64,000 nucleotides of DNA. Source: Flavobacteriaceae bacterium. GTDB lineage: Bacteria > Bacteroidota > Bacteroidia > Flavobacteriales > Flavobacteriaceae. The notes beneath the pieces were generated by a model. It was given only the letters and a program-made list of their open reading frames with translations. It had not been told where the DNA came from and did not search any database. The position numbers and the translations under genes were made by a program. Below, one piece after another: positions 1-64,000 of this stretch. Every line of letters begins with the position of its first letter. Positions within the stretch are counted from its first letter, which is position 1. The DNA is taken from NCBI GenBank assembly GCA_023558315.1, contig JAMJVX010000003.1, positions 1 through 64,000 on the forward strand, read 5' to 3'.

Positions 1-93
1 AAATACGAGCTTTTCTACCCCTATGCTAAAGGAGAAAAAATAATCGTTGTGTATTTCTCACAATATCACGAATACGGAAAAATTGGGAGTTGA
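1..93 (+). CDS. C-terminal fragment of an unidentified protein (cut by window edge)
   Basis: Frame 1 is open from the first base to a TGA at 91-93 and gives 30 residues that begin KYELFYPYAKGEKI and end HEYGKIGS. The start lies outside the window. I do not recognise a family from so short a tail. It is followed by 75 AT-rich bases and then the unrecognised ORF at 169-771 on the same strand. It could be a chance open stretch, so confidence is low. Confidence 0.35.
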   Translation, partial: KYELFYPYAKGEKIIVVYFSQYHEYGKIGS

Positions 94-136
94 AAATAAA
101 AAATATTAAAATAAAAGGCATTGTTAATTTAATATA

Positions 137-144
137 TATTTTTG
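137..144 (+). promoter_or_regulatory. Bacteroidetes -7 box TATTTTTG
   Basis: The sequence matches the TAnnTTTG element read by the Bacteroidetes primary sigma factor and lies 24 bases before the ATG at 169. No TTG is visible at the expected -33 distance. Confidence 0.45.
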
Positions 145-168
145 TGAAAAATAAGATACAATAAAATT

Positions 169-771
169 ATGAAAAATATTGATACCGAAAAAGAAAAATT
201 TTTAAAAGTAGTTAAAGCAGAAAAAGGTGATATTAAAAAGGCAATATCAAACTCAATAACTGCTTCATTGCAACATAACAAAACCTATAACGATAAAGCA
301 AAAAATAAAGATAGAAAAATTTTTCGTAAAGCCCTTGGTGATTGTGTAAAGAAAATAGCAGAAGATTATAAATCTAAAATTTATGATGATGATGAGCATA
401 ATGATAATATTCAGAAAATTAAAAACTGCATAGAAAAACAATTTAAAGGTAAAAATATATTAAAAGAAAATACAATAAAAATAGCGACAGTTCAAAAATG
501 CTTAAATGTATATTTAAAACATTTATGGTGTATGGGAGAAATAGAAACTCCACCTCATTGTCCTATTGATAGTATAGTAATAAATAAGGCAGATATTAAG
601 ATAAATGATCAAACGCCACGTTGGACAAGAATTTGTACTATAGAAGAATATAAAAAAATAATAAATTTAATAAACACTAAATCTAAAGAGAAAGGATATA
701 AAAATATCGCTGAATGGGAATTAGAAGTATGGAATAAGTGGTATATTGAAAATCAGAGAAAAACTACATAA
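169..771 (+). CDS. unrecognised 200-aa hypothetical protein
   Basis: The product is a lysine-rich soluble protein with no signal peptide or membrane segment. The first 100 residues look helical and charged. The second half has a more distinctive core: [19 protein letters not shown], then a [13 protein letters not shown] segment and a tryptophan-rich tail. The paired Cys/His residues in WCMG and PPHCP could bind metal, but that is inference. I do not recognise the family. The ATG at 169 follows a -7 box at a normal distance. The last 8 bases overlap the convergent cysteine synthase gene. Strong AT bias and the absence of housekeeping similarity suggest an accessory gene at the edge of a variable region. 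Confidence 0.6.
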
Positions 772-1756
772 ACTTATTATCCTTCATCCACTGGTCGTTA
801 TAGATTTTGCTCATATATCTTTCTCCGTGGTCTGGAAGTACTACAATTACGACACTGTTCTCATCAAACATATTCATCTCGTTGTATAGTTTCACTCCTA
901 ACATTGCAGAGCCAGAAGTGTAGCCTACAAAAACGCCTTCTTTTTTGGTAAAGTCTCTCGCTTCTATGGCACTATCTTTATCGGTTACTTTTACAAATTT
1001 ATCTATGGCCTCAAAGTCTGTAGCGGTTGGGATTAAATTTTTTCCAAGTCCTTCTACCTTGTGGGGATAAATCTCATTTTTGTCAAACTCTCCTGTTTCG
1101 TGATATTTTTTTATGACTGAACCATACGCATCAACCCCTAATATTTTGATGTCTTTGTTCTTTTCTTTTAAGTATCTCCCTATCCCAGAAATAGTACCTC
1201 CCGTACCACTACACGCCACAACATGGGTCACTTTTCCACCTGTTTGCTCCCATATTTCTGGACCTGTAGATCTATAGTGTGCCTCTATATTTAGTTCGTT
1301 AAAATATTGATTTATATAAATAGAGTTAGGCGTTTCTTTATGAATTCTCTTTGCTACTTCGTAATATGACCTTGGGTCATCAGCAGGAACAAAGGCTGGA
1401 CAAACATGCACTTCTGCGCCCATCGCTCGTAGTATATTTATTTTATCTTCCGAAGATTTATCACTCACCGACAAGATACATTTATACCCTTTGATGATAC
1501 TAATCATCGCTAAACTAAACCCTGTATTTCCAGAAGTCGTTTCCACGATGGTTGTGTTTGGCTTAAGGATTCCTCTTCTTTCTGACTCTTCTATAATATA
1601 TTTCGCAATTCTATCTTTGCCTGAATGACCAGGGTTCAGTCCTTCAAACTTCATAAAAAAGTTTCCTTTAAAATCTTTGGTTGCGTTATTAATTTTGATT
1701 AGAGGCGTGTTTCCAATTAAATCTAAAATGGTGTCGTAAGCTTGTATGTCGTTCAC
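764..1756 (-). CDS. cysK: PLP-dependent cysteine synthase / cystathionine beta-synthase family
   Basis: The 330-aa product is a fold-type II PLP enzyme that makes cysteine from O-acetylserine (or O-phosphoserine/serine) and sulfide. Visible motifs are NTPLIKI near residue 16, the PLP lysine K47 in NPGHSGKDR, the SGNTG loop near 75-79, and the phosphate-binding SGTGGT at 183-188. There is no C-terminal CBS domain, so it has the length of a plain cysteine synthase. The PLP-lysine motif reads GHSGKDR where CysK usually has GGSVKDR. That variant is the main reason not to fix substrate specificity. The start is GTG at 1754-1756 because no ATG exists before the conserved core, and this GTG lies in a perfect inverted repeat. 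The gene converges on the hypothetical ORF with an 8-base overlap. Confidence 0.88.
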
Positions 1757-1770
1757 AAATAAAATTTGTG
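1754..1770 (-). promoter_or_regulatory. inverted repeat covering the cysteine synthase start codon
   Basis: On the minus strand CACAAAT-TTT-ATTTGTG is a perfect 7-bp inverted repeat with a 3-base spacer. Its last three bases are the GTG initiation codon. It lies just downstream of the -7 box at 1773-1780. It could be a weak RNA hairpin that hides the start codon, or a DNA operator. Function is inference. Confidence 0.45.
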
Positions 1771-1772
1771 GG

Positions 1773-1780
1773 CAAATATA
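1773..1780 (-). promoter_or_regulatory. -7 box TATATTTG for cysteine synthase
   Basis: The minus strand matches TAnnTTTG 16 bases upstream of the GTG start. No convincing -33 TTG is visible. Confidence 0.5.
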
Positions 1781-1841
1781 CTATTATCATTTTTTTAAAA
1801 AAAGTATATCATTAACTAATCTTAAAATTTAATTGTTTTTA

Positions 1842-1849
1842 TAGATTTG
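1842..1849 (+). promoter_or_regulatory. -7 box TAGATTTG for the RimB-RimK gene
   Basis: The box matches TAnnTTTG and lies 18 bases before the ATG at 1868. Its final TTG would be an in-frame start at 1847, which cannot be used if this box is the promoter. Confidence 0.5.
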
Positions 1850-1867
1850 TACCTCAAAAATTTGACT

Positions 1868-3256
1868 ATGGAAAAATCGTTACAAGTAATTGGAAATAAA
1901 GAATGGTGTGGTCTTGAAGAACTGGGAATTCCCGCAATTAAAGCACGTGTAGATTCTGGGGCAAAAACTTCATCTATTCAAGCGAACAATATTAAAAGTA
2001 TTTTACGAGGGCGTGAAAAATGGGTTCAATTTGAGGTAAACCCAATGCAGGAGAACAGAAGTGTTACCGTAAGATGTTTGGCAAAAGTAAAAGGAACAAG
2101 AGTGGTGAAAAGCTCTTCTGGAATTCCTGAAAAACGATTTGTAATTTCTTCTCCCATACGCTTAGGACAGGACGTGTTTGAGATTGAATTGACCTTGTCA
2201 AATAGGGATTCTATGGATTTTAGAATGTTATTAGGTAGAGAGGCGATGAAAGGAAAATATATTATTAATCCTGAAAAAGAATATTCCATTACTCAATATA
2301 ATGAAACTGAAATAAAAAAACTTTATAGTCATTTAATCTTAGAAAAGTCTGGACTTCGGTTGGGTTTACTCGCGAGTAATAAAGAACTATATAGCAATAA
2401 AAGGCTTATAGAAGCGGCTCAAGCAAGAGGTCATGAGATTTACTTTTACAATATCCAACATTGTTATATGAGTTTAGATGCAAATAATCTAGAAGTGCGA
2501 TATAGAGGGGGCAGTAGCATTGATAATATGGACGCTATTATTCCGCGAATACGTCCAAGTATGACATTTTATGGCTGTGCGCTTCTTCGTCAATTTGAAT
2601 CAATAGGTACGTTTTGTTTAAATTCAGCAGACGCCATCACAAAATCAAGAGATAAACTTTTTTCCTCGCAATTGTTTTCTAAAAACGGCATTAAAATTCC
2701 TTTAACAGGTTTTGCAAAATCTCCCCTTGAAACTAAAGATTTAATAAGTATGGTAGGTGGAAGCCCCTTAATTATAAAATTATTAGAAGGGACGCAAGGT
2801 CAAGGGGTTGTCCTTGCCGAAACAAACAAAGCCGCAGAAAGTGTAATCAATGCCTTTAAAAGTCTTAAAGCGAATATCTTAGTTCAAGAATTTATCAAAG
2901 AAGCAGAAGGAAAAGACCTTCGTTGTTTTGTGGTAAATAATAAAGTAGTTGCATCTATACAACGTGAGTCTGCAAAGGGAGATTTTAGAGCGAACATCCA
3001 TCGAGGGGGTATGGCTAAAAAAATCCGCATCACTGCTGAAGAGAAAAAATTAGCCATAAAAGCAACTAAATGCATGGGATTAGATGTCGCAGGAGTAGAT
3101 ATTATTCGTTCTAACAAAGGACCTTTATTATTAGAAATAAATTCGTCTCCTGGCTTAGAGGGAATTGAGACAGCTACTGGAATGGATATCGCAAATGCTA
3201 TAATAATGGGAATTGAGAAGAGTATAAAGTATAATCCAGTAACAAAGAAAATTTAA
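1868..3256 (+). CDS. rimK: RimB-like zinc protease domain fused to RimK-type ATP-grasp ligase
   Basis: This is a two-domain protein of 462 aa. Residues about 5-140 match the ATP-dependent zinc protease family (retropepsin-like, RimB, PF05618), with VDSGAKTSSI near residue 30 and LLGREAM near 120. Residues about 155-455 form a RimK ATP-grasp ligase, with an ATP-binding LIIKLLEGTQGQG segment and the metal-binding LLEINSSPGLEG near the C-terminus. RimK adds glutamates to the C-terminus of ribosomal protein S6 in E. coli, and RimB-type proteins are its usual neighbours. The fusion would join ligase and protease in one chain, but the substrate here is unknown. I chose the ATG at 1868 over the upstream TTG at 1847 because that TTG is part of the -7 box. 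It converges on aroA with no intergenic base. Confidence 0.88.
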   Translation: MEKSLQVIGNKEWCGLEELGIPAIKARVDSGAKTSSIQANNIKSILRGREKWVQFEVNPMQENRSVTVRCLAKVKGTRVVKSSSGIPEKRFVISSPIRLGQDVFEIELTLSNRDSMDFRMLLGREAMKGKYIINPEKEYSITQYNETEIKKLYSHLILEKSGLRLGLLASNKELYSNKRLIEAAQARGHEIYFYNIQHCYMSLDANNLEVRYRGGSSIDNMDAIIPRIRPSMTFYGCALLRQFESIGTFCLNSADAITKSRDKLFSSQLFSKNGIKIPLTGFAKSPLETKDLISMVGGSPLIIKLLEGTQGQGVVLAETNKAAESVINAFKSLKANILVQEFIKEAEGKDLRCFVVNNKVVASIQRESAKGDFRANIHRGGMAKKIRITAEEKKLAIKATKCMGLDVAGVDIIRSNKGPLLLEINSSPGLEGIETATGMDIANAIIMGIEKSIKYNPVTKKI

Positions 3257-4495
3257 CTACACTGTATTTATTATAAACCCTACCTTTTTCATATCCTCCC
3301 AAAAAGTAGGATAGGATTTAGATACTACCTCAGCCTCTAAAATCGTTATGGGTCTTTTTAGTGCCATTGGAGCAAATGCCATCGCCATTCTATGGTCGTC
3401 ATACGTGGCAATCTCTATAGTATTATCTTTATTTAATTGGGTGTTTTTATTATCTAAAGTCAAACTATCGTCAGTTATTTCTACGTGCGCTCCAAATTTA
3501 GAAAGTTCATTTTTTAAGGCGACTAACCTATCTGTTTCTTTTATTTTTAGTGTATGTAATCCTGTTATATTGCAATTTATCCCTAACCCTACACAAGTTA
3601 CTGCTAGTGTTTGCGCTATGTCTGGCGTATCATTCAAATTGACGGATATTTTTGTAGGATTTACAAAATTGGGTTCTTTTTCTAATACAATAGTGTTAGT
3701 ATCACTATAGGTAGTTTTTACACCCAACTTTTTATATAATTCTGCAACGTAACTATCGCCCTGCAAGCTATCCTTGTTGTAATTTCTAATCACCAATTTA
3801 CTATCGTTTGACAATGCGCAACAGCTATAATAATAAGATGCTGCACTCCAATCAGATTCTACATGTATCTCTTTATCCTCTATCTCTTTTTTTGGCAAAA
3901 CACTAATAGTATTACCTTTAAAAGAAACATCCACTCCTATTTTTTTTAATAAATCTATCGTCATTTGGATATAGGGAAGCGAAGTGATTTTTCCTTCTAA
4001 TACAATATTTAATCCCTCTTTGAGTTTTGGCGCAACTAAAAGTAACGAGGATATATATTGACTACTGGTTGACGCTGAAAGAGTAATGGTATTTTTGGTT
4101 AAATCTGTACCTACTATTCTTAGAGGGGGATATCCTACTTGGTTTTCATAGGTAATATTCGTTCCTACTTCATTAAGTGCAGATACTAAGGTTTCTATGG
4201 GTCTTTGCTGCATTCGCGCTGACCCAGTCAGAATTACTTGTCGTCCCTTTTGAGTGGCAAAATAGGAAGTTAAAAACCGCATCGTAGTTCCTGCATGCCC
4301 TATATCTATGATGTTATCTGTACTTTGTAATGCTTTTTGCATCGCCAAAGTATCATCTGAATTAGAAAGGTTTTGAATAGTGAGATTTCCAAAAAGTGCT
4401 TGTAAAATGAGCAAACGATTAGATTCACTTTTAGAACCTGTCACTTGAATTGTTCCAGTACAATTCCTATCTTTATGTTCAATATTTAGGGTCAT
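3257..4495 (-). CDS. aroA: 3-phosphoshikimate 1-carboxyvinyltransferase (EPSP synthase)
   Basis: AroA catalyses the sixth shikimate step, joining PEP to shikimate-3-phosphate on the way to chorismate. The 412-aa product has the two-domain EPSP-synthase signatures: TGSKSESNRLLILQAL at the N-terminus, IGHAGTTMRFL near residue 65, an SAxMQQRPI segment, and the late KETDRLVALKNEL and TYDDHRMAMAFA motifs. It is slightly short for the family (about 430) but complete. The stop abuts the stop of the convergent rimK gene. The upstream MazG-like gene on the same strand ends at 4496, so the two are contiguous and probably cotranscribed from the box at 4846-4853. Confidence 0.95.
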   Translation of the reverse strand: MTLNIEHKDRNCTGTIQVTGSKSESNRLLILQALFGNLTIQNLSNSDDTLAMQKALQSTDNIIDIGHAGTTMRFLTSYFATQKGRQVILTGSARMQQRPIETLVSALNEVGTNITYENQVGYPPLRIVGTDLTKNTITLSASTSSQYISSLLLVAPKLKEGLNIVLEGKITSLPYIQMTIDLLKKIGVDVSFKGNTISVLPKKEIEDKEIHVESDWSAASYYYSCCALSNDSKLVIRNYNKDSLQGDSYVAELYKKLGVKTTYSDTNTIVLEKEPNFVNPTKISVNLNDTPDIAQTLAVTCVGLGINCNITGLHTLKIKETDRLVALKNELSKFGAHVEITDDSLTLDNKNTQLNKDNTIEIATYDDHRMAMAFAPMALKRPITILEAEVVSKSYPTFWEDMKKVGFIINTV

Positions 4496-4825
4496 TTATT
4501 GAATCTTTTTGTTATTGCGATGGCGTTCCGCATCTCTTTTCGCTTTGTCTTGAAGTCTTTTGTCAAATACCTCTTGTAAATCCACCCCTGTTTGATTTGC
4601 CAAACACAATACCACAAAAAGTACATCTACTAGCTCCTCTCCTAAGTCTTTGTTTTTATCGCTTTCTTTTTCGCTTTGCTCTCCATATCTACGCGCAATA
4701 ATTCTTGCAACCTCCCCTACTTCTTCGGTGAGTTGCGCCATATTTGTCAGTTCATTAAAATAACGAACCCCATATTTTTTAATCCAATCATCCACTTGTT
4801 TTTGCGATTCCTTTAATCCACCCAT
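4496..4825 (-). CDS. MazG-like nucleotide pyrophosphohydrolase
   Basis: The 109-aa all-alpha NTP pyrophosphohydrolase has the MazG/dUTPase-like metal-binding pattern: LTEEVGEVAR near residues 30-39 and GEELVDVLFVVLCLA near 65-79, i.e. ExxE followed by ExxD. Such enzymes hydrolyse (d)NTPs to NMP and pyrophosphate, probably as housecleaning. The substrate cannot be read here. The frame is open upstream to 4999, but that extension overlaps the divergent promoter and cyclase gene and shows no homology. I take ATG 4825 (MGGLKESQKQVDDW), 20 bases after a -7 box. The gene directly abuts aroA. Confidence 0.85.
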   Translation of the reverse strand: MGGLKESQKQVDDWIKKYGVRYFNELTNMAQLTEEVGEVARIIARRYGEQSEKESDKNKDLGEELVDVLFVVLCLANQTGVDLQEVFDKRLQDKAKRDAERHRNNKKIQ

Positions 4826-4845
4826 GCTATTTTTTTTATAAGTTT

Positions 4846-4853
4846 CAAATGTA
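4846..4853 (-). promoter_or_regulatory. -7 box TACATTTG for mazG-like/aroA
   Basis: The minus strand matches TAnnTTTG 20 bases before the ATG at 4825. It is arranged divergently from the box at 4887-4894. Confidence 0.5.
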
Positions 4854-4865
4854 TTAAAATTATCG

Positions 4866-4894
4866 TTGTCTAAAAATAATTTTGAGTACTTTTG
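4866..4894 (+). promoter_or_regulatory. promoter with -33 TTG and -7 TACTTTTG
   Basis: TTG at 4866-4868 is followed after 18 bases by TACTTTTG at 4887-4894. This is the only box in the window where I see both elements at near-consensus spacing. It drives the glutaminyl cyclase gene, whose ATG is 16 bases downstream. Confidence 0.55.
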
Positions 4895-4910
4895 TGCCAA
4901 AATTTTACCT

Positions 4911-5930
4911 ATGAAAATCAATATTTCTCTTTTCCTATTGTTAATCTTTATCACAAGTTGCGAGTACAATCTTGAAAAATCGTTTAGTGTCAATCTCAAA
5001 AAAGAGTATAAAATTGGGGAAATGCTACAAATTGAATTGGTAAATAAAAAAGATATTGCCTTAGATTCTGTCTCTTATTTTTTAGACAATATACGTATTG
5101 GTGAAACTTATACTTTTGATAATGATGTCTTAGGAAAAAAAGTCCTTAACGTACATCTTTATGCAAATGAAAAAAAAGCTACTTTTAAGAAATTAATCAC
5201 GCTATACGCTAAAGAAGCCCCAAAATTATATACTTACAAAATTATAAATGAGTACCCACACGACACAAAAGCCTATACCCAAGGATTAGAATTTTATCAA
5301 GACACGCTATATGAAAGTACAGGATTGAGAGGATTTTCTTCCCTCAGAAAAGTAGATTTTAGAACAGGGAAACCCTATAAAAAAATTGCCTTAGCGGATG
5401 AACACTTTGGAGAAGGCATTACTCTATTAAATGATAAGATATACCAACTCACATGGCAAGAAGATTTAGGTATTATCTATAATAAAAATACTTTTAAAAC
5501 ACTGGGCTCTTTTCCCTATGATAAAAGCAAAGAAGGTTGGGGGCTGTGTAATGATGGAAAAAACTTCTATAAATCAGATGGAAGCGAAAATATATGGATA
5601 TTAGACACTTTGCAACAAAAGGAATTACGCAAAATACAAGTAATGACAAACAAATCGTCTATTAAAAAAGTCAATGAATTGGAGTGGGCGAATGGAAAAA
5701 TATACGCAAACACCTATCAATACAACAAAGAAGTTGCCTTGATTATCAATCCGACAAACGGCAAAGTAGAAGGGGTTATTGATTTTTCTGGCTTAAAACA
5801 AAAGGTAAAACAAATTCCAAAATTGGACGTCCTAAACGGCATCGCCTATCATCCCAAAAGAAAAACCTTTTTTGTTACGGGAAAAAACTGGAGCAAAATC
5901 TTTGAGGTAGAGATTTTTGAGAAAAAATAG
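4911..5930 (+). CDS. lipoprotein glutaminyl-peptide cyclotransferase
   Basis: This is a 339-aa glutamine cyclotransferase (PF05096) that turns N-terminal glutamine of exported proteins into pyroglutamate. Type IX-secreted and lipid-anchored proteins of Bacteroidetes often carry this modification. MKINISLF...ITSC is a lipoprotein signal with lipobox cysteine C17. Residues about 20-110 form a beta-rich N-terminal region, followed by a five-bladed propeller-like domain with YTQGLEF, GLRGFSSLRKVD, FGEGITLLNDKIYQLTW, GWGLCNDG and NELEWANGKIYANTY. These match the family. The ORF could begin upstream at 4866, but ATG 4911 gives a clean signal peptide and follows the promoter. It converges on glyA with a 3-base gap. 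Confidence 0.88.
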   Translation: MKINISLFLLLIFITSCEYNLEKSFSVNLKKEYKIGEMLQIELVNKKDIALDSVSYFLDNIRIGETYTFDNDVLGKKVLNVHLYANEKKATFKKLITLYAKEAPKLYTYKIINEYPHDTKAYTQGLEFYQDTLYESTGLRGFSSLRKVDFRTGKPYKKIALADEHFGEGITLLNDKIYQLTWQEDLGIIYNKNTFKTLGSFPYDKSKEGWGLCNDGKNFYKSDGSENIWILDTLQQKELRKIQVMTNKSSIKKVNELEWANGKIYANTYQYNKEVALIINPTNGKVEGVIDFSGLKQKVKQIPKLDVLNGIAYHPKRKTFFVTGKNWSKIFEVEIFEKK

Positions 5931-5933
5931 AAC

Positions 5934-7208
5934 TTACTCACAAAACAACGGTCTATCCTTCATAAACGCAACGACCTGTTTTTGCACCTTTTCGATTTCC
6001 GTTTGATTTTCTGCATTTTTTAAGGCAGTATCTATAAAGTCAACGACCGTTTCCATATCGTCTTCTTTAAGTCCTCTAGTCGTTACCGCTGGGGTTCCTA
6101 TTCTAATTCCAGACGTTACAAAAGGCGATTGTGTGTCAAAAGGCACCATATTTTTATTGACTGTGATGTTTGCCTCTCCCAATACGCGTTCTGCGTCTTT
6201 ACCTGTGATGTTTTTATTTCTTAAGTCAATCAAAATCATGTGATTGTCCGTTCCTCCAGAAATAATATTGTATCCTCTATTTACAAATGCTTGTGCCATA
6301 ACATTGGCGTTTTTCATCAGTTGCTCAATATATTTTTCAAAAGAAGGTTGTAACGCTTCATAAAAAGAAACGGCTTTTGCTGCGATAATATGTTCTAACG
6401 GTCCGCCTTGGTTTCCCGGAAATACTGCAGAATCAAAAATAGCAGACATCATTTTTAAATTATTGTTTTTTAGCTTTAATCCGAATGGGTTTTCAAAATC
6501 TTTCCCCATTAATATCATCCCTCCTCTAGGACCTCTTAATGTTTTGTGCGTTGTTGTGGTCACTACATGGCAATGAGGAAAAGGATTATTGAGTTTATTT
6601 TTAGCAATCAATCCAGAAGGATGGGAAATATCGGCTAATAATAAAGCACCTACACTATCAGCTACCGCTCTAAATTTCTCAAAATCTATATCTCTTGAGT
6701 AGGCAGAAGCCCCTGCTATGATTAGTTTTGGTTTTACTTGCTCAGCGACTTCTTGCACTTTTTGATAGTCTATGCGTCCTGTTTCTTTATCTACTCCATA
6801 AAAATGAGGTTTATACAATCGTCCAGAAAAATTCACTGGAGAGCCATGTGTGAGGTGTCCCCCATGGGATAAATCAAATCCAAGTATGTTGTCTCCCGGT
6901 TTTAAAAGTGCATGAAAAACTGCGGTATTTGCTTGTGAGCCTGAATGTGGTTGCACATTGGCGTATTCTACTCCAAAAAGGGTTTTTGCTCTTTCAATGG
7001 CGATATTCTCAACTTTATCTACCACTTCACATCCTCCGTAATATCTTTTGTTAGGATATCCCTCTGCGTATTTATTCGTTAGCACTGAACCTGCTGCACT
7101 CATAACCTCTGGGCTTACAAAGTTTTCGGAAGCGATTAATTCCAATCCATTTAATTGTCTTTCTTTTTCTTCCTCTATTAAATTAAAAATGGTAGTATCT
7201 TTTTGCAT
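5934..7208 (-). CDS. glyA: serine hydroxymethyltransferase
   Basis: GlyA interconverts serine and glycine and loads one-carbon units onto tetrahydrofolate. The 424-aa length is typical. Visible features are [16 protein letters not shown] near 45-60, the [10 protein letters not shown] loop near 85-93, [10 protein letters not shown], and the PLP lysine K222 in [13 protein letters not shown]. The ATG at 7208 lies 13 bases after a minus-strand -7 box. The gene is monocistronic, divergent from rplS and convergent with the cyclase gene. Confidence 0.97.
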
Positions 7209-7221
7209 AATATTTTTTTTT

Positions 7222-7229
7222 CAAAAGTA
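7222..7229 (-). promoter_or_regulatory. -7 box TACTTTTG for glyA
   Basis: The minus strand matches TAnnTTTG 13 bases upstream of the glyA ATG. Confidence 0.5.
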
Positions 7230-7294
7230 AATAAATTAAAATTCTATGAATTAAAAAAATAAAATATTTTATACACTATTTAAAAAAATAAATT

Positions 7295-7302
7295 TACTTT
7301 TG
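7295..7302 (+). promoter_or_regulatory. -7 box TACTTTTG for rplS-icd
   Basis: The box matches TAnnTTTG 28 bases before the rplS ATG. No -33 TTG is seen. Confidence 0.5.
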
Positions 7303-7330
7303 TAGCCCTTTAAAAAAAATAGAAAAATTT

Positions 7331-7675
7331 ATGGATTCATTAGTTAATTACGTACAAAAAAACTACATAGAGGAAAAGAAATTCCCCTCATTTAATAGCG
7401 GAGATAGCCTTACTGTTTACTATGAAATTAGAGAAGGCGAAAAATCTAGAGTTCAATTTTTTAAAGGAGTAGTCATACAAATCAAAGGACAAGGTTTGTC
7501 AAAAACATTTACTATACGAAAAATTTCTGGAGACGTTGGTGTTGAAAGAATATTCCCATTTAACCTACCTACTCTTCAAAAAATTGAGGTAAACAAAAGA
7601 GGTAAGGTTCGAAGAAAAAGAATTTTTTATTTTAGAGGTCTAAGCGGTAAAAAAGCAAGAATTAAAGAAAAATAA
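7331..7675 (+). CDS. rplS: 50S ribosomal protein L19
   Basis: L19 sits at the subunit interface of the 50S subunit. The 114-aa protein has the usual FNSGDSLTVYYEIREGEKSR segment, FKGVVIQIKGQG, and the basic C-terminus RGKVRRKRIFYFRGLSGKKARIKEK. It starts at ATG 7331. The icd ATG follows three bases after its stop region, so the two are probably cotranscribed. Confidence 0.97.
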   Translation: MDSLVNYVQKNYIEEKKFPSFNSGDSLTVYYEIREGEKSRVQFFKGVVIQIKGQGLSKTFTIRKISGDVGVERIFPFNLPTLQKIEVNKRGKVRRKRIFYFRGLSGKKARIKEK

Positions 7676-7678
7676 AAA

Positions 7679-8908
7679 ATGGCAAAAATTAAAGTATCTA
7701 ATCCTGTAGTCGAAATAGACGGGGATGAAATGACAAGAATTATTTGGAAATTCATCAAAAATGAACTTATTCTTCCCTATTTAGATATTGAATTACTCTA
7801 CTACGATTTAGGCATTGAAAGCAGAGACAAAACAAATGACCAAATCACTGTGGATGCAGCGAATGCAATTAAAAAACACAATGTAGGGATTAAATGTGCG
7901 ACCATTACACCTGATGAGGATAGAGTTGAAGAATTTAGCTTAGCAAGAATGTACCGCTCTCCAAACGGTACTATAAGAAACATCATTGGAGGAACTGTAT
8001 TTAGAGAGCCCATAATCATTAATAACATACCGCGTTATGTTCAAGGTTGGGAAAAACCTATCTGTATAGGGAGACACGCATTTGGAGACCAATATAAAGC
8101 CACTGATGCGGTAATCAAAGGAAAAGGAAAATTAACCATGAGTTTTGTTCCAGAAGATGGAGGAGAGGAGAAAACATGGGAAGTATATAACTTTGAAGGA
8201 GATGGCGTTGCTATGAGCATGTACAATACAGATGAGTCAATATATGGGTTTGCTCGCTCGTGTATGAATCTTGCTCTATTAAAAAAATGGCCCCTTTATT
8301 TTTCAACAAAAAACACCATCTTAAAATCCTATGATGGACGTTTTAAAGATATTTTTCAAGAAGTATTTGAAAATGAATTCAAAGACAAGTTTGCAGAGAC
8401 AGGCATTACTTATGAGCATAGACTTATTGACGATATGGTTGCTGCTGCTATGAAATGGAATGGTGGATTTATTTGGGCATGTAAAAACTATGATGGAGAT
8501 GTTCAATCAGATACCATAGCGCAAGGATTTGGTTCGTTAGGATTAATGACATCTGTATTAGTTACCCCTGATGGTAAAACATTAGAATCAGAAGCTGCAC
8601 ATGGAACCGTCACTAGGCATTATAGAGAGCATTTAAAAGGAAATGCTACTTCCACAAATCCAATTGCTTCTATTTTTGCATGGACAAGAGGATTAGCACA
8701 CAGAGGAAAACTAGATAACAATCAAGAATTAATTGATTTTTGCACAACTTTAGAAAAAACATGTATAGAAACTATTGAGGCTAATAAAATGACAAAAGAT
8801 TTAGCCCTTCTTATACATAGAGAAACTATGAATAGTTCTCATTATTTGAATACGCAAGAATTTCTTAATGAATTAAAAAATAATTTAGACAAAAATTTAG
8901 CTAATTAA
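7679..8908 (+). CDS. icd: NADP-dependent isocitrate dehydrogenase (eukaryote-type homodimer)
   Basis: This TCA-cycle enzyme oxidises isocitrate to 2-oxoglutarate and makes NADPH. At 409 aa it belongs to the short homodimeric class shared with eukaryotes, not the E. coli Icd class. Evidence is [17 protein letters not shown] at the N-terminus, the substrate-phosphate loop [20 protein letters not shown] near 98-117, [24 protein letters not shown] with the metal aspartates near 250-275, and [13 protein letters not shown] near 305. It begins three bases after rplS ends. Confidence 0.96.
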
Positions 8909-9017
8909 TTAGATTGAATTAAATATAAAAAAGATGTATTTGTTGTAAAGCTTTTTTAAAAACGTTTAACCCACTATTTATACATTCACTTTTACAAGAT
9001 AGTACAAATAAAAAAAA

Positions 9018-10817
9018 ATGGCAGAAATAAATAACAATGAAACTTCCACAGAAAATAAAGAGGAAGAAGTAAAAAAAGAAAATATAACAGCAACAAAACC
9101 CGCAGAAGAAAAATTTGATTGGGATAGTTTTGAACAAGAAATAGATTCAGATGATTTAGAAAATATTAAAGAGTTTGATTCTTTAATTCAAGATAGTTTC
9201 TCTAATTTATCCAATCAAAATATAATAGAAGGAGTTGTAGTAGATATCACAGATAAAGATGTAATAGTTGACATAAGTTCAAAATCAGAAGGTGTAATTC
9301 CTTTAAATGAATTTCGTTATAATCCAGATTTAAAAATAGGCGATACCGTTGAAGTATTTATAAAAGAACAAGAAGACAAAAATGGACGCTTAGTACTTTC
9401 ACATAAGAAAGCAAAAGTTATAAGATCTTGGAATAAGATAAATGAATGCTATGATACTGGTGAAGTTATCAGTGGACTTATAAAATGTAGAACTAGAGGG
9501 GGAATGATTGTTGAAATTTTTGGTGTAGAATCATTTTTGCCAGGGTCTCAAATAGACATTAAACCTATACGTGATTACGAACAATATATAAATAAAACGA
9601 TGGATTTTAAGGTTATTAAAATCAATCCTGAATATAGAAACGTAGTTATTTCGCATAAAGCGTTAATTGAAGCAGATATTGAAGAGCAGAAAAAGGAGAT
9701 TGTAAAAGGATTAGAAAAAGGACAAGTTTTAGAAGGTATAGTTAAAAACATTACTCCATATGGAGTTTTTGTTGACTTAGGAGGTATAGATGGATTAATT
9801 CATATCACTGATTTATCTTGGAATAGAATTAGTCATCCAAGTGAAGTAGTAGAATTAGAAGAAAGAATAAAAGTGGTTATTCTTAACTTTGAAGACGATA
9901 AAACGAAAATTCAATTAGGATTAAAACAATTAAAGAAACATCCGTGGGATAATATTGGTGATGATATTCAAGAAGGAAAAGTGGTTAAGGGAAAAGTAAC
10001 TGTAATTTCAGATTATGGTGCATTTGTTGAAATCCAAGAAAGTATTGAAGGTCTTATCCATGTATCTGAAATGTCTTGGTCTACACATCTAAGATCAGCA
10101 CAAGATTTTGTGAAAGCAGGTGATGAAGTAGAAGCGATAGTTTTAAATATAGATAAAGAGCAACAAAAATTATCCTTAGGAATGAAACAACTTATTCCTG
10201 ATCCTTGGACAGATATTACTACAAAATACCCTGTAAATTCAAAGCATAAAGGAATTGTAAGAAACTTTGCTCCATTTGGTGTATTTATTGAGTTAGAAGC
10301 GGGAATCGACGGACTTGTATATATAAGTGATTTGTCATGGACTCAAAAAATCAAACACCCTTCAGAATTTTTAAATATTGGAGATACGATAGAAGTTGTG
10401 GTATTAGAACTTGATTTAGAAAATAGAAAACTAAGTTTAGGTCATAAACAAACTACGGAAAATCCATGGAAAAAATATAAAGAGAAATTTGCTGAAGGAA
10501 CTGTACATGAAGGAACTGTTATTGAAGTTTTAGATAGAGGAAGTAACGTAAGCTTAAATGAAAACATTGTAGCATTTGTTCCTAAAAGACATATGGAAAA
10601 AAGCGATGGTTCTAAATTAAAAAAAGGAGAAAAAGCTGAATTTAAAATCTTAGAATCTAATATTGACTTTAAAAGAGTAGTAGTTTCACATACAAATGTA
10701 TTTAAGGAAGAAGAATTAAGCAATATTAAAAAAACTACCAAACCCGCTTCTAAAGATGCAACTTTTGGTGATATTGAATCCTTAGCTAAACTGAGAGACG
10801 ATAAAAGTAAAAAGTAA
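9018..10817 (+). CDS. rpsA: 30S ribosomal protein S1
   Basis: S1 binds mRNA on the 30S subunit and supports initiation. The 599-aa chain has an acidic, low-complexity N-terminus of about 60 residues followed by six S1 (OB-fold) repeats, recognisable by segments such as VKNITPYGVFVDLGGIDGLI, VISDYGAFVEIQESIEGLI and RNFAPFGVFIELEAGIDGL, each followed by an HxxDLSW or VSEMSW turn. The first, second and last repeats are the most divergent, as usual. The TAA overlaps the next ATG (TAATG), so lpdA is translationally coupled. The 109 bases upstream hold no clear TAnnTTTG box. Confidence 0.95.
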   Translation: MAEINNNETSTENKEEEVKKENITATKPAEEKFDWDSFEQEIDSDDLENIKEFDSLIQDSFSNLSNQNIIEGVVVDITDKDVIVDISSKSEGVIPLNEFRYNPDLKIGDTVEVFIKEQEDKNGRLVLSHKKAKVIRSWNKINECYDTGEVISGLIKCRTRGGMIVEIFGVESFLPGSQIDIKPIRDYEQYINKTMDFKVIKINPEYRNVVISHKALIEADIEEQKKEIVKGLEKGQVLEGIVKNITPYGVFVDLGGIDGLIHITDLSWNRISHPSEVVELEERIKVVILNFEDDKTKIQLGLKQLKKHPWDNIGDDIQEGKVVKGKVTVISDYGAFVEIQESIEGLIHVSEMSWSTHLRSAQDFVKAGDEVEAIVLNIDKEQQKLSLGMKQLIPDPWTDITTKYPVNSKHKGIVRNFAPFGVFIELEAGIDGLVYISDLSWTQKIKHPSEFLNIGDTIEVVVLELDLENRKLSLGHKQTTENPWKKYKEKFAEGTVHEGTVIEVLDRGSNVSLNENIVAFVPKRHMEKSDGSKLKKGEKAEFKILESNIDFKRVVVSHTNVFKEEELSNIKKTTKPASKDATFGDIESLAKLRDDKSKK

Positions 10818-12208
10818 TGAAAAATTACGATGTTATAATACTAGGAAGTGGACCCGGAGGCTATGTAGCTGCAATAAGGGCTTCTCAACTGGGCTTAAAG
10901 ACCGCAATTGTAGAGAAAGAGAATTTAGGAGGGATTTGCTTAAATTGGGGTTGTATTCCTACTAAAGCTTTATTAAAGTCTGCACAAGTCTTTGAATATC
11001 TAAAAAATGCTAACGACTATGGCATAACTGTAAAAGAATACGATAAAGATTTTGGAGCTATTATAAAAAGAAGTAGAAATGTAGCGGATACCATGAGCAA
11101 AGGGGTTCAATTTTTAATGAAAAAGAATAAAATTGACATCATTAATGGGTTTGGAAAAGTATTACCTAAAAAGAAAGTAGAAGTTACAAAGGAAAATAAA
11201 TCAAAAGAAGTATTTGAAGCAAACAATATAATTATTGCTACAGGGGCGAGAGCAAGAGAGTTACCTAATATACCTATTGATAATAAAAAGATTATTAATT
11301 ATAGAAAAGCAATGACTTTAGACAAGCAACCAAAAAGCATAATTGTAATTGGTTCAGGTGCGATAGGAACAGAATTTGCATATTTCTACAATAGTATAGG
11401 TACTAAAACTACTCTTGTTGAGTATATGGATAGAATAACCCCTGTGGAAGATGAAGATATTTCAAAACAGTTAGAGAAAAGTTTCACCAAGAAAGGTATT
11501 AATGTTTTAACAAAAACTGAAGTTTTATCAGTCAATACAGAAGGAAAAAAAGTTGTTGTAGAAACAAAATTTAATGGAGAGATTAAAAAACTAGAAGCTG
11601 ATACAGTATTATCTGCCGTTGGAATAAAATCAAATATAGAAAATATTGGTTTAGAAGAAGTGGGTATTGCTATAGATAGAGATAAAATTATCACAAACGA
11701 CTTTTATGAAACAAACATACCTGGTTATTACGCTATTGGTGATGTTACTAAAGGGCAAGCACTTGCGCATGTTGCATCCGCAGAAGGTATATTGTGTGTA
11801 GAAAAAATTGCTAATCAAAATGTTGAACCCATAGATTATACAAATATTCCAGGTTGTACTTATTGTTCTCCAGAAATTGCTTCAGTAGGTTTAACAGAAA
11901 AACAAGCCATAGATAAAGGATATACTATTAAAGTTGGTAAATTTCCTTTTACAGCCTCTGGAAAGGCACAGGCAAGTGGAAAGAGCGAAGGCTTTGTGAA
12001 AGTGATTTTTGATAGTAAATATGGCGAATGGCTTGGATGTCATCTTATTGGAGAAGGGGTAACTGATTTAATCGCAGAGGCAGTTGTTGCTCGTAAGTTA
12101 GAAACTACTGGACATGAAATATTAAAATCTATACATCCTCATCCTACAATGAGTGAAGCTATTATGGAAGCAGTAGCGGATGCTTATGGAGAAGTAATTC
12201 ACCTATAA
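10817..12208 (+). CDS. lpdA: dihydrolipoyl dehydrogenase (E3)
   Basis: E3 is the flavoprotein that reoxidises lipoamide in 2-oxoacid dehydrogenase complexes and the glycine cleavage system. The 463-aa protein has FAD-binding GSGPGGYVAAIRA near residue 10, redox cysteines C41 and C46 in GGICLNWGCIPTKAL, the NAD-binding GSGAIGTEFAYFY, GYYAIGDVT, and the catalytic HPHPTMSEAIMEA near the C-terminus. Its start overlaps the rpsA stop by one base, an unusual coupling of a ribosomal gene with central metabolism. The convergent aroQ ends 20 bases downstream. Confidence 0.96.
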   Translation: MKNYDVIILGSGPGGYVAAIRASQLGLKTAIVEKENLGGICLNWGCIPTKALLKSAQVFEYLKNANDYGITVKEYDKDFGAIIKRSRNVADTMSKGVQFLMKKNKIDIINGFGKVLPKKKVEVTKENKSKEVFEANNIIIATGARARELPNIPIDNKKIINYRKAMTLDKQPKSIIVIGSGAIGTEFAYFYNSIGTKTTLVEYMDRITPVEDEDISKQLEKSFTKKGINVLTKTEVLSVNTEGKKVVVETKFNGEIKKLEADTVLSAVGIKSNIENIGLEEVGIAIDRDKIITNDFYETNIPGYYAIGDVTKGQALAHVASAEGILCVEKIANQNVEPIDYTNIPGCTYCSPEIASVGLTEKQAIDKGYTIKVGKFPFTASGKAQASGKSEGFVKVIFDSKYGEWLGCHLIGEGVTDLIAEAVVARKLETTGHEILKSIHPHPTMSEAIMEAVADAYGEVIHL

Positions 12209-12227
12209 CATTCTCAAAATATTAATT

Positions 12228-12644
12228 TTATAGTAAAAAACTCTGAATTGCTAAGTCATAAACTTGCAACCCAAATCCTGTAATAATTCCTTTTGCATTT
12301 GGAGATATAAATGAGGTAGTTCTAAACTTTTCTCTAGCAAAAGTGTTTGATATGTGAACCTCAATCACAGGCACTTGTATGGCTTTAATGGCATCCCCTA
12401 TTCCAACAGAGGTATGTGTATAAGCGGCAGCATTTAATATAATTCCATTTCTATTGGTTCCATCTTTCTGTATTTGAGTAATTAACTCTCCTTCAATATT
12501 AGATTGGAAATAAAATAATTCAATATCTCTAAATTTTTTCTGCAGTTTTTTAAAATAGGAAGTGAAATTTTCAGACCCATATATTTGTGGTTCTCTTGAG
12601 CCTAGTAGGTTTAAATTTGGACCATTTATAATGCTTATTTTCAT
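12228..12644 (-). CDS. aroQ: type II 3-dehydroquinate dehydratase
   Basis: AroQ removes water from 3-dehydroquinate to give 3-dehydroshikimate, the third shikimate step. The 138-aa protein has the type II signatures INGPNLNLLGSREPQIYG at residues 5-22, SNIEGELITQIQ near 48, NAAAYTHTSVGIGDAI near 71-86 and VEVHISN near 95. The length is normal. It lies downstream of the terminator at 12664-12692, so it is probably transcribed separately from the lipoprotein gene. Confidence 0.95.
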   Translation of the reverse strand: MKISIINGPNLNLLGSREPQIYGSENFTSYFKKLQKKFRDIELFYFQSNIEGELITQIQKDGTNRNGIILNAAAYTHTSVGIGDAIKAIQVPVIEVHISNTFAREKFRTTSFISPNAKGIITGFGLQVYDLAIQSFLL

Positions 12645-12663
12645 TTAATATACTATATAAAAA

Positions 12664-12692
12664 AAGGAACTTATTTTGAAAATAAGTTCCTT
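12664..12692 (-). terminator. strong hairpin terminator of the lipoprotein gene
   Basis: The arms are perfect 14-mers (12664-12677 and 12679-12692) around one central base. Read on the minus strand the hairpin is followed by seven T residues. It ends transcription of the gene at 12733-13410 before aroQ. Confidence 0.8.
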
Positions 12693-12732
12693 AATAAATT
12701 AATAATTCTATATAAAATTAATAAATAGAGAG

Positions 12733-13410
12733 TTATTGATTCGTTCTTACATTTAAAGTGTTTTTTCCTTCATAGGTAATGTTAGTAGATAAATCTGTCA
12801 CAAATGTATCCCCTTCACCTTGGTAATTCACTTCAAAATTAATATCAGACCCATTTACTGAAAAAGTTGCTTGTTCTGAGGAAGGTTGAAAGAAAATAGT
12901 CCCACCCATAACATTAAATTCTTCACTTAAAGCTTGATCAGTAATTGAAACTGAAAAATATGAATTTCCTACTGTAGCTGGACCAGGAGTCACAGTACTA
13001 ACCGTTGGTGAAGTAACCACAGTGCCTGTATTACTATCAAAAAGAATACCCACTTGAATTAAAGCTGAAACTTGTATTGTTTCTCCAGTATCATTACCTA
13101 AAGAATCAACTGCTGCAACAGTGAAACTAGCATCGTATCCTTTTTTGTAATGAAATATATTATCATCTCCACCCGTTTCAAAAGAATCAAAATCTGTGTT
13201 TGGAGTTGCTGTAACAGTTTCATCATTTATCACAAATGACGCTGTGCTTCCACCTCTACTTGTGGAAGAAGTTTGATTTGTATAGGATATTGATTTTATA
13301 CCTAATCCATCAATTTTTCTATTAAAATTATTATTAGTATTTTGACAAGAGAATACAACAACTATCAGAAAAACAGATAATAATATTATTATTTTTAAAT
13401 TTTTATGCAT
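12733..13410 (-). CDS. hypothetical lipoprotein, Thr/Ser/Gly-rich
   Basis: The 225-aa product starts MHKNLKIIILL and has a lipoprotein signal with lipobox VVVFSC (C22), so it should be lipid-anchored in the cell envelope. The mature part is low-charge and beta-rich (SSTSRGGSTASFVI, SPTVSTVTPGPATVGNSYFSV), consistent with one or two Ig-like or adhesin-like domains, but I recognise no family. The longer reading to 13518 overlaps xerD and has no signal. ATG 13410 is 25 bases after a -7 box. A strong terminator follows. A surface role is inference from the signal and composition. Confidence 0.7.
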   Translation of the reverse strand: MHKNLKIIILLSVFLIVVVFSCQNTNNNFNRKIDGLGIKSISYTNQTSSTSRGGSTASFVINDETVTATPNTDFDSFETGGDDNIFHYKKGYDASFTVAAVDSLGNDTGETIQVSALIQVGILFDSNTGTVVTSPTVSTVTPGPATVGNSYFSVSITDQALSEEFNVMGGTIFFQPSSEQATFSVNGSDINFEVNYQGEGDTFVTDLSTNITYEGKNTLNVRTNQ

Positions 13411-13435
13411 AACTATTTGATTTTTATTTATTTTA

Positions 13436-13443
13436 CAAAAATA
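13436..13443 (-). promoter_or_regulatory. -7 box TATTTTTG for the lipoprotein gene
   Basis: The minus strand matches TAnnTTTG 25 bases upstream of the ATG at 13410. Confidence 0.45.
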
Positions 13444-13501
13444 ATAATTATTTGTTAATAAAAAAACATATATTGAGTAATATTTAAAGAATTCTTTATT
13501 T

Positions 13502-14431
13502 ATGAATAAAACATCCACTAATCAAAGTTGGGTTAATTTAATATCTGATTTCTGCTATTATTTAAAAATAGAAAGAGGTTTATCTAAAAACACTATAGAG
13601 AGTTACGAAAGAGATATTAAGGAATTGAAACGCTTTCTTGAAACTAAAAAAATATTTAACACTCCTATTACTTGTGATACTTCACAAATAAAATTTTTTA
13701 TTTATGAAAATAGTAAAGTGAAATCTTCAACAACACAAGCTAGACAAATATCTAGTTTAAAAAGTTTTTTTAACTATTTAATGTTTGAAAAATATAGACA
13801 AACCTCTCCCGTAGAATTAATAGAAAGCCCAAAAATAATCAAAAAGTTGCCTAGTGTATTATCTATAGAAGAAATTAATAGAATAATCAACACGATAAAT
13901 TTATCTAAACCACATGGACATAGGAATAAAACTATAATTGAAATTCTTTATAGCTGTGGATTAAGAGTTAGTGAATTAGTTAATTTAAAAATATCTAATT
14001 TATTTTTAAAAGAAAAATTAATTTTAATTAAAGGAAAAGGAAATAAAGAAAGATTAGTGCCCTTAAATAGTTTGTCAAAAAAATATATTGAAATTTATAT
14101 CAATAATATTCGCTCATTACAAAAAATTCCTGCTGATTTCACTGATATTTTATTTTTAAATCGAAATGGGAAAACGCTTACTAGAGCAATGATTTTTCAT
14201 ATAATTAAAGTAGCAACTAAAGCTGCTGGAATACAAAAACAAATAAGCCCACATACCTTTAGGCATTCTTTTGCGACTCATTTATTAGAAAATGGTGCAG
14301 ATTTACGAATGATTCAACAATTATTAGGTCATGAGAGTATTACTACAACTGAAATTTATATTCATTTGAATATGACTAAATTAAGAAAGGAAATATTAAA
14401 ATATCATCCTCGTTCAACAAAAAGAAACTAA
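13502..14431 (+). CDS. xerD: tyrosine recombinase XerD
   Basis: XerD is the chromosome-dimer-resolution recombinase acting with XerC at dif. The 309-aa protein has the N-terminal SAM-like DNA-binding domain (residues about 10-95) and a catalytic domain with all expected residues: R155 in SCGLRVSEL, K179 in KGKGNKER, H251 and R254 in HTFRHSFATHLL, H277 in LLGHESI, and nucleophile Y286. Position beside aroQ and full length favour the housekeeping enzyme over a mobile-element integrase. No att-like repeats or cargo genes are nearby. Its TAA overlaps the stop of convergent coaE by two bases. Confidence 0.9.
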   Translation: MNKTSTNQSWVNLISDFCYYLKIERGLSKNTIESYERDIKELKRFLETKKIFNTPITCDTSQIKFFIYENSKVKSSTTQARQISSLKSFFNYLMFEKYRQTSPVELIESPKIIKKLPSVLSIEEINRIINTINLSKPHGHRNKTIIEILYSCGLRVSELVNLKISNLFLKEKLILIKGKGNKERLVPLNSLSKKYIEIYINNIRSLQKIPADFTDILFLNRNGKTLTRAMIFHIIKVATKAAGIQKQISPHTFRHSFATHLLENGADLRMIQQLLGHESITTTEIYIHLNMTKLRKEILKYHPRSTKRN

Positions 14432-14440
14432 CTTTTTGTT
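14416..14440. terminator. possible bidirectional A/T-tract hairpin at xerD/coaE stops
   Basis: The 9-bp arms AACAAAAAG and CTTTTTGTT flank a 7-base loop that contains both stop codons. There are T-tracts in both directions but only two G:C pairs, so the call is tentative. Confidence 0.35.
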
Positions 14441-15033
14441 TGCTTGATGCTAAATTTATCGTTAATGATAACTTGCACTTTTTCTACTGCTTTTATTGTT
14501 TCATCCCAATTATTATTCACAATAACAAAATCAGCAAGCGTTTCTTTTTTTTTGTCATCCCATTGAGAACTTATTCTGCTCATTACTTCTGATTCTGATA
14601 TATTTCTACTTTTTACAACCCTTTTAACTCTCAGTTTAGTTGGAGCAGTTACAAGCACATTAAAATCATAATTTTTATACGCTCCTGTTTCAAAAAGTAA
14701 AGCAGATTCCTTTATCACATAGGAGGAAGTTTGATTGTTTTTCCAAATTTCAAAATCTTTTTGCACATATCTATGTACAATTCTATTTATTTCAGATAGT
14801 TTTTTAGAATCATTGAAAATTATATTTGAAATATAACGCTTATTGAGTCTATCATTAATGAAAGCTTTTTCTCCTAATAACTTTTTTAACTCGTTTTTAA
14901 GAGTTATATTATTATTCATTAGGTGTTTTGCTCTGTTGTCGGATGAATAGCAAGGGATTTTGCTTTTCTCAAACAAGGATAAAATAGTAGTTTTTCCACT
15001 TCCTATTCCGCCTGTTAATCCTACTACTTTCAT
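14428..15033 (-). CDS. coaE: dephospho-CoA kinase
   Basis: CoaE phosphorylates dephospho-CoA in the last step of coenzyme A synthesis. The 201-aa protein opens with the P-loop GLTGGIGSGKTTI at residues 5-17. It continues with YSSDNRAKHLM, ESALLFETGAY near 115 and the RVVKSRNISESEV lid region. The ATG overlaps the upstream YbbR gene by 4 bases, which indicates translational coupling in a fabI-ybbR-coaE order. Confidence 0.94.
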   Translation of the reverse strand: MKVVGLTGGIGSGKTTILSLFEKSKIPCYSSDNRAKHLMNNNITLKNELKKLLGEKAFINDRLNKRYISNIIFNDSKKLSEINRIVHRYVQKDFEIWKNNQTSSYVIKESALLFETGAYKNYDFNVLVTAPTKLRVKRVVKSRNISESEVMSRISSQWDDKKKETLADFVIVNNNWDETIKAVEKVQVIINDKFSIKQTKS

Positions 15034-15980
15034 TTTTTAATTAGATACTCTACCTCTGAAAATTCCATTCTAATATTCCTGATATTATCTGGCTTTTTGT
15101 TTAATTCAATAGTTTTAATATTAGAATTTTCTTGTATAGAATTATAATCAAAAATGATTTTAAAACTACTAGTTTTAATATCTCCTATTTTATCAATACT
15201 CGCAGTAAATGTTAATTTAATTTCTTCAGGAAATAATTTTAGAGTAATACTGTCTGGCTTATTAACAATTTCAATGGGTAGCGTAATTGTCTTATCTGTA
15301 AATTGAGTTACTATTGCTTCCGTTGTAATTTTATCATTAATGAACTTTACATTTTCAATCTTTTCTAGGGCAATCTCTTTTTCAAATGATTCACTAATTT
15401 CTTCTAAAATTAAAGGTTTTGTATAAATATAATTTATTGTATCAATTACATTTTTAATTCCTCTTATTGTAATACTATCTGGATTCAATTTTATTTTTCC
15501 TAAAGTATAGTATCCTAATTTATAAGTTATAAGATTTTTTAAAACTACAGGTACTTTTTTCTCTTGATAGGGCATATAAGAAAATGAAATTTCTTTAGTT
15601 CCTATATTTTGAATCGTTAAATTCTTAAACTGGTTTTGAATTTGAATTTTTTGATTTTCAACATTAAAAAAACCATTACCATTATCAAACTGCGCTCTAT
15701 TTAAAGGGGCTTCAATTTTATAATTAAATAATTTATATAGAAATAATTGAAATCCCGTACTACTAGCAGAAATTTGTATTTCATTATTATCAATTTCTGT
15801 GATATAGTATTTTTCAGGAATATTAACGAATTCTACTTCAAAAGTTAAAAGCGTTGAATAGGTATTTGAAAATTTTGTAATTATCCAAAAAATAGTTGAA
15901 AGAAATAAACACAACAAAAGCAATCTCAATTTAACTTTTTCAATTTTAAATTGACTTAACTTGCCTATTAATTCTTTCAT
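15030..15980 (-). CDS. YbbR-domain membrane-anchored protein
   Basis: The 316-aa protein has one N-terminal membrane anchor (residues about 17-37, LRLLLLCLFLSTIFWIITKF) followed by beta-rich YbbR-like repeats, with the typical NIPEKYYITE near residue 55 and PDSITIRG near 170. YbbR/CdaR proteins regulate diadenylate cyclase in Firmicutes. No such cyclase is in this window, and the role in Bacteroidetes is not known. It lies 16 bases after fabI and overlaps coaE by 4 bases. Confidence 0.82.
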   Translation of the reverse strand: MKELIGKLSQFKIEKVKLRLLLLCLFLSTIFWIITKFSNTYSTLLTFEVEFVNIPEKYYITEIDNNEIQISASSTGFQLFLYKLFNYKIEAPLNRAQFDNGNGFFNVENQKIQIQNQFKNLTIQNIGTKEISFSYMPYQEKKVPVVLKNLITYKLGYYTLGKIKLNPDSITIRGIKNVIDTINYIYTKPLILEEISESFEKEIALEKIENVKFINDKITTEAIVTQFTDKTITLPIEIVNKPDSITLKLFPEEIKLTFTASIDKIGDIKTSSFKIIFDYNSIQENSNIKTIELNKKPDNIRNIRMEFSEVEYLIKK

Positions 15981-15996
15981 TATAATAAGGTAAAAC

Positions 15997-16812
15997 CTAT
16001 AGATTATTGAAATACTCCATTACCTCTTCACTAATTCCTACATTAGAAAAACCCCCATCATTATATAGGTTTTGCAATGTGATTTTTCTAGTTAAATCTG
16101 AGAATAATGCTACAATATAATCTGCACAATCTTTAGCAGTAGCATTTCCTAGAGGAGAGGTTTTTTCTGCATATTCTAGAAACGCATCTAATCCTTTCAC
16201 TCCTTGTCCAGCTGTAGTAGGTGTTGGGGATTGAGAAATTGTATTTACTCTTACTTTTTTGTTTTTACCAAAGAAATACCCAAAACTTCTTGCAATTGAC
16301 TCTAAATACGCTTTATTATCTGCCATATCATTATAGTTAGGGAAAGTACGTTGAGCTGCAATATAGGAAAGCGCTACTATACTTCCTCCTTCTTTCATAC
16401 TATCATTTTTGTATAAAGTTTGCATTAATTTATGAAATGAAACTGCTGATACATCCCACCCTTTTTGCAGCCAATCATAATTTAAATCTGTGTAATGTTT
16501 GCCTTTTCGTACATTAACAGACATTCCAATTGAGTGTAATACAAAGTCTATTTTGTCTCCAAAATGCGCTTCCGATTTAGATATTAACTCATTTAAATCG
16601 TCTATAGATGTTGCGTCTGCAGGAATAATAGGAGCGTTTATTTTTTCTCCCAATTCATTTATAGCACCCATTCTCATTGCTATAGGAGCGTTTGTCAAGA
16701 CAACTTGTCCTCCATTTTCATAAACGCTTTCCGCTGTTTTCCATGCTATTGATTTTGAATCTAACGCACCAAAAATAATTCCCTTTTTTCCTTCTAATAA
16801 TTTATATGACAT
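15997..16812 (-). CDS. fabI: enoyl-[acyl-carrier-protein] reductase
   Basis: FabI reduces enoyl-ACP in the last step of each fatty-acid elongation cycle and is the target of triclosan-type inhibitors. The 271-aa SDR protein has GIIFGALDSKSIAWKTAES at the NADH-binding N-terminus and LHSIGMS near 92-98. Catalytic Y160 and K167 lie in YNDMADNKAYLES, a spacing typical of FabI. ATG 16812 lies 23 bases after a minus-strand -7 box. It heads the fabI-ybbR-coaE cluster. Confidence 0.95.
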   Translation of the reverse strand: MSYKLLEGKKGIIFGALDSKSIAWKTAESVYENGGQVVLTNAPIAMRMGAINELGEKINAPIIPADATSIDDLNELISKSEAHFGDKIDFVLHSIGMSVNVRKGKHYTDLNYDWLQKGWDVSAVSFHKLMQTLYKNDSMKEGGSIVALSYIAAQRTFPNYNDMADNKAYLESIARSFGYFFGKNKKVRVNTISQSPTPTTAGQGVKGLDAFLEYAEKTSPLGNATAKDCADYIVALFSDLTRKITLQNLYNDGGFSNVGISEEVMEYFNNL

Positions 16813-16835
16813 AGTATGTGTTTTTAATTTTCATG

Positions 16836-16843
16836 CAAAACTA
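16836..16843 (-). promoter_or_regulatory. -7 box TAGTTTTG for fabI-ybbR-coaE
   Basis: The minus strand matches TAnnTTTG 23 bases upstream of the fabI ATG. Confidence 0.45.
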
Positions 16844-16896
16844 AATAATTTTATTAATATAAATAAAATATACTGAACTGTTATTTATAAAAAATA

Positions 16897-16904
16897 TATC
16901 TTTG
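16897..16904 (+). promoter_or_regulatory. -7 box TATCTTTG for 16927-18505
   Basis: The box matches TAnnTTTG 22 bases before the GTG of the small membrane protein and is divergent from the fabI promoter. Confidence 0.5.
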
Positions 16905-16926
16905 CCAAAAAAGCAAAAGCACAAAA

Positions 16927-17115
16927 GTGTTTAGTACAAATAGAATCATTTTTATTATTTTATTTCTGACATTATTCATTATTGCGCTTTTCATATCATA
17001 TAAAAAAGACAAAAAAGTACACCAACAATATTATAAAAAGAACTTTAAAACCCTATTGATTATAATATTATTTATTGCAGTGCTTTTTTTTATTAAATTT
17101 CTATTAAATTTTTAA
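16927..17115 (+). CDS. small two-helix membrane protein
   Basis: The 62-aa protein starts at GTG. It has two hydrophobic helices (about 6-25 and 42-60) joined by the basic loop KKDKKVHQQYYKKNFKT. The ends and loop suggest a hairpin in the inner membrane. I recall similar small proteins in flavobacteria but know no function. It lies 22 bases after a -7 box and 5 bases before the SRPBCC gene, so it probably leads a three-gene operon with that gene and crcB. No ATG is available in frame before the first helix. Confidence 0.65.
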   Translation: MFSTNRIIFIILFLTLFIIALFISYKKDKKVHQQYYKKNFKTLLIIILFIAVLFFIKFLLNF

Positions 17116-17120
17116 ATCAC

Positions 17121-18131
17121 ATGAAAAGAATTAAACGTTTTATGTTAATCATTGTAATTGTTATTGGAGTTCCCTGTGCTTATATTAGTATCAAGCCTTC
17201 AAAATTTAAAGTAGTACGGTCTATAGAAATTGGGGTTCCAAGTGGCACTCTATATAACTATATCAACAATTATACTACATGGCAGGAATGGAATTCTTGG
17301 ATTATTCAGGACAAAACTATGGTTTTAAAATACGGAAGCATAAATAAAGGAGTGGATGCTTTTTATAGCTGGAATGGCAAAGATGGAAGCGGAAGCATGA
17401 AAACTATTAGTGTTGAAACAGATTCTTACATTGAACAAGAAATGACTTTTGAAGAAAGTGTATCCACGGTAAAATGGACTTTTGAAGAAAAAGAGAAAAA
17501 CACCATAGTCACTTGGAGCATTGAAGGAAAATTAAACTTTATGATGAAAGCAATTAGCCTTTTTCTAGGGGGAATGGATAAAATGATAGGTGAGGAATAC
17601 GAAAGAAGCTTGGCGACTATCAAAAGAAATATTTCTAAAAAATATAACGATGTAACATTTGAATATAAAGGAATCACTGAACACGGGGGTGGATTTTATT
17701 TATATCTTCCCATTCGAAGCACAACAGCAGAAGAATTTAATTATTTTTTCATTGAGAGAATTGAAGAGTTAATAAAATATGCAAATAAAAATGGAGTAGA
17801 AATTATTGGGGCTCCTTTTACTATTTTCACTTCTTTTCAAAAAGAAAATACTTGGGAAGGGAGAGTCGCTTTACCTATAGGAGAAAGAGTTTATACAGAT
17901 AGTAGTATTTTACCTATTGGATGCAAATATTTAGATAAACAAAAAGTATTAAAAGGGGTTCACAAAGGCATATATAAATCTTTAAAAGAATCATGGAATA
18001 CACTAAATACCTACTCTAGACAACAAAAATTTGAAACTAATGGGTATCTTTTTGAGGTTTATCGTATAAATAGAGATGATACGAGCGATGCTACTGAATG
18101 GGTGACAGATATGTATATTCCTATAAAGTAA
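17121..18131 (+). CDS. membrane-anchored SRPBCC + GyrI-like effector-binding protein
   Basis: The 336-aa protein has three parts. An N-terminal helix (residues 7-24) acts as an anchor or uncleaved signal. An SRPBCC/polyketide-cyclase-like START fold (about 30-165) contains WQEWNSWI and YSWNGKDGSGSM. A GyrI-like/AraC effector-binding domain (about 175-336) ends in the repeated WVTDMYIPI pattern. Both folds bind small hydrophobic ligands in other proteins. No DNA-binding domain is present, so it is more likely a ligand-binding or quenching protein than a transcription factor. It is followed by crcB. Confidence 0.75.
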   Translation: MKRIKRFMLIIVIVIGVPCAYISIKPSKFKVVRSIEIGVPSGTLYNYINNYTTWQEWNSWIIQDKTMVLKYGSINKGVDAFYSWNGKDGSGSMKTISVETDSYIEQEMTFEESVSTVKWTFEEKEKNTIVTWSIEGKLNFMMKAISLFLGGMDKMIGEEYERSLATIKRNISKKYNDVTFEYKGITEHGGGFYLYLPIRSTTAEEFNYFFIERIEELIKYANKNGVEIIGAPFTIFTSFQKENTWEGRVALPIGERVYTDSSILPIGCKYLDKQKVLKGVHKGIYKSLKESWNTLNTYSRQQKFETNGYLFEVYRINRDDTSDATEWVTDMYIPIK

Positions 18132-18136
18132 TTTTT

Positions 18137-18505
18137 TTGAAAACTTTTTTAATTATTTTTTTAGGAGGAGGCATAGGAAGCAGTCTTCGCTTTCTTATTA
18201 ACAAATTCATAAAAACGCCTACAAATACTTTTCCTTGGGGAACATTAACTGCAAACGTAATTGGGTGTTTGCTGATTGGGTTTGTCATGGGGTGGGCAAT
18301 CAAAAATAATTTACTAAAAACACAAACCGTGCTTTTTCTAACCACAGGAATTGCTGGAGGGTTAACCACTTTTTCGTCTTATATATTTGAAAGTTTTGCG
18401 CTATCCAAACAAAACTACATATCTGCACTGCTTTATATCTTTATAAGTATTAGTTGCGGATTTGTTTTCCTATTAGTTGGAAATTGGATAGCAAAAAATA
18501 TGTAA
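18137..18505 (+). CDS. crcB: fluoride channel CrcB/Fluc
   Basis: The small four-helix membrane protein exports fluoride as a dual-topology dimer. Family marks are GGGIGSSLRF near the N-terminus, TLTANVIGCLLIGF (the conserved Asn) and GLTTFSSYIFE, with the Na+/F- site signature TTFSS. I chose TTG 18137, which gives 122 aa starting at the first helix 5 bases after the upstream stop. The alternative ATG at 18098 lies inside the upstream gene and adds 13 polar residues. No fluoride-riboswitch-like leader is visible. It converges on the M28 peptidase gene. Confidence 0.88.
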   Translation: MKTFLIIFLGGGIGSSLRFLINKFIKTPTNTFPWGTLTANVIGCLLIGFVMGWAIKNNLLKTQTVLFLTTGIAGGLTTFSSYIFESFALSKQNYISALLYIFISISCGFVFLLVGNWIAKNM

Positions 18506-18510
18506 TTTTT

Positions 18511-19854
18511 TTACTCTCTAAATACCCCACCAGGGAAAACTACAGGGCTTTCATAGCCATTTTTACCTACGGTACTGATTCCAAAAAAGAAATTATCAAT
18601 TACGATTCCTTCTAAAGTAAATTCATTGACATCCCCTACAAATCTACTATTATCCCAAGTTGGAGAAGTCGTATCTCTCCAATAGATTTTATACCCTTTT
18701 ATATTTTCTCCTTCCGCTTTTTTCCATCTAAATTTTACAGAGGGTTCTACAATACCCCCTATACTCAATTCTGAAACACTTGGTGGTGCTAAGGCTAACG
18801 AAGCAAGGTTTATAATATTTACTGCAGTTAATTTTTTCGCATATTCAAAATTTACACCTTCAATAACATCACCGTATTCAATTCCATTTTCCGTTCTAAT
18901 ATCTTGGTGTTGGCGGTTATAGTTTTCATGTGCTTCCATAATTCGTACCCCTGCAAAACCTACATCGTTAAATGGGCGATGGTGTCCTCCCCTTCCAAAT
19001 CTATCTAATCTATAAATCAGTAATGGGTTCATTTCTGGCATATATGTTTTTACATTCTTATAAATATATCTCGCTAACTGTCTTGAGATACCATCTACTT
19101 CTCCCCCATAGAAACGACGGCTTTTTCTTTGTCTCTCTGTCTCTGTTGGCGGCACAGGCTCTGAAAAAATTCTAAATGTTCTATTATCAATCACGCCATC
19201 TACGCCTTCTATATTTCCAATCATATCGTTATTTAAAACCCCTATAATTTCCCATCCATTCTCTTTTGCATAATTTGCAAGTCCTTTTCCTCCAAAAAGT
19301 CCTTGTTCTTCTCCAGCAAGCCCAACGTATACAATACTGCTCTCAAAAGTATATTTTGAAAGCACTCTTGCTGCCTCTATCGCTCCTGCCATCCCCGTGG
19401 CATTATCATTTGCACCAGGAGAATCATCTGTATAATTATTTGGGTCAGACACCCTAGAATCTATATCTCCACTCATAATCACAAATCTATTTGGGTATTT
19501 TGTTCCTCGTTGGATTGCCACAACATTATTTATCCATACAGGTTTTACTATTCGCTTGCCATCCTCTGGCGTAAAATGATTTTTTTGATAAATAACTTCT
19601 AAACACTGATTGCACTCTTTAGAAATGGATTGAAATTCGTTAAATATCCACCTACGTGCAGCGCCAATTCCTCTGGTTTTGGAAACAGTATCGCTGAGTG
19701 TGTGCCTCGTGCCAAAATTGGCTAAGGTGGTTATATCCTTTTGTAAACGTGATGCGGAAGTTTCTTCTATTAACGAATACATATCTATTTTTTGTGAAAA
19801 CACAACGGTTGTACCAATTAATAAGAAAAAAGTGAAAATGCTATTTTTATTCAT
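18511..19854 (-). CDS. secreted M28-family zinc aminopeptidase
   Basis: The 447-aa exported peptidase has a signal peptide (MNKNSIFTFFLLIGTTVVFSQ). The M28 catalytic domain spans about residues 60-345, with the metal and catalytic residues in SGDIDSR, SPGANDNATG, GLAGEEQGLFGG and NNDMIGN, plus a late GRGGHHRPFNDVGF. A C-terminal fibronectin-III-like domain follows (PSVKFRWKKAEGENIKGYKIYWRD, about 365-447). It probably cleaves peptides in the periplasm or outside the cell. No type IX C-terminal sorting domain is visible. ATG 19854 is preferred over 19875 because it starts the signal peptide and follows a -7 box by 18 bases. Confidence 0.9.
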   Translation of the reverse strand: MNKNSIFTFFLLIGTTVVFSQKIDMYSLIEETSASRLQKDITTLANFGTRHTLSDTVSKTRGIGAARRWIFNEFQSISKECNQCLEVIYQKNHFTPEDGKRIVKPVWINNVVAIQRGTKYPNRFVIMSGDIDSRVSDPNNYTDDSPGANDNATGMAGAIEAARVLSKYTFESSIVYVGLAGEEQGLFGGKGLANYAKENGWEIIGVLNNDMIGNIEGVDGVIDNRTFRIFSEPVPPTETERQRKSRRFYGGEVDGISRQLARYIYKNVKTYMPEMNPLLIYRLDRFGRGGHHRPFNDVGFAGVRIMEAHENYNRQHQDIRTENGIEYGDVIEGVNFEYAKKLTAVNIINLASLALAPPSVSELSIGGIVEPSVKFRWKKAEGENIKGYKIYWRDTTSPTWDNSRFVGDVNEFTLEGIVIDNFFFGISTVGKNGYESPVVFPGGVFRE

Positions 19855-19872
19855 AATGCTATATTTTATGGG

Positions 19873-19880
19873 CAAATATA
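19873..19880 (-). promoter_or_regulatory. -7 box TATATTTG for the M28 peptidase
   Basis: The minus strand matches TAnnTTTG 18 bases upstream of the ATG at 19854. Confidence 0.45.
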
Positions 19881-19914
19881 TAAACTTAAAAATAAATTAT
19901 CTTATAAAATTAAA

Positions 19915-19922
19915 TATCTTTG
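19915..19922 (+). promoter_or_regulatory. -7 box TATCTTTG for lysA
   Basis: The box matches TAnnTTTG 22 bases before the lysA ATG. Confidence 0.5.
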
Positions 19923-19944
19923 CCCCTTTTAAAATCTTAAAAAT

Positions 19945-21162
19945 ATGAAAAACGCTGATTTAGTAAGTATCGCCAAACAAAATGGAGCGCCAATATATGT
20001 TTATGACGCTGATAAAATTGCCTTTCAATACAACCGATTAACCTCCGCATTTAAGGGAGTGAAAAACCTTAAAATTAATTATGCGGTGAAGGCGCTATCT
20101 AACCTCTCTATATTGAGTTTTATGAAAAAAATTGGGGCTTCTATAGATACAGTATCTATCCAAGAAGTGCAATTGGGACTAAAAGCAGGTTTTGACCCAT
20201 CGCAAATTATTTTTACACCCAATGGCGTTTCCTTAGAAGAAATTGAGAAAGTTATTGAATTAGGAGCGCAAATTAATATTGACAATCTCTCTGTCTTAGA
20301 GCAAATAGGTACAAAATATGGAAATAAAATCCCTATTTGTGTGCGTATAAACCCACATATCATGGCTGGGGGAAATGCGAATATATCTGTGGGGCATATT
20401 GACTCTAAATTTGGTATTTCTATTCATCAACTTCCCCATTTATTGCGTATCGTTAAAAACACAAACTTAAATATCAACGGTGTGCATATGCATACAGGAA
20501 GTGATATTTTGGATATAGATATTTTCTTACAAGCCGCAGAAGTCTTGTTTGATATTGCCAAAAATTTTGATTCCTTAGAGTTTATAGACTTTGGGAGCGG
20601 ATTTAAAGTGCCTTATACCGAAACGGATATTGAAACGGATATAGAAGAGTTAGGACAAAAACTTACCACGCGCTTTAATGAATTTTGTAAAAAATACGGC
20701 AAGGACTTAACCTTAGCTTTTGAACCCGGAAAATATTTGGTAAGTGAAGCGGGGTATTTTGTCACCAAAGTAAATGTAATAAAACAAACGACCTCTACTA
20801 TTTTTGCGCAAGTAGATAGCGGATTTAACCATTTTATCCGTCCCATGTTTTACAACTCCTATCACAAGATTAAAAACATTTCAAACCCCAATGGGAAAGA
20901 GCGTTTTTACTCAGTCGTGGGATATATTTGTGAGACAGACACCTTTGCTAGCAATAGAAAAATTAGTGAAATTACCGAAGGGGATTTATTAGCCTTTAGC
21001 AATGCTGGGGGATATTGTCAAACCATGGCAAGCAATTATAACTCTCGCTACCGTCCAACGGAGGTGCTATTTTACAACAACAAAGCGCATGTCATTCGCC
21101 AAAGAGAAACCTTTGAGGATATTGTGAAAAATCAAGTTTTATTAGATTTCAACAACCTGTAA
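19945..21162 (+). CDS. lysA: diaminopimelate decarboxylase
   Basis: LysA decarboxylates meso-diaminopimelate to L-lysine, the last step of the DAP pathway. The 405-aa fold-type III PLP enzyme has K49 in NYAVKALSN, the HMHTGSDI segment near 170, a glycine loop DFGSGFKVPY, EPGKYLV near 258, and the late CETDTFASNRKI and NAGGYCQTMASNYNSR segments. The downstream DUF2147 gene begins one base after its stop. Confidence 0.94.
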   Translation: MKNADLVSIAKQNGAPIYVYDADKIAFQYNRLTSAFKGVKNLKINYAVKALSNLSILSFMKKIGASIDTVSIQEVQLGLKAGFDPSQIIFTPNGVSLEEIEKVIELGAQINIDNLSVLEQIGTKYGNKIPICVRINPHIMAGGNANISVGHIDSKFGISIHQLPHLLRIVKNTNLNINGVHMHTGSDILDIDIFLQAAEVLFDIAKNFDSLEFIDFGSGFKVPYTETDIETDIEELGQKLTTRFNEFCKKYGKDLTLAFEPGKYLVSEAGYFVTKVNVIKQTTSTIFAQVDSGFNHFIRPMFYNSYHKIKNISNPNGKERFYSVVGYICETDTFASNRKISEITEGDLLAFSNAGGYCQTMASNYNSRYRPTEVLFYNNKAHVIRQRETFEDIVKNQVLLDFNNL

Positions 21163-21163
21163 A

Positions 21164-21604
21164 ATGAAAAGAAAACGCTTTTTATTATCGCTACTTTTAT
21201 CGTTTCCTACACTTATTTTTGCACAAAAGGCAGATGATATTTTGGGCGAATGGCTCGCGGAAGAGGAAACTGTGGTGGAGGTTTTTAAAGAAAACGACAA
21301 GTACTACGGAAAAATAGCCGTTTTAAAAGAGCCTTTGGATGAAAACGGCAATCCAAAAACAGACAACAAAAACAAAGACAGCGCCTTAAAAGGTAGGAAA
21401 ATCTTAGGCATGGTGTTTTTAAGTGATTTTACCTATAACGATGGAACATGGGAAAATGGGAAAATTTACGACGCTAGAGAAGGAAACACTTACGATTGTG
21501 AAATCACTATTTCTAAGAACAATTTATATGTACGTGGGTATCTCGGCTTAAAAATGTTTGGAAAAACCGTAACTTGGACACGCGTTAAAAAAACGGGGAT
21601 GTAG
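21164..21604 (+). CDS. exported DUF2147-family protein
   Basis: The 146-aa protein has a signal peptide (MKRKRFLLSLLLSFPTLIFAQ) and a DUF2147 domain: DDILGEWLAEEETVVEVF, GRKILGMVFL, WENGKIYDAREGNTYDCEI, and YLGLKMFGKTVTWTRV. Members are small periplasmic or outer-membrane-associated beta-rich proteins of unknown function. The gene is one base from lysA and probably cotranscribed. Its last three codons (GGG ATG TAG) are also the first 10 bases of tRNA-Ala, so stop codon and tRNA acceptor strand overlap. RNase P cleavage of a common transcript would remove the stop codon from this mRNA. Confidence 0.88.
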   Translation: MKRKRFLLSLLLSFPTLIFAQKADDILGEWLAEEETVVEVFKENDKYYGKIAVLKEPLDENGNPKTDNKNKDSALKGRKILGMVFLSDFTYNDGTWENGKIYDAREGNTYDCEITISKNNLYVRGYLGLKMFGKTVTWTRVKKTGM

Positions 21605-21668
21605 CTCAGCTGGCTAGAGCGTTTGACTGGCAGTCAAGAGGTCGAGGGTTCGACTCCCTTCATCTCCA
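21595..21668 (+). tRNA. tRNA-Ala (anticodon GGC)
   Basis: A complete 74-nt cloverleaf is present. Acceptor GGGGATG pairs with CATCTCC and carries the G3:U70 wobble that identifies alanine tRNAs. The D-arm is GCTC/GAGC. The anticodon stem TTTGA/TCAAG holds loop CTGGCAG with anticodon GGC. The variable loop is AGGTC and the T-arm is GAGGG/CCCTT with loop TTCGACT. The discriminator is A21668. CCA is not encoded (ACT follows). A run of eight T residues begins two bases later and may terminate transcription. The 5' ten bases overlap the DUF2147 reading frame. Confidence 0.96.
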
Positions 21669-21792
21669 CTTTTTTTTGTTTCTTTGTGTTTTGAACTACT
21701 TAGTAAATATTTAAAATTAATTCTTCAATTAAAATAATATTTATACAAAAACAAATTCATTTCCACACCCCAAAATATCCCCCAATCCATAT

Positions 21793-21800
21793 TATTTTTG
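21793..21800 (+). promoter_or_regulatory. -7 box TATTTTTG for leuS
   Basis: The box matches TAnnTTTG 13 bases before the leuS ATG. The 145 bases between tRNA-Ala and leuS hold nothing else I can identify. Confidence 0.5.
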
Positions 21801-21813
21801 CAAAAATTTTTAA

Positions 21814-24612
21814 ATGAAATACAACTTTGAGGAGATAGAACAAAAGTGGCAAGCATATTGGAGCGAAAACGGCACTTTTAAAGCAGAAAACGACACGACA
21901 TTACCCAAGTATTACGTATTAGATATGTTCCCTTATCCCTCTGGGGCGGGTTTGCATGTGGGGCATCCACTGGGGTATATCGCTAGTGATATTGTCGCCA
22001 GATACAAACGACACAAAGGGTTTAATGTGCTCCATCCTCAAGGGTATGATTCTTTTGGGTTGCCTGCGGAACAATACGCCGTACAAACAGGGCAACACCC
22101 TGCGAAGACTACCGAAGAAAACATACAAACCTATCGCAGACAGTTAGATAAAATAGGGTTTTCCTTTGATTGGAGTAGAGAGTTTCGCACCTCAGACCCC
22201 TCCTATTACAAATGGACACAAAGCATTTTTATAGATTTATTCAATCATTACTACTGCAAGAACGAGGACAAAGCACTACCCATAAGCCAACTTGCCCAAA
22301 TCTTTGAAAAAGAGGGAAATGTAAATGTTAATGCCTATTGTGATGAGGACACAGATTTGTTTACGGAAGCAGAATGGCAAAAGTATTCTCAAGAAGAAAA
22401 AGAGCAAATTTTATCAAAATATCGTTTGACCTACCTCTCCGATAGCGAAGTAAATTGGTGTGAGGAGTTAGGCACGGTACTCGCCAATGATGAAGTAGTA
22501 GATGGTGTTTCAGAGCGTGGCGGATATCCAGTGACCAAAAAGAAAATGAGGCAATGGAGTATGCGTATTGGGGCTTATGCAGAGCGATTGCTAAACGGAT
22601 TGGAAAAGATAGATTGGTCAGATTCTCTAAAAGAAATACAACGAAACTGGATAGGAAAGTCTGAGGGGGTAGAAGTACATTTTCAAGTAAAAAACGCTGA
22701 GGAACCTATTTGTGTATTTACCACACGTCCAGATACTATATTTGGTGCAACCTTTCTTATTTTAGCCCCAGAGTTAGACACCGTTTTAGACATTACTTCT
22801 GAGGCACAAAGACAAGAGGTGGAAAACTACATCCAAAAAACAAAAGCAAAATCTGACATTGAACGCCAAGCAGATACAAATAAAACAGGAGTATTTACTG
22901 GAGCTTATGCCGTTCATCCCTTAACCAAAGAACAAATTCCTATTTGGATTAGCGACTACGTCCTTGCAAATTATGGGACTGGTGCTGTAATGGCGGTACC
23001 TTGTGGAGACCAGAGAGATTACGAATTTGCGAAAAAATTTGACCTTCCCATTAAAAACATCTTTAAAAATGCAGATATTTCAGAAAAAGCCTTTGTAGAT
23101 AAAGGAAATACTGTCATTGCTCATTCTCAATTCTTAAATGATTTATCATATAAAGATGCCTATAAAATTGTGTTAGAGAAATTAGAAAGTATCGGCGCAG
23201 GAAGAAAAAAAATAAATTACCGATTGAGAGATGCGGTATTTAGTCGTCAACGCTATTGGGGAGAGCCCATTCCTATTTATTATAAAAACAACACCCCTAC
23301 CCCACTACCAAAAGAGTGTTTGCCCGTAGCACTTCCAGAAATGGAAGATTACAAACCCAAAAATGGCAAACCGCCATTAGCCAATGCCAGTGATTGGGCG
23401 TGGGACGAGCAAAACAAAAAAGTAGTTTCTTGTAAACTGATAGACAACAAAACGGTGTTTCCTATTGAATTGGACACCATGCCAGGGTGGGCAGGAAGTT
23501 CGTGGTATTTCAACAGATATATGGATGCGACAAATGAGAAAGAGTTTGTAGGGGAAGAAGCCGTAAACTATTGGCGCGAGGTAGATTTATATATTGGAGG
23601 AGTGGAACACGCTACAGGACATTTGCTTTATTCACGTTTTTGGCAAAAATTCTTATATGACATAGCAAAAGTGCCCGTAGACGAATACGCTAAAAAACTC
23701 ATTAATCAAGGGATGATATTGGGCGAATCGGCGTTTATTACTAAATTAAATGAAGAGAAATATATCTCAGCGAATACAGAAGAAGGCGTTAAAATACGAG
23801 TAGATATTAAATACGTAAACGCTTCTAATGAATTGGATATAAATAAATTAAAGGAAGAAAATACGTATTTTAAAAAGGCAAATTTTGAATGCGATGCTAA
23901 TGGAAAATTCTATGTAGAAAGAGAAGTAGAAAAAATGTCTAAATCTAAATTAAACGTCCTAAATCCAGATGATATTTGCGAGCAATACGGTGCTGATACC
24001 TTGCGGATGTACGAAATGTTTTTAGGTCCTTTGGAACAATCCAAGCCATGGAGTACGGCAGGAATTACAGGTGTACACTCATTTTTGAAAAAGTTTTGGA
24101 AACTCTTCTACAACGGAGATACTTTTTCTGTTAACGATGCTGAACCCAGTAGCGAAATGCTAAAAACGCTGCACAAAACCATTAAAAAAGTGACGTTTGA
24201 TATTGAGAATTTCTCTTTTAATACGTGCGTGAGTACGTTTATGATTTGTATCAACGAGCTTACCGCATTAAAATGTAATCACAGAGCCATCTTAGAACCC
24301 TTAGTTGTTTTAATAGAGCCCTTTGCACCCCATTTTTCAGAAGAGCTGTGGAACAAATTAGGGCATAGTGTAAGTGTTTCAAAAATCTCCTTTCCAATAT
24401 TTGAAGAAAAATATTTAGTAGAGTCAACCAAAAAATACCCTATTTCTTTCAATGGTAAAATGCGATTTACTTTAGAATTGCCCTTAGATTTGCCCGTGCA
24501 AGAAATTGAGAAAAAGGTATTAGAGTTGGAGGAAACAAAAAAGATTTTACAAGACAAAACACCAAAAAAAGTCATTGTCGTACCTCAAAAAATAATCAAT
24601 ATTGTATTTTAA
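21814..24612 (+). CDS. leuS: leucyl-tRNA synthetase
   Basis: LeuS is the class I synthetase that charges tRNA-Leu. The 932-aa protein has the HIGH-type motif in PYPSGAGLHVGHPLGY (about 39-54) and the editing (CP1) domain with TTRPDTIFGATF and GTGAVMAVPCGDQRDYEFA. The KMSKS loop is in EKMSKSKLNVLNPDD near 710, and an anticodon-binding domain follows. It is about 70 residues longer than E. coli LeuRS. Much of the excess seems to lie just before KMSKS, in the leucine-specific region around residues 645-705. The SemiSWEET ATG follows the TAA with no gap. Confidence 0.97.
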   Translation: MKYNFEEIEQKWQAYWSENGTFKAENDTTLPKYYVLDMFPYPSGAGLHVGHPLGYIASDIVARYKRHKGFNVLHPQGYDSFGLPAEQYAVQTGQHPAKTTEENIQTYRRQLDKIGFSFDWSREFRTSDPSYYKWTQSIFIDLFNHYYCKNEDKALPISQLAQIFEKEGNVNVNAYCDEDTDLFTEAEWQKYSQEEKEQILSKYRLTYLSDSEVNWCEELGTVLANDEVVDGVSERGGYPVTKKKMRQWSMRIGAYAERLLNGLEKIDWSDSLKEIQRNWIGKSEGVEVHFQVKNAEEPICVFTTRPDTIFGATFLILAPELDTVLDITSEAQRQEVENYIQKTKAKSDIERQADTNKTGVFTGAYAVHPLTKEQIPIWISDYVLANYGTGAVMAVPCGDQRDYEFAKKFDLPIKNIFKNADISEKAFVDKGNTVIAHSQFLNDLSYKDAYKIVLEKLESIGAGRKKINYRLRDAVFSRQRYWGEPIPIYYKNNTPTPLPKECLPVALPEMEDYKPKNGKPPLANASDWAWDEQNKKVVSCKLIDNKTVFPIELDTMPGWAGSSWYFNRYMDATNEKEFVGEEAVNYWREVDLYIGGVEHATGHLLYSRFWQKFLYDIAKVPVDEYAKKLINQGMILGESAFITKLNEEKYISANTEEGVKIRVDIKYVNASNELDINKLKEENTYFKKANFECDANGKFYVEREVEKMSKSKLNVLNPDDICEQYGADTLRMYEMFLGPLEQSKPWSTAGITGVHSFLKKFWKLFYNGDTFSVNDAEPSSEMLKTLHKTIKKVTFDIENFSFNTCVSTFMICINELTALKCNHRAILEPLVVLIEPFAPHFSEELWNKLGHSVSVSKISFPIFEEKYLVESTKKYPISFNGKMRFTLELPLDLPVQEIEKKVLELEETKKILQDKTPKKVIVVPQKIINIVF

Positions 24613-24888
24613 ATGGAATTTAATTTAATAGAAATAATTGGGTTAGCAGCTGCTACATTAACTACTTCCTCATTTTTACCTCAAGTGATTAAAATTTTTA
24701 AAACGCGTTCTACCGAGAGTATTTCTTTGACGATGTATCTAATTTTTGCTACTGGAGTGCTTTTGTGGTTTGTTTATGGACTATATATACAAAGTCTTTC
24801 CATCATTTTAGCGAATGCTTTTACATTTATTTTACAAGTAATTATAATTTTTCTAAAACTTAAAAACACCTACCAAAACAAAAAATAG
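24613..24888 (+). CDS. SemiSWEET-type PQ-loop transporter
   Basis: The 91-aa protein has three transmembrane helices and one PQ-loop motif, SSFLPQVIKIFKTRSTESISL (about 18-37), the half-unit architecture of bacterial SemiSWEET sugar transporters, which work as dimers. Substrate is not evident. The ATG directly abuts the leuS stop, so it is probably cotranscribed with it. The convergent permease gene ends 3 bases after its stop. Confidence 0.88.
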   Translation: MEFNLIEIIGLAAATLTTSSFLPQVIKIFKTRSTESISLTMYLIFATGVLLWFVYGLYIQSLSIILANAFTFILQVIIIFLKLKNTYQNKK

Positions 24889-24891
24889 GAG

Positions 24892-25653
24892 TTAAAAAAA
24901 CCATAGTTTAATCGCCATACCAACGATTACTACTAACATCACTATTTTAATTACTTTATCTCCCTTTTTGACAGACCACCTACTTGTAAACCACGCCCCT
25001 AAGCCATTTCCTAAAGCTAAGAACAAACCCATTTTCCAATCCACTTGATTGTTTATCGCAAAAAATATAAAGGCGCCCATAGTATAAGTAAAAGCGATGG
25101 CTACCTTAGTCGCATTTGTTTTTACCAAACTTAACCTATTGACATTATTCAAAAAAAGCATGACGATTATTCCAATTCCTGCATTTATAAACCCTCCATA
25201 AACGCCTATTCCAAAAAAAGCAATAATTGATATCACTAAATGTTTTCCTTTAAGTCTTTCTTTTAATTCTATCCCCTTATTTAGTTTAATCCTTTCCTTT
25301 AATATGATGATTATTGCTACTACTATCATAATAATAGCTAATATTTTATTAAATAATGCCATATTGATATCTAAGGCAAGTTTAGCCCCAATAAGGGCTC
25401 CTGCAAGTGCCGAAATACCTACGTAAATACTGAAAGGAAAATTAATTACTCCTTTGCTTCGAAAACCTAAAACCCCTGAAAAAGTTTGAGATAAAATCCC
25501 CAAACGATTGGTTGCATTTGCAATATTTGGAGGCATTCCTAAAAAAATCATTGTTGAAAGAGTTATTAGTGAACCCCCGCCAGCAAGCGTATTTATAATT
25601 CCCGCAGCAAATCCGACAAAAGTGATTAGGATAATTTGGTATATTGGATCCAT
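24892..25653 (-). CDS. TauE/SafE (TSUP) family permease
   Basis: The 253-aa inner-membrane protein has seven or eight hydrophobic helices and the TSUP signatures GFAAGIINTLAGGGSLITL near residues 13-31, PPNIANATNRLGIL near 41, and the second-half repeat GVYGGFINAGIGIIVML near 150. Such permeases move sulfite, sulfoacetate or other organic anions. The substrate here is unknown. The region upstream holds only a near-match to a -7 box with a 3-base spacer. Confidence 0.85.
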   Translation of the reverse strand: MDPIYQIILITFVGFAAGIINTLAGGGSLITLSTMIFLGMPPNIANATNRLGILSQTFSGVLGFRSKGVINFPFSIYVGISALAGALIGAKLALDINMALFNKILAIIMIVVAIIIILKERIKLNKGIELKERLKGKHLVISIIAFFGIGVYGGFINAGIGIIVMLFLNNVNRLSLVKTNATKVAIAFTYTMGAFIFFAINNQVDWKMGLFLALGNGLGAWFTSRWSVKKGDKVIKIVMLVVIVGMAIKLWFF

Positions 25654-25729
25654 TGTATTTCCATTTAATATTTGCCCAAATTATAACTAAAAAAATTATT
25701 TAAAGTATATTTTCATCAATTTATTTTTA

Positions 25730-25737
25730 TACATTTG
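25730..25737 (+). promoter_or_regulatory. -7 box TACATTTG for the VPS10/BNR protein
   Basis: The box matches TAnnTTTG 18 bases before ATG 25756. Its last three bases form the false upstream TTG start at 25735. Confidence 0.5.
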
Positions 25738-25755
25738 GCGAAACTTAAATTTATT

Positions 25756-28700
25756 ATGAAAAAATATATCTTTTATTTACTCGCATTTTCTTTAATGACA
25801 TTTTCTTATGGTCAAAATTTTGACATGAAATGGTTAAAGGAAATAGGAATGAGAAACATCGGTCCCTCTGGTATGAGTGGACGAATTACGGCAATTGATG
25901 TTGTGCATTCAAACCCAGATATCATGTTTGCAGGTTCTGCTTCTGGTGGACTTTGGAAATCTACAAGTAGGGGAATTGAATGGGTACCCATTTTTAATGA
26001 CCAAATAACGGCTTCTATAGGAGCAATTGCAATTCAACAATCTAATCCTTCCGTACTATGGGTAGGTACAGGAGAAGGTAATCCTAGAAATAGTTTAAAT
26101 GGAGGAGCGGGTATTTTTAAATCCTTAGATGGAGGGAAATCATGGAAATCTATGGGCTTAGAAAAAACTCGACATATTCATAGAATTATTATTGACCCTA
26201 CCGATGCAAATACAATCTATGTTGCGGCTATTGGTTCGCCATGGGGTATTCACAGCGAAAGAGGTGTGTATAAAACAACTAATGGAGGAAAAAGCTGGAA
26301 AAAAGTACTATACGTAAACCAAAAAACAGGTGCCGCTGACTTAGTTATGGATCCTAGTAATCCTAATAAATTAATCGCTGCTATGTGGGAACATAAAAGA
26401 GACCCTTGGTTTTTCAAATCTGGGGGAAAAGGTAGTGGATTATACGTAACTTTTGATGGAGGAGAAACGTGGAAAAAAAGAACGGATGAAGAAGGTTTGC
26501 CAAAAGGAGAATTAGGTCGTATTGGTATTAGTATTGCACCTAGTAATCCTAACATAATTTATGCTTTAGTAGAAGCGAAAAAAAATGCATTATACAAGTC
26601 TGTAGATGGCGGATTTAAATGGAACAAAATAAATGATAATTTTGGCAGTGAGGGAATAGGAAACCGTCCTTTCTATTACTCTGATTTATCTGTTGACCCT
26701 GAAAATGAAAATAGAGTTTACAGCGTATTTACTTTTGTTAATGTATCTGAAGATGGGGGTAAAAGTTTTAACCGTTTAGTGAAATCATATGGAGTAGATA
26801 ATGGGGTTCACCCTGATCATCACGCGTGGTGGGTACACCCAAAAGATGGCTCATTTCTTATTAACGGAAATGATGGTGGACTTAATATTAGTTATGATAG
26901 AGGGAAAAATTGGAGATTTATTGGAAATATTCCCGTAGCGCAATTCTATCATATTAACGTAGATAATGATTTTCCTTACAACGTTTACGGTGGAATGCAA
27001 GACAATGGCTCTTGGAGAGGTCCTGCGTACGTGTGGAAATATCAAGGAATAAGAAACTCATACTGGCAAGAAATTTCATTTGGTGATGGATTTGACGTCA
27101 TTCCAGATAAAAACAATTCTACACAAGGTTATAGCATGAGTCAACAAGGATACGTAGTCCGTTATGATGCAAATACAGGAAATAGTTTTCCAGTTAGACC
27201 TACACATCCTGACCCAGACGTTAAACTTAGATTTAACTGGAATGCGGCTATAGGACAAGACCCTTTTGATGAAAATACGGTATATTTTGGAAGTCAATTC
27301 GTACATAAAAGTACTGACAAAGGACTCACATGGAGCGTTATTTCTCCTGATTTAACCACTAATGATAAGTCTAAACAAAAGCAACATGAAAGTGGCGGAA
27401 TAACTTTGGATGCTACTGGAGCAGAGAACTATTGTACTCTATTAGTAGTAGAACCTTCTCCTATTAAAAAAGATATGCTTTGGGCTGCATCAGACGATGG
27501 AAGAGTGCATGTTACTATGGATGGTGGAAAAAATTGGTCAGATGTATCTGCAACTCTTAAAGGACTTCCTAAAGGTAGTTGGATAACACAAATTAAGGCC
27601 TCAAATAAAAACGAAATGGAAGCATTACTTGTTGCAAACAACTACAGACGCTTTGATTATACGCCTTATGCCTATAGAACTAAAGACGGAGGGGAAACAT
27701 GGGAACGTATCGTTTCTAAAGAGGATGTGAAAAGTTTTGCGTTATCAATAGTAGAAGATATTGAGAATCCTAATTTACTCTTTTTAGGTACAGATGATGG
27801 GCTATATATCTCTTTCAATGCAGGTAGTAAATGGCAAAAAATGGATAGCGAAGTATTCCCTACGGTTTCTACAAAAGATTTGGCTATTCAACCGAGAGAA
27901 CATGACTTGATAGTAGGAACATTTGGTAGAGCTGCATGGGTATTAGATGATATAAGACCGCTAAGGGCTTTGGCTAAAAATCCTGCGATTAGTCAGAAAA
28001 AAGTTCATTTCTTTTCTACTCCTACTGCATATTTAGCTTCATATCTACAACCTACTGGAAGTAGATTTCCTGGGGATGCTGAGTATAAGGGAGAAAATAG
28101 AAAAGGAGGCGCTATGATTACTTACTTTTTAACTCCAGATAAAAAGAAAAAAGAGGATGCTACTAAAAAAGAAGACAAAGAGAAAAAAGAGGATAGCAAA
28201 GAAAATGAAGGTAAAGATACTTTGTTTGTGAAAATATTTAAAGGAGCGAAACTTATCAGAACCCTACAGAAAAAAATAACTGAAAAAGACAAAAAGGGTC
28301 TGCATAGAATTTATTGGAATATGAGAGAAAAAGGGATAAGACCTCCTTCTAGAGAATATAAAAAAGAAGTAAAAGGAGACTCTTCTGGCAAAACTGTTTT
28401 ACCTGGAGAATATACAATTGTTGGAGAATACAACGGAGAAACTTCAAAAACTACTTTAACAGTAGAATCTGATCCTCGATTAGAGGTTCAAAAATCCTTT
28501 TTAGAAGAAGTATATACGTATGGCTCTAAAATTGAGAATATGTATCAAACCTTAAAAGATGCTGTCAATCAACTTGCATTAAGCAAAAAAACAGCTAAGA
28601 ATATTAAATCTCAACTAAATAATATCGATAAAGAGAAATATAAAGATGAGATTAAAAAATGTTCAGATATAGTGAAATTAATTGATGAAAACATAGATTT

Positions 28701-28980
28701 ATATCTTGGTAAAAAGGATGATAGACAAGGTATCGTAAGGAATCCTGAAATTAATGTTTCAAATAGAATTCAAACGGCATCTTATTATGTTGCTACAAGA
28801 AAAAGTGGAGTAACAGATACAGAAAAGAAATTAATAGAAAACGCAGAAAATCATCTAAATGAAGTTTTAGAAAAAACAAATACGTTTTTTGAAAATGATT
28901 GGAAAGCGTTTAAAGATTCTATACAAAATGTATCATTATTACATTTTAATGAAACAAAACAATTTAAAACTGTTAACTAA
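25756..28980 (+). CDS. secreted sortilin/VPS10-like BNR-repeat beta-propeller protein
   Basis: The 1074-aa exported protein has a signal peptide (MKKYIFYLLAFSLMTFSYGQ). A large propeller spans about residues 25-750 and contains repeated Asp-box/BNR turns such as SLDGGKSWK, TTNGGKSWKK, TFDGGETWKK, SVDGGFKWNK, TKDGGETWER and SFNAGSKWQK. These mark sialidase- and sortilin-type blades. A lysine/glutamate-rich linker (about 790-820) leads to an Ig-like region (GLHRIYWNMREKG, LPGEYTIVGEYNG) and a helical C-terminus. Annotations often say glycosyl hydrolase, but I see no catalytic residues to support that. A ligand-binding or peptide-handling role beside secreted peptidases is equally possible. sodC follows after 17 bases. 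Confidence 0.85.
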   Translation: MKKYIFYLLAFSLMTFSYGQNFDMKWLKEIGMRNIGPSGMSGRITAIDVVHSNPDIMFAGSASGGLWKSTSRGIEWVPIFNDQITASIGAIAIQQSNPSVLWVGTGEGNPRNSLNGGAGIFKSLDGGKSWKSMGLEKTRHIHRIIIDPTDANTIYVAAIGSPWGIHSERGVYKTTNGGKSWKKVLYVNQKTGAADLVMDPSNPNKLIAAMWEHKRDPWFFKSGGKGSGLYVTFDGGETWKKRTDEEGLPKGELGRIGISIAPSNPNIIYALVEAKKNALYKSVDGGFKWNKINDNFGSEGIGNRPFYYSDLSVDPENENRVYSVFTFVNVSEDGGKSFNRLVKSYGVDNGVHPDHHAWWVHPKDGSFLINGNDGGLNISYDRGKNWRFIGNIPVAQFYHINVDNDFPYNVYGGMQDNGSWRGPAYVWKYQGIRNSYWQEISFGDGFDVIPDKNNSTQGYSMSQQGYVVRYDANTGNSFPVRPTHPDPDVKLRFNWNAAIGQDPFDENTVYFGSQFVHKSTDKGLTWSVISPDLTTNDKSKQKQHESGGITLDATGAENYCTLLVVEPSPIKKDMLWAASDDGRVHVTMDGGKNWSDVSATLKGLPKGSWITQIKASNKNEMEALLVANNYRRFDYTPYAYRTKDGGETWERIVSKEDVKSFALSIVEDIENPNLLFLGTDDGLYISFNAGSKWQKMDSEVFPTVSTKDLAIQPREHDLIVGTFGRAAWVLDDIRPLRALAKNPAISQKKVHFFSTPTAYLASYLQPTGSRFPGDAEYKGENRKGGAMITYFLTPDKKKKEDATKKEDKEKKEDSKENEGKDTLFVKIFKGAKLIRTLQKKITEKDKKGLHRIYWNMREKGIRPPSREYKKEVKGDSSGKTVLPGEYTIVGEYNGETSKTTLTVESDPRLEVQKSFLEEVYTYGSKIENMYQTLKDAVNQLALSKKTAKNIKSQLNNIDKEKYKDEIKKCSDIVKLIDENIDLYLGKKDDRQGIVRNPEINVSNRIQTASYYVATRKSGVTDTEKKLIENAENHLNEVLEKTNTFFENDWKAFKDSIQNVSLLHFNETKQFKTVN

Positions 28981-28997
28981 TTTAAAAATATATACTT

Positions 28998-29579
28998 ATG
29001 AAAATTTATTCTAAAATATTATTTATTGTTTTATTGAGTGTTAGTTTTTCAACGCTTATTAGCTGTGACCAATTAAAAAAGAAGAAGAAAAAGACTGAAA
29101 AAGCTAAGGTAGTTCAAACAGAAGTACAAAATAAAGTTGAATTTATGCTATCCCCTGCTAGCAATAGCAATGTTAGCGGACATGTTCTCTTTACAGAAGA
29201 AAATGGGGAAGTCTCTCTAGTGGCACACGTAGAAGGATTGAGCAAAGGGATGCATGCTATTCATATTCATGAATCTGCTGATTGTACTGACCCTTCTGGA
29301 AAATCAGCAGGAGGGCATTGGAATCCTCTATTTCAACCTCATGGAAAGTGGGGAAGCCCTGAAGGGTATCATAGAGGGGATATTGGTAATTTTGAAGTAG
29401 GAGAAGATGGAAAAGCGACAATTACCTTTAATACCAATGAATGGTGTATAGATTGCGAAGACGATACGAAAAATATTGTAGGAAAAGCATTAATAATCCA
29501 CCAAGGAGAAGATGATTTAACCTCTCAACCTTCTGGTGCTGCTGGCGCAAGAATTGCATGTAGCGGTATTATTTCATGA
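28998..29579 (+). CDS. sodC: lipoprotein Cu/Zn superoxide dismutase
   Basis: SodC dismutates superoxide in the cell envelope. The 193-aa protein has a lipobox (STLISC, C23), a short lysine-rich linker, then the Cu/Zn-SOD barrel with copper/zinc ligands in GMHAIHIHESADC, SAGGHWNPLFQPHG, YHRGDIGNF and ALIIHQGEDD. The disulfide cysteines are in ADC and ARIACSG, the GLSKGMHAIHIHE segment is typical, and an extra Cys pair sits in EWCIDCED. The stop TGA immediately adjoins the stop of the convergent DCC gene inside an 18-bp palindrome. Confidence 0.93.
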   Translation: MKIYSKILFIVLLSVSFSTLISCDQLKKKKKKTEKAKVVQTEVQNKVEFMLSPASNSNVSGHVLFTEENGEVSLVAHVEGLSKGMHAIHIHESADCTDPSGKSAGGHWNPLFQPHGKWGSPEGYHRGDIGNFEVGEDGKATITFNTNEWCIDCEDDTKNIVGKALIIHQGEDDLTSQPSGAAGARIACSGIIS

Positions 29580-29585
29580 AATAAT
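29568..29585. repeat. 18-bp perfect palindrome holding two convergent stop codons
   Basis: ATTATTTCATGAAATAAT is identical to its reverse complement and contains both stop codons, TGA on each strand. It makes SodC and the DCC protein share the same last three residues, Ile-Ile-Ser. It may be a weak bidirectional terminator, since T-rich sequence follows on the plus strand. Confidence 0.6.
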
Positions 29586-29966
29586 TTTTTTTCTTATTTC
29601 AGCTGATGGTATAGGGCAAGAAGTACTTTTAAGTATTTTTTGCCTTTTTTTTGCTATAATATCGTAAATAATATTTCCAATAAATGTTGGGATTAAATAA
29701 AGCAAGTATCCAAAAATTTTAAAATACGGTAATTCTAAAAGGATTTTTCTAATCGCTTTTATTCTTAAATAATGTTTGCCTTTGTCTATTAAAATAAGCG
29801 TTTTTGCTGTGTATGCTTCTAATTGATATTTTGTCAATAATTTATTCCCTGTTTTAGACAGATTAGATATAAAGAGAAATCTATTTTTGGTGTCTTTTTT
29901 AGCAATAAAATAAACTGATTTATTGCAAAAAGCACAATCCCCATCAAAAATTATTTGCGTTTTCAG
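29574..29966 (-). CDS. DCC-family thiol-disulfide oxidoreductase-like protein, non-canonical start
   Basis: Reading back from the stop, the frame encodes the whole DCC domain (PF04134): IIFDGDCAFCNKSVYFI, then the ISNLSKTGNKLL and KAIRKILLELP segments, with a hydrophobic helix near the C-terminus. The family is named for the D-C-C residues in DGDCAFC. The last TTG in frame (29837) would delete that motif, and no ATG, GTG or TTG exists between the motif and the acyltransferase stop. The best start is CTG at 29964-29966, giving 130 aa, the family length. The frame is the same as the upstream acyltransferase and only the TAA at 29982-29984 separates them. CTG initiation, reinitiation or readthrough are all possible. 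Confidence 0.75.
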   Translation of the reverse strand: MKTQIIFDGDCAFCNKSVYFIAKKDTKNRFLFISNLSKTGNKLLTKYQLEAYTAKTLILIDKGKHYLRIKAIRKILLELPYFKIFGYLLYLIPTFIGNIIYDIIAKKRQKILKSTSCPIPSAEIRKKIIS

Positions 29967-29981
29967 AGTAGAGTTACAATA

Positions 29982-30695
29982 TTAATTAGGATTTATTTCT
30001 ATCGCCTCTTTAATAAGTTTATTAATTTCTTCAATAGAAAGGTCAGTATCAATATTTAATGGAGGTTTAAATGTAATACTCATTGTTGCATTCTTATCTA
30101 ATGTTTTTAATCTGGTGCGATGAAAAAAATCAGAAAATCCTTTAATTACAATAGGAATAACTATAGGCTGCACTTTTTTAATTAAAAATGAGGTTCCGTT
30201 ACGTACTTCCGCCTTAGGATTGGTAGTTCCTTGTGGGAAGTTTATAACCCATCCCGTATTAATTGCAGTAATGATATTAGAAAAATCACTCATTTTAGGT
30301 GTATTATCCTTTTCTATCCAAGGCCTTCCAATAGATACTGAACCCGTATATTCTAGTACACGAGATAAAAATTTAGACTTCATTGTGACTTTTGATGCCA
30401 CATAATAAAGGTTGTATTTACTTCTAAAAAGGTAAGATGGATTTTTAATTGAATTTACTCTATTCTTTAGACTAGCATTAATAACATGAATCATTGCTGA
30501 TACATCTGCAAAATACGTTTGATGGTTTGAAATAAAAAGAACTTTTGTGTCTGGCAACGTCTTTATTATCTCAGTACCTTTAATAATTAATCTTCGTTTG
30601 CTATACCAACTATGAGTATATAACCCAACTACAATAATTATAATCTTTTTTATAAATAAATTATATCCTAGAAAATCTCTCTTAAAAAATATCAA
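29982..30695 (-). CDS. PlsC-like lysophospholipid acyltransferase
   Basis: The protein of about 237 aa has the acyltransferase HX4D motif in FISNHQTYFADV, the SIGRPW and FPQGTT blocks, and PIVIPIVIKGF, all typical of 1-acyl-glycerol-phosphate acyltransferases and lipid-A-type acyltransferases in this superfamily. A hydrophobic N-terminal helix (FIKKIIIIVVGLY) anchors it in the inner membrane. No ATG precedes the catalytic motif. The TTG at 30719 lies in a -7 box, so I choose the TTG at 30695, 21 bases downstream of that box. The DCC gene continues in the same frame after its TAA. Confidence 0.82.
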   Translation of the reverse strand: MIFFKRDFLGYNLFIKKIIIIVVGLYTHSWYSKRRLIIKGTEIIKTLPDTKVLFISNHQTYFADVSAMIHVINASLKNRVNSIKNPSYLFRSKYNLYYVASKVTMKSKFLSRVLEYTGSVSIGRPWIEKDNTPKMSDFSNIITAINTGWVINFPQGTTNPKAEVRNGTSFLIKKVQPIVIPIVIKGFSDFFHRTRLKTLDKNATMSITFKPPLNIDTDLSIEEINKLIKEAIEINPN

Positions 30696-30716
30696 TTTAA
30701 TAAATTTATTAGTCGG

Positions 30717-30724
30717 CAAATATA
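30717..30724 (-). promoter_or_regulatory. -7 box TATATTTG for the acyltransferase/DCC pair
   Basis: The minus strand matches TAnnTTTG 21 bases upstream of TTG 30695. Confidence 0.45.
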
Positions 30725-30783
30725 ATTATTTTTTATAGATATAATTTTTCTTTTATTAAAATAACATTCTTTGAATATTTGAA

Positions 30784-30791
30784 TATATTTG
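30784..30791 (+). promoter_or_regulatory. -7 box TATATTTG for the M14 peptidase
   Basis: The box matches TAnnTTTG 38 bases before ATG 30830. Confidence 0.4.
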
Positions 30792-30829
30792 CACGACATA
30801 TAACTAATATTTTATTTAAACAAATCATT

Positions 30830-33349
30830 ATGAAACATCTTACATTATTACTCTTATTGTTAATTTCTACAATTTCACTTTCACAATCAAATTTATCATA
30901 CTATTTGCCTGATGATGTCACCTATGACAGCACAATCCCAACGCCTGAAAGCATTATAGGACATGAAGTCGGTGAATGGCATATTAGTCACGATAAATTA
31001 TCCCAATATATGGAAATTTTAGCGAGTAAATCGGATAGAATTTCTATAGAAAATAGAGGTGTTACATATGAAGGAAGACCCCTTTTATTGCTTACAATTA
31101 CAAGTACTGAAAACCATAGTAATATTGAAGAAATTAGAAAAAACCATGTTTCGTTATCCAGTTCAGAAGGAGCAAGTAAAAGTGTAGAAAATATGCCTAT
31201 TGTTGTCTATCAAGGGTTTTCTATCCATGGAAATGAACCAAGCGGGAGTAATGCTTCCTTATTATTAGCCTATTATCTCGCGGCAGCACAAGGACCAAAT
31301 ATTGATACTTTGTTAAATAATGCTGTAATTTTATTAGACCCTAGTCTTAACCCTGATGGGTTACAAAGATTTTCTCATTGGGCAAATGTCAATAAAAGCG
31401 TCTACCTAAATTCAGATAAAAATGAGAGAGAGTTTCATGAAACATGGCCTGGAGGGAGAACTAATCATTACTGGTTTGATATGAATAGAGATTGGCTTCC
31501 TGTTCAATTACCTGAGTCTCAAGCACGTATAGCTAGTTTTGTAAAATGGTTGCCTAATATTCTAACAGACCACCACGAAATGGGCACAAATGCTACTTTC
31601 TTTTTTCAACCTGGTATCCCCTCTCGTACGCATCCTCTTACTCCTAAAATGAATCAGAAACTTACAGGAGAAATTGCCAATTTTCACGCAGAAGCGTTTG
31701 ACAAAATTGGTTCTTTATACTACACTCAAGAAAGTTTTGATGATTTTTACTATGGAAAAGGCTCTACCTATCCAGATATTAATGGAAGTATTGGTATTTT
31801 ATTTGAACAAGCAAGTTCTAGAGGGCATTTACAAGAAAGCGCCAATGGTGATTTATCTTTTCCCTTTACAATAAGAAACCAATTTACAGCAAGTCTTTCT
31901 ACTTTAGAAGCTGCAAAAAACTTACGAGTTAAAATTCTGAATTATTATAAAAAATTCTATGCTGATGCTAGAAAAGAAGCCTTAAAAGACCCTTATAAAG
32001 GAATTGTTTTTGGAGATTCAAAAGATAAATCCATTAATCATGAATTTATAAAATTATTAAAAACTCATGATATCAAAGTACATAAATTAAGTAGTTCAGT
32101 AAAAAGAAACGGAATCACGTTTAGTAAAAACAATGGATATATTATTCCTCTTGAGCAAAAAAAATATAGACTAATAAAAGCGATGTTTGATATAAGAACA
32201 AAATTTAAAGATAGTTTATTTTACGATGTGTCTGCGTGGACATTACCTTACGCATTCAATATACCATTTCACTTTGCACAGACCACAAATTTCATTGGTG
32301 AGGAAATAACTGAAAACAAAGTATTTTCAAAAGATTTAGAGAAATCTGAATATGCCTATTTATTTGAAGCGCATAACTACAATACGCCAAAGTTAGTGCA
32401 TACGCTTTTAGACAAAGGGATTAGAGTAAAAGTTGGATTAAAGCAATTCACCCTAAAAGGAAAAAAGTTTGATTATGGAACCTATTTAATTCCAAGTAAA
32501 AATCAAAAAATAGATAGTGACTCTTTATACAAATTATTATCAAAACTGAATAGCAAAACAAGTATTTCCATAAGTAGTGTAAGTACTGGATTAACTGAAA
32601 AAGGCATTGATTTAGGGTCCAATAACTTTTTAACTTTAAGACAACCTAAAGTTGCTATGTTAGTAGGTAATGGGATAAGAAGTTATGATGCTGGTGAAAT
32701 ATGGCATCTGATGGATACACGGTATCAAATCCCAGTCACTAAAATAGATATTTCTTATTTATCATCTATTGACTTAAGCAAATACTCACATTTTATAATC
32801 CCAAGTGCAGGCGCTTCTTCATTAAATCCCTACAAAGAAAAACTTAAGAATTGGACTAAATCAGGAGGTGTATTGGTTGGATATAGAAATACTATTAATT
32901 GGTTATCAAAAAATGAATTTATTAAATCTACAACTATCAAAGAAAAAGAAAAAAGAGAAGCGAAAAATATTAGTTTTGAAGACAAACAAAATTACAATGG
33001 AGCGCAATATATTGGAGGCGCTATTTTTCAAACAAAAATAGACAGAAGTCATCCGCTTAACTTTGGTATTACAAGTAATAAATTACCCATTTTTAGAAAT
33101 AGTACTATATTCTTAGAACCAAAGAAAAATAGTTATGATAATCCTATTCAATATACAAATACGCCTCTTTTGAGTGGTTATATTTCAAAGGAAAATTTGA
33201 AGATGTTAAAAAATACCGTTCCTATCACAATTAACAATTTAGGGAAAGGAAAAGTTATCTGCCTAACTGACAACACAAATTTCAGAGCTTTTTGGTTTGG
33301 CACTAATAAACTTTTTGCTAACATATTATTCTACGCTTCAATGATGTAA
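30830..33349 (+). CDS. secreted M14-family zinc carboxypeptidase
   Basis: The 839-aa exported protein has a signal peptide (MKHLTLLLLLLISTISLSQ). The N-terminal M14 domain (about 40-370) has zinc ligands in FSIHGNEPSGSN (HxxE) and the later histidine in ILTDHHEMG, a substrate-binding DMNRDW, and a catalytic-type glutamate in GILFEQASSRG. The second half (about 385-839) has no clear enzyme motif. It includes a GATase/ThuA-like stretch (PKVAMLVGNGIRSYDAGEIWHLMD, SHFIIPSAGASS). This layout is common in flavobacterial M14 proteins. It is one base from the following lipoprotein gene, so both are likely cotranscribed. Confidence 0.88.
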   Translation: MKHLTLLLLLLISTISLSQSNLSYYLPDDVTYDSTIPTPESIIGHEVGEWHISHDKLSQYMEILASKSDRISIENRGVTYEGRPLLLLTITSTENHSNIEEIRKNHVSLSSSEGASKSVENMPIVVYQGFSIHGNEPSGSNASLLLAYYLAAAQGPNIDTLLNNAVILLDPSLNPDGLQRFSHWANVNKSVYLNSDKNEREFHETWPGGRTNHYWFDMNRDWLPVQLPESQARIASFVKWLPNILTDHHEMGTNATFFFQPGIPSRTHPLTPKMNQKLTGEIANFHAEAFDKIGSLYYTQESFDDFYYGKGSTYPDINGSIGILFEQASSRGHLQESANGDLSFPFTIRNQFTASLSTLEAAKNLRVKILNYYKKFYADARKEALKDPYKGIVFGDSKDKSINHEFIKLLKTHDIKVHKLSSSVKRNGITFSKNNGYIIPLEQKKYRLIKAMFDIRTKFKDSLFYDVSAWTLPYAFNIPFHFAQTTNFIGEEITENKVFSKDLEKSEYAYLFEAHNYNTPKLVHTLLDKGIRVKVGLKQFTLKGKKFDYGTYLIPSKNQKIDSDSLYKLLSKLNSKTSISISSVSTGLTEKGIDLGSNNFLTLRQPKVAMLVGNGIRSYDAGEIWHLMDTRYQIPVTKIDISYLSSIDLSKYSHFIIPSAGASSLNPYKEKLKNWTKSGGVLVGYRNTINWLSKNEFIKSTTIKEKEKREAKNISFEDKQNYNGAQYIGGAIFQTKIDRSHPLNFGITSNKLPIFRNSTIFLEPKKNSYDNPIQYTNTPLLSGYISKENLKMLKNTVPITINNLGKGKVICLTDNTNFRAFWFGTNKLFANILFYASMM

Positions 33350-33350
33350 G

Positions 33351-35792
33351 ATGAAAAAGTATTTAATATTTACTTTATACATTCTTTTTCTATCCTGTAA
33401 CGTATCAAAAAAGGGAGAACTTTTATCTCCCTTTGATATTCTTTCCAAAGATGTTTTTGCTATTTTTCAGATTAATAATATAGATAAAGTAGAACAAGAA
33501 ATTAAAAACAATTTTCTACTAAGTGTTTATATTGATTTATTTAAAGAAAAAATAAGCGATTTTGATTTTTTGAAAGTTAAAAACCCTGAATTAATTTCTT
33601 TATCTAAAGTTGGTAAAAATGAAATTGCTATTACTCTTTTTAGAGATGTCTCAAATATGACTAAATCAGACAGTCTTTCTTTGGCAAAAATGAGAAGTAT
33701 AACATATAGCAATTCAAAAATTTATATTACCAGAAATTTAAAAAAGAAAAGTACGTATCGAACGATCATTAGTAATTATGAAATTATTTCTACTTCTCAA
33801 CTAGTCTTAGAGAATTGCATTAGGAATTACAATAGTAGGGTGTCAAATTTTAACTCATCTCATTTTAAAAAATTATACAAAAGCATTGATGTCAAAGCTC
33901 CTTTAAATATTTTTCTCCATAAAAATTCTGATTTTTTCTTTGAAAAACTTATTCCTTATACTCCCTTAATTCCAAATCTGACAAACGATTGGATTACTTT
34001 TGATTATAGAGGGAGAAAAAAGTATTTTGACCTAAATGGAATTTCTTTTATTAATGATTCTATTCCACACCCACATACTTTTATAAAAAATCATATTCCA
34101 AAAAAATTAAGTTTAGACCTAATAGTGCCTAACAATTTTACGGCTTATTTAAATTATAGGGTTGAACCAGATAAATTAGATTCATACTTAAAAAAATGGT
34201 TGTTGCATAAAAATATTGTTCACAAAAATAATTCAAATAAGGATTTACTAACGCATATAGATGAAGTTGGATGGATAGAAGTAGATAAAAAAAGGACATT
34301 AGTTGTTCATTTAAATGATTTTAAAGAAGCAAAAAAACTACTTGTAAATTCTAGTAAAGAAGCAGGTGTATTTAAAAACATCACTTTGTTTGAGAGTAAA
34401 CTCCCTGAAATATTGAAACATTTGTCAAATGCTTACAATATTTCTATATCTACAAACTATACAGCATTAATCGATGACTATATAATCTTTTCAAATGAAT
34501 TAAATGATTTAAAAAGTTTCATCACAAATTATAAAGAAAAAGTTACACTAAGCGAAAATCCTATATATAATAGTATTTCAACTAAAATTACCAAAGAATC
34601 ATCTTTTATTTGGGTTGGAAATAATAAAAAAATTATTCCCAGCAAAAATGATAAAAAAGCGTGGCAAGACAATTACCCTTTTACAATCCTACAAGGGGTA
34701 AATGATAATGAATTTACGCATTTACACTTCTCCTCTTATCCCAATTTTTCTAAATATATAGATTTACTATCTAATCGTATTATCTTACTTTTAGATGCAC
34801 CATTCAGAAAAAAACCTCAATGGTTGAAAAACCATAAAACGAATACAAAAGATATTGCTATTCAAGACAAGAACAATGTCCTCTATTTATTTTCTTCAAA
34901 AGGTGTTTTGTTTTGGAAAAAGAAACTTTCTAGCCCTATTCAAGGAGATATTATTCAAGTAGATTTATATAAAAACAACAAGCTACAAATGGCTTTTAGG
35001 ACGGAAAAAGAATTTTTAATTTTAGATAGAAATGGCAAAGAAGTAACGCCATTTAACATTAAACTTCCCAGTGCTAAACATATTCTACCCCTTGCCGTTT
35101 TTGATTATGATTCCTCAAGAGACTATCGTTTTGTAATTGCTCAAGACAAAAAAGTATATATGTACAATAATAAGGGAAAAATAGTACGTGGATTTGAACT
35201 TAAAAACCTTTCAAGACACCTTGTAAATTCGCCTAAGCATATTAGAATTCAACAAAAAGACTATTTACTCTTTCCATTTATAGACGGCACGATTTCCATA
35301 TTAAATAGAAAAGGAGAGCCAAGAATTAACATTAAAGAAAAAATTACATTCTCTTCAAATGAAATTTATAAATACTTAAACACTTTTACTACTACGGATG
35401 TTGAGGGAAATCTAGTACAAATTGACACTAATGGTAAAACAACTAAAACGGAATTAAAATTGGAGAAAGAACATTCTATTGTTTGCTTAAATAAATCATT
35501 AGTGAGTCTTTCTAAAAACATTTTAAATATTGACGGTATACAAGTAAAGTTAAATAATAGTGGCTCATACTTAGCACCACAAATTTTCTATATTAATAAT
35601 ACCACTTATATAAGCGTAACTGATACAAAAAATAGTCAAATTCACGTTTTTTATAAGACTGGGAAGGAAATAAAAGGTTCTCCTTTTAAAGGAATGTCAC
35701 ACATTGATTTCTCTCAATCTGACGATGACTCCCCTTTGGAATTAGTTACTCAAAATTCTAATAATGAGTTGGTTATTTATGAGATTGAGTAA
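33351..35792 (+). CDS. large hypothetical lipoprotein with C-terminal propeller-like region
   Basis: The 813-aa product has a lipoprotein signal (MKKYLIFTLYILFLSC, C16), so it is envelope-anchored. Residues about 20-480 are mixed alpha/beta with no motif I recognise. Residues about 485-813 contain spaced beta-strand repeats (VLYLFSSKGVLFWKKKL, FLILDRNGKEVTPFNI, KVYMYNNKGKIVRGFEL, ISILNRKGEPRIN, QIHVFYKTGKEIKGSPF). These look like blades of a PQQ/YVTN-type propeller with an xxDxxGK turn. Function is unknown. Tight linkage to the M14 peptidase suggests a related envelope role. Confidence 0.75.
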   Translation: MKKYLIFTLYILFLSCNVSKKGELLSPFDILSKDVFAIFQINNIDKVEQEIKNNFLLSVYIDLFKEKISDFDFLKVKNPELISLSKVGKNEIAITLFRDVSNMTKSDSLSLAKMRSITYSNSKIYITRNLKKKSTYRTIISNYEIISTSQLVLENCIRNYNSRVSNFNSSHFKKLYKSIDVKAPLNIFLHKNSDFFFEKLIPYTPLIPNLTNDWITFDYRGRKKYFDLNGISFINDSIPHPHTFIKNHIPKKLSLDLIVPNNFTAYLNYRVEPDKLDSYLKKWLLHKNIVHKNNSNKDLLTHIDEVGWIEVDKKRTLVVHLNDFKEAKKLLVNSSKEAGVFKNITLFESKLPEILKHLSNAYNISISTNYTALIDDYIIFSNELNDLKSFITNYKEKVTLSENPIYNSISTKITKESSFIWVGNNKKIIPSKNDKKAWQDNYPFTILQGVNDNEFTHLHFSSYPNFSKYIDLLSNRIILLLDAPFRKKPQWLKNHKTNTKDIAIQDKNNVLYLFSSKGVLFWKKKLSSPIQGDIIQVDLYKNNKLQMAFRTEKEFLILDRNGKEVTPFNIKLPSAKHILPLAVFDYDSSRDYRFVIAQDKKVYMYNNKGKIVRGFELKNLSRHLVNSPKHIRIQQKDYLLFPFIDGTISILNRKGEPRINIKEKITFSSNEIYKYLNTFTTTDVEGNLVQIDTNGKTTKTELKLEKEHSIVCLNKSLVSLSKNILNIDGIQVKLNNSGSYLAPQIFYINNTTYISVTDTKNSQIHVFYKTGKEIKGSPFKGMSHIDFSQSDDDSPLELVTQNSNNELVIYEIE

Positions 35793-35813
35793 AAAAATCA
35801 GTCTTTTTTTTAC
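35789..35813. terminator. possible bidirectional A/T-tract hairpin
   Basis: GTAAAAAAA and TTTTTTTAC form a 9-bp stem around a 7-base loop between the convergent lipoprotein gene and lipB, overlapping both stop codons. It gives a T-tract in either direction but has only one G:C pair, so the call is tentative. Confidence 0.4.
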
Positions 35814-36505
35814 AGCTGCACAAATTCCGCTTCAAATAGCGTTTGGAAATGTTTATTTATTTTTTCTTTGACTTCTTCCATAGAGATATCTTTTTTAAGT
35901 TCTGCTTTTAGAGAAGTAACAGATTTACCTACTATACCACAGGGAATAATATTATCAAAATAAGTGAGGTCCGTATTTACATTAAACGCAAAGCCGTGCA
36001 TAGTGACCCATCGACTTGTTCGCACTCCTAAGGCACAAATTTTTCGCGGAAAAGGAGTATTTGCATCTAACCAAACGCCAGTCTCTTTTGGGCTTCTCTC
36101 ACCTTTTAGTCCATATTCCTTTAAAGTGAGAATTATCACTTCCTCTAACATTCTAAGGTATTTATGTATATCTGTATAAAAGTTTTCTAAATCTAAAATA
36201 GGGTATCCCACTACTTGACCTGGACCGTGAAAGGTAATATCCCCTCCCCTATTTGTTTTATGAAATTCTATGTTTTTAGAGCGTAATTTCTCCTCTGATA
36301 AGAGTAAATGTTTTATTTCACCGCTTTTTCCCAAGGTATATACAGGCGGATGTTCTACATAGAAAAAGTAATTTGGCGTCGTTTCTTCCCCTATTGATTT
36401 TATATTGGTTATTTCTTTGAGGACTTTTTCTTGGTAATCCCAAGTAGGTTTATAGGAAGCCTTCCCTAAGTCTTTAACAAATATTTTTTTATTTTTTTTA
36501 ATCAT
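35810..36505 (-). CDS. lipB: octanoyl-[acyl-carrier-protein]:protein N-octanoyltransferase
   Basis: LipB moves octanoate from ACP to lipoyl domains, the first step of protein lipoylation, which serves E3-containing complexes such as those using LpdA. The 231-aa protein has HPPVYTLGKSGE, the RGGDITFHGPGQVVGYPILDL block, RKICALGVRTSRWVTMHGFA, and the catalytic cysteine in IIPCGIVGKSVTSL. The frame stays open to 36799 on the minus strand, but that part overlaps porX and its promoter. ATG 36505 starts the conserved protein and lies only 5 bases after a -7 box, so the mRNA may be nearly leaderless. Confidence 0.95.
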   Translation of the reverse strand: MIKKNKKIFVKDLGKASYKPTWDYQEKVLKEITNIKSIGEETTPNYFFYVEHPPVYTLGKSGEIKHLLLSEEKLRSKNIEFHKTNRGGDITFHGPGQVVGYPILDLENFYTDIHKYLRMLEEVIILTLKEYGLKGERSPKETGVWLDANTPFPRKICALGVRTSRWVTMHGFAFNVNTDLTYFDNIIPCGIVGKSVTSLKAELKKDISMEEVKEKINKHFQTLFEAEFVQL

Positions 36506-36510
36506 TGTCA

Positions 36511-36518
36511 CAAAGATA
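36511..36518 (-). promoter_or_regulatory. -7 box TATCTTTG for lipB
   Basis: The minus strand matches TAnnTTTG. It ends 5 bases before the lipB ATG and one base from the opposing porX box. Confidence 0.4.
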
Positions 36519-36519
36519 C

Positions 36520-36527
36520 TATTTTTG
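36520..36527 (+). promoter_or_regulatory. -7 box TATTTTTG for porX
   Basis: The box matches TAnnTTTG 18 bases before ATG 36546 and includes the false TTG start at 36525. Confidence 0.45.
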
Positions 36528-36545
36528 AAAAAGAATAATAATGGA

Positions 36546-38093
36546 ATGTTAAAGTATACTATTTTATGGGTAGATGATGAAGAGGATTTACTACAATCCC
36601 ATATACTATTTTTAAAAGCAAAAGGGTTTAAAGTAATTACATGTAATAACGGAAAAGATGCAATTACTATTATCAATGAGCAAGTATTTGATGCCGTATT
36701 ATTAGATGAGAATATGCCTGGATTAAGTGGGTTAGAAACTTTAAACATTATTAAGAAAACGCACCTCCATCTGCCCGTTATTATGGTGACAAAAGACATT
36801 AATGAAAAAGTAATGGATGATGCTTTAGGCTTAAAAATCGCAGATTATCTAATTAAACCTATCAATCCCAATCAAGTATTACTCGCATTAAAAAAGATAT
36901 TACAAGGGACGCAACTCATCGAAGATAAATCAATACAAGAATACAGAGAATCCTTCCAAAAAATAAATTTAGATATTTATAATTTAGAGACGCATCAAGA
37001 TTGGATAGACTTTTATAAAAAAATGATTTACTGGCAAAAAGAATTAAAATCTACTTCTAAGGATGTGTATAACATTTTTGAAAGTCAAATGGAAGAAGCA
37101 AATGAGCATTTTTTTAGTTTTATTAAAAAAAACTACAGTGCATGGTTAGAAAATGAGGAAGAGAGCCCTCTATTGAGTCACACACTCTTTAGAAAAAAAG
37201 TATTTCCAAATCTCCAAGAAAATAAAACTACATTATTAATTATTATAGATAATCTAAGGTTTGACCAGTGGAAACAAATTGAAACACATATTTCTCCTTT
37301 TTATAGGAATGAAGAAGAGGATTTATTTTATAGCATGCTACCCACGACTACTCAATATTCAAGAAATGCGCTTTTTTCTGGGTTAACGCCTTTAGAGATG
37401 TATAAGAAGTATCCTGATTTATGGGTTAACGATAATGAGGAAGAAAATAAAAATTTAAACGAGGCTAAGTTTTTAGAGTTACAATTACAACGGATTAACA
37501 ACCCTATCAGTTTTAGTTATCACAAAATAGGAAATACAAAATCTGGAAAGCAATTATTAGACAATTTACAAAACGAAAAAAATAAGTCATTAGTCGTCGC
37601 CGTGTTTAATTTCTTAGATATGATTTCACATGCAAAAACAGAAATGGATTTCATTAAAGAAATAGCGTCTGACAATAAATCATTTTCTGATTTAACTGAG
37701 AGTTGGTTTAAAAATTCAATTCTATTAGAGATATTAGAAAAAAGTGCATCCCTACGATTTAATGTTCTTCTCACCACAGATCACGGCATGGTAAGCGTAT
37801 CAAATCCTATAAAAATTTTAAGCACCAAAGAAAGCAACAATAACATTCGATATAAATCAGGAAAGACCTTTAATTTTGATTCAAAAAGGATATTTCACCT
37901 TCAAAACCCAGAAGTGTTTCAACTTCCTAAACTTAGTTTAAATCACTCTTATATCTTTACGCAAGGAAACGACTATTTAGTGTATAGTAATGAATTTAAT
38001 AAGTATGCTAATCTGTTCAACAACAGCTTTCAGCACGGTGGCATTTCAATGGAAGAAGTACTTATTCCGTTTATAAAATTGGTGCCTAAATAG
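36546..38093 (+). CDS. porX: PorX: response regulator with PglZ effector domain
   Basis: PorX controls type IX secretion with the kinase PorY and the sigma factor SigP in Porphyromonas. The 515-aa protein has a CheY-like receiver (1-120) with D10/D11, phospho-acceptor D54 in LLDENMPG, T82 and K104. A helical linker follows, then a PglZ (alkaline-phosphatase-superfamily) domain with LLIIIDNLRFDQW, YSMLPTTTQYSRNALFSG, the TTDHGM metal site and HGGISMEEVLIP. The receiver fusion separates it from PglZ proteins of BREX phage defence. ATG 36546 is preferred over TTG 36525 because the latter is in the -7 box. It converges on clpC with a 3-base gap. Confidence 0.93.
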   Translation: MLKYTILWVDDEEDLLQSHILFLKAKGFKVITCNNGKDAITIINEQVFDAVLLDENMPGLSGLETLNIIKKTHLHLPVIMVTKDINEKVMDDALGLKIADYLIKPINPNQVLLALKKILQGTQLIEDKSIQEYRESFQKINLDIYNLETHQDWIDFYKKMIYWQKELKSTSKDVYNIFESQMEEANEHFFSFIKKNYSAWLENEEESPLLSHTLFRKKVFPNLQENKTTLLIIIDNLRFDQWKQIETHISPFYRNEEEDLFYSMLPTTTQYSRNALFSGLTPLEMYKKYPDLWVNDNEEENKNLNEAKFLELQLQRINNPISFSYHKIGNTKSGKQLLDNLQNEKNKSLVVAVFNFLDMISHAKTEMDFIKEIASDNKSFSDLTESWFKNSILLEILEKSASLRFNVLLTTDHGMVSVSNPIKILSTKESNNNIRYKSGKTFNFDSKRIFHLQNPEVFQLPKLSLNHSYIFTQGNDYLVYSNEFNKYANLFNNSFQHGGISMEEVLIPFIKLVPK

Positions 38094-38096
38094 AAT

Positions 38097-40637
38097 TTAT
38101 TTAACAGTAAAGACAAGTTCTTCTTGTTGGCTGTTTTTTGGGTCGTGCTTGACTTCTATTTTATCTCCTTTCTCTATTTCGCCTTTTATGATTTTTTCAG
38201 CAATAGGATTTTCTAAATATTTTTGAATGGCTTTTCCTAAAGGTCTCGCCCCAAATTTTTGGTTAAATCCTTTTTTTGCTAAAAAGGTTTTTGCCGATTT
38301 TAACACAGATATTTCATAGCCTTTTTCAAGAATTTTTTCTGCATTTTTCTTTAACTCTATTTCTAATATTTTGTCTATTTCCTCTTTTCCTAATGGTTTA
38401 AATATGATGATATCGTCAATTCTATTCAAAAACTCTGGAGAGAATTTTTTGTCCAATGCTTTTTTGATAATATTCTCATGAAATTGCTTATCCGTATCCT
38501 TTTTAAAACTAGTTTCAAACCCAATACTTTTACTATAATCTTTGATTTGGTTTGACCCAATATTTGAAGTCATGATAATTATAGTATTTTGAAAGTTTAT
38601 TTTTCTATTTAAACTATCCGTTAAAAATCCGTCATCCAATACTTGTAATAACATATTAAATATATCAGGATGCGCTTTTTCAATTTCATCGAGCAACACC
38701 ACAGAATATGGCTTTTTTCTTACTTGTTCAGTTAATTGTCCTCCAGACTCATAGCCCACATATCCTGGAGGCGCACCTATTAATCTAGATATGGAAAACT
38801 TCTCCATATACTCACTCATATCAATACGAATCATATTATTTTCGTCTCCAAACACCTCGTTAGATACAATTTTTGCTAACTGCGTTTTCCCAACTCCCGT
38901 TTGTCCTAAGAAAATAAAAGATCCAATTGGCTTTCTCACATCTTTAAGTCCTGCTCTGTTTCTTTTAATCGCATTAGTGATTTTTAGTACTGCTTTGTCC
39001 TGACCTATTATCTTTTTACTTATCGTTTTAAATAAGTTTATTAGTTTGACCTTTTCAGTTTTTAAGATATTATTTACAGGAATGTTTGTCATAGAAGAGA
39101 CAATATTAGCAATATCATTTTCGTCAATCGTAATTCTGTTTTCTTTTAGTTTATCATCCCATTTATTCCTTTCCTTTTCGATTAATTCCTTTATTCTTTC
39201 TTCATTATCCCTTAAACGAATTGCTTCTTCATATTTTTGCTTAGAAACCACTTCTGTTTTTGATTGTCTTACTTTTTCTAATTCTTCTTCTAACAATACA
39301 AGACTATTAGGTACTTTCATATTTTTAATATGAGTATAAGAACCCGCTTCATCTAATATATCAATCGCTTTATCTGGTAAAAATCTATCTGTAATATATC
39401 GCGATGCAAATTTTACACACGCGTCTATTGCCTGATTAGTAAATTCTACATTGTGATAATCCTCATATTTATTTTTTATATTATTCAGAATTTTAAACGT
39501 TTCTTCTTCCGAAGTTTCATTTACCATTATTTTTTGAAAACGTCTTTCTAGCGCCCCATCTTTTTCGATATTCTCTCTATACTCATCTATTGTTGTCGCT
39601 CCTATACATTGAATTTCTCCTCTAGCTAAAACGGGTTTAAGCATATTTGCCGCATCTAAACTTCCTGTTGCTCCTCCAGCACCTATAATAGTATGAATTT
39701 CATCAATAAATAGAATGATATTATTATTGTTTTTTAATTCATTTATCACGGCTTTCAGTCTTTCCTCAAACTGACCCCTGTATTTTGTACCTGCAACCAA
39801 CCCTCCAATCTCTAATGAAATAATCCTTTTATCATACAAGGTTCTTGATACATTTTTGTTAATTATTTTAAGTGCTAACCCTTCTGCTATTGCGGATTTC
39901 CCTACACCGGGTTCCCCAATCAATAGAGGATTGTTTTTCTTCCTTCTGCTTAAAATTTGTGAGACTCTTTCAATTTCATTATCTCGTCCAATAATAGGAT
40001 CTAACTTATCTTTTTCGGCAAGTTGTGTTAAATCAATTCCAAAATTATCTAATACAGGAGTTTTTGCATTTTTTCTATTGGAACTTGTGTTTGGGGATGA
40101 AAAGATATTTTTCTTATTATTGTCTTCTGGTATTCGTTTATCACTTAATTCACTGGAAAGGGATATCAAAGAGTCATTTGAGATTTCTTTATAATTATTT
40201 ATCTCCTTAAATCTCTCAGCTACTGCTTTGTAATTAACGCCTAATTTTAGAAAAACTTTAGTGGTTGGGTCATCTTCATTTTTCAGAATACAAAGCAATA
40301 AATGTGCAGTATTTATAGAGTCGTTTTTGAAGTATTTTGCTTCTAACAAAGTGGTTTTTAACGCTTTCTCTGCTTGCCTTGTTAAATGTATATTAAATTT
40401 ATTATAGACCAGTGTATTATCTATTTGTTTATCTGGATTTAACAATTCAATTTTATTTCTTAAAATATCTGTTTTAACTCCTATTGAAGTCATTATTTGA
40501 AACGCTTTCCCATTTTCACTTCTTAATATCCCTAAAATAAAATGTTCTGTTCCAATATAATTATGTCCTAACCGCAATGCCTCTTCTTTACTATAATTTA
40601 AAACATCTTTTACATGAGTTGAAAAATTGTCTTCCAT
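38097..40637 (-). CDS. clpC: ATP-dependent Clp protease ATPase subunit ClpC
   Basis: The 846-aa Hsp100 unfoldase feeds substrates to ClpP. It has an N-terminal Clp-N double repeat (about 1-150, GHNYIGTEHFILGIL), AAA+ module 1 with GEPGVGKSAIAEG, a UVR-like middle region (YEEAIRLRDNEERIKEL), and AAA+ module 2 with GQTGVGKTQLA and SEYMEKFSISRLIGAPPGYVGYE. An IGF tripeptide in YSKSIGFETSF matches the ClpP-docking loop. The middle domain length is that of ClpC rather than ClpB. ATG 40637 lies 27 bases after a minus-strand -7 box. Confidence 0.94.
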   Translation of the reverse strand: MEDNFSTHVKDVLNYSKEEALRLGHNYIGTEHFILGILRSENGKAFQIMTSIGVKTDILRNKIELLNPDKQIDNTLVYNKFNIHLTRQAEKALKTTLLEAKYFKNDSINTAHLLLCILKNEDDPTTKVFLKLGVNYKAVAERFKEINNYKEISNDSLISLSSELSDKRIPEDNNKKNIFSSPNTSSNRKNAKTPVLDNFGIDLTQLAEKDKLDPIIGRDNEIERVSQILSRRKKNNPLLIGEPGVGKSAIAEGLALKIINKNVSRTLYDKRIISLEIGGLVAGTKYRGQFEERLKAVINELKNNNNIILFIDEIHTIIGAGGATGSLDAANMLKPVLARGEIQCIGATTIDEYRENIEKDGALERRFQKIMVNETSEEETFKILNNIKNKYEDYHNVEFTNQAIDACVKFASRYITDRFLPDKAIDILDEAGSYTHIKNMKVPNSLVLLEEELEKVRQSKTEVVSKQKYEEAIRLRDNEERIKELIEKERNKWDDKLKENRITIDENDIANIVSSMTNIPVNNILKTEKVKLINLFKTISKKIIGQDKAVLKITNAIKRNRAGLKDVRKPIGSFIFLGQTGVGKTQLAKIVSNEVFGDENNMIRIDMSEYMEKFSISRLIGAPPGYVGYESGGQLTEQVRKKPYSVVLLDEIEKAHPDIFNMLLQVLDDGFLTDSLNRKINFQNTIIIMTSNIGSNQIKDYSKSIGFETSFKKDTDKQFHENIIKKALDKKFSPEFLNRIDDIIIFKPLGKEEIDKILEIELKKNAEKILEKGYEISVLKSAKTFLAKKGFNQKFGARPLGKAIQKYLENPIAEKIIKGEIEKGDKIEVKHDPKNSQQEELVFTVK

Positions 40638-40664
40638 TGGTGAATAAATATATAATTATGCCTA

Positions 40665-40672
40665 CAAAAGTA
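40665..40672 (-). promoter_or_regulatory. -7 box TACTTTTG for clpC
   Basis: The minus strand matches TAnnTTTG 27 bases upstream of the clpC ATG. No CtsR-like operator is seen. Confidence 0.45.
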
Positions 40673-40741
40673 ATTTTTTTTAGAATAAAATTACTGTTAA
40701 TAAAAAAAAAACAATAGAATTTTTATTAAATAAACTTATTA

Positions 40742-40749
40742 TATTTTTG
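40742..40749 (+). promoter_or_regulatory. -7 box TATTTTTG for gyrA
   Basis: The box matches TAnnTTTG 19 bases before the gyrA ATG. Confidence 0.5.
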
Positions 40750-40768
40750 TGCCTCTAATAAATTATCT

Positions 40769-43273
40769 ATGGATAAAGAAAAGCTAATTCCTATCAATAT
40801 TGAAGATGAAATGAAATCCGCATACATTGATTATTCAATGTCTGTAATCGTTTCAAGAGCTTTGCCTGATATCAGAGATGGGCTTAAGCCTGTACATAGA
40901 CGTGTACTATTTGGAATGCATGAATTAGGTATCCGTGCGAATTCATCTTATAAAAAATCAGCGAGAATAGTTGGAGAAGTTCTAGGGAAATATCATCCAC
41001 ATGGTGATAGCTCTGTATATGACACAATGGTTAGAATGGCTCAAGACTGGAGTATTCGTTACCTACTTGTGGATGGGCAAGGAAATTTTGGTTCAATTGA
41101 TGGCGATAGTCCAGCAGCAATGCGTTATACAGAGGCAAGAATGCAAAAGATATCTGAGGATTTATTAGCAGATATAGAAAAAGACACCGTTGATTTTCAA
41201 TTAAATTTTGATGATTCTTTAGAAGAACCTGTAGTTCTCCCTACTCGTGTTCCTAATTTATTAATTAACGGAAGTTCAGGGATAGCCGTAGGAATGGCTA
41301 CAAATATTGCACCTCATAATTTGGGAGAAGTTATTGAGGGTGTAATTGCTTATATAGATAATAATGCCATAGAAATAGATGATTTAATCAACTATATAAA
41401 AGCGCCAGATTTTCCAACGGGAGGTATTATTTATGGGTACGAAGGCGTTAAAGAAGCTTTTAATACGGGCAAAGGAAGAATAGTCATTAGAGGAAAAGCA
41501 AATATTGAAGAAGTAGATGGTAGAGAATGTATAATCGTCACAGAAATTCCTTATTTAGTTAATAAAGCAGAAATGATTAGAAAAACTGCGGAATTAGTAA
41601 ATGAAAAGAAACTAGATGGCATTAGTTCTATTAGAGATGAATCTGACAGAAAAGGCTTACGTGTAGTATATATACTAAAAAAAGATGCTGTTCCTAATGT
41701 AGTTTTAAATACACTTTATAAACATACAGCACTTCAATCTTCATTTAGTGTAAATAATATTGCCTTAGTTAAGGGAAGACCACAACTATTAAACTTAAAA
41801 GATTTAATAAAACACTTTGTTGACCATAGACATGAAGTGATTGTTAGACGAAGTAAATATGAACTTAAAAAAGCGGAAGAAAGAGCACATATATTAGAAG
41901 GATTAATCATTGCTTCAGACAATATTGATAAAGTGATTAGCCTAATTAGAAGTTCCGATAATGGTGAGGAAGCTAAAAATAAATTAATTGATACTTTTAA
42001 ACTATCTGAGGTACAAGCAAAGGCTATTGTAGAAATGAGATTGCGTCAATTGACGGGATTAGAGCAAAATAAATTACGTACGGAGCACGAAGAGTTAAAA
42101 GTTACTATTGCTGATTTAAAAGATATTTTAGCCAAAGAAGAGCGTAGAATGGATATAATCAAAGATGAGCTTTTAAAAATTAAAGAAAAATACAACGATA
42201 CAAGACGCACTCAAATTGATTACTCTGGAGGAAATTTCTCAATAGAAGATATGATTCCTGATGAAAAGATGGTTATTACAATTTCTCACGCAGGATATAT
42301 CAAAAGAACATCTTTAAATGAATATAAGATTCAAAACAGAGGGGGTGTAGGACAAAAAGCATCTACTACTAGAACAGAAGACTTTTTAGAGTATATTTAT
42401 ATAGGGAGTACACACCAGTATATGCTTTTATTTACTGAAAAAGGAAAATGTTTTTGGATGCGAGTATATGAAATTCCCGAAGGAAGTAAAATCGCCAAAG
42501 GTAGACCCATACAAAACTTAATAAACTTAGAACCAAATGACAAAGTAAAAGCCTTTATTTGCACCAAAAACATAAAAGATAGTGACTATATCAATCAACA
42601 CTATGTTCTTATGGTTACCAAAAAAGGTGTCATTAAAAAAACCTTACTTGAACAATATTCTCGACCAAGAGCAAATGGAATAAACGCAATAACAATTAAG
42701 GATAATGACGAATTGCTTCAAGCAACACTTACTGATGGACAGAGCGAAATTCTTCTTGCAAGTGAATCTGGAAAAGCAGTGCGATTCCCTGAAAATAAAA
42801 TTCGTTCAGTTGGTAGAAGTTCACAAGGAGTGAAAGGAATAACGCTAGCAAATGAAAGCGATGCGGTAGTAGGAATGATTGTTATTGATGATAAAAACGA
42901 CTCAAGTATTTTAGTAGTATCTAAAAACGGATATGGGAAAAGATCAAATTTAGATGATTATAGAATTACTAACAGAGGTGGAAAAGGAGTTAAAACACTA
43001 TCTATCACTGAAAAAACAGGTGCGTTAGTGGCAATTAAAGATGTAACGGACAAGGATAGTTTGATGATTATCAATAAATCTGGTGTAGCAATTCGTATTG
43101 ACGTAAATACACTCAGAGTTATGGGACGTGCAACACAAGGAGTAAGACTTATAAACCTAAGAGGTAACGAAAGTATTGCGGCTGTTACAAAAGTAGTAGA
43201 AGATGATATTTTTGATGATACTGCAAATGAAGAAGAAACTAACGAGGAAAATACAATTACTGAAAACCAATAA
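40769..43273 (+). CDS. gyrA: DNA gyrase subunit A
   Basis: GyrA is the breakage-reunion subunit of gyrase. The 834-aa protein has the N-terminal [17 protein letters not shown], the quinolone-resistance region with S81 and D85 ([11 protein letters not shown], the unmutated pattern), catalytic Y120 in MRYTEARM, a coiled-coil tower, and a C-terminal pinwheel of six blades. The GyrA-box equivalent, [10 protein letters not shown] near 742-751, favours GyrA over ParC. The last 25 residues are acidic. The TPR gene starts 21 bases downstream and may be cotranscribed. Confidence 0.95.
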
Positions 43274-43294
43274 ATTATTAAATATAAATTACTT

Positions 43295-44542
43295 ATGAAA
43301 CATTTTATAACATTATTATTATCCCTTACTATTTGTTTTGGGTGGGCTCAAAAAGATGAGTTAAAAGCATTAAAGAAATTAATGAAATCAAAAGATACTA
43401 CTGCTATACAAGAAGCTTTAGCATCCTATGAATCAGTTTTTGAAAATGCAGAAGATAAATATAAAACTACCTTTTATTTATATAAAGGGGATATTGCTAA
43501 AGCAACAAAAGAATATGAAACGGCTATTAATTCTTATCAAACTATACAGGGATTAAGCAAAGTTTCAAGTACAGTTACAACAAAAGTAAAGGCTTCTTTA
43601 GATGCTGTTTTTAGTGAAATAAACAACATAGCATTTGATAAACATAGTGATAAAGATTTCGAAGAAGCTTCTAAATATTTTTATCTACTATATACGATTA
43701 ATCCAGAAGATAATCTAGGATATCTTTATTACGCTGCTGAGTCTGCTGTTAGTAACGAAGATTTTGATACTGCTTTAGAGTATTATATTATATTAAAAGA
43801 CAAAAAGTATACCGGTATTTCTACTAAATATTATGCGACAGAAATTGCTACTGGAGAAGAAACATTAATTGATGAATTTCAATTTAAATTATATAATAAA
43901 AACAAGGATTATACAACAAGAGAAGAAGTAACTGAATCTCTTTTTCCGCGTATTCTTCAAAACATTGGTTTTATTTATTACCAAAAAGATGAAAAAGAAA
44001 AAGCAATTGCTGCAATTAAGGATGCAAGAGCAGAAAATCCTGGGAATATTGATTTAATATTAACTGAAGCGCAATTGTATATTCAAATAGAAGATGAAGA
44101 AGCATTCAAAAATTTAATGTTAGAAGCAATTGAAATTGCGCCTAACGATGCTAAACTTTATTTTAACTTAGGTATCATAAACGATACACAAGGCAATAAA
44201 GAAGATGCTAGAAAATACTACGAAAAAGCCTTAGAATTAGACGACCAAAAAGAAGGGCATTACCTAAATTTAGTTAGTCTGATTTTGTCTGAAGAAAAGT
44301 CATTAATAGAAGAAATGAATGGTTTATCTACTTCAAGAGCTGATACGAAACGTTATGACGTGTTAAAGCAAAAAAGAGAGGATTTATATAAAGAATGTGT
44401 ACCTCTTTTAGAAAAACTTGTAAAGATTAACCCAAATAGTGAAAGTGCGATAAATACTTTAAAAAACATTTATGGAACTATTGGAGACACCGAAGGTTTT
44501 AAAAAGATGAAAGAAATGCTAAAAGCATTAGAACAAGAATAA
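43295..44542 (+). CDS. exported tetratricopeptide-repeat protein
   Basis: The 415-aa protein has a signal peptide (MKHFITLLLSLTICFGWAQ) followed by at least five TPR units, clearest in GDIAKATKEYETAINSYQ, DLILTEAQLYIQIEDEEAF, NDAKLYFNLGIINDTQGNK and EDARKYYEKALELDD. TPR scaffolds mediate protein-protein contacts. The partner is unknown, and location is periplasm or outer-membrane face by inference. It ends before a strong terminator at 44565-44598. Confidence 0.85.
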   Translation: MKHFITLLLSLTICFGWAQKDELKALKKLMKSKDTTAIQEALASYESVFENAEDKYKTTFYLYKGDIAKATKEYETAINSYQTIQGLSKVSSTVTTKVKASLDAVFSEINNIAFDKHSDKDFEEASKYFYLLYTINPEDNLGYLYYAAESAVSNEDFDTALEYYIILKDKKYTGISTKYYATEIATGEETLIDEFQFKLYNKNKDYTTREEVTESLFPRILQNIGFIYYQKDEKEKAIAAIKDARAENPGNIDLILTEAQLYIQIEDEEAFKNLMLEAIEIAPNDAKLYFNLGIINDTQGNKEDARKYYEKALELDDQKEGHYLNLVSLILSEEKSLIEEMNGLSTSRADTKRYDVLKQKREDLYKECVPLLEKLVKINPNSESAINTLKNIYGTIGDTEGFKKMKEMLKALEQE

Positions 44543-44564
44543 TTTTATATAGAACATTTTGTAA

Positions 44565-44598
44565 TAAAAAAAGGGCTTTATAACAAAGCCCTTTTTTT
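44565..44598. terminator. strong bidirectional rho-independent terminator
   Basis: AAAAAAAGGGCTTT pairs with AAAGCCCTTTTTTT around a short AT loop. There is a GC core (GGGC/GCCC) and A/T tracts on both sides, so it can end both gyrA-TPR (plus) and the ilv operon (minus). Confidence 0.85.
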
Positions 44599-44647
44599 GT
44601 ATACTGTTTTTTATTTACAAAGAATTGTAATTTTATTTTTAATCTAA

Positions 44648-45901
44648 CTAAATCAAATGTTGAAACAAGTCTGGTTTATCATTGAGATAATCCCCATAAA
44701 ATCCAGCTTCTTTCATTCTTGAAATTAGAGAATCAAAATCCTCCTCTTTTTTAAGTTCTATTCCAACTACCGCAGGGGCATTTTCTCTTAAATTTTTCTT
44801 AGAATACTCAAAAAAGGTAATATCATCTGTAGGTCCTAAAATAGTAGTGACAAATTCTTTTAAAGCACCTGCTCTTTGAGGAAAGTGTACAATAAAGTAA
44901 TGCTTCAGTTTTCTATATAGCAAAGCTCTCTCTTGGATTTCTGCCATTCGTGTTATATCATTATTTCCACCACAGATAATAACGCCTACTTTCTTGCCTT
45001 TGATTTCATCTTTATACAAATCTAGTGCTGCTACCCCAATGGCTCCTGCAGGTTCAACTATAATGCCTTCCATTGTGTATAAATCTAAAATTGCTTGGCA
45101 AATTTTTCCCTCTGGAATAGTTAAAATATCACTACTTTTCAAATATTTATTACATAGATTAAAACTTATATCACCAACTTGTTTGACGGCTACACCATCC
45201 GCAAATGTATCTATAAGTTCTAAGGACTCTTTCCTTTTGTGTTCTAATGATTTTTTCATTGATGCAGCTCCTTCAGGCTCTAATCCAATAATTTTTGTAT
45301 TTGGTGATAATTCTTTGAACACTGTTAGTATACCAGAAATTAATCCCCCGCCGCCTATTGGTACAAATAAATAATCTAAATTTTCTTTCTTTTGCTCCAG
45401 TATTTCTAAAGCGAGAGTTGCTTGTCCTTCTATTACTTTCTCATCATCAAAAGGGTGTATAAATATTTTCCCTGATTTTTCAACCTCTTGTAATGCTATA
45501 TCTTGAGCATCATTGTAGGTATCCCCTTCTAACACGATTTTCACAAAACTTTCTCCAAATATTTTTACTTTATCAATTTTTTGTTTTGGAGTAGGTTTTG
45601 GCATATAAATTACACCATTGATTTTTAATTGATTGCACGCATACGCAACTCCTTGCGCATGATTACCTGCACTTGAGCATATAATTCCTTTGTTACGTTG
45701 TTCTGGAGTTAATAAAGAAATTTTATGATAGGCACCCCGAATCTTAAATGAACGTATTTCTTGTAAATCCTCTCTTTTGAAAAATATTTGAGCATCTAAG
45801 TCTTTAGATAATCTTTGATTTACTTCAAAAGGCGTTTTTTTTATCGCTTTTTCAATTATCTCTCTCGCCTTATATACGTCCTCAAAATTGGGTAAGGACA
45901 T
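44648..45901 (-). CDS. ilvA: biosynthetic threonine dehydratase
   Basis: IlvA deaminates threonine to 2-oxobutanoate, the first committed step to isoleucine. The 417-aa PLP protein has K53 in SFKIRGAYHKI, SSAGNHAQGVAYAC near 81-94, the glycine loop PIGGGGLISG, and a C-terminal ACT-like regulatory domain (about 330-417, with FVTTILGPTDDITFFEYSKKN). One ACT-like domain instead of the two of E. coli IlvA gives the shorter length. Isoleucine feedback is likely but inferred. It is the last gene of the operon, directly abutting ilvC, and ends near the strong terminator. Confidence 0.94.
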   Translation of the reverse strand: MSLPNFEDVYKAREIIEKAIKKTPFEVNQRLSKDLDAQIFFKREDLQEIRSFKIRGAYHKISLLTPEQRNKGIICSSAGNHAQGVAYACNQLKINGVIYMPKPTPKQKIDKVKIFGESFVKIVLEGDTYNDAQDIALQEVEKSGKIFIHPFDDEKVIEGQATLALEILEQKKENLDYLFVPIGGGGLISGILTVFKELSPNTKIIGLEPEGAASMKKSLEHKRKESLELIDTFADGVAVKQVGDISFNLCNKYLKSSDILTIPEGKICQAILDLYTMEGIIVEPAGAIGVAALDLYKDEIKGKKVGVIICGGNNDITRMAEIQERALLYRKLKHYFIVHFPQRAGALKEFVTTILGPTDDITFFEYSKKNLRENAPAVVGIELKKEEDFDSLISRMKEAGFYGDYLNDKPDLFQHLI

Positions 45902-47377
45902 CTATTTTATTTTTTTCATTGCAGTCATAGACTCTCTCAATTCCTCCCCTACAATTTCAATTGGATGAAATCTAATAATTTCATTTATAGTTACTAATTG
46001 TTTATTATCTACTTGATTGTCTTTTCCTTCACCGTATTTTTTTCCAATTACATCTACATTAATTTCTTTCATAAAATCAACTAATAAAGGCTTACACGCA
46101 TGGTCAAATAAATAACATCCATATTCAGCAGTATCAGATATTATGCGGTTCATTTCAAAGAGTTTTTTACGGGCAATTGTATTTGCAATAAGTGGCACTT
46201 CGTGTAATGATTCGTAATATGCTGACTCTTCTTTAATACCACTAGCTACCATCGTATCAAAAGCAAGTTCAACACCCGCCTTAATAAATGCAACTAATAA
46301 AACTCCATTGTCAAAGTATTCTTGTTCAGAAATATCTTCATTGGTATTATCGGTTTTTTCAAAATTTGTTTTCTCCGTTTCTGCTCTCCATTGCAATAGG
46401 TTTTTATCTCCATTAGCCCAATCTTCCATCATAGTTTTAGAAAACTCTCCAGACATAATATCGTCCATGTGCTTTTCAAAAAGAGGATGTAAAATTGCTT
46501 TTAATTTCTCGGATAATTCAAAAGCTTTAACCTTAGCAGGATTAGAAAGTCTATCCATCATATTTGTTATCCCTCCTATCTTTAGTGCTTCAGTAATAGT
46601 TTCCCATCCATATTGTATAAATTTTGCAGCGTAGCTAGCCTCTATACCTTGTTCTACCATCTTGTCAAAACACAAGATAGAAGCCGCTTGTTGTATTCCA
46701 CAAAGAATCGTTTGCTCTCCCATCAAATCAGATTTCACTTCTGCAATAAAAGAAGATTCTAATACTCCAGCTCTATGCCCTCCTGTTGCAACTGCATATG
46801 CTTTTGCTTGATCAAAACCTTTTCCTTCAGGGTCATTTTCTGGGTGTACTGCAATCAGTGTAGGCACACCAAATCCCCTCTTATATTCTTCTCTAACTTC
46901 ACTACCTGGACACTTTGGAGCTACCATAATCACAGTAATATCTTCTCTAACTTTAATGCCTTCTTCTACTATATTAAACCCATGAGAATAGGATAAAGTT
47001 GAATTTTTCTTCATTAATGGCATAAGCGTATTAACAACGTTAGTATGATTTTTATCAGGTGTTAAATTTACTACCATATCTGCCGAAGGAATTAACTCTT
47101 CAAAGGTACCAATATTAAAATTATTTTTTGTGGCATTTTGATAAGACTCTCTTTTTTGCTCTATGGCTTCCGCTCTCAAAGCAAAAGAAATGTCTAATCC
47201 TGAATCACGCATATTTAATCCTTGATTAAGTCCTTGCGCTCCACAACCTACTATTACAATTTTTTTATTTTTCAAAACGTTTATACCCTCGCTAAATTCA
47301 GAGTTATCCATAAAACGGCATTTCCCTAATTGAGTTAATTTTTCTCTCAATGAAAGTGTGTTGAAATAATTTGTCAT
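45902..47377 (-). CDS. ilvC: ketol-acid reductoisomerase (class II)
   Basis: IlvC isomerises and reduces acetolactate and acetohydroxybutyrate in valine and isoleucine synthesis. At 491 aa it belongs to the long class II enzymes with a duplicated C-terminal domain, as in E. coli. Visible are the NADPH-binding [18 protein letters not shown] near 39-56 with SFALR, the metal/substrate residues in [17 protein letters not shown], and the second-half [18 protein letters not shown]. It lies between ilvN (13-base gap) and ilvA (no gap). Confidence 0.96.
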
Positions 47378-47390
47378 AATTTATATTTTT

Positions 47391-47921
47391 TTATTTTTTA
47401 TTAATTTTTGTTAAAATACTTGATATATCCATTTTGTTTTTTGTGATTGATATTCTGCCAGATCTTACAAATTGAAGTAATCCATAAGGAATAAGTTCTT
47501 TATACAATTCATCTGTTTCTTCTCTGAATCCTGTTTTTTCTATCACAAAAAACTCTGGAGATACAGTAATTATTTTTGCATGGCTATTTTTAATAATATT
47601 TTGAACTTGCCTTTTCTCAAACAATGAACTCGTTTTTACTTTATACAATGCAGATTCTTGAAAAATAGTTTCTTTATCCTCATTATAGAAAACTTTAATT
47701 ACATCGATTTGTTTTTCAATTTGCAAAGATATATTTTTTACCTTTTCTTCACTCAAATTTACCACAATAACGAACCTAAATATATTTTTTATTTCTGATT
47801 CTGAACTAGAAATACTTTCAATATTAATATGTCTTTTTAAAAATAAGGCGGAAATTCTGTTAAGAAGGCCCACATTATTTTCTGTGTATATTGATATGGT
47901 ATATTTATTTATATTCTGCAT
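47391..47921 (-). CDS. ilvN: acetolactate synthase small (regulatory) subunit
   Basis: The 176-aa regulatory subunit carries an N-terminal ACT domain (YTISIYTENNVGLLNRISAL, about 7-26, then FLKRHINIESIS) that binds valine and activates the large subunit. The C-terminal domain includes FVIEKTGFREETDELYKELIPYGLLQFVRSGRISI, typical of IlvH/IlvN. It lies 14 bases from ilvB and 13 from ilvC inside the operon. Confidence 0.92.
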   Translation of the reverse strand: MQNINKYTISIYTENNVGLLNRISALFLKRHINIESISSSESEIKNIFRFVIVVNLSEEKVKNISLQIEKQIDVIKVFYNEDKETIFQESALYKVKTSSLFEKRQVQNIIKNSHAKIITVSPEFFVIEKTGFREETDELYKELIPYGLLQFVRSGRISITKNKMDISSILTKINKK

Positions 47922-47935
47922 AATTCTATAATTAT

Positions 47936-49639
47936 TTATTTTAATCTAATGTCAGATACCGAAGCTCCTGTAGGTATCATTGGAAATACATTGTCTTCTT
48001 TTTCTACACAGACTTCCAAAAAGTATGATTCTTTTGATAAAATCATTTCTTTCACAGCGTCTTCTAAATCCTCTCTCGCTTCCACTTTTTTTGCTGTAAT
48101 ATCAAAGGCTTGTGCAATTTTAATAAAATCTGGATTTACCATTTCAGTAGAAGCATATCTTTTATCAAAAAATAATTGCTGCCATTGTCTTACCATTCCT
48201 AAAAAGTTATTATTTAAAACCACAATTTTTACTGCCGTTTTATTTTGAAAAATAGTGCCTAATTCCTGTATATTCATTTGATATCCACCATCTCCAATAA
48301 CGGCTACTACTTCTCTTTCGGGTGCGCCCATTTTGGCTCCTATAGCTGAAGGGAGAGCAAAACCCATTGTCCCTAATCCCCCTGATGTAATATTACTTTT
48401 TGATTTTGTAAATTCTGCATAACGGCAAGTGACCATTTGATGCTGGCCCACATCCGTAACTATAATAGCCTCCCCTTTGGTGTACTGATTTATTAACCTA
48501 ATAACCTCACCCATAGTAAGTCCAGGTTTTTCTGGATACAAATCTTTTTTAATTACGACATCATATTCTTCTTGTAATAATTCGTTAAAACGATTTCTCC
48601 ATTCGGGGTGTTCTTTTTTAATTACTTTTTGCGTAAGAAGTTGTAAAGAATTTTTACAATTTCCTAAAAGAGGAATATCTACTTTTATATTTTTATTGAT
48701 TTCTGCAGAATCTATTTCCAAATGAATAATCTTTGCTTGAGAGGCATATGTTTGTACATTTCCTGTGACTCTATCATCAAAACGCATCCCAATAGCAATT
48801 AACACATCACATTCATTTGTAAGTAAATTTGGTGCGTAATTACCATGCATACCAACCATACCTACATTTAATGGATGTTTAGAAGGCAGTGCTGAAAGTC
48901 CTAAAATTGTCCATGCCGCAGGAATTCCTGTTTTCTCTATAAATTCTTTTAATTCATCCTCTGCTTTCCCCAATATAACCCCTTGACCAAAAACAATTAA
49001 GGGTTTTTTTGCGTTATTAATTGCTTGTACAGCCTCCTCTAAATTAGATTCTTCTTCAACATCTTCTTGAATATTATAACTTCTTATTCCTTTACATTTT
49101 TTATACGAATAATCAAAGGTGTCAAATTGTGCATTTTTAGTAATATCTATTAATACAGGTCCTGGTCTTCCTGAACGAGCGATATAAAACGCTTTAGCAA
49201 GTATTTCTGGAATTTCTTCTACATTAGTAACTTGATAATTCCATTTAGTTACGGGCATTGAAATAGAAATTATATCAATCTCTTGAAAAGCATCTGTTCC
49301 TAATAAATGTGCGCCTACTTGTCCAGTAATACAAACAACAGGAGTAGAATCAAGTTGCGCATCTGCTAATCCAGTCACTAAATTAGTTGCTCCGGGTCCA
49401 GAAGTAGCCATAGCCACACCTACTTTCCCTGATGCTCTAGAAAAACCTTGCGCTGCATGAATTGCTCCTTGTTCATGACGTGTTAAAATATGCGTTAATT
49501 CTTTGCTAAACTTATATAATTCATCATATATAGGCATTATAGCTCCGCCAGGATACCCATAAATCAAATTCACATCTTCTTCCAACAAGCATCTAATAAC
49601 CGCTTCCGCACCAGAAATCTGTTTTATTGTTTTACTCAT
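47936..49639 (-). CDS. ilvB: acetolactate synthase large subunit
   Basis: IlvB is the TPP-dependent catalytic subunit that condenses pyruvate with pyruvate or 2-oxobutanoate. The 567-aa protein has the catalytic glutamate in TRHEQGAIHAAQGFSRASG, the FAD-binding middle domain, and the TPP/Mg motif GDGGYQMNIQELGT followed by NNNFLGMVRQWQQLFF near 470. It starts 4 bases after ilvD and pairs with IlvN downstream. Confidence 0.96.
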   Translation of the reverse strand: MSKTIKQISGAEAVIRCLLEEDVNLIYGYPGGAIMPIYDELYKFSKELTHILTRHEQGAIHAAQGFSRASGKVGVAMATSGPGATNLVTGLADAQLDSTPVVCITGQVGAHLLGTDAFQEIDIISISMPVTKWNYQVTNVEEIPEILAKAFYIARSGRPGPVLIDITKNAQFDTFDYSYKKCKGIRSYNIQEDVEEESNLEEAVQAINNAKKPLIVFGQGVILGKAEDELKEFIEKTGIPAAWTILGLSALPSKHPLNVGMVGMHGNYAPNLLTNECDVLIAIGMRFDDRVTGNVQTYASQAKIIHLEIDSAEINKNIKVDIPLLGNCKNSLQLLTQKVIKKEHPEWRNRFNELLQEEYDVVIKKDLYPEKPGLTMGEVIRLINQYTKGEAIIVTDVGQHQMVTCRYAEFTKSKSNITSGGLGTMGFALPSAIGAKMGAPEREVVAVIGDGGYQMNIQELGTIFQNKTAVKIVVLNNNFLGMVRQWQQLFFDKRYASTEMVNPDFIKIAQAFDITAKKVEAREDLEDAVKEMILSKESYFLEVCVEKEDNVFPMIPTGASVSDIRLK

Positions 49640-49643
49640 ATCT

Positions 49644-51320
49644 TTAAAATTTATCTGTTACACAACCTACTGAAGCATTTGATACATTATTTATGTATTT
49701 ACTTAAAGTCCCTCTTGTAAACTTAAACTTAGGTTGCTTCCAATTTTCCTTTCTTTTATTAAAAATCTCTTTTTCAATTACTAATTCTAAATTATTTTTT
49801 TCAGCATCAATAACTATAGTGTCCCCATTTTCAACAAATGCTAAGGGACCTCCTACTTGTGCTTCTGGAGTGATATGTCCCACTACAAATCCATGTGTGC
49901 CTCCTGAGAATCGTCCGTCTGTAATTAATGCGACATCTTTCCCTAATCCTGCTCCCATTATTGCAGCAGTAGGCTTAAGCATTTCAGGCATTCCAGGTCC
50001 TCCCTTAGGGCCTTCATACCTAATGACGACTACATCCCCTTTTTTTACTTCCCCATTTTTAATACCGTCATTGGCTTCATATTCACTATTAAAAACTTTC
50101 GCACTTCCTTTAAAATACAAACCTTCTTTTCCTGTAATTTTTGCAACTCCTCCTTCTGGTGCTAAATTTCCTTTTAAAATTTGAATATGCCCCGTTTGTT
50201 TTATGGGTTGGTTTATAGGTCTTATAATATCTTGCCCTAATTTTAAATCGGGTACATTTTCTAAATTTTCCGCTAAAGTTTTACCCGTTATAGTTATACA
50301 ATCCCCGTAAAGCATATTGTTTTTAAGCATATATTTTAAGACGGCAGGAATCCCTCCTACATTATGTAAATCTTCCATCAAATATTTCCCACTGGGTTTT
50401 AAATCTGCTAAAAAGGGCGTTGTATTACTTATATGTTGAAAATCATCAATAGTAAAATCAATTTTCGCAGTATGAGCGATAGCTAAAAAATGTAATACTG
50501 CATTTGTAGAACCTCCTAAAACAGTAATCAATCTTACAGCATTAGTTATGGATTTTTTAGTTACAATATCCAAAGGTTTTATGTCTTTCTTTACAATATT
50601 TTCAATGGCTTTCCCTATTTCGTCACATTCTTGTTTTTTTAAGGGACTAGTTGCTGGATTTGAAGAATTATAGGACATTGTCATTCCTAACGCTTCAATT
50701 GCTGAAGCCATTGTATTAGCTGTATACATTCCCCCACATGCTCCTGCACTTGGACAGGCATTTTTTATAATATTTTTATATTCCTCTTCATCTATATTAT
50801 TAGCTACTTTTTCTCCCCAAGCTTCAAAAGCAGATACCACGTCTAATTTTTTATCCTTATAACAACCGGGTGCAATGGTCCCTCCATATACTAAAATAGA
50901 AGGTCTATTTAATCGTAACATCGCCATTAATGCTCCTGGAAGATTTTTATCACATCCCACAACTGAAATCAATCCGTCATAGGACATCCCAGCAATATAT
51001 GTTTCGATTGAATCTGCAATAATGTCTCTAGAAGGTAATGAATAACGCATTCCTGGAGTACCCATAGATATACCATCGCTAATACCAATGGTGTTAAATA
51101 TAAGTCCAACTAAATCTGTTTTCTCTACGCTTTGTTTGATAAGAGTTGATAATTCATTCAAGTGCATATTACAAGGATTTCCCTCATAACCTGTACTTGC
51201 AATTCCTATAAAAGGTTTTTTTAAATCTTCCTCTGTAAGCCCAATAGCATGTAGCATTGCTTGAGCCGCTGGTTGAGAATCATTTTGAGTTATTTCTTTA
51301 CTATATTTATTGTGTGCCAT
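49644..51320 (-). CDS. ilvD: dihydroxy-acid dehydratase
   Basis: IlvD dehydrates dihydroxy acids to the keto acids of valine and isoleucine. The 558-aa iron-sulfur enzyme has cluster cysteines in [25 protein letters not shown] and [15 protein letters not shown], and the substrate-site segments [15 protein letters not shown] and [18 protein letters not shown]. It heads the ilvDBNCA operon. Its ATG lies 17 bases after a -7 box, which leaves no room for a leader-peptide attenuator. Confidence 0.96.
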
Positions 51321-51337
51321 CTATTTTTTTTTGTTGC

Positions 51338-51345
51338 CAAAAGTA
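51338..51345 (-). promoter_or_regulatory. -7 box TACTTTTG for the ilv operon
   Basis: The minus strand matches TAnnTTTG 17 bases upstream of the ilvD ATG. The rest of the 167-base gap to trxB is AT-rich with no hairpin or peptide I can support. Confidence 0.5.
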
Positions 51346-51487
51346 TAACGATATTTTTGATAAAATGCTTGAATTATAAATTGATTGTATCTCTAATTAC
51401 ATTTATGATTAAATATATAATTGATTACAAGCGTTTTAGATTAATATTTAATACAACATCTAACTTTCGCAATTATATTAAAAAAAA

Positions 51488-52426
51488 TTATTTAGCTAAG
51501 TATCTTTCTGCATCTAATGCTGCCATACAGCCAGTACCTGCAGCAGTTACTGCTTGACGGTATTCTTTATCCTGTACATCTCCTGCAGCAAAGACACCAG
51601 GGATATTTGTATGAGTCTTCTTTCCTTTTGTGATTATATACCCTTCTGTATCCATATCAATAATACCTTGAAAAATTTTTGTGTTTGGGGTATGACCTAT
51701 TGCCACAAATAATCCAGTAACATCGATTTCTTTTTTCTCATTGGTTTGATTATTAACTATTCTTACCCCTTCTACGACATGCTCTCCTAACACTTCCTCT
51801 ACCTCAGTGTTATAATACATTTGTATATTTTCTGTGTTTTCTACTCTATGTTGCATTGCTTTAGAAGCTCTCATACTTTCTTTACGGACACACATATGAA
51901 CTTTTTTACAAATTTTTGCTAAGTAGGTTGCTTCTTCCGCTGCTGTATCTCCCCCTCCAACAATTACGACTTCTTGCCCTTTATAGAAAAAACCATCACA
52001 TACCGCACATGCCGATACGCCACTTCCTTTTAAACGTTCTTCACTAGGTAATCCTAAATATTTCGCGGTTGCTCCTGTTGAAATAATTATTGTTTGTGTT
52101 TCTATTTCATTAGCATCGTCTACGATTATTTTATGAACTCCCTTTTCTTCTTTAGATAAAATCACTTTAGTAACCATTCCAATTCTTACTTCCGTACCAA
52201 ATCGTTCCGCTTGTTTTTTCAAATCTTCCATTAATGCTGGCCCTTGTACCCCTTGAGGATAGCCAGGAAAATTATCCACTTCTGTTGTTGTTGTAAGTTG
52301 TCCGCCTATTTCTAATCCCGTGTATAAAACGGGTTTCATATCTGCTCTTGCTGCATATATTGCCGCCATATATCCAGCGGGTCCAGAACCTATAATTACT
52401 GTTTTTAACACCTCTTTATTGCTCAT
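51488..52426 (-). CDS. trxB: thioredoxin-disulfide reductase
   Basis: TrxB reduces thioredoxin with NADPH through FAD and a redox disulfide. The 312-aa protein has GSGPAGYMAAIYAARA near residue 13, redox cysteines C140 and C143 in SACAVCDGFF, the NADPH loop VGGGDTAAEEA, and GVFAAGDVQDKEYRQAVTAAG at the C-terminus. The start overlaps the 3' end of the upstream lipoprotein gene by 11 bases, so the two are coupled. Confidence 0.96.
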   Translation of the reverse strand: MSNKEVLKTVIIGSGPAGYMAAIYAARADMKPVLYTGLEIGGQLTTTTEVDNFPGYPQGVQGPALMEDLKKQAERFGTEVRIGMVTKVILSKEEKGVHKIIVDDANEIETQTIIISTGATAKYLGLPSEERLKGSGVSACAVCDGFFYKGQEVVIVGGGDTAAEEATYLAKICKKVHMCVRKESMRASKAMQHRVENTENIQMYYNTEVEEVLGEHVVEGVRIVNNQTNEKKEIDVTGLFVAIGHTPNTKIFQGIIDMDTEGYIITKGKKTHTNIPGVFAAGDVQDKEYRQAVTAAGTGCMAALDAERYLAK

Positions 52427-52943
52427 AATTTATATTTTGTTTTGCTATATCTTCAACGATTTTCAACCAAAAGTTGTAATCTCTATATAATAATTTTAAT
52501 TCCTCATTTAACTTTTCTTCATCATTAATTTCCGCATAAAACTTACACTTTAAAATTCTAGTTTCTAACAAGGTTAACCTGCTATCTATCTCTAATGAAT
52601 TTAAATAATCTGGTCTTAGAGATTTACGTAATTTTTTAGTTTCTATATCAGATTCCTCTAAAAAAGTCAGAATACTCTTTTGGTTTAACTTTGATAAATC
52701 TTCAATGGTGTTTCTATAATTTGCAAAACCCTCCCATACTTCAATTCTCATTCTTATAGAATCTGCTTCTATCTTATAAAATGAAATATTTTTAAGTGTT
52801 TCCACATTCAAATTTAAAACGACACTGTCTTTAATTGATTCATTTACAACTGCTTTTGTAGTATTTGAGTTTCCACAAGAAAATACTATAGTCAAACAGA
52901 ATAAAAGAAATATTCTGTATAAATATTTATGAAATGATACCAT
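52416..52943 (-). CDS. hypothetical small helical lipoprotein
   Basis: The 175-aa product has a long signal with lipobox LTIVFSC (C23). The mature part is helical and highly charged (about 60-170), with heptad-like leucines and acidic/basic alternation. It resembles a periplasmic coiled-coil protein rather than an enzyme. I recognise no family. It overlaps trxB by 11 bases and lies 34 bases downstream of a -7 box, so it leads a two-gene unit with trxB. A redox role is only suggested by this coupling. Confidence 0.68.
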   Translation of the reverse strand: MVSFHKYLYRIFLLFCLTIVFSCGNSNTTKAVVNESIKDSVVLNLNVETLKNISFYKIEADSIRMRIEVWEGFANYRNTIEDLSKLNQKSILTFLEESDIETKKLRKSLRPDYLNSLEIDSRLTLLETRILKCKFYAEINDEEKLNEELKLLYRDYNFWLKIVEDIAKQNINYEQ

Positions 52944-52977
52944 TGATAATTCTAAAACTTTTTTTTTGTAATGGTCG

Positions 52978-52985
52978 CAAAAGTA
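52978..52985 (-). promoter_or_regulatory. -7 box TACTTTTG for the lipoprotein-trxB unit
   Basis: The minus strand matches TAnnTTTG 34 bases upstream of the ATG at 52943. Confidence 0.4.
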
Positions 52986-52993
52986 ATAAAAAC

Positions 52994-54286
52994 TTAAATA
53001 CTTTTTTGCAAAATATGGGTTAGTTGTTTGGTTACATTTTCCCTAGAATATTGATGTAGATTTGGCATCTTATTTTTAACTAAATTTCCTTGTTGCCAAT
53101 CTTTTATGTTTTTTTCTATAAAAGCAACCATTTGTTTACTTTTCTCAGGGGCAATCATCTTTGCGTTATCCCCTTGTTCTAAAAGTTTTTTAGCCTCAGA
53201 ATTTTCATCTCCAATAGATATAATAGGGTTTTCTGTGGCTATGTATTCCATTAATTTTCCAGAAATCATTAATGAAGGCTCTTCTGATTGAAATAAAAAA
53301 TTTACTAATAATTCCGCATTTTTAATTAATGATACAGATTTTGCGTGGGGTAGATAGCCATAAAATACGAATGCCTCTTTTAACTGCTCTTTTAAATATT
53401 TTAATATTGAATCGCTACAAGAACCCGCAAAATAAAATTTAATCGGTATTTTCGTGTGTGTATTTATATTTTTTTTAAGTGCGTTGATAAAACTTTTGAA
53501 TGGATGATTTTGAGTTAAAAGACCTGTAAATACAATCCTAAATTCATTAGACTTTTGTATCACTCCCTTCTTAAGAATCTCAGCATCAAATCCATTATAA
53601 AGAGTATATATTGTAAGTTTCTTGTTTACTTTTTTTTGGAGTAGTGCGTGGAAATTTTCTGTAAGCGTAGTAAGAATTATATCAGATTTTTTTAATACTT
53701 CACGTTCCAAATTTTTGTCTTTTTTTTGTGCAAAAGAAAATCGATTCATTTCTTTTAGATAAAATATGTCTGTCCATGGATCTCTAAAATCTACAATCCA
53801 AGTTATCTCTTTACTTTTTTTTAATTTTAGCCCCACTAAATGCGTTGAATGAGGGGGTCCTGTGGTAATTACTTTTTTGATATTTTCTTTCTCAATAACT
53901 TCTAATGCTTTTTTAAATGCAAAGGGAACCCATCCTACCCTGGCATCTGGAATGAAAAAATTCCCTCTTAAAAAAGCCGCAATCTTTTTTAATATATTTT
54001 TCTTAGTTATTTCTCCTTGCGGTATTCCCGCTCTAGAATTTCCTTTAAAAATCCAAGAATATAATTTTAATAGTTCTTTTGTTTTCGTTCTATAAACCGA
54101 CACATTTTTATCTACCTCAAACTTCCTATCTATCTTAGGATAAGAAGCGTATTTTTCATCTACAGTAATCACATAAGGTTTAATTCCAAAATTTTTTAAA
54201 TACTGTGAAAAATAAAACCATCTTTGAACACCAGATCCCCCAGCTGGCGGGTAATAATATGTAATAATCAGAACCTTATCTTCCAT
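52994..54286 (-). CDS. GT4-like glycosyltransferase
   Basis: The 430-aa protein has the two Rossmann-like domains of a GT-B glycosyltransferase. The N-terminal YYYPPAGGSGVQRWFYFSQY is the typical donor/acceptor-domain start, ITTGPPHSTHLVGL lies near 140-153, and the C-terminal half contains FTGLLTQNHPF, FYGYLPHAKS and the LMEYIATENPIISIGDENSEA nucleotide-sugar-binding region. It probably adds a sugar to a surface glycan, but donor and acceptor are unknown. I start at ATG 54286, since the frame's earlier start at 54292 is TTG. No other glycan genes are nearby. Confidence 0.82.
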   Translation of the reverse strand: MEDKVLIITYYYPPAGGSGVQRWFYFSQYLKNFGIKPYVITVDEKYASYPKIDRKFEVDKNVSVYRTKTKELLKLYSWIFKGNSRAGIPQGEITKKNILKKIAAFLRGNFFIPDARVGWVPFAFKKALEVIEKENIKKVITTGPPHSTHLVGLKLKKSKEITWIVDFRDPWTDIFYLKEMNRFSFAQKKDKNLEREVLKKSDIILTTLTENFHALLQKKVNKKLTIYTLYNGFDAEILKKGVIQKSNEFRIVFTGLLTQNHPFKSFINALKKNINTHTKIPIKFYFAGSCSDSILKYLKEQLKEAFVFYGYLPHAKSVSLIKNAELLVNFLFQSEEPSLMISGKLMEYIATENPIISIGDENSEAKKLLEQGDNAKMIAPEKSKQMVAFIEKNIKDWQQGNLVKNKMPNLHQYSRENVTKQLTHILQKSI

Positions 54287-54318
54287 TTTCAATTTTGAGG
54301 AGACTAAAATATAATTTT

Positions 54319-54326
54319 CAAATATA
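54319..54326 (-). promoter_or_regulatory. -7 box TATATTTG for the glycosyltransferase
   Basis: The minus strand matches TAnnTTTG 32 bases upstream of the ATG at 54286. Confidence 0.4.
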
Positions 54327-54377
54327 CTTTTTATATAAAACTTAGTTATTTTATGTATATCAAATAATATATTTTTT

Positions 54378-54385
54378 TATTTTTG
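54378..54385 (+). promoter_or_regulatory. -7 box TATTTTTG directly before bamD
   Basis: The box matches TAnnTTTG and ends 4 bases before the bamD ATG. If it is used, the transcript would have almost no leader. Confidence 0.45.
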
Positions 54386-54389
54386 CAAA

Positions 54390-55193
54390 ATGTTCAAGAA
54401 GTATCTTCTTAGTTTAGTTTTTGCTACTTTATTATTTTCTTGCAGTGAATATTACAAAATTTTAAACGGAGAAGACATCACCGTTAAATACACTACAGCA
54501 GAAAAACTTTATAGTGAAGGGGAATTCTCAAAAGCAAGTAAACTATTTGAGCAAATACTGCCTTATTACAGAGGAAAACCCCAAGCAGAACGTTTAACTT
54601 TTTTTCTCGCAAATTGTTATTTTGAGATAAAGGATTATTATTCAGCAGATTTTCAATTTGAAAATTTTATAAAATCATTCCCAAACAGCGACAAAGTCAT
54701 TGAAGCTGAATTTCTGGCGGCTAAATCATGCTACTTAACTTCTCCGAAATATTCATTAGACCAAACTGAAACACAAAACGCAATCAGTAAATTAGATCAA
54801 TTTCTTCTATCACATCCAAAATCAGAATTTATCACCGAGGTAAATACAATGTATAAAGAACTTGAACAAAAAATTGAAAAGAAAACTTTTGAAATAGCAA
54901 AACTTTATTATACAATTGGCGATTACAGTCCTTCAATCAAAGCATTAGACAATTTTATGGCAGATTATCCGGGTACAATTTATAAAGAAAATGCCCTATA
55001 CTATAAATTCAAAGCATCATACGAAATAGCGATAAACAGCATTGAATTAAAGAAAAAGGAACGCTTAGAAGATACTTATAAAATCTACAATAGATTGATT
55101 AAAAAATATCCTGAAACTATTTATGAAAAGGATTTAGAACCACAAATAAAAATATTAAAAAACGAATTAGAAAAATACAACTTAAAAATATAA
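54390..55193 (+). CDS. bamD: outer-membrane assembly lipoprotein BamD
   Basis: BamD is the essential lipoprotein partner of BamA in outer-membrane protein insertion. The 267-aa protein has a lipobox (ATLLFSC, C18) and about five TPR-like repeats, including AEKLYSEGEFSKASKLFEQILPYYRG, YYSADFQFENFIKSFPNS, IAKLYYTIGDYSPSIKALDNFMADYPGT, and a final YNRLIKKYPET repeat. It is the first gene of a compact five-gene plus-strand cluster. Confidence 0.93.
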   Translation: MFKKYLLSLVFATLLFSCSEYYKILNGEDITVKYTTAEKLYSEGEFSKASKLFEQILPYYRGKPQAERLTFFLANCYFEIKDYYSADFQFENFIKSFPNSDKVIEAEFLAAKSCYLTSPKYSLDQTETQNAISKLDQFLLSHPKSEFITEVNTMYKELEQKIEKKTFEIAKLYYTIGDYSPSIKALDNFMADYPGTIYKENALYYKFKASYEIAINSIELKKKERLEDTYKIYNRLIKKYPETIYEKDLEPQIKILKNELEKYNLKI

Positions 55194-55196
55194 ATT

Positions 55197-55589
55197 ATGA
55201 AATTTAAAAACTCAAAAGGAGAAAAAACTACAATAACCTACGATAGATCTAAGTTAGAAGAACCTACAAATAATATATACGAATCCATTCGTGTCATAGC
55301 CTCTCGTGCAAAGCAAATTGAAGTAAACTTAAAAGCAGAGTTGAATGAAAAACTTCAAGAGTTTGCTACTGAAAACGAAGGATTAGAAGAAGTATTTGAA
55401 AATAGAGAGCAAATAGATGTTTCTAAATATTACGAATCTCTTCCTAAACCTCATGCAATGGCAATTGAAGAATGGGAAAATGACCAGATTTATTATCGTA
55501 AAACAGACGGAGAAAATCCAGAAGAAATTAAATCTGAGGAAATCAAAGTTGAAAAACCTAAAGAATCTGAAGAAGATAAGGGTGAATAA
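55197..55589 (+). CDS. rpoZ: RNA polymerase omega subunit (Bacteroidetes type)
   Basis: Omega stabilises the beta' subunit of RNA polymerase. The 130-aa protein has the RpoZ core NIYESIRVIASRAKQI near 27-42 followed by a helical and acidic tail. The form is longer and more divergent than in proteobacteria, as usual in this phylum. It starts 3 bases after bamD and is followed after 6 bases by coaBC. A different-function reading would ignore the conserved IYESIRVIAxRA block. Confidence 0.85.
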   Translation: MKFKNSKGEKTTITYDRSKLEEPTNNIYESIRVIASRAKQIEVNLKAELNEKLQEFATENEGLEEVFENREQIDVSKYYESLPKPHAMAIEEWENDQIYYRKTDGENPEEIKSEEIKVEKPKESEEDKGE

Positions 55590-55595
55590 TTACTA

Positions 55596-56792
55596 ATGTC
55601 TCTTTTCAAAGGCAAAAAAATTCTTTTAGGTATTACAGGCGGAATTGCTGCATATAAAATACCTTTATTAGTTCGAAATTTTAAATCCTTAGGAGCTGAA
55701 GTCAAAATAGTTATGACTCCAGTCTCTCAACAATTTGTTTCACCATTAGTCCTATCCACTCTTTCTGAAAATCCTGTACTATCTGAATTAGTTGACGAAA
55801 AGGAACAATGGAACAATCACGTTGAATTAGCCCTTTGGGCAGATTTTTATATTATTGCTCCTGCGACCAGCAATACTATTGCATCTATGAGTCACGGCAT
55901 TTGTAATAATTTACTTCTCGCTACCTATTTTTCTTCAAAATGCCCTGTATATATAGCGCCTGCAATGGACTTGGATATGTACAAACACCCAACTACCCTA
56001 AAAAATATTGACTATCTAAAGAACATAGGAATTCATATTATTCCAGCTACAAAAGGCTTTTTAGCAAGTGGATTACAAGGAGAAGGGAGAATGGAAGAAC
56101 CTGATAATATCGTTGCGTTTATTGAAAATAATTTAAAAAAAAGTTTGCCTCTTAATGGAAAAAAAATACTTATAAGTGGTGGACCCACCTATGAACCTAT
56201 AGATCCTGTACGATTTATTGGCAACCATTCTTCTGGCAAAATGGGATACGCCTTGGCAAAAGCAGCAAAAGAATTAGGAGGTGAAGTGTCTTTAGTAATG
56301 GGGCCTTCTTCATTAAATATATCCGAATTATCCGTGCAAACGACTTGCGTAGAGACTAGCGAAGAAATGAAAAAAGCGATGATATCGCAGTACAAAAATG
56401 CTGACATCGTTATATCTGCAGCGGCTGTCTCTGACTTTAGACCTAAAAATGTGGCTTCACAAAAAATCAAAAAAAACACGGCTTTAAATGAAATTCCCTT
56501 AGAAGCTTGTCCTGATATTTTATTAGAATTGGGGAAACAAAAAAAGAATCAATATCTGGTTGGGTTTGCATTAGAAACAGAAAATGAGAAAACAAATGCC
56601 CTGAAAAAGATGAAAGCTAAAAACTTAGATGCTATTGTACTTAACTCTTTAAACGATAAAGGAGCTGGATTTAATTCCGATACTAATAAGGTAGATTTTT
56701 ACTCTAAAAAAGGAGCTAGTGTAAAATTAAATTTACGCGCTAAAACAGAAATCGCAAAGGGTATTTTTAAGGAAATAATTAAAGAGTTATGA
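55596..56792 (+). CDS. coaBC: bifunctional phosphopantothenoylcysteine decarboxylase/synthetase
   Basis: The protein joins cysteine to 4'-phosphopantothenate (CoaB) and decarboxylates it (CoaC). The 398-aa chain starts with the flavoprotein domain GKKILLGITGGIAAYKIP, active-site histidine in WNNHVELALWADFYIIAPAT, the CoaC cysteine region KCPVYIAPAMDLDMY, then the CoaB domain with SGGPTYEPIDPVRFIGNHSS and AAAVSDFRPK. Together with coaE at 14428 the window holds three CoA-pathway activities. The stop overlaps the next gene by 4 bases. Confidence 0.95.
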   Translation: MSLFKGKKILLGITGGIAAYKIPLLVRNFKSLGAEVKIVMTPVSQQFVSPLVLSTLSENPVLSELVDEKEQWNNHVELALWADFYIIAPATSNTIASMSHGICNNLLLATYFSSKCPVYIAPAMDLDMYKHPTTLKNIDYLKNIGIHIIPATKGFLASGLQGEGRMEEPDNIVAFIENNLKKSLPLNGKKILISGGPTYEPIDPVRFIGNHSSGKMGYALAKAAKELGGEVSLVMGPSSLNISELSVQTTCVETSEEMKKAMISQYKNADIVISAAAVSDFRPKNVASQKIKKNTALNEIPLEACPDILLELGKQKKNQYLVGFALETENEKTNALKKMKAKNLDAIVLNSLNDKGAGFNSDTNKVDFYSKKGASVKLNLRAKTEIAKGIFKEIIKEL

Positions 56793-57673
56793 GAAAATTT
56801 ATTTTTCTACTTTTTTTCTTTTTGTCATTTAAGTTCTTTGCACAAGAGCTAAACAGTCAAGTAATTATAAACAGCATTCAGGTTGCACAAACCAATCAAC
56901 AAGTATTTACAACCTTAGAAAATGCCTTAAATGAATTTATTAACAATCAAAAATGGGGAGAAACCAACTTTCTACCAGAAGAAAAAATAAATTGCACTTT
57001 CATTTTTAATATCACCAGTTATAAAGACGATGTTTTTGAAGGAAATTTACAAGTAATTGCAAAACGTCCTGCTTATAATACTTCTTATTTAAGTCCCATT
57101 CTTAACACGATAGATGCCAATATTAAATTTAAGTATCAAGAATTTCAACCTCTTATTTTTAATCCCTACGCTTTTGAATCTAATTTAGTCTCATTGATGA
57201 GTTACTACGCTTATATAATTTTAGGATTAGATGCAGAGAGTTTTAAGCGTTATAGCGGCAATGCCTATTTTGACAAAGCACAACAAATAGTAAATTTATC
57301 ACAAGTGTCAGAATTTTCTGGATGGAAACAAAATGAGGGAGAAGACAATCGCTATTGGATAATAAATGTATTAAATTCAGATACGTATAGAGAGTACAAA
57401 GACGCGCTATATGTATATCATAGAGAAGGACTTGATTTGCTACTAGAAAATGAAATAAATGCGAAGCAAAATTTAGGGAAATCTTTTCGTATTTTTGAAA
57501 GTCTCCAAAATAAAAGGTTTGGTATTTTGGTGATTAATTTATTTTTTAATGCCAAAACTGAAGAAATTGTAAATATTCTTTCTGACGGAGATAAAAGATA
57601 TATTGATTCATATATTGAAACGTTAAAAAAAGTTGCGCCCTCTTTTACTTCTGAATGGAGAAAGATTAAATAA
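56789..57673 (+). CDS. porD: DUF4835 family protein (PorD-like, type IX secretion)
   Basis: The 294-aa exported protein has a signal peptide ending KFFAQ. Its length and blocks fit DUF4835: ELNSQVIINSIQVAQTNQQVFTTL, NFLPEEKINCTFIFNI, NLQVIAKRPAYNTSY, IKFKYQEFQPLIFNPYAFESNLVSLMSYYAYIILGLDAESF. The family is annotated as type IX secretion protein PorD in current databases, which I recall but cannot check here. Mechanism is unknown. It overlaps coaBC by 4 bases and is followed by recN after 9 bases, a gene order I associate with Bacteroidetes. Confidence 0.82.
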   Translation: MRKFIFLLFFFLSFKFFAQELNSQVIINSIQVAQTNQQVFTTLENALNEFINNQKWGETNFLPEEKINCTFIFNITSYKDDVFEGNLQVIAKRPAYNTSYLSPILNTIDANIKFKYQEFQPLIFNPYAFESNLVSLMSYYAYIILGLDAESFKRYSGNAYFDKAQQIVNLSQVSEFSGWKQNEGEDNRYWIINVLNSDTYREYKDALYVYHREGLDLLLENEINAKQNLGKSFRIFESLQNKRFGILVINLFFNAKTEEIVNILSDGDKRYIDSYIETLKKVAPSFTSEWRKIK

Positions 57674-57682
57674 TTTAAAGAA

Positions 57683-59341
57683 ATGATTACCACGCTAACT
57701 ATAAAAAATTACGCACTAATACAGCATTTGGAAGCACAGTTTTCAAATGGTTTAATCTCAATCACTGGAGAGACAGGTGCAGGAAAATCTATTTTGCTTG
57801 GAGCATTGTCGTTGATATTAGGAAAAAGAGCAGATATTACTACCCTCAAAGACAAGGATATAAAATGTTTTATAGAGGGGACATTTTCTATAGCTGACTA
57901 CAATCTCAAAGGGTTTTTCAAAAAACACGGTTTAGATTATGAATCTATTACTATCATTCGCAGAGAAATCATTCCAGAAGGTAAGTCAAGAGCGTTTATC
58001 AACGACACACCTGTAAATTTAGAAGTGTTAAAAGAACTCAGTGAGTACTTAATTGACATTCACTCCCAACACCAAACACTTTTACTCAAAGAATCGCATT
58101 TTCAATTTCAAGTCTTAGACGCTTTTGCCGATACACTCACTTTAGTTTCAGAGTACCAAACGCATTTTACGCAATGGAAGCATGCAGAAAAAGAATATAA
58201 GGAAGTCACGCAAAAACAAACCCAATACCAAGAGCAAAAGGACTACAATACTTTTCTGTACGAAGAATTAGAAGCAGCAAATTTAGAAGAAGGAACCTTA
58301 GCTCCATTAGAAGAAGAACTCTCGCAACTATTGAATGCGGAAGAATTGGCGCAACTTTTGGGGGAAAGTCATCAAATTTTGGATGAAGAAGAGCATGGCG
58401 TTTTAAACCATTTGCGCCAAGTAAAAATAAATCTTAGTAAGGCGTCAGAACTCTCTCAAAAAAATCAAAAACTCTTAGAACGCATAGAAGATAGCCTTTT
58501 TGAATTGGAGGATATTTCTAAGGAATTAGAGGACAGTAGTGAGCATTTAGAAGCCAATCCTGCGCGGTTGGAAGTAGTGGAAAGTCAAGTAAAGAAAATT
58601 TACGATTTACAGAAAAAACACAATACGGAGTCTATCACGGAGCTTATCGCTGTCAAGGATTCGCTACAGAAAAAACTACAAGTAGCGGAAAACGTAGAAG
58701 GCGAATTGCAACGACTGAAAGAACTAAAAGACAGCAGTTTTAAGAAAGTAGAAGCGTTGGCAGTACAGATACAAGAAAAGCGTACACATAAAATAGCCCC
58801 TTTTACGGAGGAACTAGAAAAAATACTCGCCTATTTGGGAATGGAAAGTACGCGCTTTCAAATAGAATTGACACAAGCAGAAAACTACAACAAATACGGC
58901 AAAGACGACTTAGAATTTCTAGCGTCTATCAATACAGGGACGCCTTTTAAGCCGATTAAGAAAATTGCCTCTGGAGGGGAGTTGTCGCGAATTATGCTGA
59001 CCATTAAAGCTATTTTGTCGCAATATAAAAAACTGCCTACCATTATTTTTGATGAAATTGACACAGGAGTTTCTGGGGCAATCTCAGACAAAATTGCTAA
59101 AGTGATGAAGCGAATGAGTAGTTTTATGCAGGTGTTTACGATTACACACTTGCCACAAGTAGCTGCCAAAGGAAACTATCACTTCAAAGTCTATAAACAA
59201 ACGGAAAACGACCAAACCACCACCCAACTCAAACGCCTAAAAGAGGAAGAGCGCATCCAAGAAATAGCACAAATGCTCTCTGGACAAGAACTAAAAGAAA
59301 GTGCCTTAGAACACGCGAAGGAGCTTTTGGGAGGGAATTAG
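57683..59341 (+). CDS. recN: DNA repair protein RecN
   Basis: RecN is an SMC-like ATPase acting at double-strand breaks. The 552-aa protein has Walker A GETGAGKSILLGALSLILGKRAD near 30-52, a long coiled coil (about 150-370), the signature motif region GGELSRIMLTIKAIL, Walker B TIIFDEIDTGVSGAISDKI and the ITHLPQVAAKG switch. The base composition of the coiled-coil and C-terminal half looks less AT-rich by eye than the first 500 bases. Confidence 0.95.
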   Translation: MITTLTIKNYALIQHLEAQFSNGLISITGETGAGKSILLGALSLILGKRADITTLKDKDIKCFIEGTFSIADYNLKGFFKKHGLDYESITIIRREIIPEGKSRAFINDTPVNLEVLKELSEYLIDIHSQHQTLLLKESHFQFQVLDAFADTLTLVSEYQTHFTQWKHAEKEYKEVTQKQTQYQEQKDYNTFLYEELEAANLEEGTLAPLEEELSQLLNAEELAQLLGESHQILDEEEHGVLNHLRQVKINLSKASELSQKNQKLLERIEDSLFELEDISKELEDSSEHLEANPARLEVVESQVKKIYDLQKKHNTESITELIAVKDSLQKKLQVAENVEGELQRLKELKDSSFKKVEALAVQIQEKRTHKIAPFTEELEKILAYLGMESTRFQIELTQAENYNKYGKDDLEFLASINTGTPFKPIKKIASGGELSRIMLTIKAILSQYKKLPTIIFDEIDTGVSGAISDKIAKVMKRMSSFMQVFTITHLPQVAAKGNYHFKVYKQTENDQTTTQLKRLKEEERIQEIAQMLSGQELKESALEHAKELLGGN

Positions 59342-59404
59342 AAAATAGATTTTGAACTGTATGAAATGAAACCTGAAAATTACTTCTTATAAATTTCTTT
59401 CATT

Positions 59405-60535
59405 TTAATACTCCACCACCTCAACGATTTCTAAGCCATAGCCTGTAATTCCTATTCGGGAGGACTGTGGTGAGTTGCTAATCACTTTTAGTTTGTATAT
59501 GCCTAAGTTATGTAGGAGTTGTGCGCCAATACCAAAGTCGCGTTTGTCCATGGGTAAAGGCGGTATTTTTTGTGTTTTTTCTCTTTTTTGCCCTTCTTTG
59601 AGCTGTTTTATTCTTGCTAACAAATCTTCTGGCTTGGGTTCTTGGTTGACAAAAAGCACAGCTCCCCTCCCCTCTTTCTCTATCATTTCAAAAGGTTTTT
59701 TAAGGAAGTTTTCAGTATCTCCAGTAAGCATCGCCAATATGTCTTGATAGACTTGTTTGGTATTTATACGCGTGAGGATTACCTCATCTTTGTCCCAATT
59801 TCCTTTGGTCAGAGCGATATGTACCTGTTGGTTGTTTGTTTGCTGAAAGGCGTGTAGTTTATACTCCCCATAAGCCGTTTTTATGGTGGTTTCCTCTTTT
59901 TTAACGATGAGGCTGTCGTGTTGCATTCTATAGGCGATTAGGTCCTCTATTGTGATGATTTTTAAATCAAACTTTTTTGCCACTTCTATAAGTTGCGGCA
60001 TTCGCGCCATGGTACCGTCTTCATTCATAATCTCTACTACTACACCTGCGGGTTTTAGTCCAGCCAATCGTGCCAAGTCAATCGCTGCCTCCGTATGTCC
60101 TGTTCTTCGCAGTACCCCTCCGTCTTTTGCAATAAGTGGAAACACATGCCCTGGGCGTGATAAGTCTGAGGGTTTTGTGCTTCTATCCGCCAGTGCTTTT
60201 ATCGTCATCGCTCTGTCATTAGCAGAAATTCCTGTTTCCATTTTGTCGCCCTTAGCATCCACAGACACAGTAAAGGCCGTCTCCATAGAGTCTGTATTGT
60301 TTTGAACCATGGGGTTTAGGTTGAGTTGCTCACATCTTTTCTCTGTAAGAGGCACACAAATAAGCCCTCTCCCATAGGTTGCCATGAAATTTATCGTTTC
60401 TGGGGTCACCTTTTCAGCGGCAACCACAAAATCCCCCTCATTTTCTCTATCTGCATCATCTACTACGATGATTATTTTTCCATTTTTGATTTCTTCAATT
60501 GCCTCTGCAATCGTATTTGTTTTAATTTGCGACAT
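59405..60535 (-). CDS. ribB: 3,4-dihydroxy-2-butanone-4-phosphate synthase with degenerate GTP-cyclohydrolase-II-like domain
   Basis: RibB turns ribulose-5-phosphate into the four-carbon precursor of riboflavin. Residues about 1-205 are a full DHBP synthase with the acidic VDDADRENEGDFVVAAE site, RAMTIKALAD, RPGHVFPL and RTGHTEAAIDLARLA. Residues about 215-376 align in layout with GTP cyclohydrolase II, but the zinc-site block (normally HSECLTGD...RCDCG) is replaced by RINTKQVYQDILAMLTGD and the C-terminal domain contains no cysteine. Only the RibB activity is supported. A separate RibA is expected elsewhere. It overlaps the upstream LptF/G gene by 14 bases. Confidence 0.92.
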   Translation of the reverse strand: MSQIKTNTIAEAIEEIKNGKIIIVVDDADRENEGDFVVAAEKVTPETINFMATYGRGLICVPLTEKRCEQLNLNPMVQNNTDSMETAFTVSVDAKGDKMETGISANDRAMTIKALADRSTKPSDLSRPGHVFPLIAKDGGVLRRTGHTEAAIDLARLAGLKPAGVVVEIMNEDGTMARMPQLIEVAKKFDLKIITIEDLIAYRMQHDSLIVKKEETTIKTAYGEYKLHAFQQTNNQQVHIALTKGNWDKDEVILTRINTKQVYQDILAMLTGDTENFLKKPFEMIEKEGRGAVLFVNQEPKPEDLLARIKQLKEGQKREKTQKIPPLPMDKRDFGIGAQLLHNLGIYKLKVISNSPQSSRIGITGYGLEIVEVVEY

Positions 60536-61976
60536 CTTTCTTTTTTCTAAAAGGTTTTATAATGAGCATACTAATGTATATAAAAAACTCATTAATATTA
60601 AATCGTGTTTTATCGGCATTCACTCTACGCGTCAATAAGTAGGCAAAAGGAGCTACAAGAATATTAGACATCCAACTAGCAAGTACAGGATTAATACTGT
60701 CATCCTCTGCCGCATTTTTAGATAAAATCCCTATATAGTAATAGGAAATGAAAATAACGATAGAAATAACTATAGGCAACCCTATTCCTCCTTTACGAAT
60801 CAACGCACCTATAGAAGCTCCTATGAAAAACATTAAAATAGGCATCAGCCCTAAGGCGTATTTATCTTGTAAGGTGATGATATGCAGATTTATTCGTTTT
60901 TTCGAAAAAAAGGCATTTCTCTTTTTACTTTGAAGGGTAGAAATGATAGAAGGGATATATCCAATGGCTCTGTCTATAATTTGTGCTCTTTTATATACGG
61001 CTTGTTTGGCGACAAAATTTACTAAATTTGTGTGGCGAAGCGAATCTTTCACAGGAATACTATCTATTTTAGGCAGTGACCCAATTCCATTCTTAACGAT
61101 AAAATTTTCTTGAAATACTTTATTGCTTCTCTTAAAATCTCTTTCCAGTGTATCAATACTTTTTGTCAATTGATTTACTTTCTGCATCCTATATACAGAC
61201 ACCACTTGCTCACTTTGTAGGTCTACATTGTTAAAATTTGAGATATCAATATTCATTATATATTTCTCAAAATAGGCTTTTGCATGGGGAAATGTTTGCT
61301 TTTCTTCTAGGGTATTTTCATCAATCTCCTCATACCTTTTTCCTCTGTATAAAATTAATTGCAATATGTTATCATCAGTATCATTAGATAATTCTCCTAA
61401 CTCCGCTTTAATCACTATCTTATTTTTTTTATCCGAAGTTTTTTGATGAATAATCACATCCTCTAACATTTTATCGTTCTCTCCATATTTTCTATCTACT
61501 TTAATATTGATACTCCCTATATCATTAAATACCGCCTCTTTAATAGCCAAAGAGGGTTTTAGCTTTGCTAAGTTTCGCCTTAGGTTATACGATTTGACCT
61601 CAGAATATGGGATTAACGAATTTGAAATATAAAAAGAGCCTACTCCCATAAGAATATGAAAAATTATTAATAATCTCATGGCTCTTAATAGCGAAATACC
61701 CGCTGATTTCATCGCGATAAACTCGTAGTTTTCTCCGAAAGCCCCATACGTCATTATAGAGGCTAAAACCACAGACAAGGGAAGCACTAAGGGAAGAAGT
61801 TTAGGGGAGTAATAAATTAAAAATTTAATGATGACAATGGGTTCTAAGCCCTTTCCTGCGAGTTCATCGATATATAGCCAAAGCGTTTGAATAATGAAAA
61901 TAGTCATTAAAATAATAAAGGCTGCTACTAATCTAGATAAGTAACTAAAGAAAATGTATCTGTCTAATTGCTTCAA
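60522..61976 (-). CDS. LptF/LptG-family permease of the LPS exporter
   Basis: The 484-aa inner-membrane protein has three helices at each end (about 10-120 and 370-470) around a periplasmic beta-jellyroll-like domain. The N-terminal LDRYIFFSYLSRLVAAFIIL and YSPKLLPLVLPLSVVLASIMTYG blocks are typical of LptF/LptG (YjgP/YjgQ). With LptB2 and LptC it would extract LPS toward the outer membrane. F versus G cannot be decided here. It overlaps ribB by 14 bases and follows lolA after 8 bases. Confidence 0.88.
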   Translation of the reverse strand: MKQLDRYIFFSYLSRLVAAFIILMTIFIIQTLWLYIDELAGKGLEPIVIIKFLIYYSPKLLPLVLPLSVVLASIMTYGAFGENYEFIAMKSAGISLLRAMRLLIIFHILMGVGSFYISNSLIPYSEVKSYNLRRNLAKLKPSLAIKEAVFNDIGSINIKVDRKYGENDKMLEDVIIHQKTSDKKNKIVIKAELGELSNDTDDNILQLILYRGKRYEEIDENTLEEKQTFPHAKAYFEKYIMNIDISNFNNVDLQSEQVVSVYRMQKVNQLTKSIDTLERDFKRSNKVFQENFIVKNGIGSLPKIDSIPVKDSLRHTNLVNFVAKQAVYKRAQIIDRAIGYIPSIISTLQSKKRNAFFSKKRINLHIITLQDKYALGLMPILMFFIGASIGALIRKGGIGLPIVISIVIFISYYYIGILSKNAAEDDSINPVLASWMSNILVAPFAYLLTRRVNADKTRFNINEFFIYISMLIIKPFRKKKDVAN

Positions 61977-61984
61977 TGCGGTGG

Positions 61985-62626
61985 TTATTGATTTATATAA
62001 TAGTCTTTATATAACTTTTTGTCAAAAGTAAAAAAATCATTTGGCAATGGTTTGTTTTTTTCAATATATTCTAAAGTTATCGTGGTTTGTTCTTTATTTA
62101 CTACCTGTATTATTTTATAAGGCAATACTTTTTCTCTATCTATTCCAATGAGTAAATAGCTGTTTTCTTCTCCATTAGGAATTAATTTCACGTATTGCAA
62201 CTCAATGTTATTTTGAATAGTTTGTTTTATATCCCAAGTGTAAGTATAGATTGATTTATATTCACTTAAAAAACGTAAAGGATTTTGAAACATTAATTCT
62301 TCTGTATCTTTTGGGTCAATAATCGTTACTTCTTCATTTTCATTAGAAATCAAATACGCTTTCTCCCCATCAAATAATTGTAACACGTCAAAAATTTCTA
62401 GTTTATATTTTCCTTTAGCATAAATCAGTTTCCCTTCAAGTTCATTCGCAGCGTTTAATTGTGTATTACTCCTCGCTAGAATTTTAAATTCTATTGTCAC
62501 ATTATCAAAGGCGTTTATATTCTTATTTACACTATTTAATAATTTTTCTATTGCGTCATTATCCTTTTGTTGCGAAAAACCATAAGACAACGTTACAACA
62601 AATAACAAAAACAATTTTACTTTCAT
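61985..62626 (-). CDS. lolA: outer-membrane lipoprotein carrier LolA-like
   Basis: The 213-aa periplasmic protein has a signal peptide (MKVKLFLLFVVTLSYGFSQ) and a LolA-type half-barrel. The pattern FDNVTIEFKILARSN, GKLIYAKGKYKLEIFDVLQLFDGEKAYLISNENEEVTI and the late ITLEYIEKNKPLPNDFFTFDKKLYKDYY is typical of Bacteroidetes LolA. It would ferry lipoproteins to the outer membrane, relevant given the many lipoproteins here. It lies 8 bases after ftsK and 8 before the LptF/G gene. Confidence 0.88.
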   Translation of the reverse strand: MKVKLFLLFVVTLSYGFSQQKDNDAIEKLLNSVNKNINAFDNVTIEFKILARSNTQLNAANELEGKLIYAKGKYKLEIFDVLQLFDGEKAYLISNENEEVTIIDPKDTEELMFQNPLRFLSEYKSIYTYTWDIKQTIQNNIELQYVKLIPNGEENSYLLIGIDREKVLPYKIIQVVNKEQTTITLEYIEKNKPLPNDFFTFDKKLYKDYYINQ

Positions 62627-62634
62627 ATTTCCAT

Positions 62635-64000
62635 TTATCCTTTTAAAAATTGGTCTAAATGCACTAGGTCTGTAATTAGCACTTTTCGCGCTTTACTTCC
62701 TTCAAATGGACCTACAATCCCTGCGGCTTCTAACTGATCCATAATTCTTCCCGCTCTATTATATCCCAATTTAAGTTTTCTTTGAATGAGTGAGGTAGAC
62801 CCTTGTTGCGCAGTGACTAAAATCTCCGCCGCTTCTCTAAACAATTCGTCTCTTTGATTGGGGTCATCTTCCAATGCCTCTGATTCCTCTCCTTTATATT
62901 CTGGCAATATATATGCGTCTGAATACCCCGTTTGAGCACCTATATAATCTACTATTTCATTTACTTCTGGCGTATCTACAAAGGCACATTGTATTCTTAT
63001 TAAGTCATTTCCTTGCGTATATAACATATCTCCTCTTCCAATAAGTTGGTCTGCGCCGTTGTTATCTAATATCGTTCTAGAATCTATTTTTGAAGTCACT
63101 CTAAAAGCAATTCTAGCAGGGAAATTTGCTTTAATAACCCCTGTAATCACATTTACTGAAGGGCGTTGCGTCGCTATAATAAGGTGTATTCCAACAGCAC
63201 GCGCCAATTGAGCCAAACGAGCAATAGGCATTTCTACCTCTTTTCCTGCGGTCATTATCAAATCTGCAAATTCATCTACCACTAAAACTATATAGGGCAA
63301 ATACTTGTGGTCATTATTGGGGTTAAGTTTTCGACTTTTAAACTTTTGATTGTACTCCTTTAAATTTCGGCACCCTGCATTTTTTAATAACTCATATCGG
63401 TTATCCATTTCTATACACAACGAATTTAAAGTGTTAATCACCTTTTTATTATCCGTAATTATTGACTCCTCAGAATCGGGAAGCTTTGCCAAATAGTGCC
63501 TTTCAATTTTATTATAAATACTAAGTTCTACCTTTTTAGGGTCTACCAAAACAAATTTTATTTCTGCTGGGTGTTTTTTGTAAAGCAAAGAGGTCAAAAT
63601 CACATTTATCCCCACTGACTTTCCTTGACCTGTCGCCCCCGCCATCAACAAGTGTGGCATTTTAGCTAAGTCCACTACAAAGGTTTCATTGCTAATGGTT
63701 TTTCCTAAGGCAATGGGCAATTCCATGTCTGCCATTTGGAATTTTTTAGACATAATCACAGAATACATAGAAACAATACTAGGTTTCTGATTAGGCACTT
63801 CAATACCAATAGTTCCTTTCCCTGGAATTGGGGCAATAATTCTAATCCCTAGCGCAGAAAGAGACAAGGCAATATCGTCTTCTAAATTTTTTATTTTAGA
63901 GATTCGTATGCCTGCTTCTGGAATAATTTCGTACAAAGTCACCGTGGGACCAATCGTCGCTTGGATATGCACTATTTTAATTCCATAATTTTCAAGTGTG
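62635..64000 (-). CDS. ftsK: DNA translocase FtsK, C-terminal part (cut by window edge)
   Basis: FtsK pumps chromosomal DNA at the septum and activates XerCD. The frame runs open through 64000, and the residues before the GTG at 63972 (TLENYGIKI) continue the family sequence, so the start is outside. The visible part of about 455 aa holds the end of the alpha domain, the beta RecA-like motor with Walker A GATGQGKSVG and Walker B VLVVDEFADL, the RLAQLARAVGIHLIIATQRP block, and the gamma winged-helix (TSLIQRKLKLGYNRAGRIMDQLEAAGIVGP). xerD, its usual partner, is at 13502. Confidence 0.96.
   Translation of the reverse strand, partial: TLENYGIKIVHIQATIGPTVTLYEIIPEAGIRISKIKNLEDDIALSLSALGIRIIAPIPGKGTIGIEVPNQKPSIVSMYSVIMSKKFQMADMELPIALGKTISNETFVVDLAKMPHLLMAGATGQGKSVGINVILTSLLYKKHPAEIKFVLVDPKKVELSIYNKIERHYLAKLPDSEESIITDNKKVINTLNSLCIEMDNRYELLKNAGCRNLKEYNQKFKSRKLNPNNDHKYLPYIVLVVDEFADLIMTAGKEVEMPIARLAQLARAVGIHLIIATQRPSVNVITGVIKANFPARIAFRVTSKIDSRTILDNNGADQLIGRGDMLYTQGNDLIRIQCAFVDTPEVNEIVDYIGAQTGYSDAYILPEYKGEESEALEDDPNQRDELFREAAEILVTAQQGSTSLIQRKLKLGYNRAGRIMDQLEAAGIVGPFEGSKARKVLITDLVHLDQFLKG

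Follow-up and report, generated by a model that had tools for sequence, protein, structure and literature searches.

A DCC1-like oxidoreductase gene without a canonical start abuts a shortened acyltransferase gene in an uncultured flavobacterium: a probable lineage-specific insertion

Introduction

How does a bacterial gene come to lie in the reading frame of its upstream neighbour, behind a single stop codon, and how could it be translated from there? The question is raised by a gene for a PlsC-like acyltransferase and a gene for a DCC1-like thiol-disulfide oxidoreductase (DCC) in a stretch of 64,000 nt, called the window below. The window comes from the single genome of an uncultured flavobacterium (G000), a draft metagenome assembly in 83 contigs. 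A first-pass annotation of the locus had offered three explanations: CTG initiation by termination-reinitiation, readthrough of the stop, or a recently split fusion gene. Its interpretation was borne out in part; it had missed that the acyltransferase lost a conserved C-terminal tail where the DCC gene is inserted.

Results

Layout of the locus

The acyltransferase frame extends from stop to stop over 29982-30725 (-) and the DCC frame over 29574-29981 (-). They are one and the same frame, separated solely by a TAA (Table 1). As first annotated, a complete DCC domain follows this stop, which was confirmed by the frames and by a match to PF04134 (77.8 bits, above the curated cut-off of 27.8). 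The codons 3' of the TAA are, in frame, TAT TGT AAC TCT ACT CTG AAA ACG CAA ATA ATT TTT GAT GGG GAT TGT GCT TTT TGC, and the frame is closed by a TGA at 29574-29576 (-). The stops of the DCC gene and of sodC overlap by 6 nt inside a palindrome that has a single exact copy in the window.

Table 1. Features of the acyltransferase-DCC junction and its surroundings (window positions).
Feature	Position	Strand	Evidence
Cu-Zn superoxide dismutase gene (sodC), convergent on DCC	28998..29579	+	PF00080, 131 bits
18-bp perfect palindrome ATTATTTCATGAAATAAT across both convergent stops	29568..29585	.	Exact-copy search of window
DCC1-like thiol-disulfide oxidoreductase, 130 aa counted from CTG, between sodC and acyltransferase	29574..29966	-	PF04134; neighbourhood of relatives; tree
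CAFC, CxxC motif of DCC	29925..29936	-	Sequence
CTG, likeliest start of DCC (putative)	29964..29966	-	15 nt past stop; A at -3; position of homologues' ATG
TAA stop of acyltransferase, only in-frame stop ahead of DCC	29982..29984	-	Sequence
PlsC-like acyltransferase, TTG start at 30695-30693, C-terminal tail of ~22 residues absent	29982..30695	-	PF01553; orthologue alignment at both ends; HX4D
M14 peptidase gene, upstream, divergent	30779-33349	+	–

The DCC motif DGDCAFC satisfies DGxCxxC, with both cysteines of the CxxC in place; no match was obtained in NCBIfam. Under a simple model based on the local base composition, an open frame of 130 codons would arise by chance with a probability of ~8e-6. 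The intactness of the gene argues that it is expressed now or was until recently.

The acyltransferase has lost its conserved end

The acyltransferase matched PF01553 above the curated threshold (26.8 bits, cut-off 23) and carries its HX4D motif as NHQTYFAD. Its non-ATG start had been pointed out correctly: it is a TTG, a normal bacterial start, and is aligned with the ATG of the orthologues. In a rough count of starts against genome G263, 15 TTG were found beside 147 ATG and 5 GTG, so a TTG start is ordinary in the window genome.

The other end of the gene differs from its relatives. A conserved C-terminal tail, AIEQHPSFLKV...REW, was present in all 47 orthologues examined, the family-wide ending being ...AIEQHPSFLKVI.Q.ELEALEELNKKREW. 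The window protein lacks the HPSFLKV...REW tail of the orthologue group and terminates after AIEINPN, about 22 residues short. A frame error concealing the tail was considered and rejected, as HPSFLKV is not encoded by the other frames past the stop.

Neighbourhoods of relatives

The sodC neighbourhood of the window is also found in two genera, g5 and g159. In 11 of their loci, sodC converges directly on the acyltransferase gene, the acyltransferase tail is intact and DCC is absent between the two genes. No DCC was detected in the flanks (up to 1.5 kb) of any of the 47 acyltransferase loci, and no fused acyltransferase-DCC protein was found among the relatives. Where other genomes carried both genes on one contig, the nearest pairs among the matches listed were 9-35 kb apart.

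The window genome carries a single DCC. In the tree it groups with L031, L141 and L002, apart from the DCCs of g5 and g159, which differ from it and lie elsewhere in those genomes. With its few columns and long branches, this tree does not name a donor, and the window DCC could conceivably be an old native copy that was relocated. In one g5 genome (G438, contig C2, 157063-157385; L293, L296), a DCC match lies in two frames with stops and is probably decayed.

In the window, DCC fills the gap from the acyltransferase end up to the sodC stop. Since the relatives have no DCC here, the tail is lost and the DCC is of another subfamily, it is very likely that the 3' end of the acyltransferase gene underwent an insertion or replacement specific to this lineage. 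No mobile-element signature was found at the insertion, nor any convincing target-site duplication flanking it. The SodC C-terminus is GIIS in the window (29540-29600), GIISENAVLRSKE in g5 and GIITE in g159; from these differing ends, both neighbours of the insertion may have been trimmed at its edge.

The start codon of DCC

Codon listing confirmed that no ATG, GTG or TTG stands in frame between the TAA and FDGDCAFC. The near-cognate codons in this stretch had been given as CTG, ATA and ATT; all three are present, and ACG has to be added. Among 128 loci of DCC homologues, a few of which were included twice, 127 have a canonical start 3-25 codons ahead of FDG, so that its lack in the window is unusual. 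It was specifically an ATG at 100 of the 128. Out-of-frame ATG, GTG or TTG codons that could feed DCC were rejected, as the other junction frames hold stops and no usable start.

The CTG at 29966 lies -6 codons from FDG. The near homologues (L031, L141, L034, L035, L002) start -6 or -7 codons from FDG, with ATG in the close ones. A CTG stands at the homologous position, with no canonical alternative. It follows the TAA after a gap of five codons and has an A at -3, which promotes initiation in Flavobacterium johnsoniae; the A residues at -6, -12 and -13, also favourable in that species, are absent (PMC6847099). CUG accounts for 0.024% of bacterial start codons, and its initiation efficiency in E. 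coli is ~0.86% of that of AUG (PMC11497404). Initiation here would therefore be weak, given also the lack of the favourable A residues. A CTG start is nevertheless the best reading, because it lies 15 nt from the stop with an A at -3 and no other codon is placed as well.

Other genes lacking canonical starts

Few other genes of the window genome lack a canonical start near the expected position. When 835 genes were scanned ab initio, the hits were prfB (with its programmed frameshift), infC, dnaX, a long ORF resembling TamB, and a handful of fragmentary or false calls. The scan gave no sign that CTG starts are habitual across the genome, but it is insensitive (the DCC gene itself scores below calling). 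Reciprocal comparison of ORFs (247 pairs) with 400 kb of G263 turned up infC and prfB again; most other cases were antisense shadows or had starts lying just past the limit. The murF gene was rejected as a case, since it has a TTG.

The infC gene lacks a canonical start in G000 (contig C7, 35502 (+); L177, L187, L188), and its expected start, ATA GCA AT(A/T) CGA, is common to G000 and G263. The TamB-like ORF of 1465 aa (contig C1, 17296 (+); L169) adjoins a divergent gene; ATG, GTG and TTG are all missing from its first 239 codons, although its coding signal begins early. In G000, a run of 11 A divides dnaX between two frames (contig C8, 25393-26476 and 24782-25406 (-); L178, L189), and both parts of its G263 homologue are in a single frame. 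The break is due to an indel in the assembly or to slippage along the A run. Slippage of this kind is known for dnaX of some bacteria.

Discussion

Judged from the sequence, the main cause of this arrangement is an ordinary kind of gene rearrangement, and the rare start is a putative one. In the simplest history, a DCC of a subfamily other than that of the sister genera would have entered between sodC and the acyltransferase 3' end. By comparison with the relatives, it would have displaced the last ~22 acyltransferase codons and a short intergenic spacer. The DCC gene would thereby have been left with neither its own upstream region nor a canonical start. With such a history, the shared frame is a one-in-three coincidence. 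Acyltransferase and DCC would be produced as separate proteins: ribosomes would end at the TAA, and some would reinitiate 15 nt downstream at the CTG, giving low levels of a 130-aa protein that begins fMet-KTQIIFDGDCAFC. Weak CTG initiation aided by termination-reinitiation would be the likeliest route to DCC. Of the three options first offered, it is the best fit. Once the insertion is granted, use of the CTG is somewhat favoured; insertion and CTG use taken together are put forward tentatively.

The C at 29966 could be a one-base consensus error or a minority allele, the true start being ATG, in which case the insertion and the loss of the tail would stand. The CTG is one base off ATG exactly at the expected start position, and in this 83-contig draft the break of the essential dnaX at its A11 run may be a further assembly error. 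However, the site is not homopolymeric and no further evidence of substitution errors was found, so this reading is unlikely, if worth keeping in mind. It is rather improbable that DCC is a young, still undecayed pseudogene whose start was lost at the time of insertion or shortly afterwards. The canonical start is absent, the initiation context is poor and the split match in G438 indicates that DCC loss occurs nearby; against this, the 130 codons are open and the CxxC is intact.

A DCC start at the ATA (29954) or ATT (29951) is very improbable: both are near-cognate, and ATA is probably the infC start in both the window genome and G263, but they would leave two or one residues ahead of FDG, a stretch that is no shorter than five or six residues in the near homologues. 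The two fusion explanations found no support among the relatives and are given just as little weight. The single frame, with five codons from stop to CTG, would suit readthrough of the TAA, with a membrane-bound fusion of acyltransferase and DCC as its product, or a fusion gene that was split recently, but a shared frame has a one-in-three chance. Neither fused nor adjacent homologues were seen at the 47 acyltransferase loci, where the protein closes with a conserved tail of its own and not with DCC; sodC is directly adjacent in the 11 loci of the nearest genera. Readthrough arising after the insertion, which would yield some membrane-anchored fusion with DCC replacing the lost tail beside the short acyltransferase, is the faintest prospect of all. 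The junction looks like a gene-junction scar rather than a hidden fusion protein.

The locus is a clean example of how an insertion in a compact AT-rich genome may shorten one gene and make the inserted one rely on a near-cognate start just past the upstream stop. If the CTG is used, it offers a natural test case for reinitiation at non-AUG codons in a phylum that does without Shine-Dalgarno signals; if it is not, the case is one of ordinary genome remodelling. Compared with known 3'-end truncations by insertion that create tight gene pairs, the conserved tail is lost in the same way and the newcomer abuts the shortened gene; nothing essential differs, and a mobile-element signature is absent here. 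Other rare bacterial starts, AUU/AUA in infC and CUG, are likewise near-cognate codons at the expected start, without AUG, GUG or UUG. Such starts of infC are known for autoregulation. Their conservation extends across species (here from G000 to G263), whereas the DCC CTG is known from one genome, the single one of its genus in the comparison. Among DCC1-like oxidoreductases (PF04134), the window protein is the same in domain, CxxC motif and length, and differs in its position after an acyltransferase gene and in its start codon.
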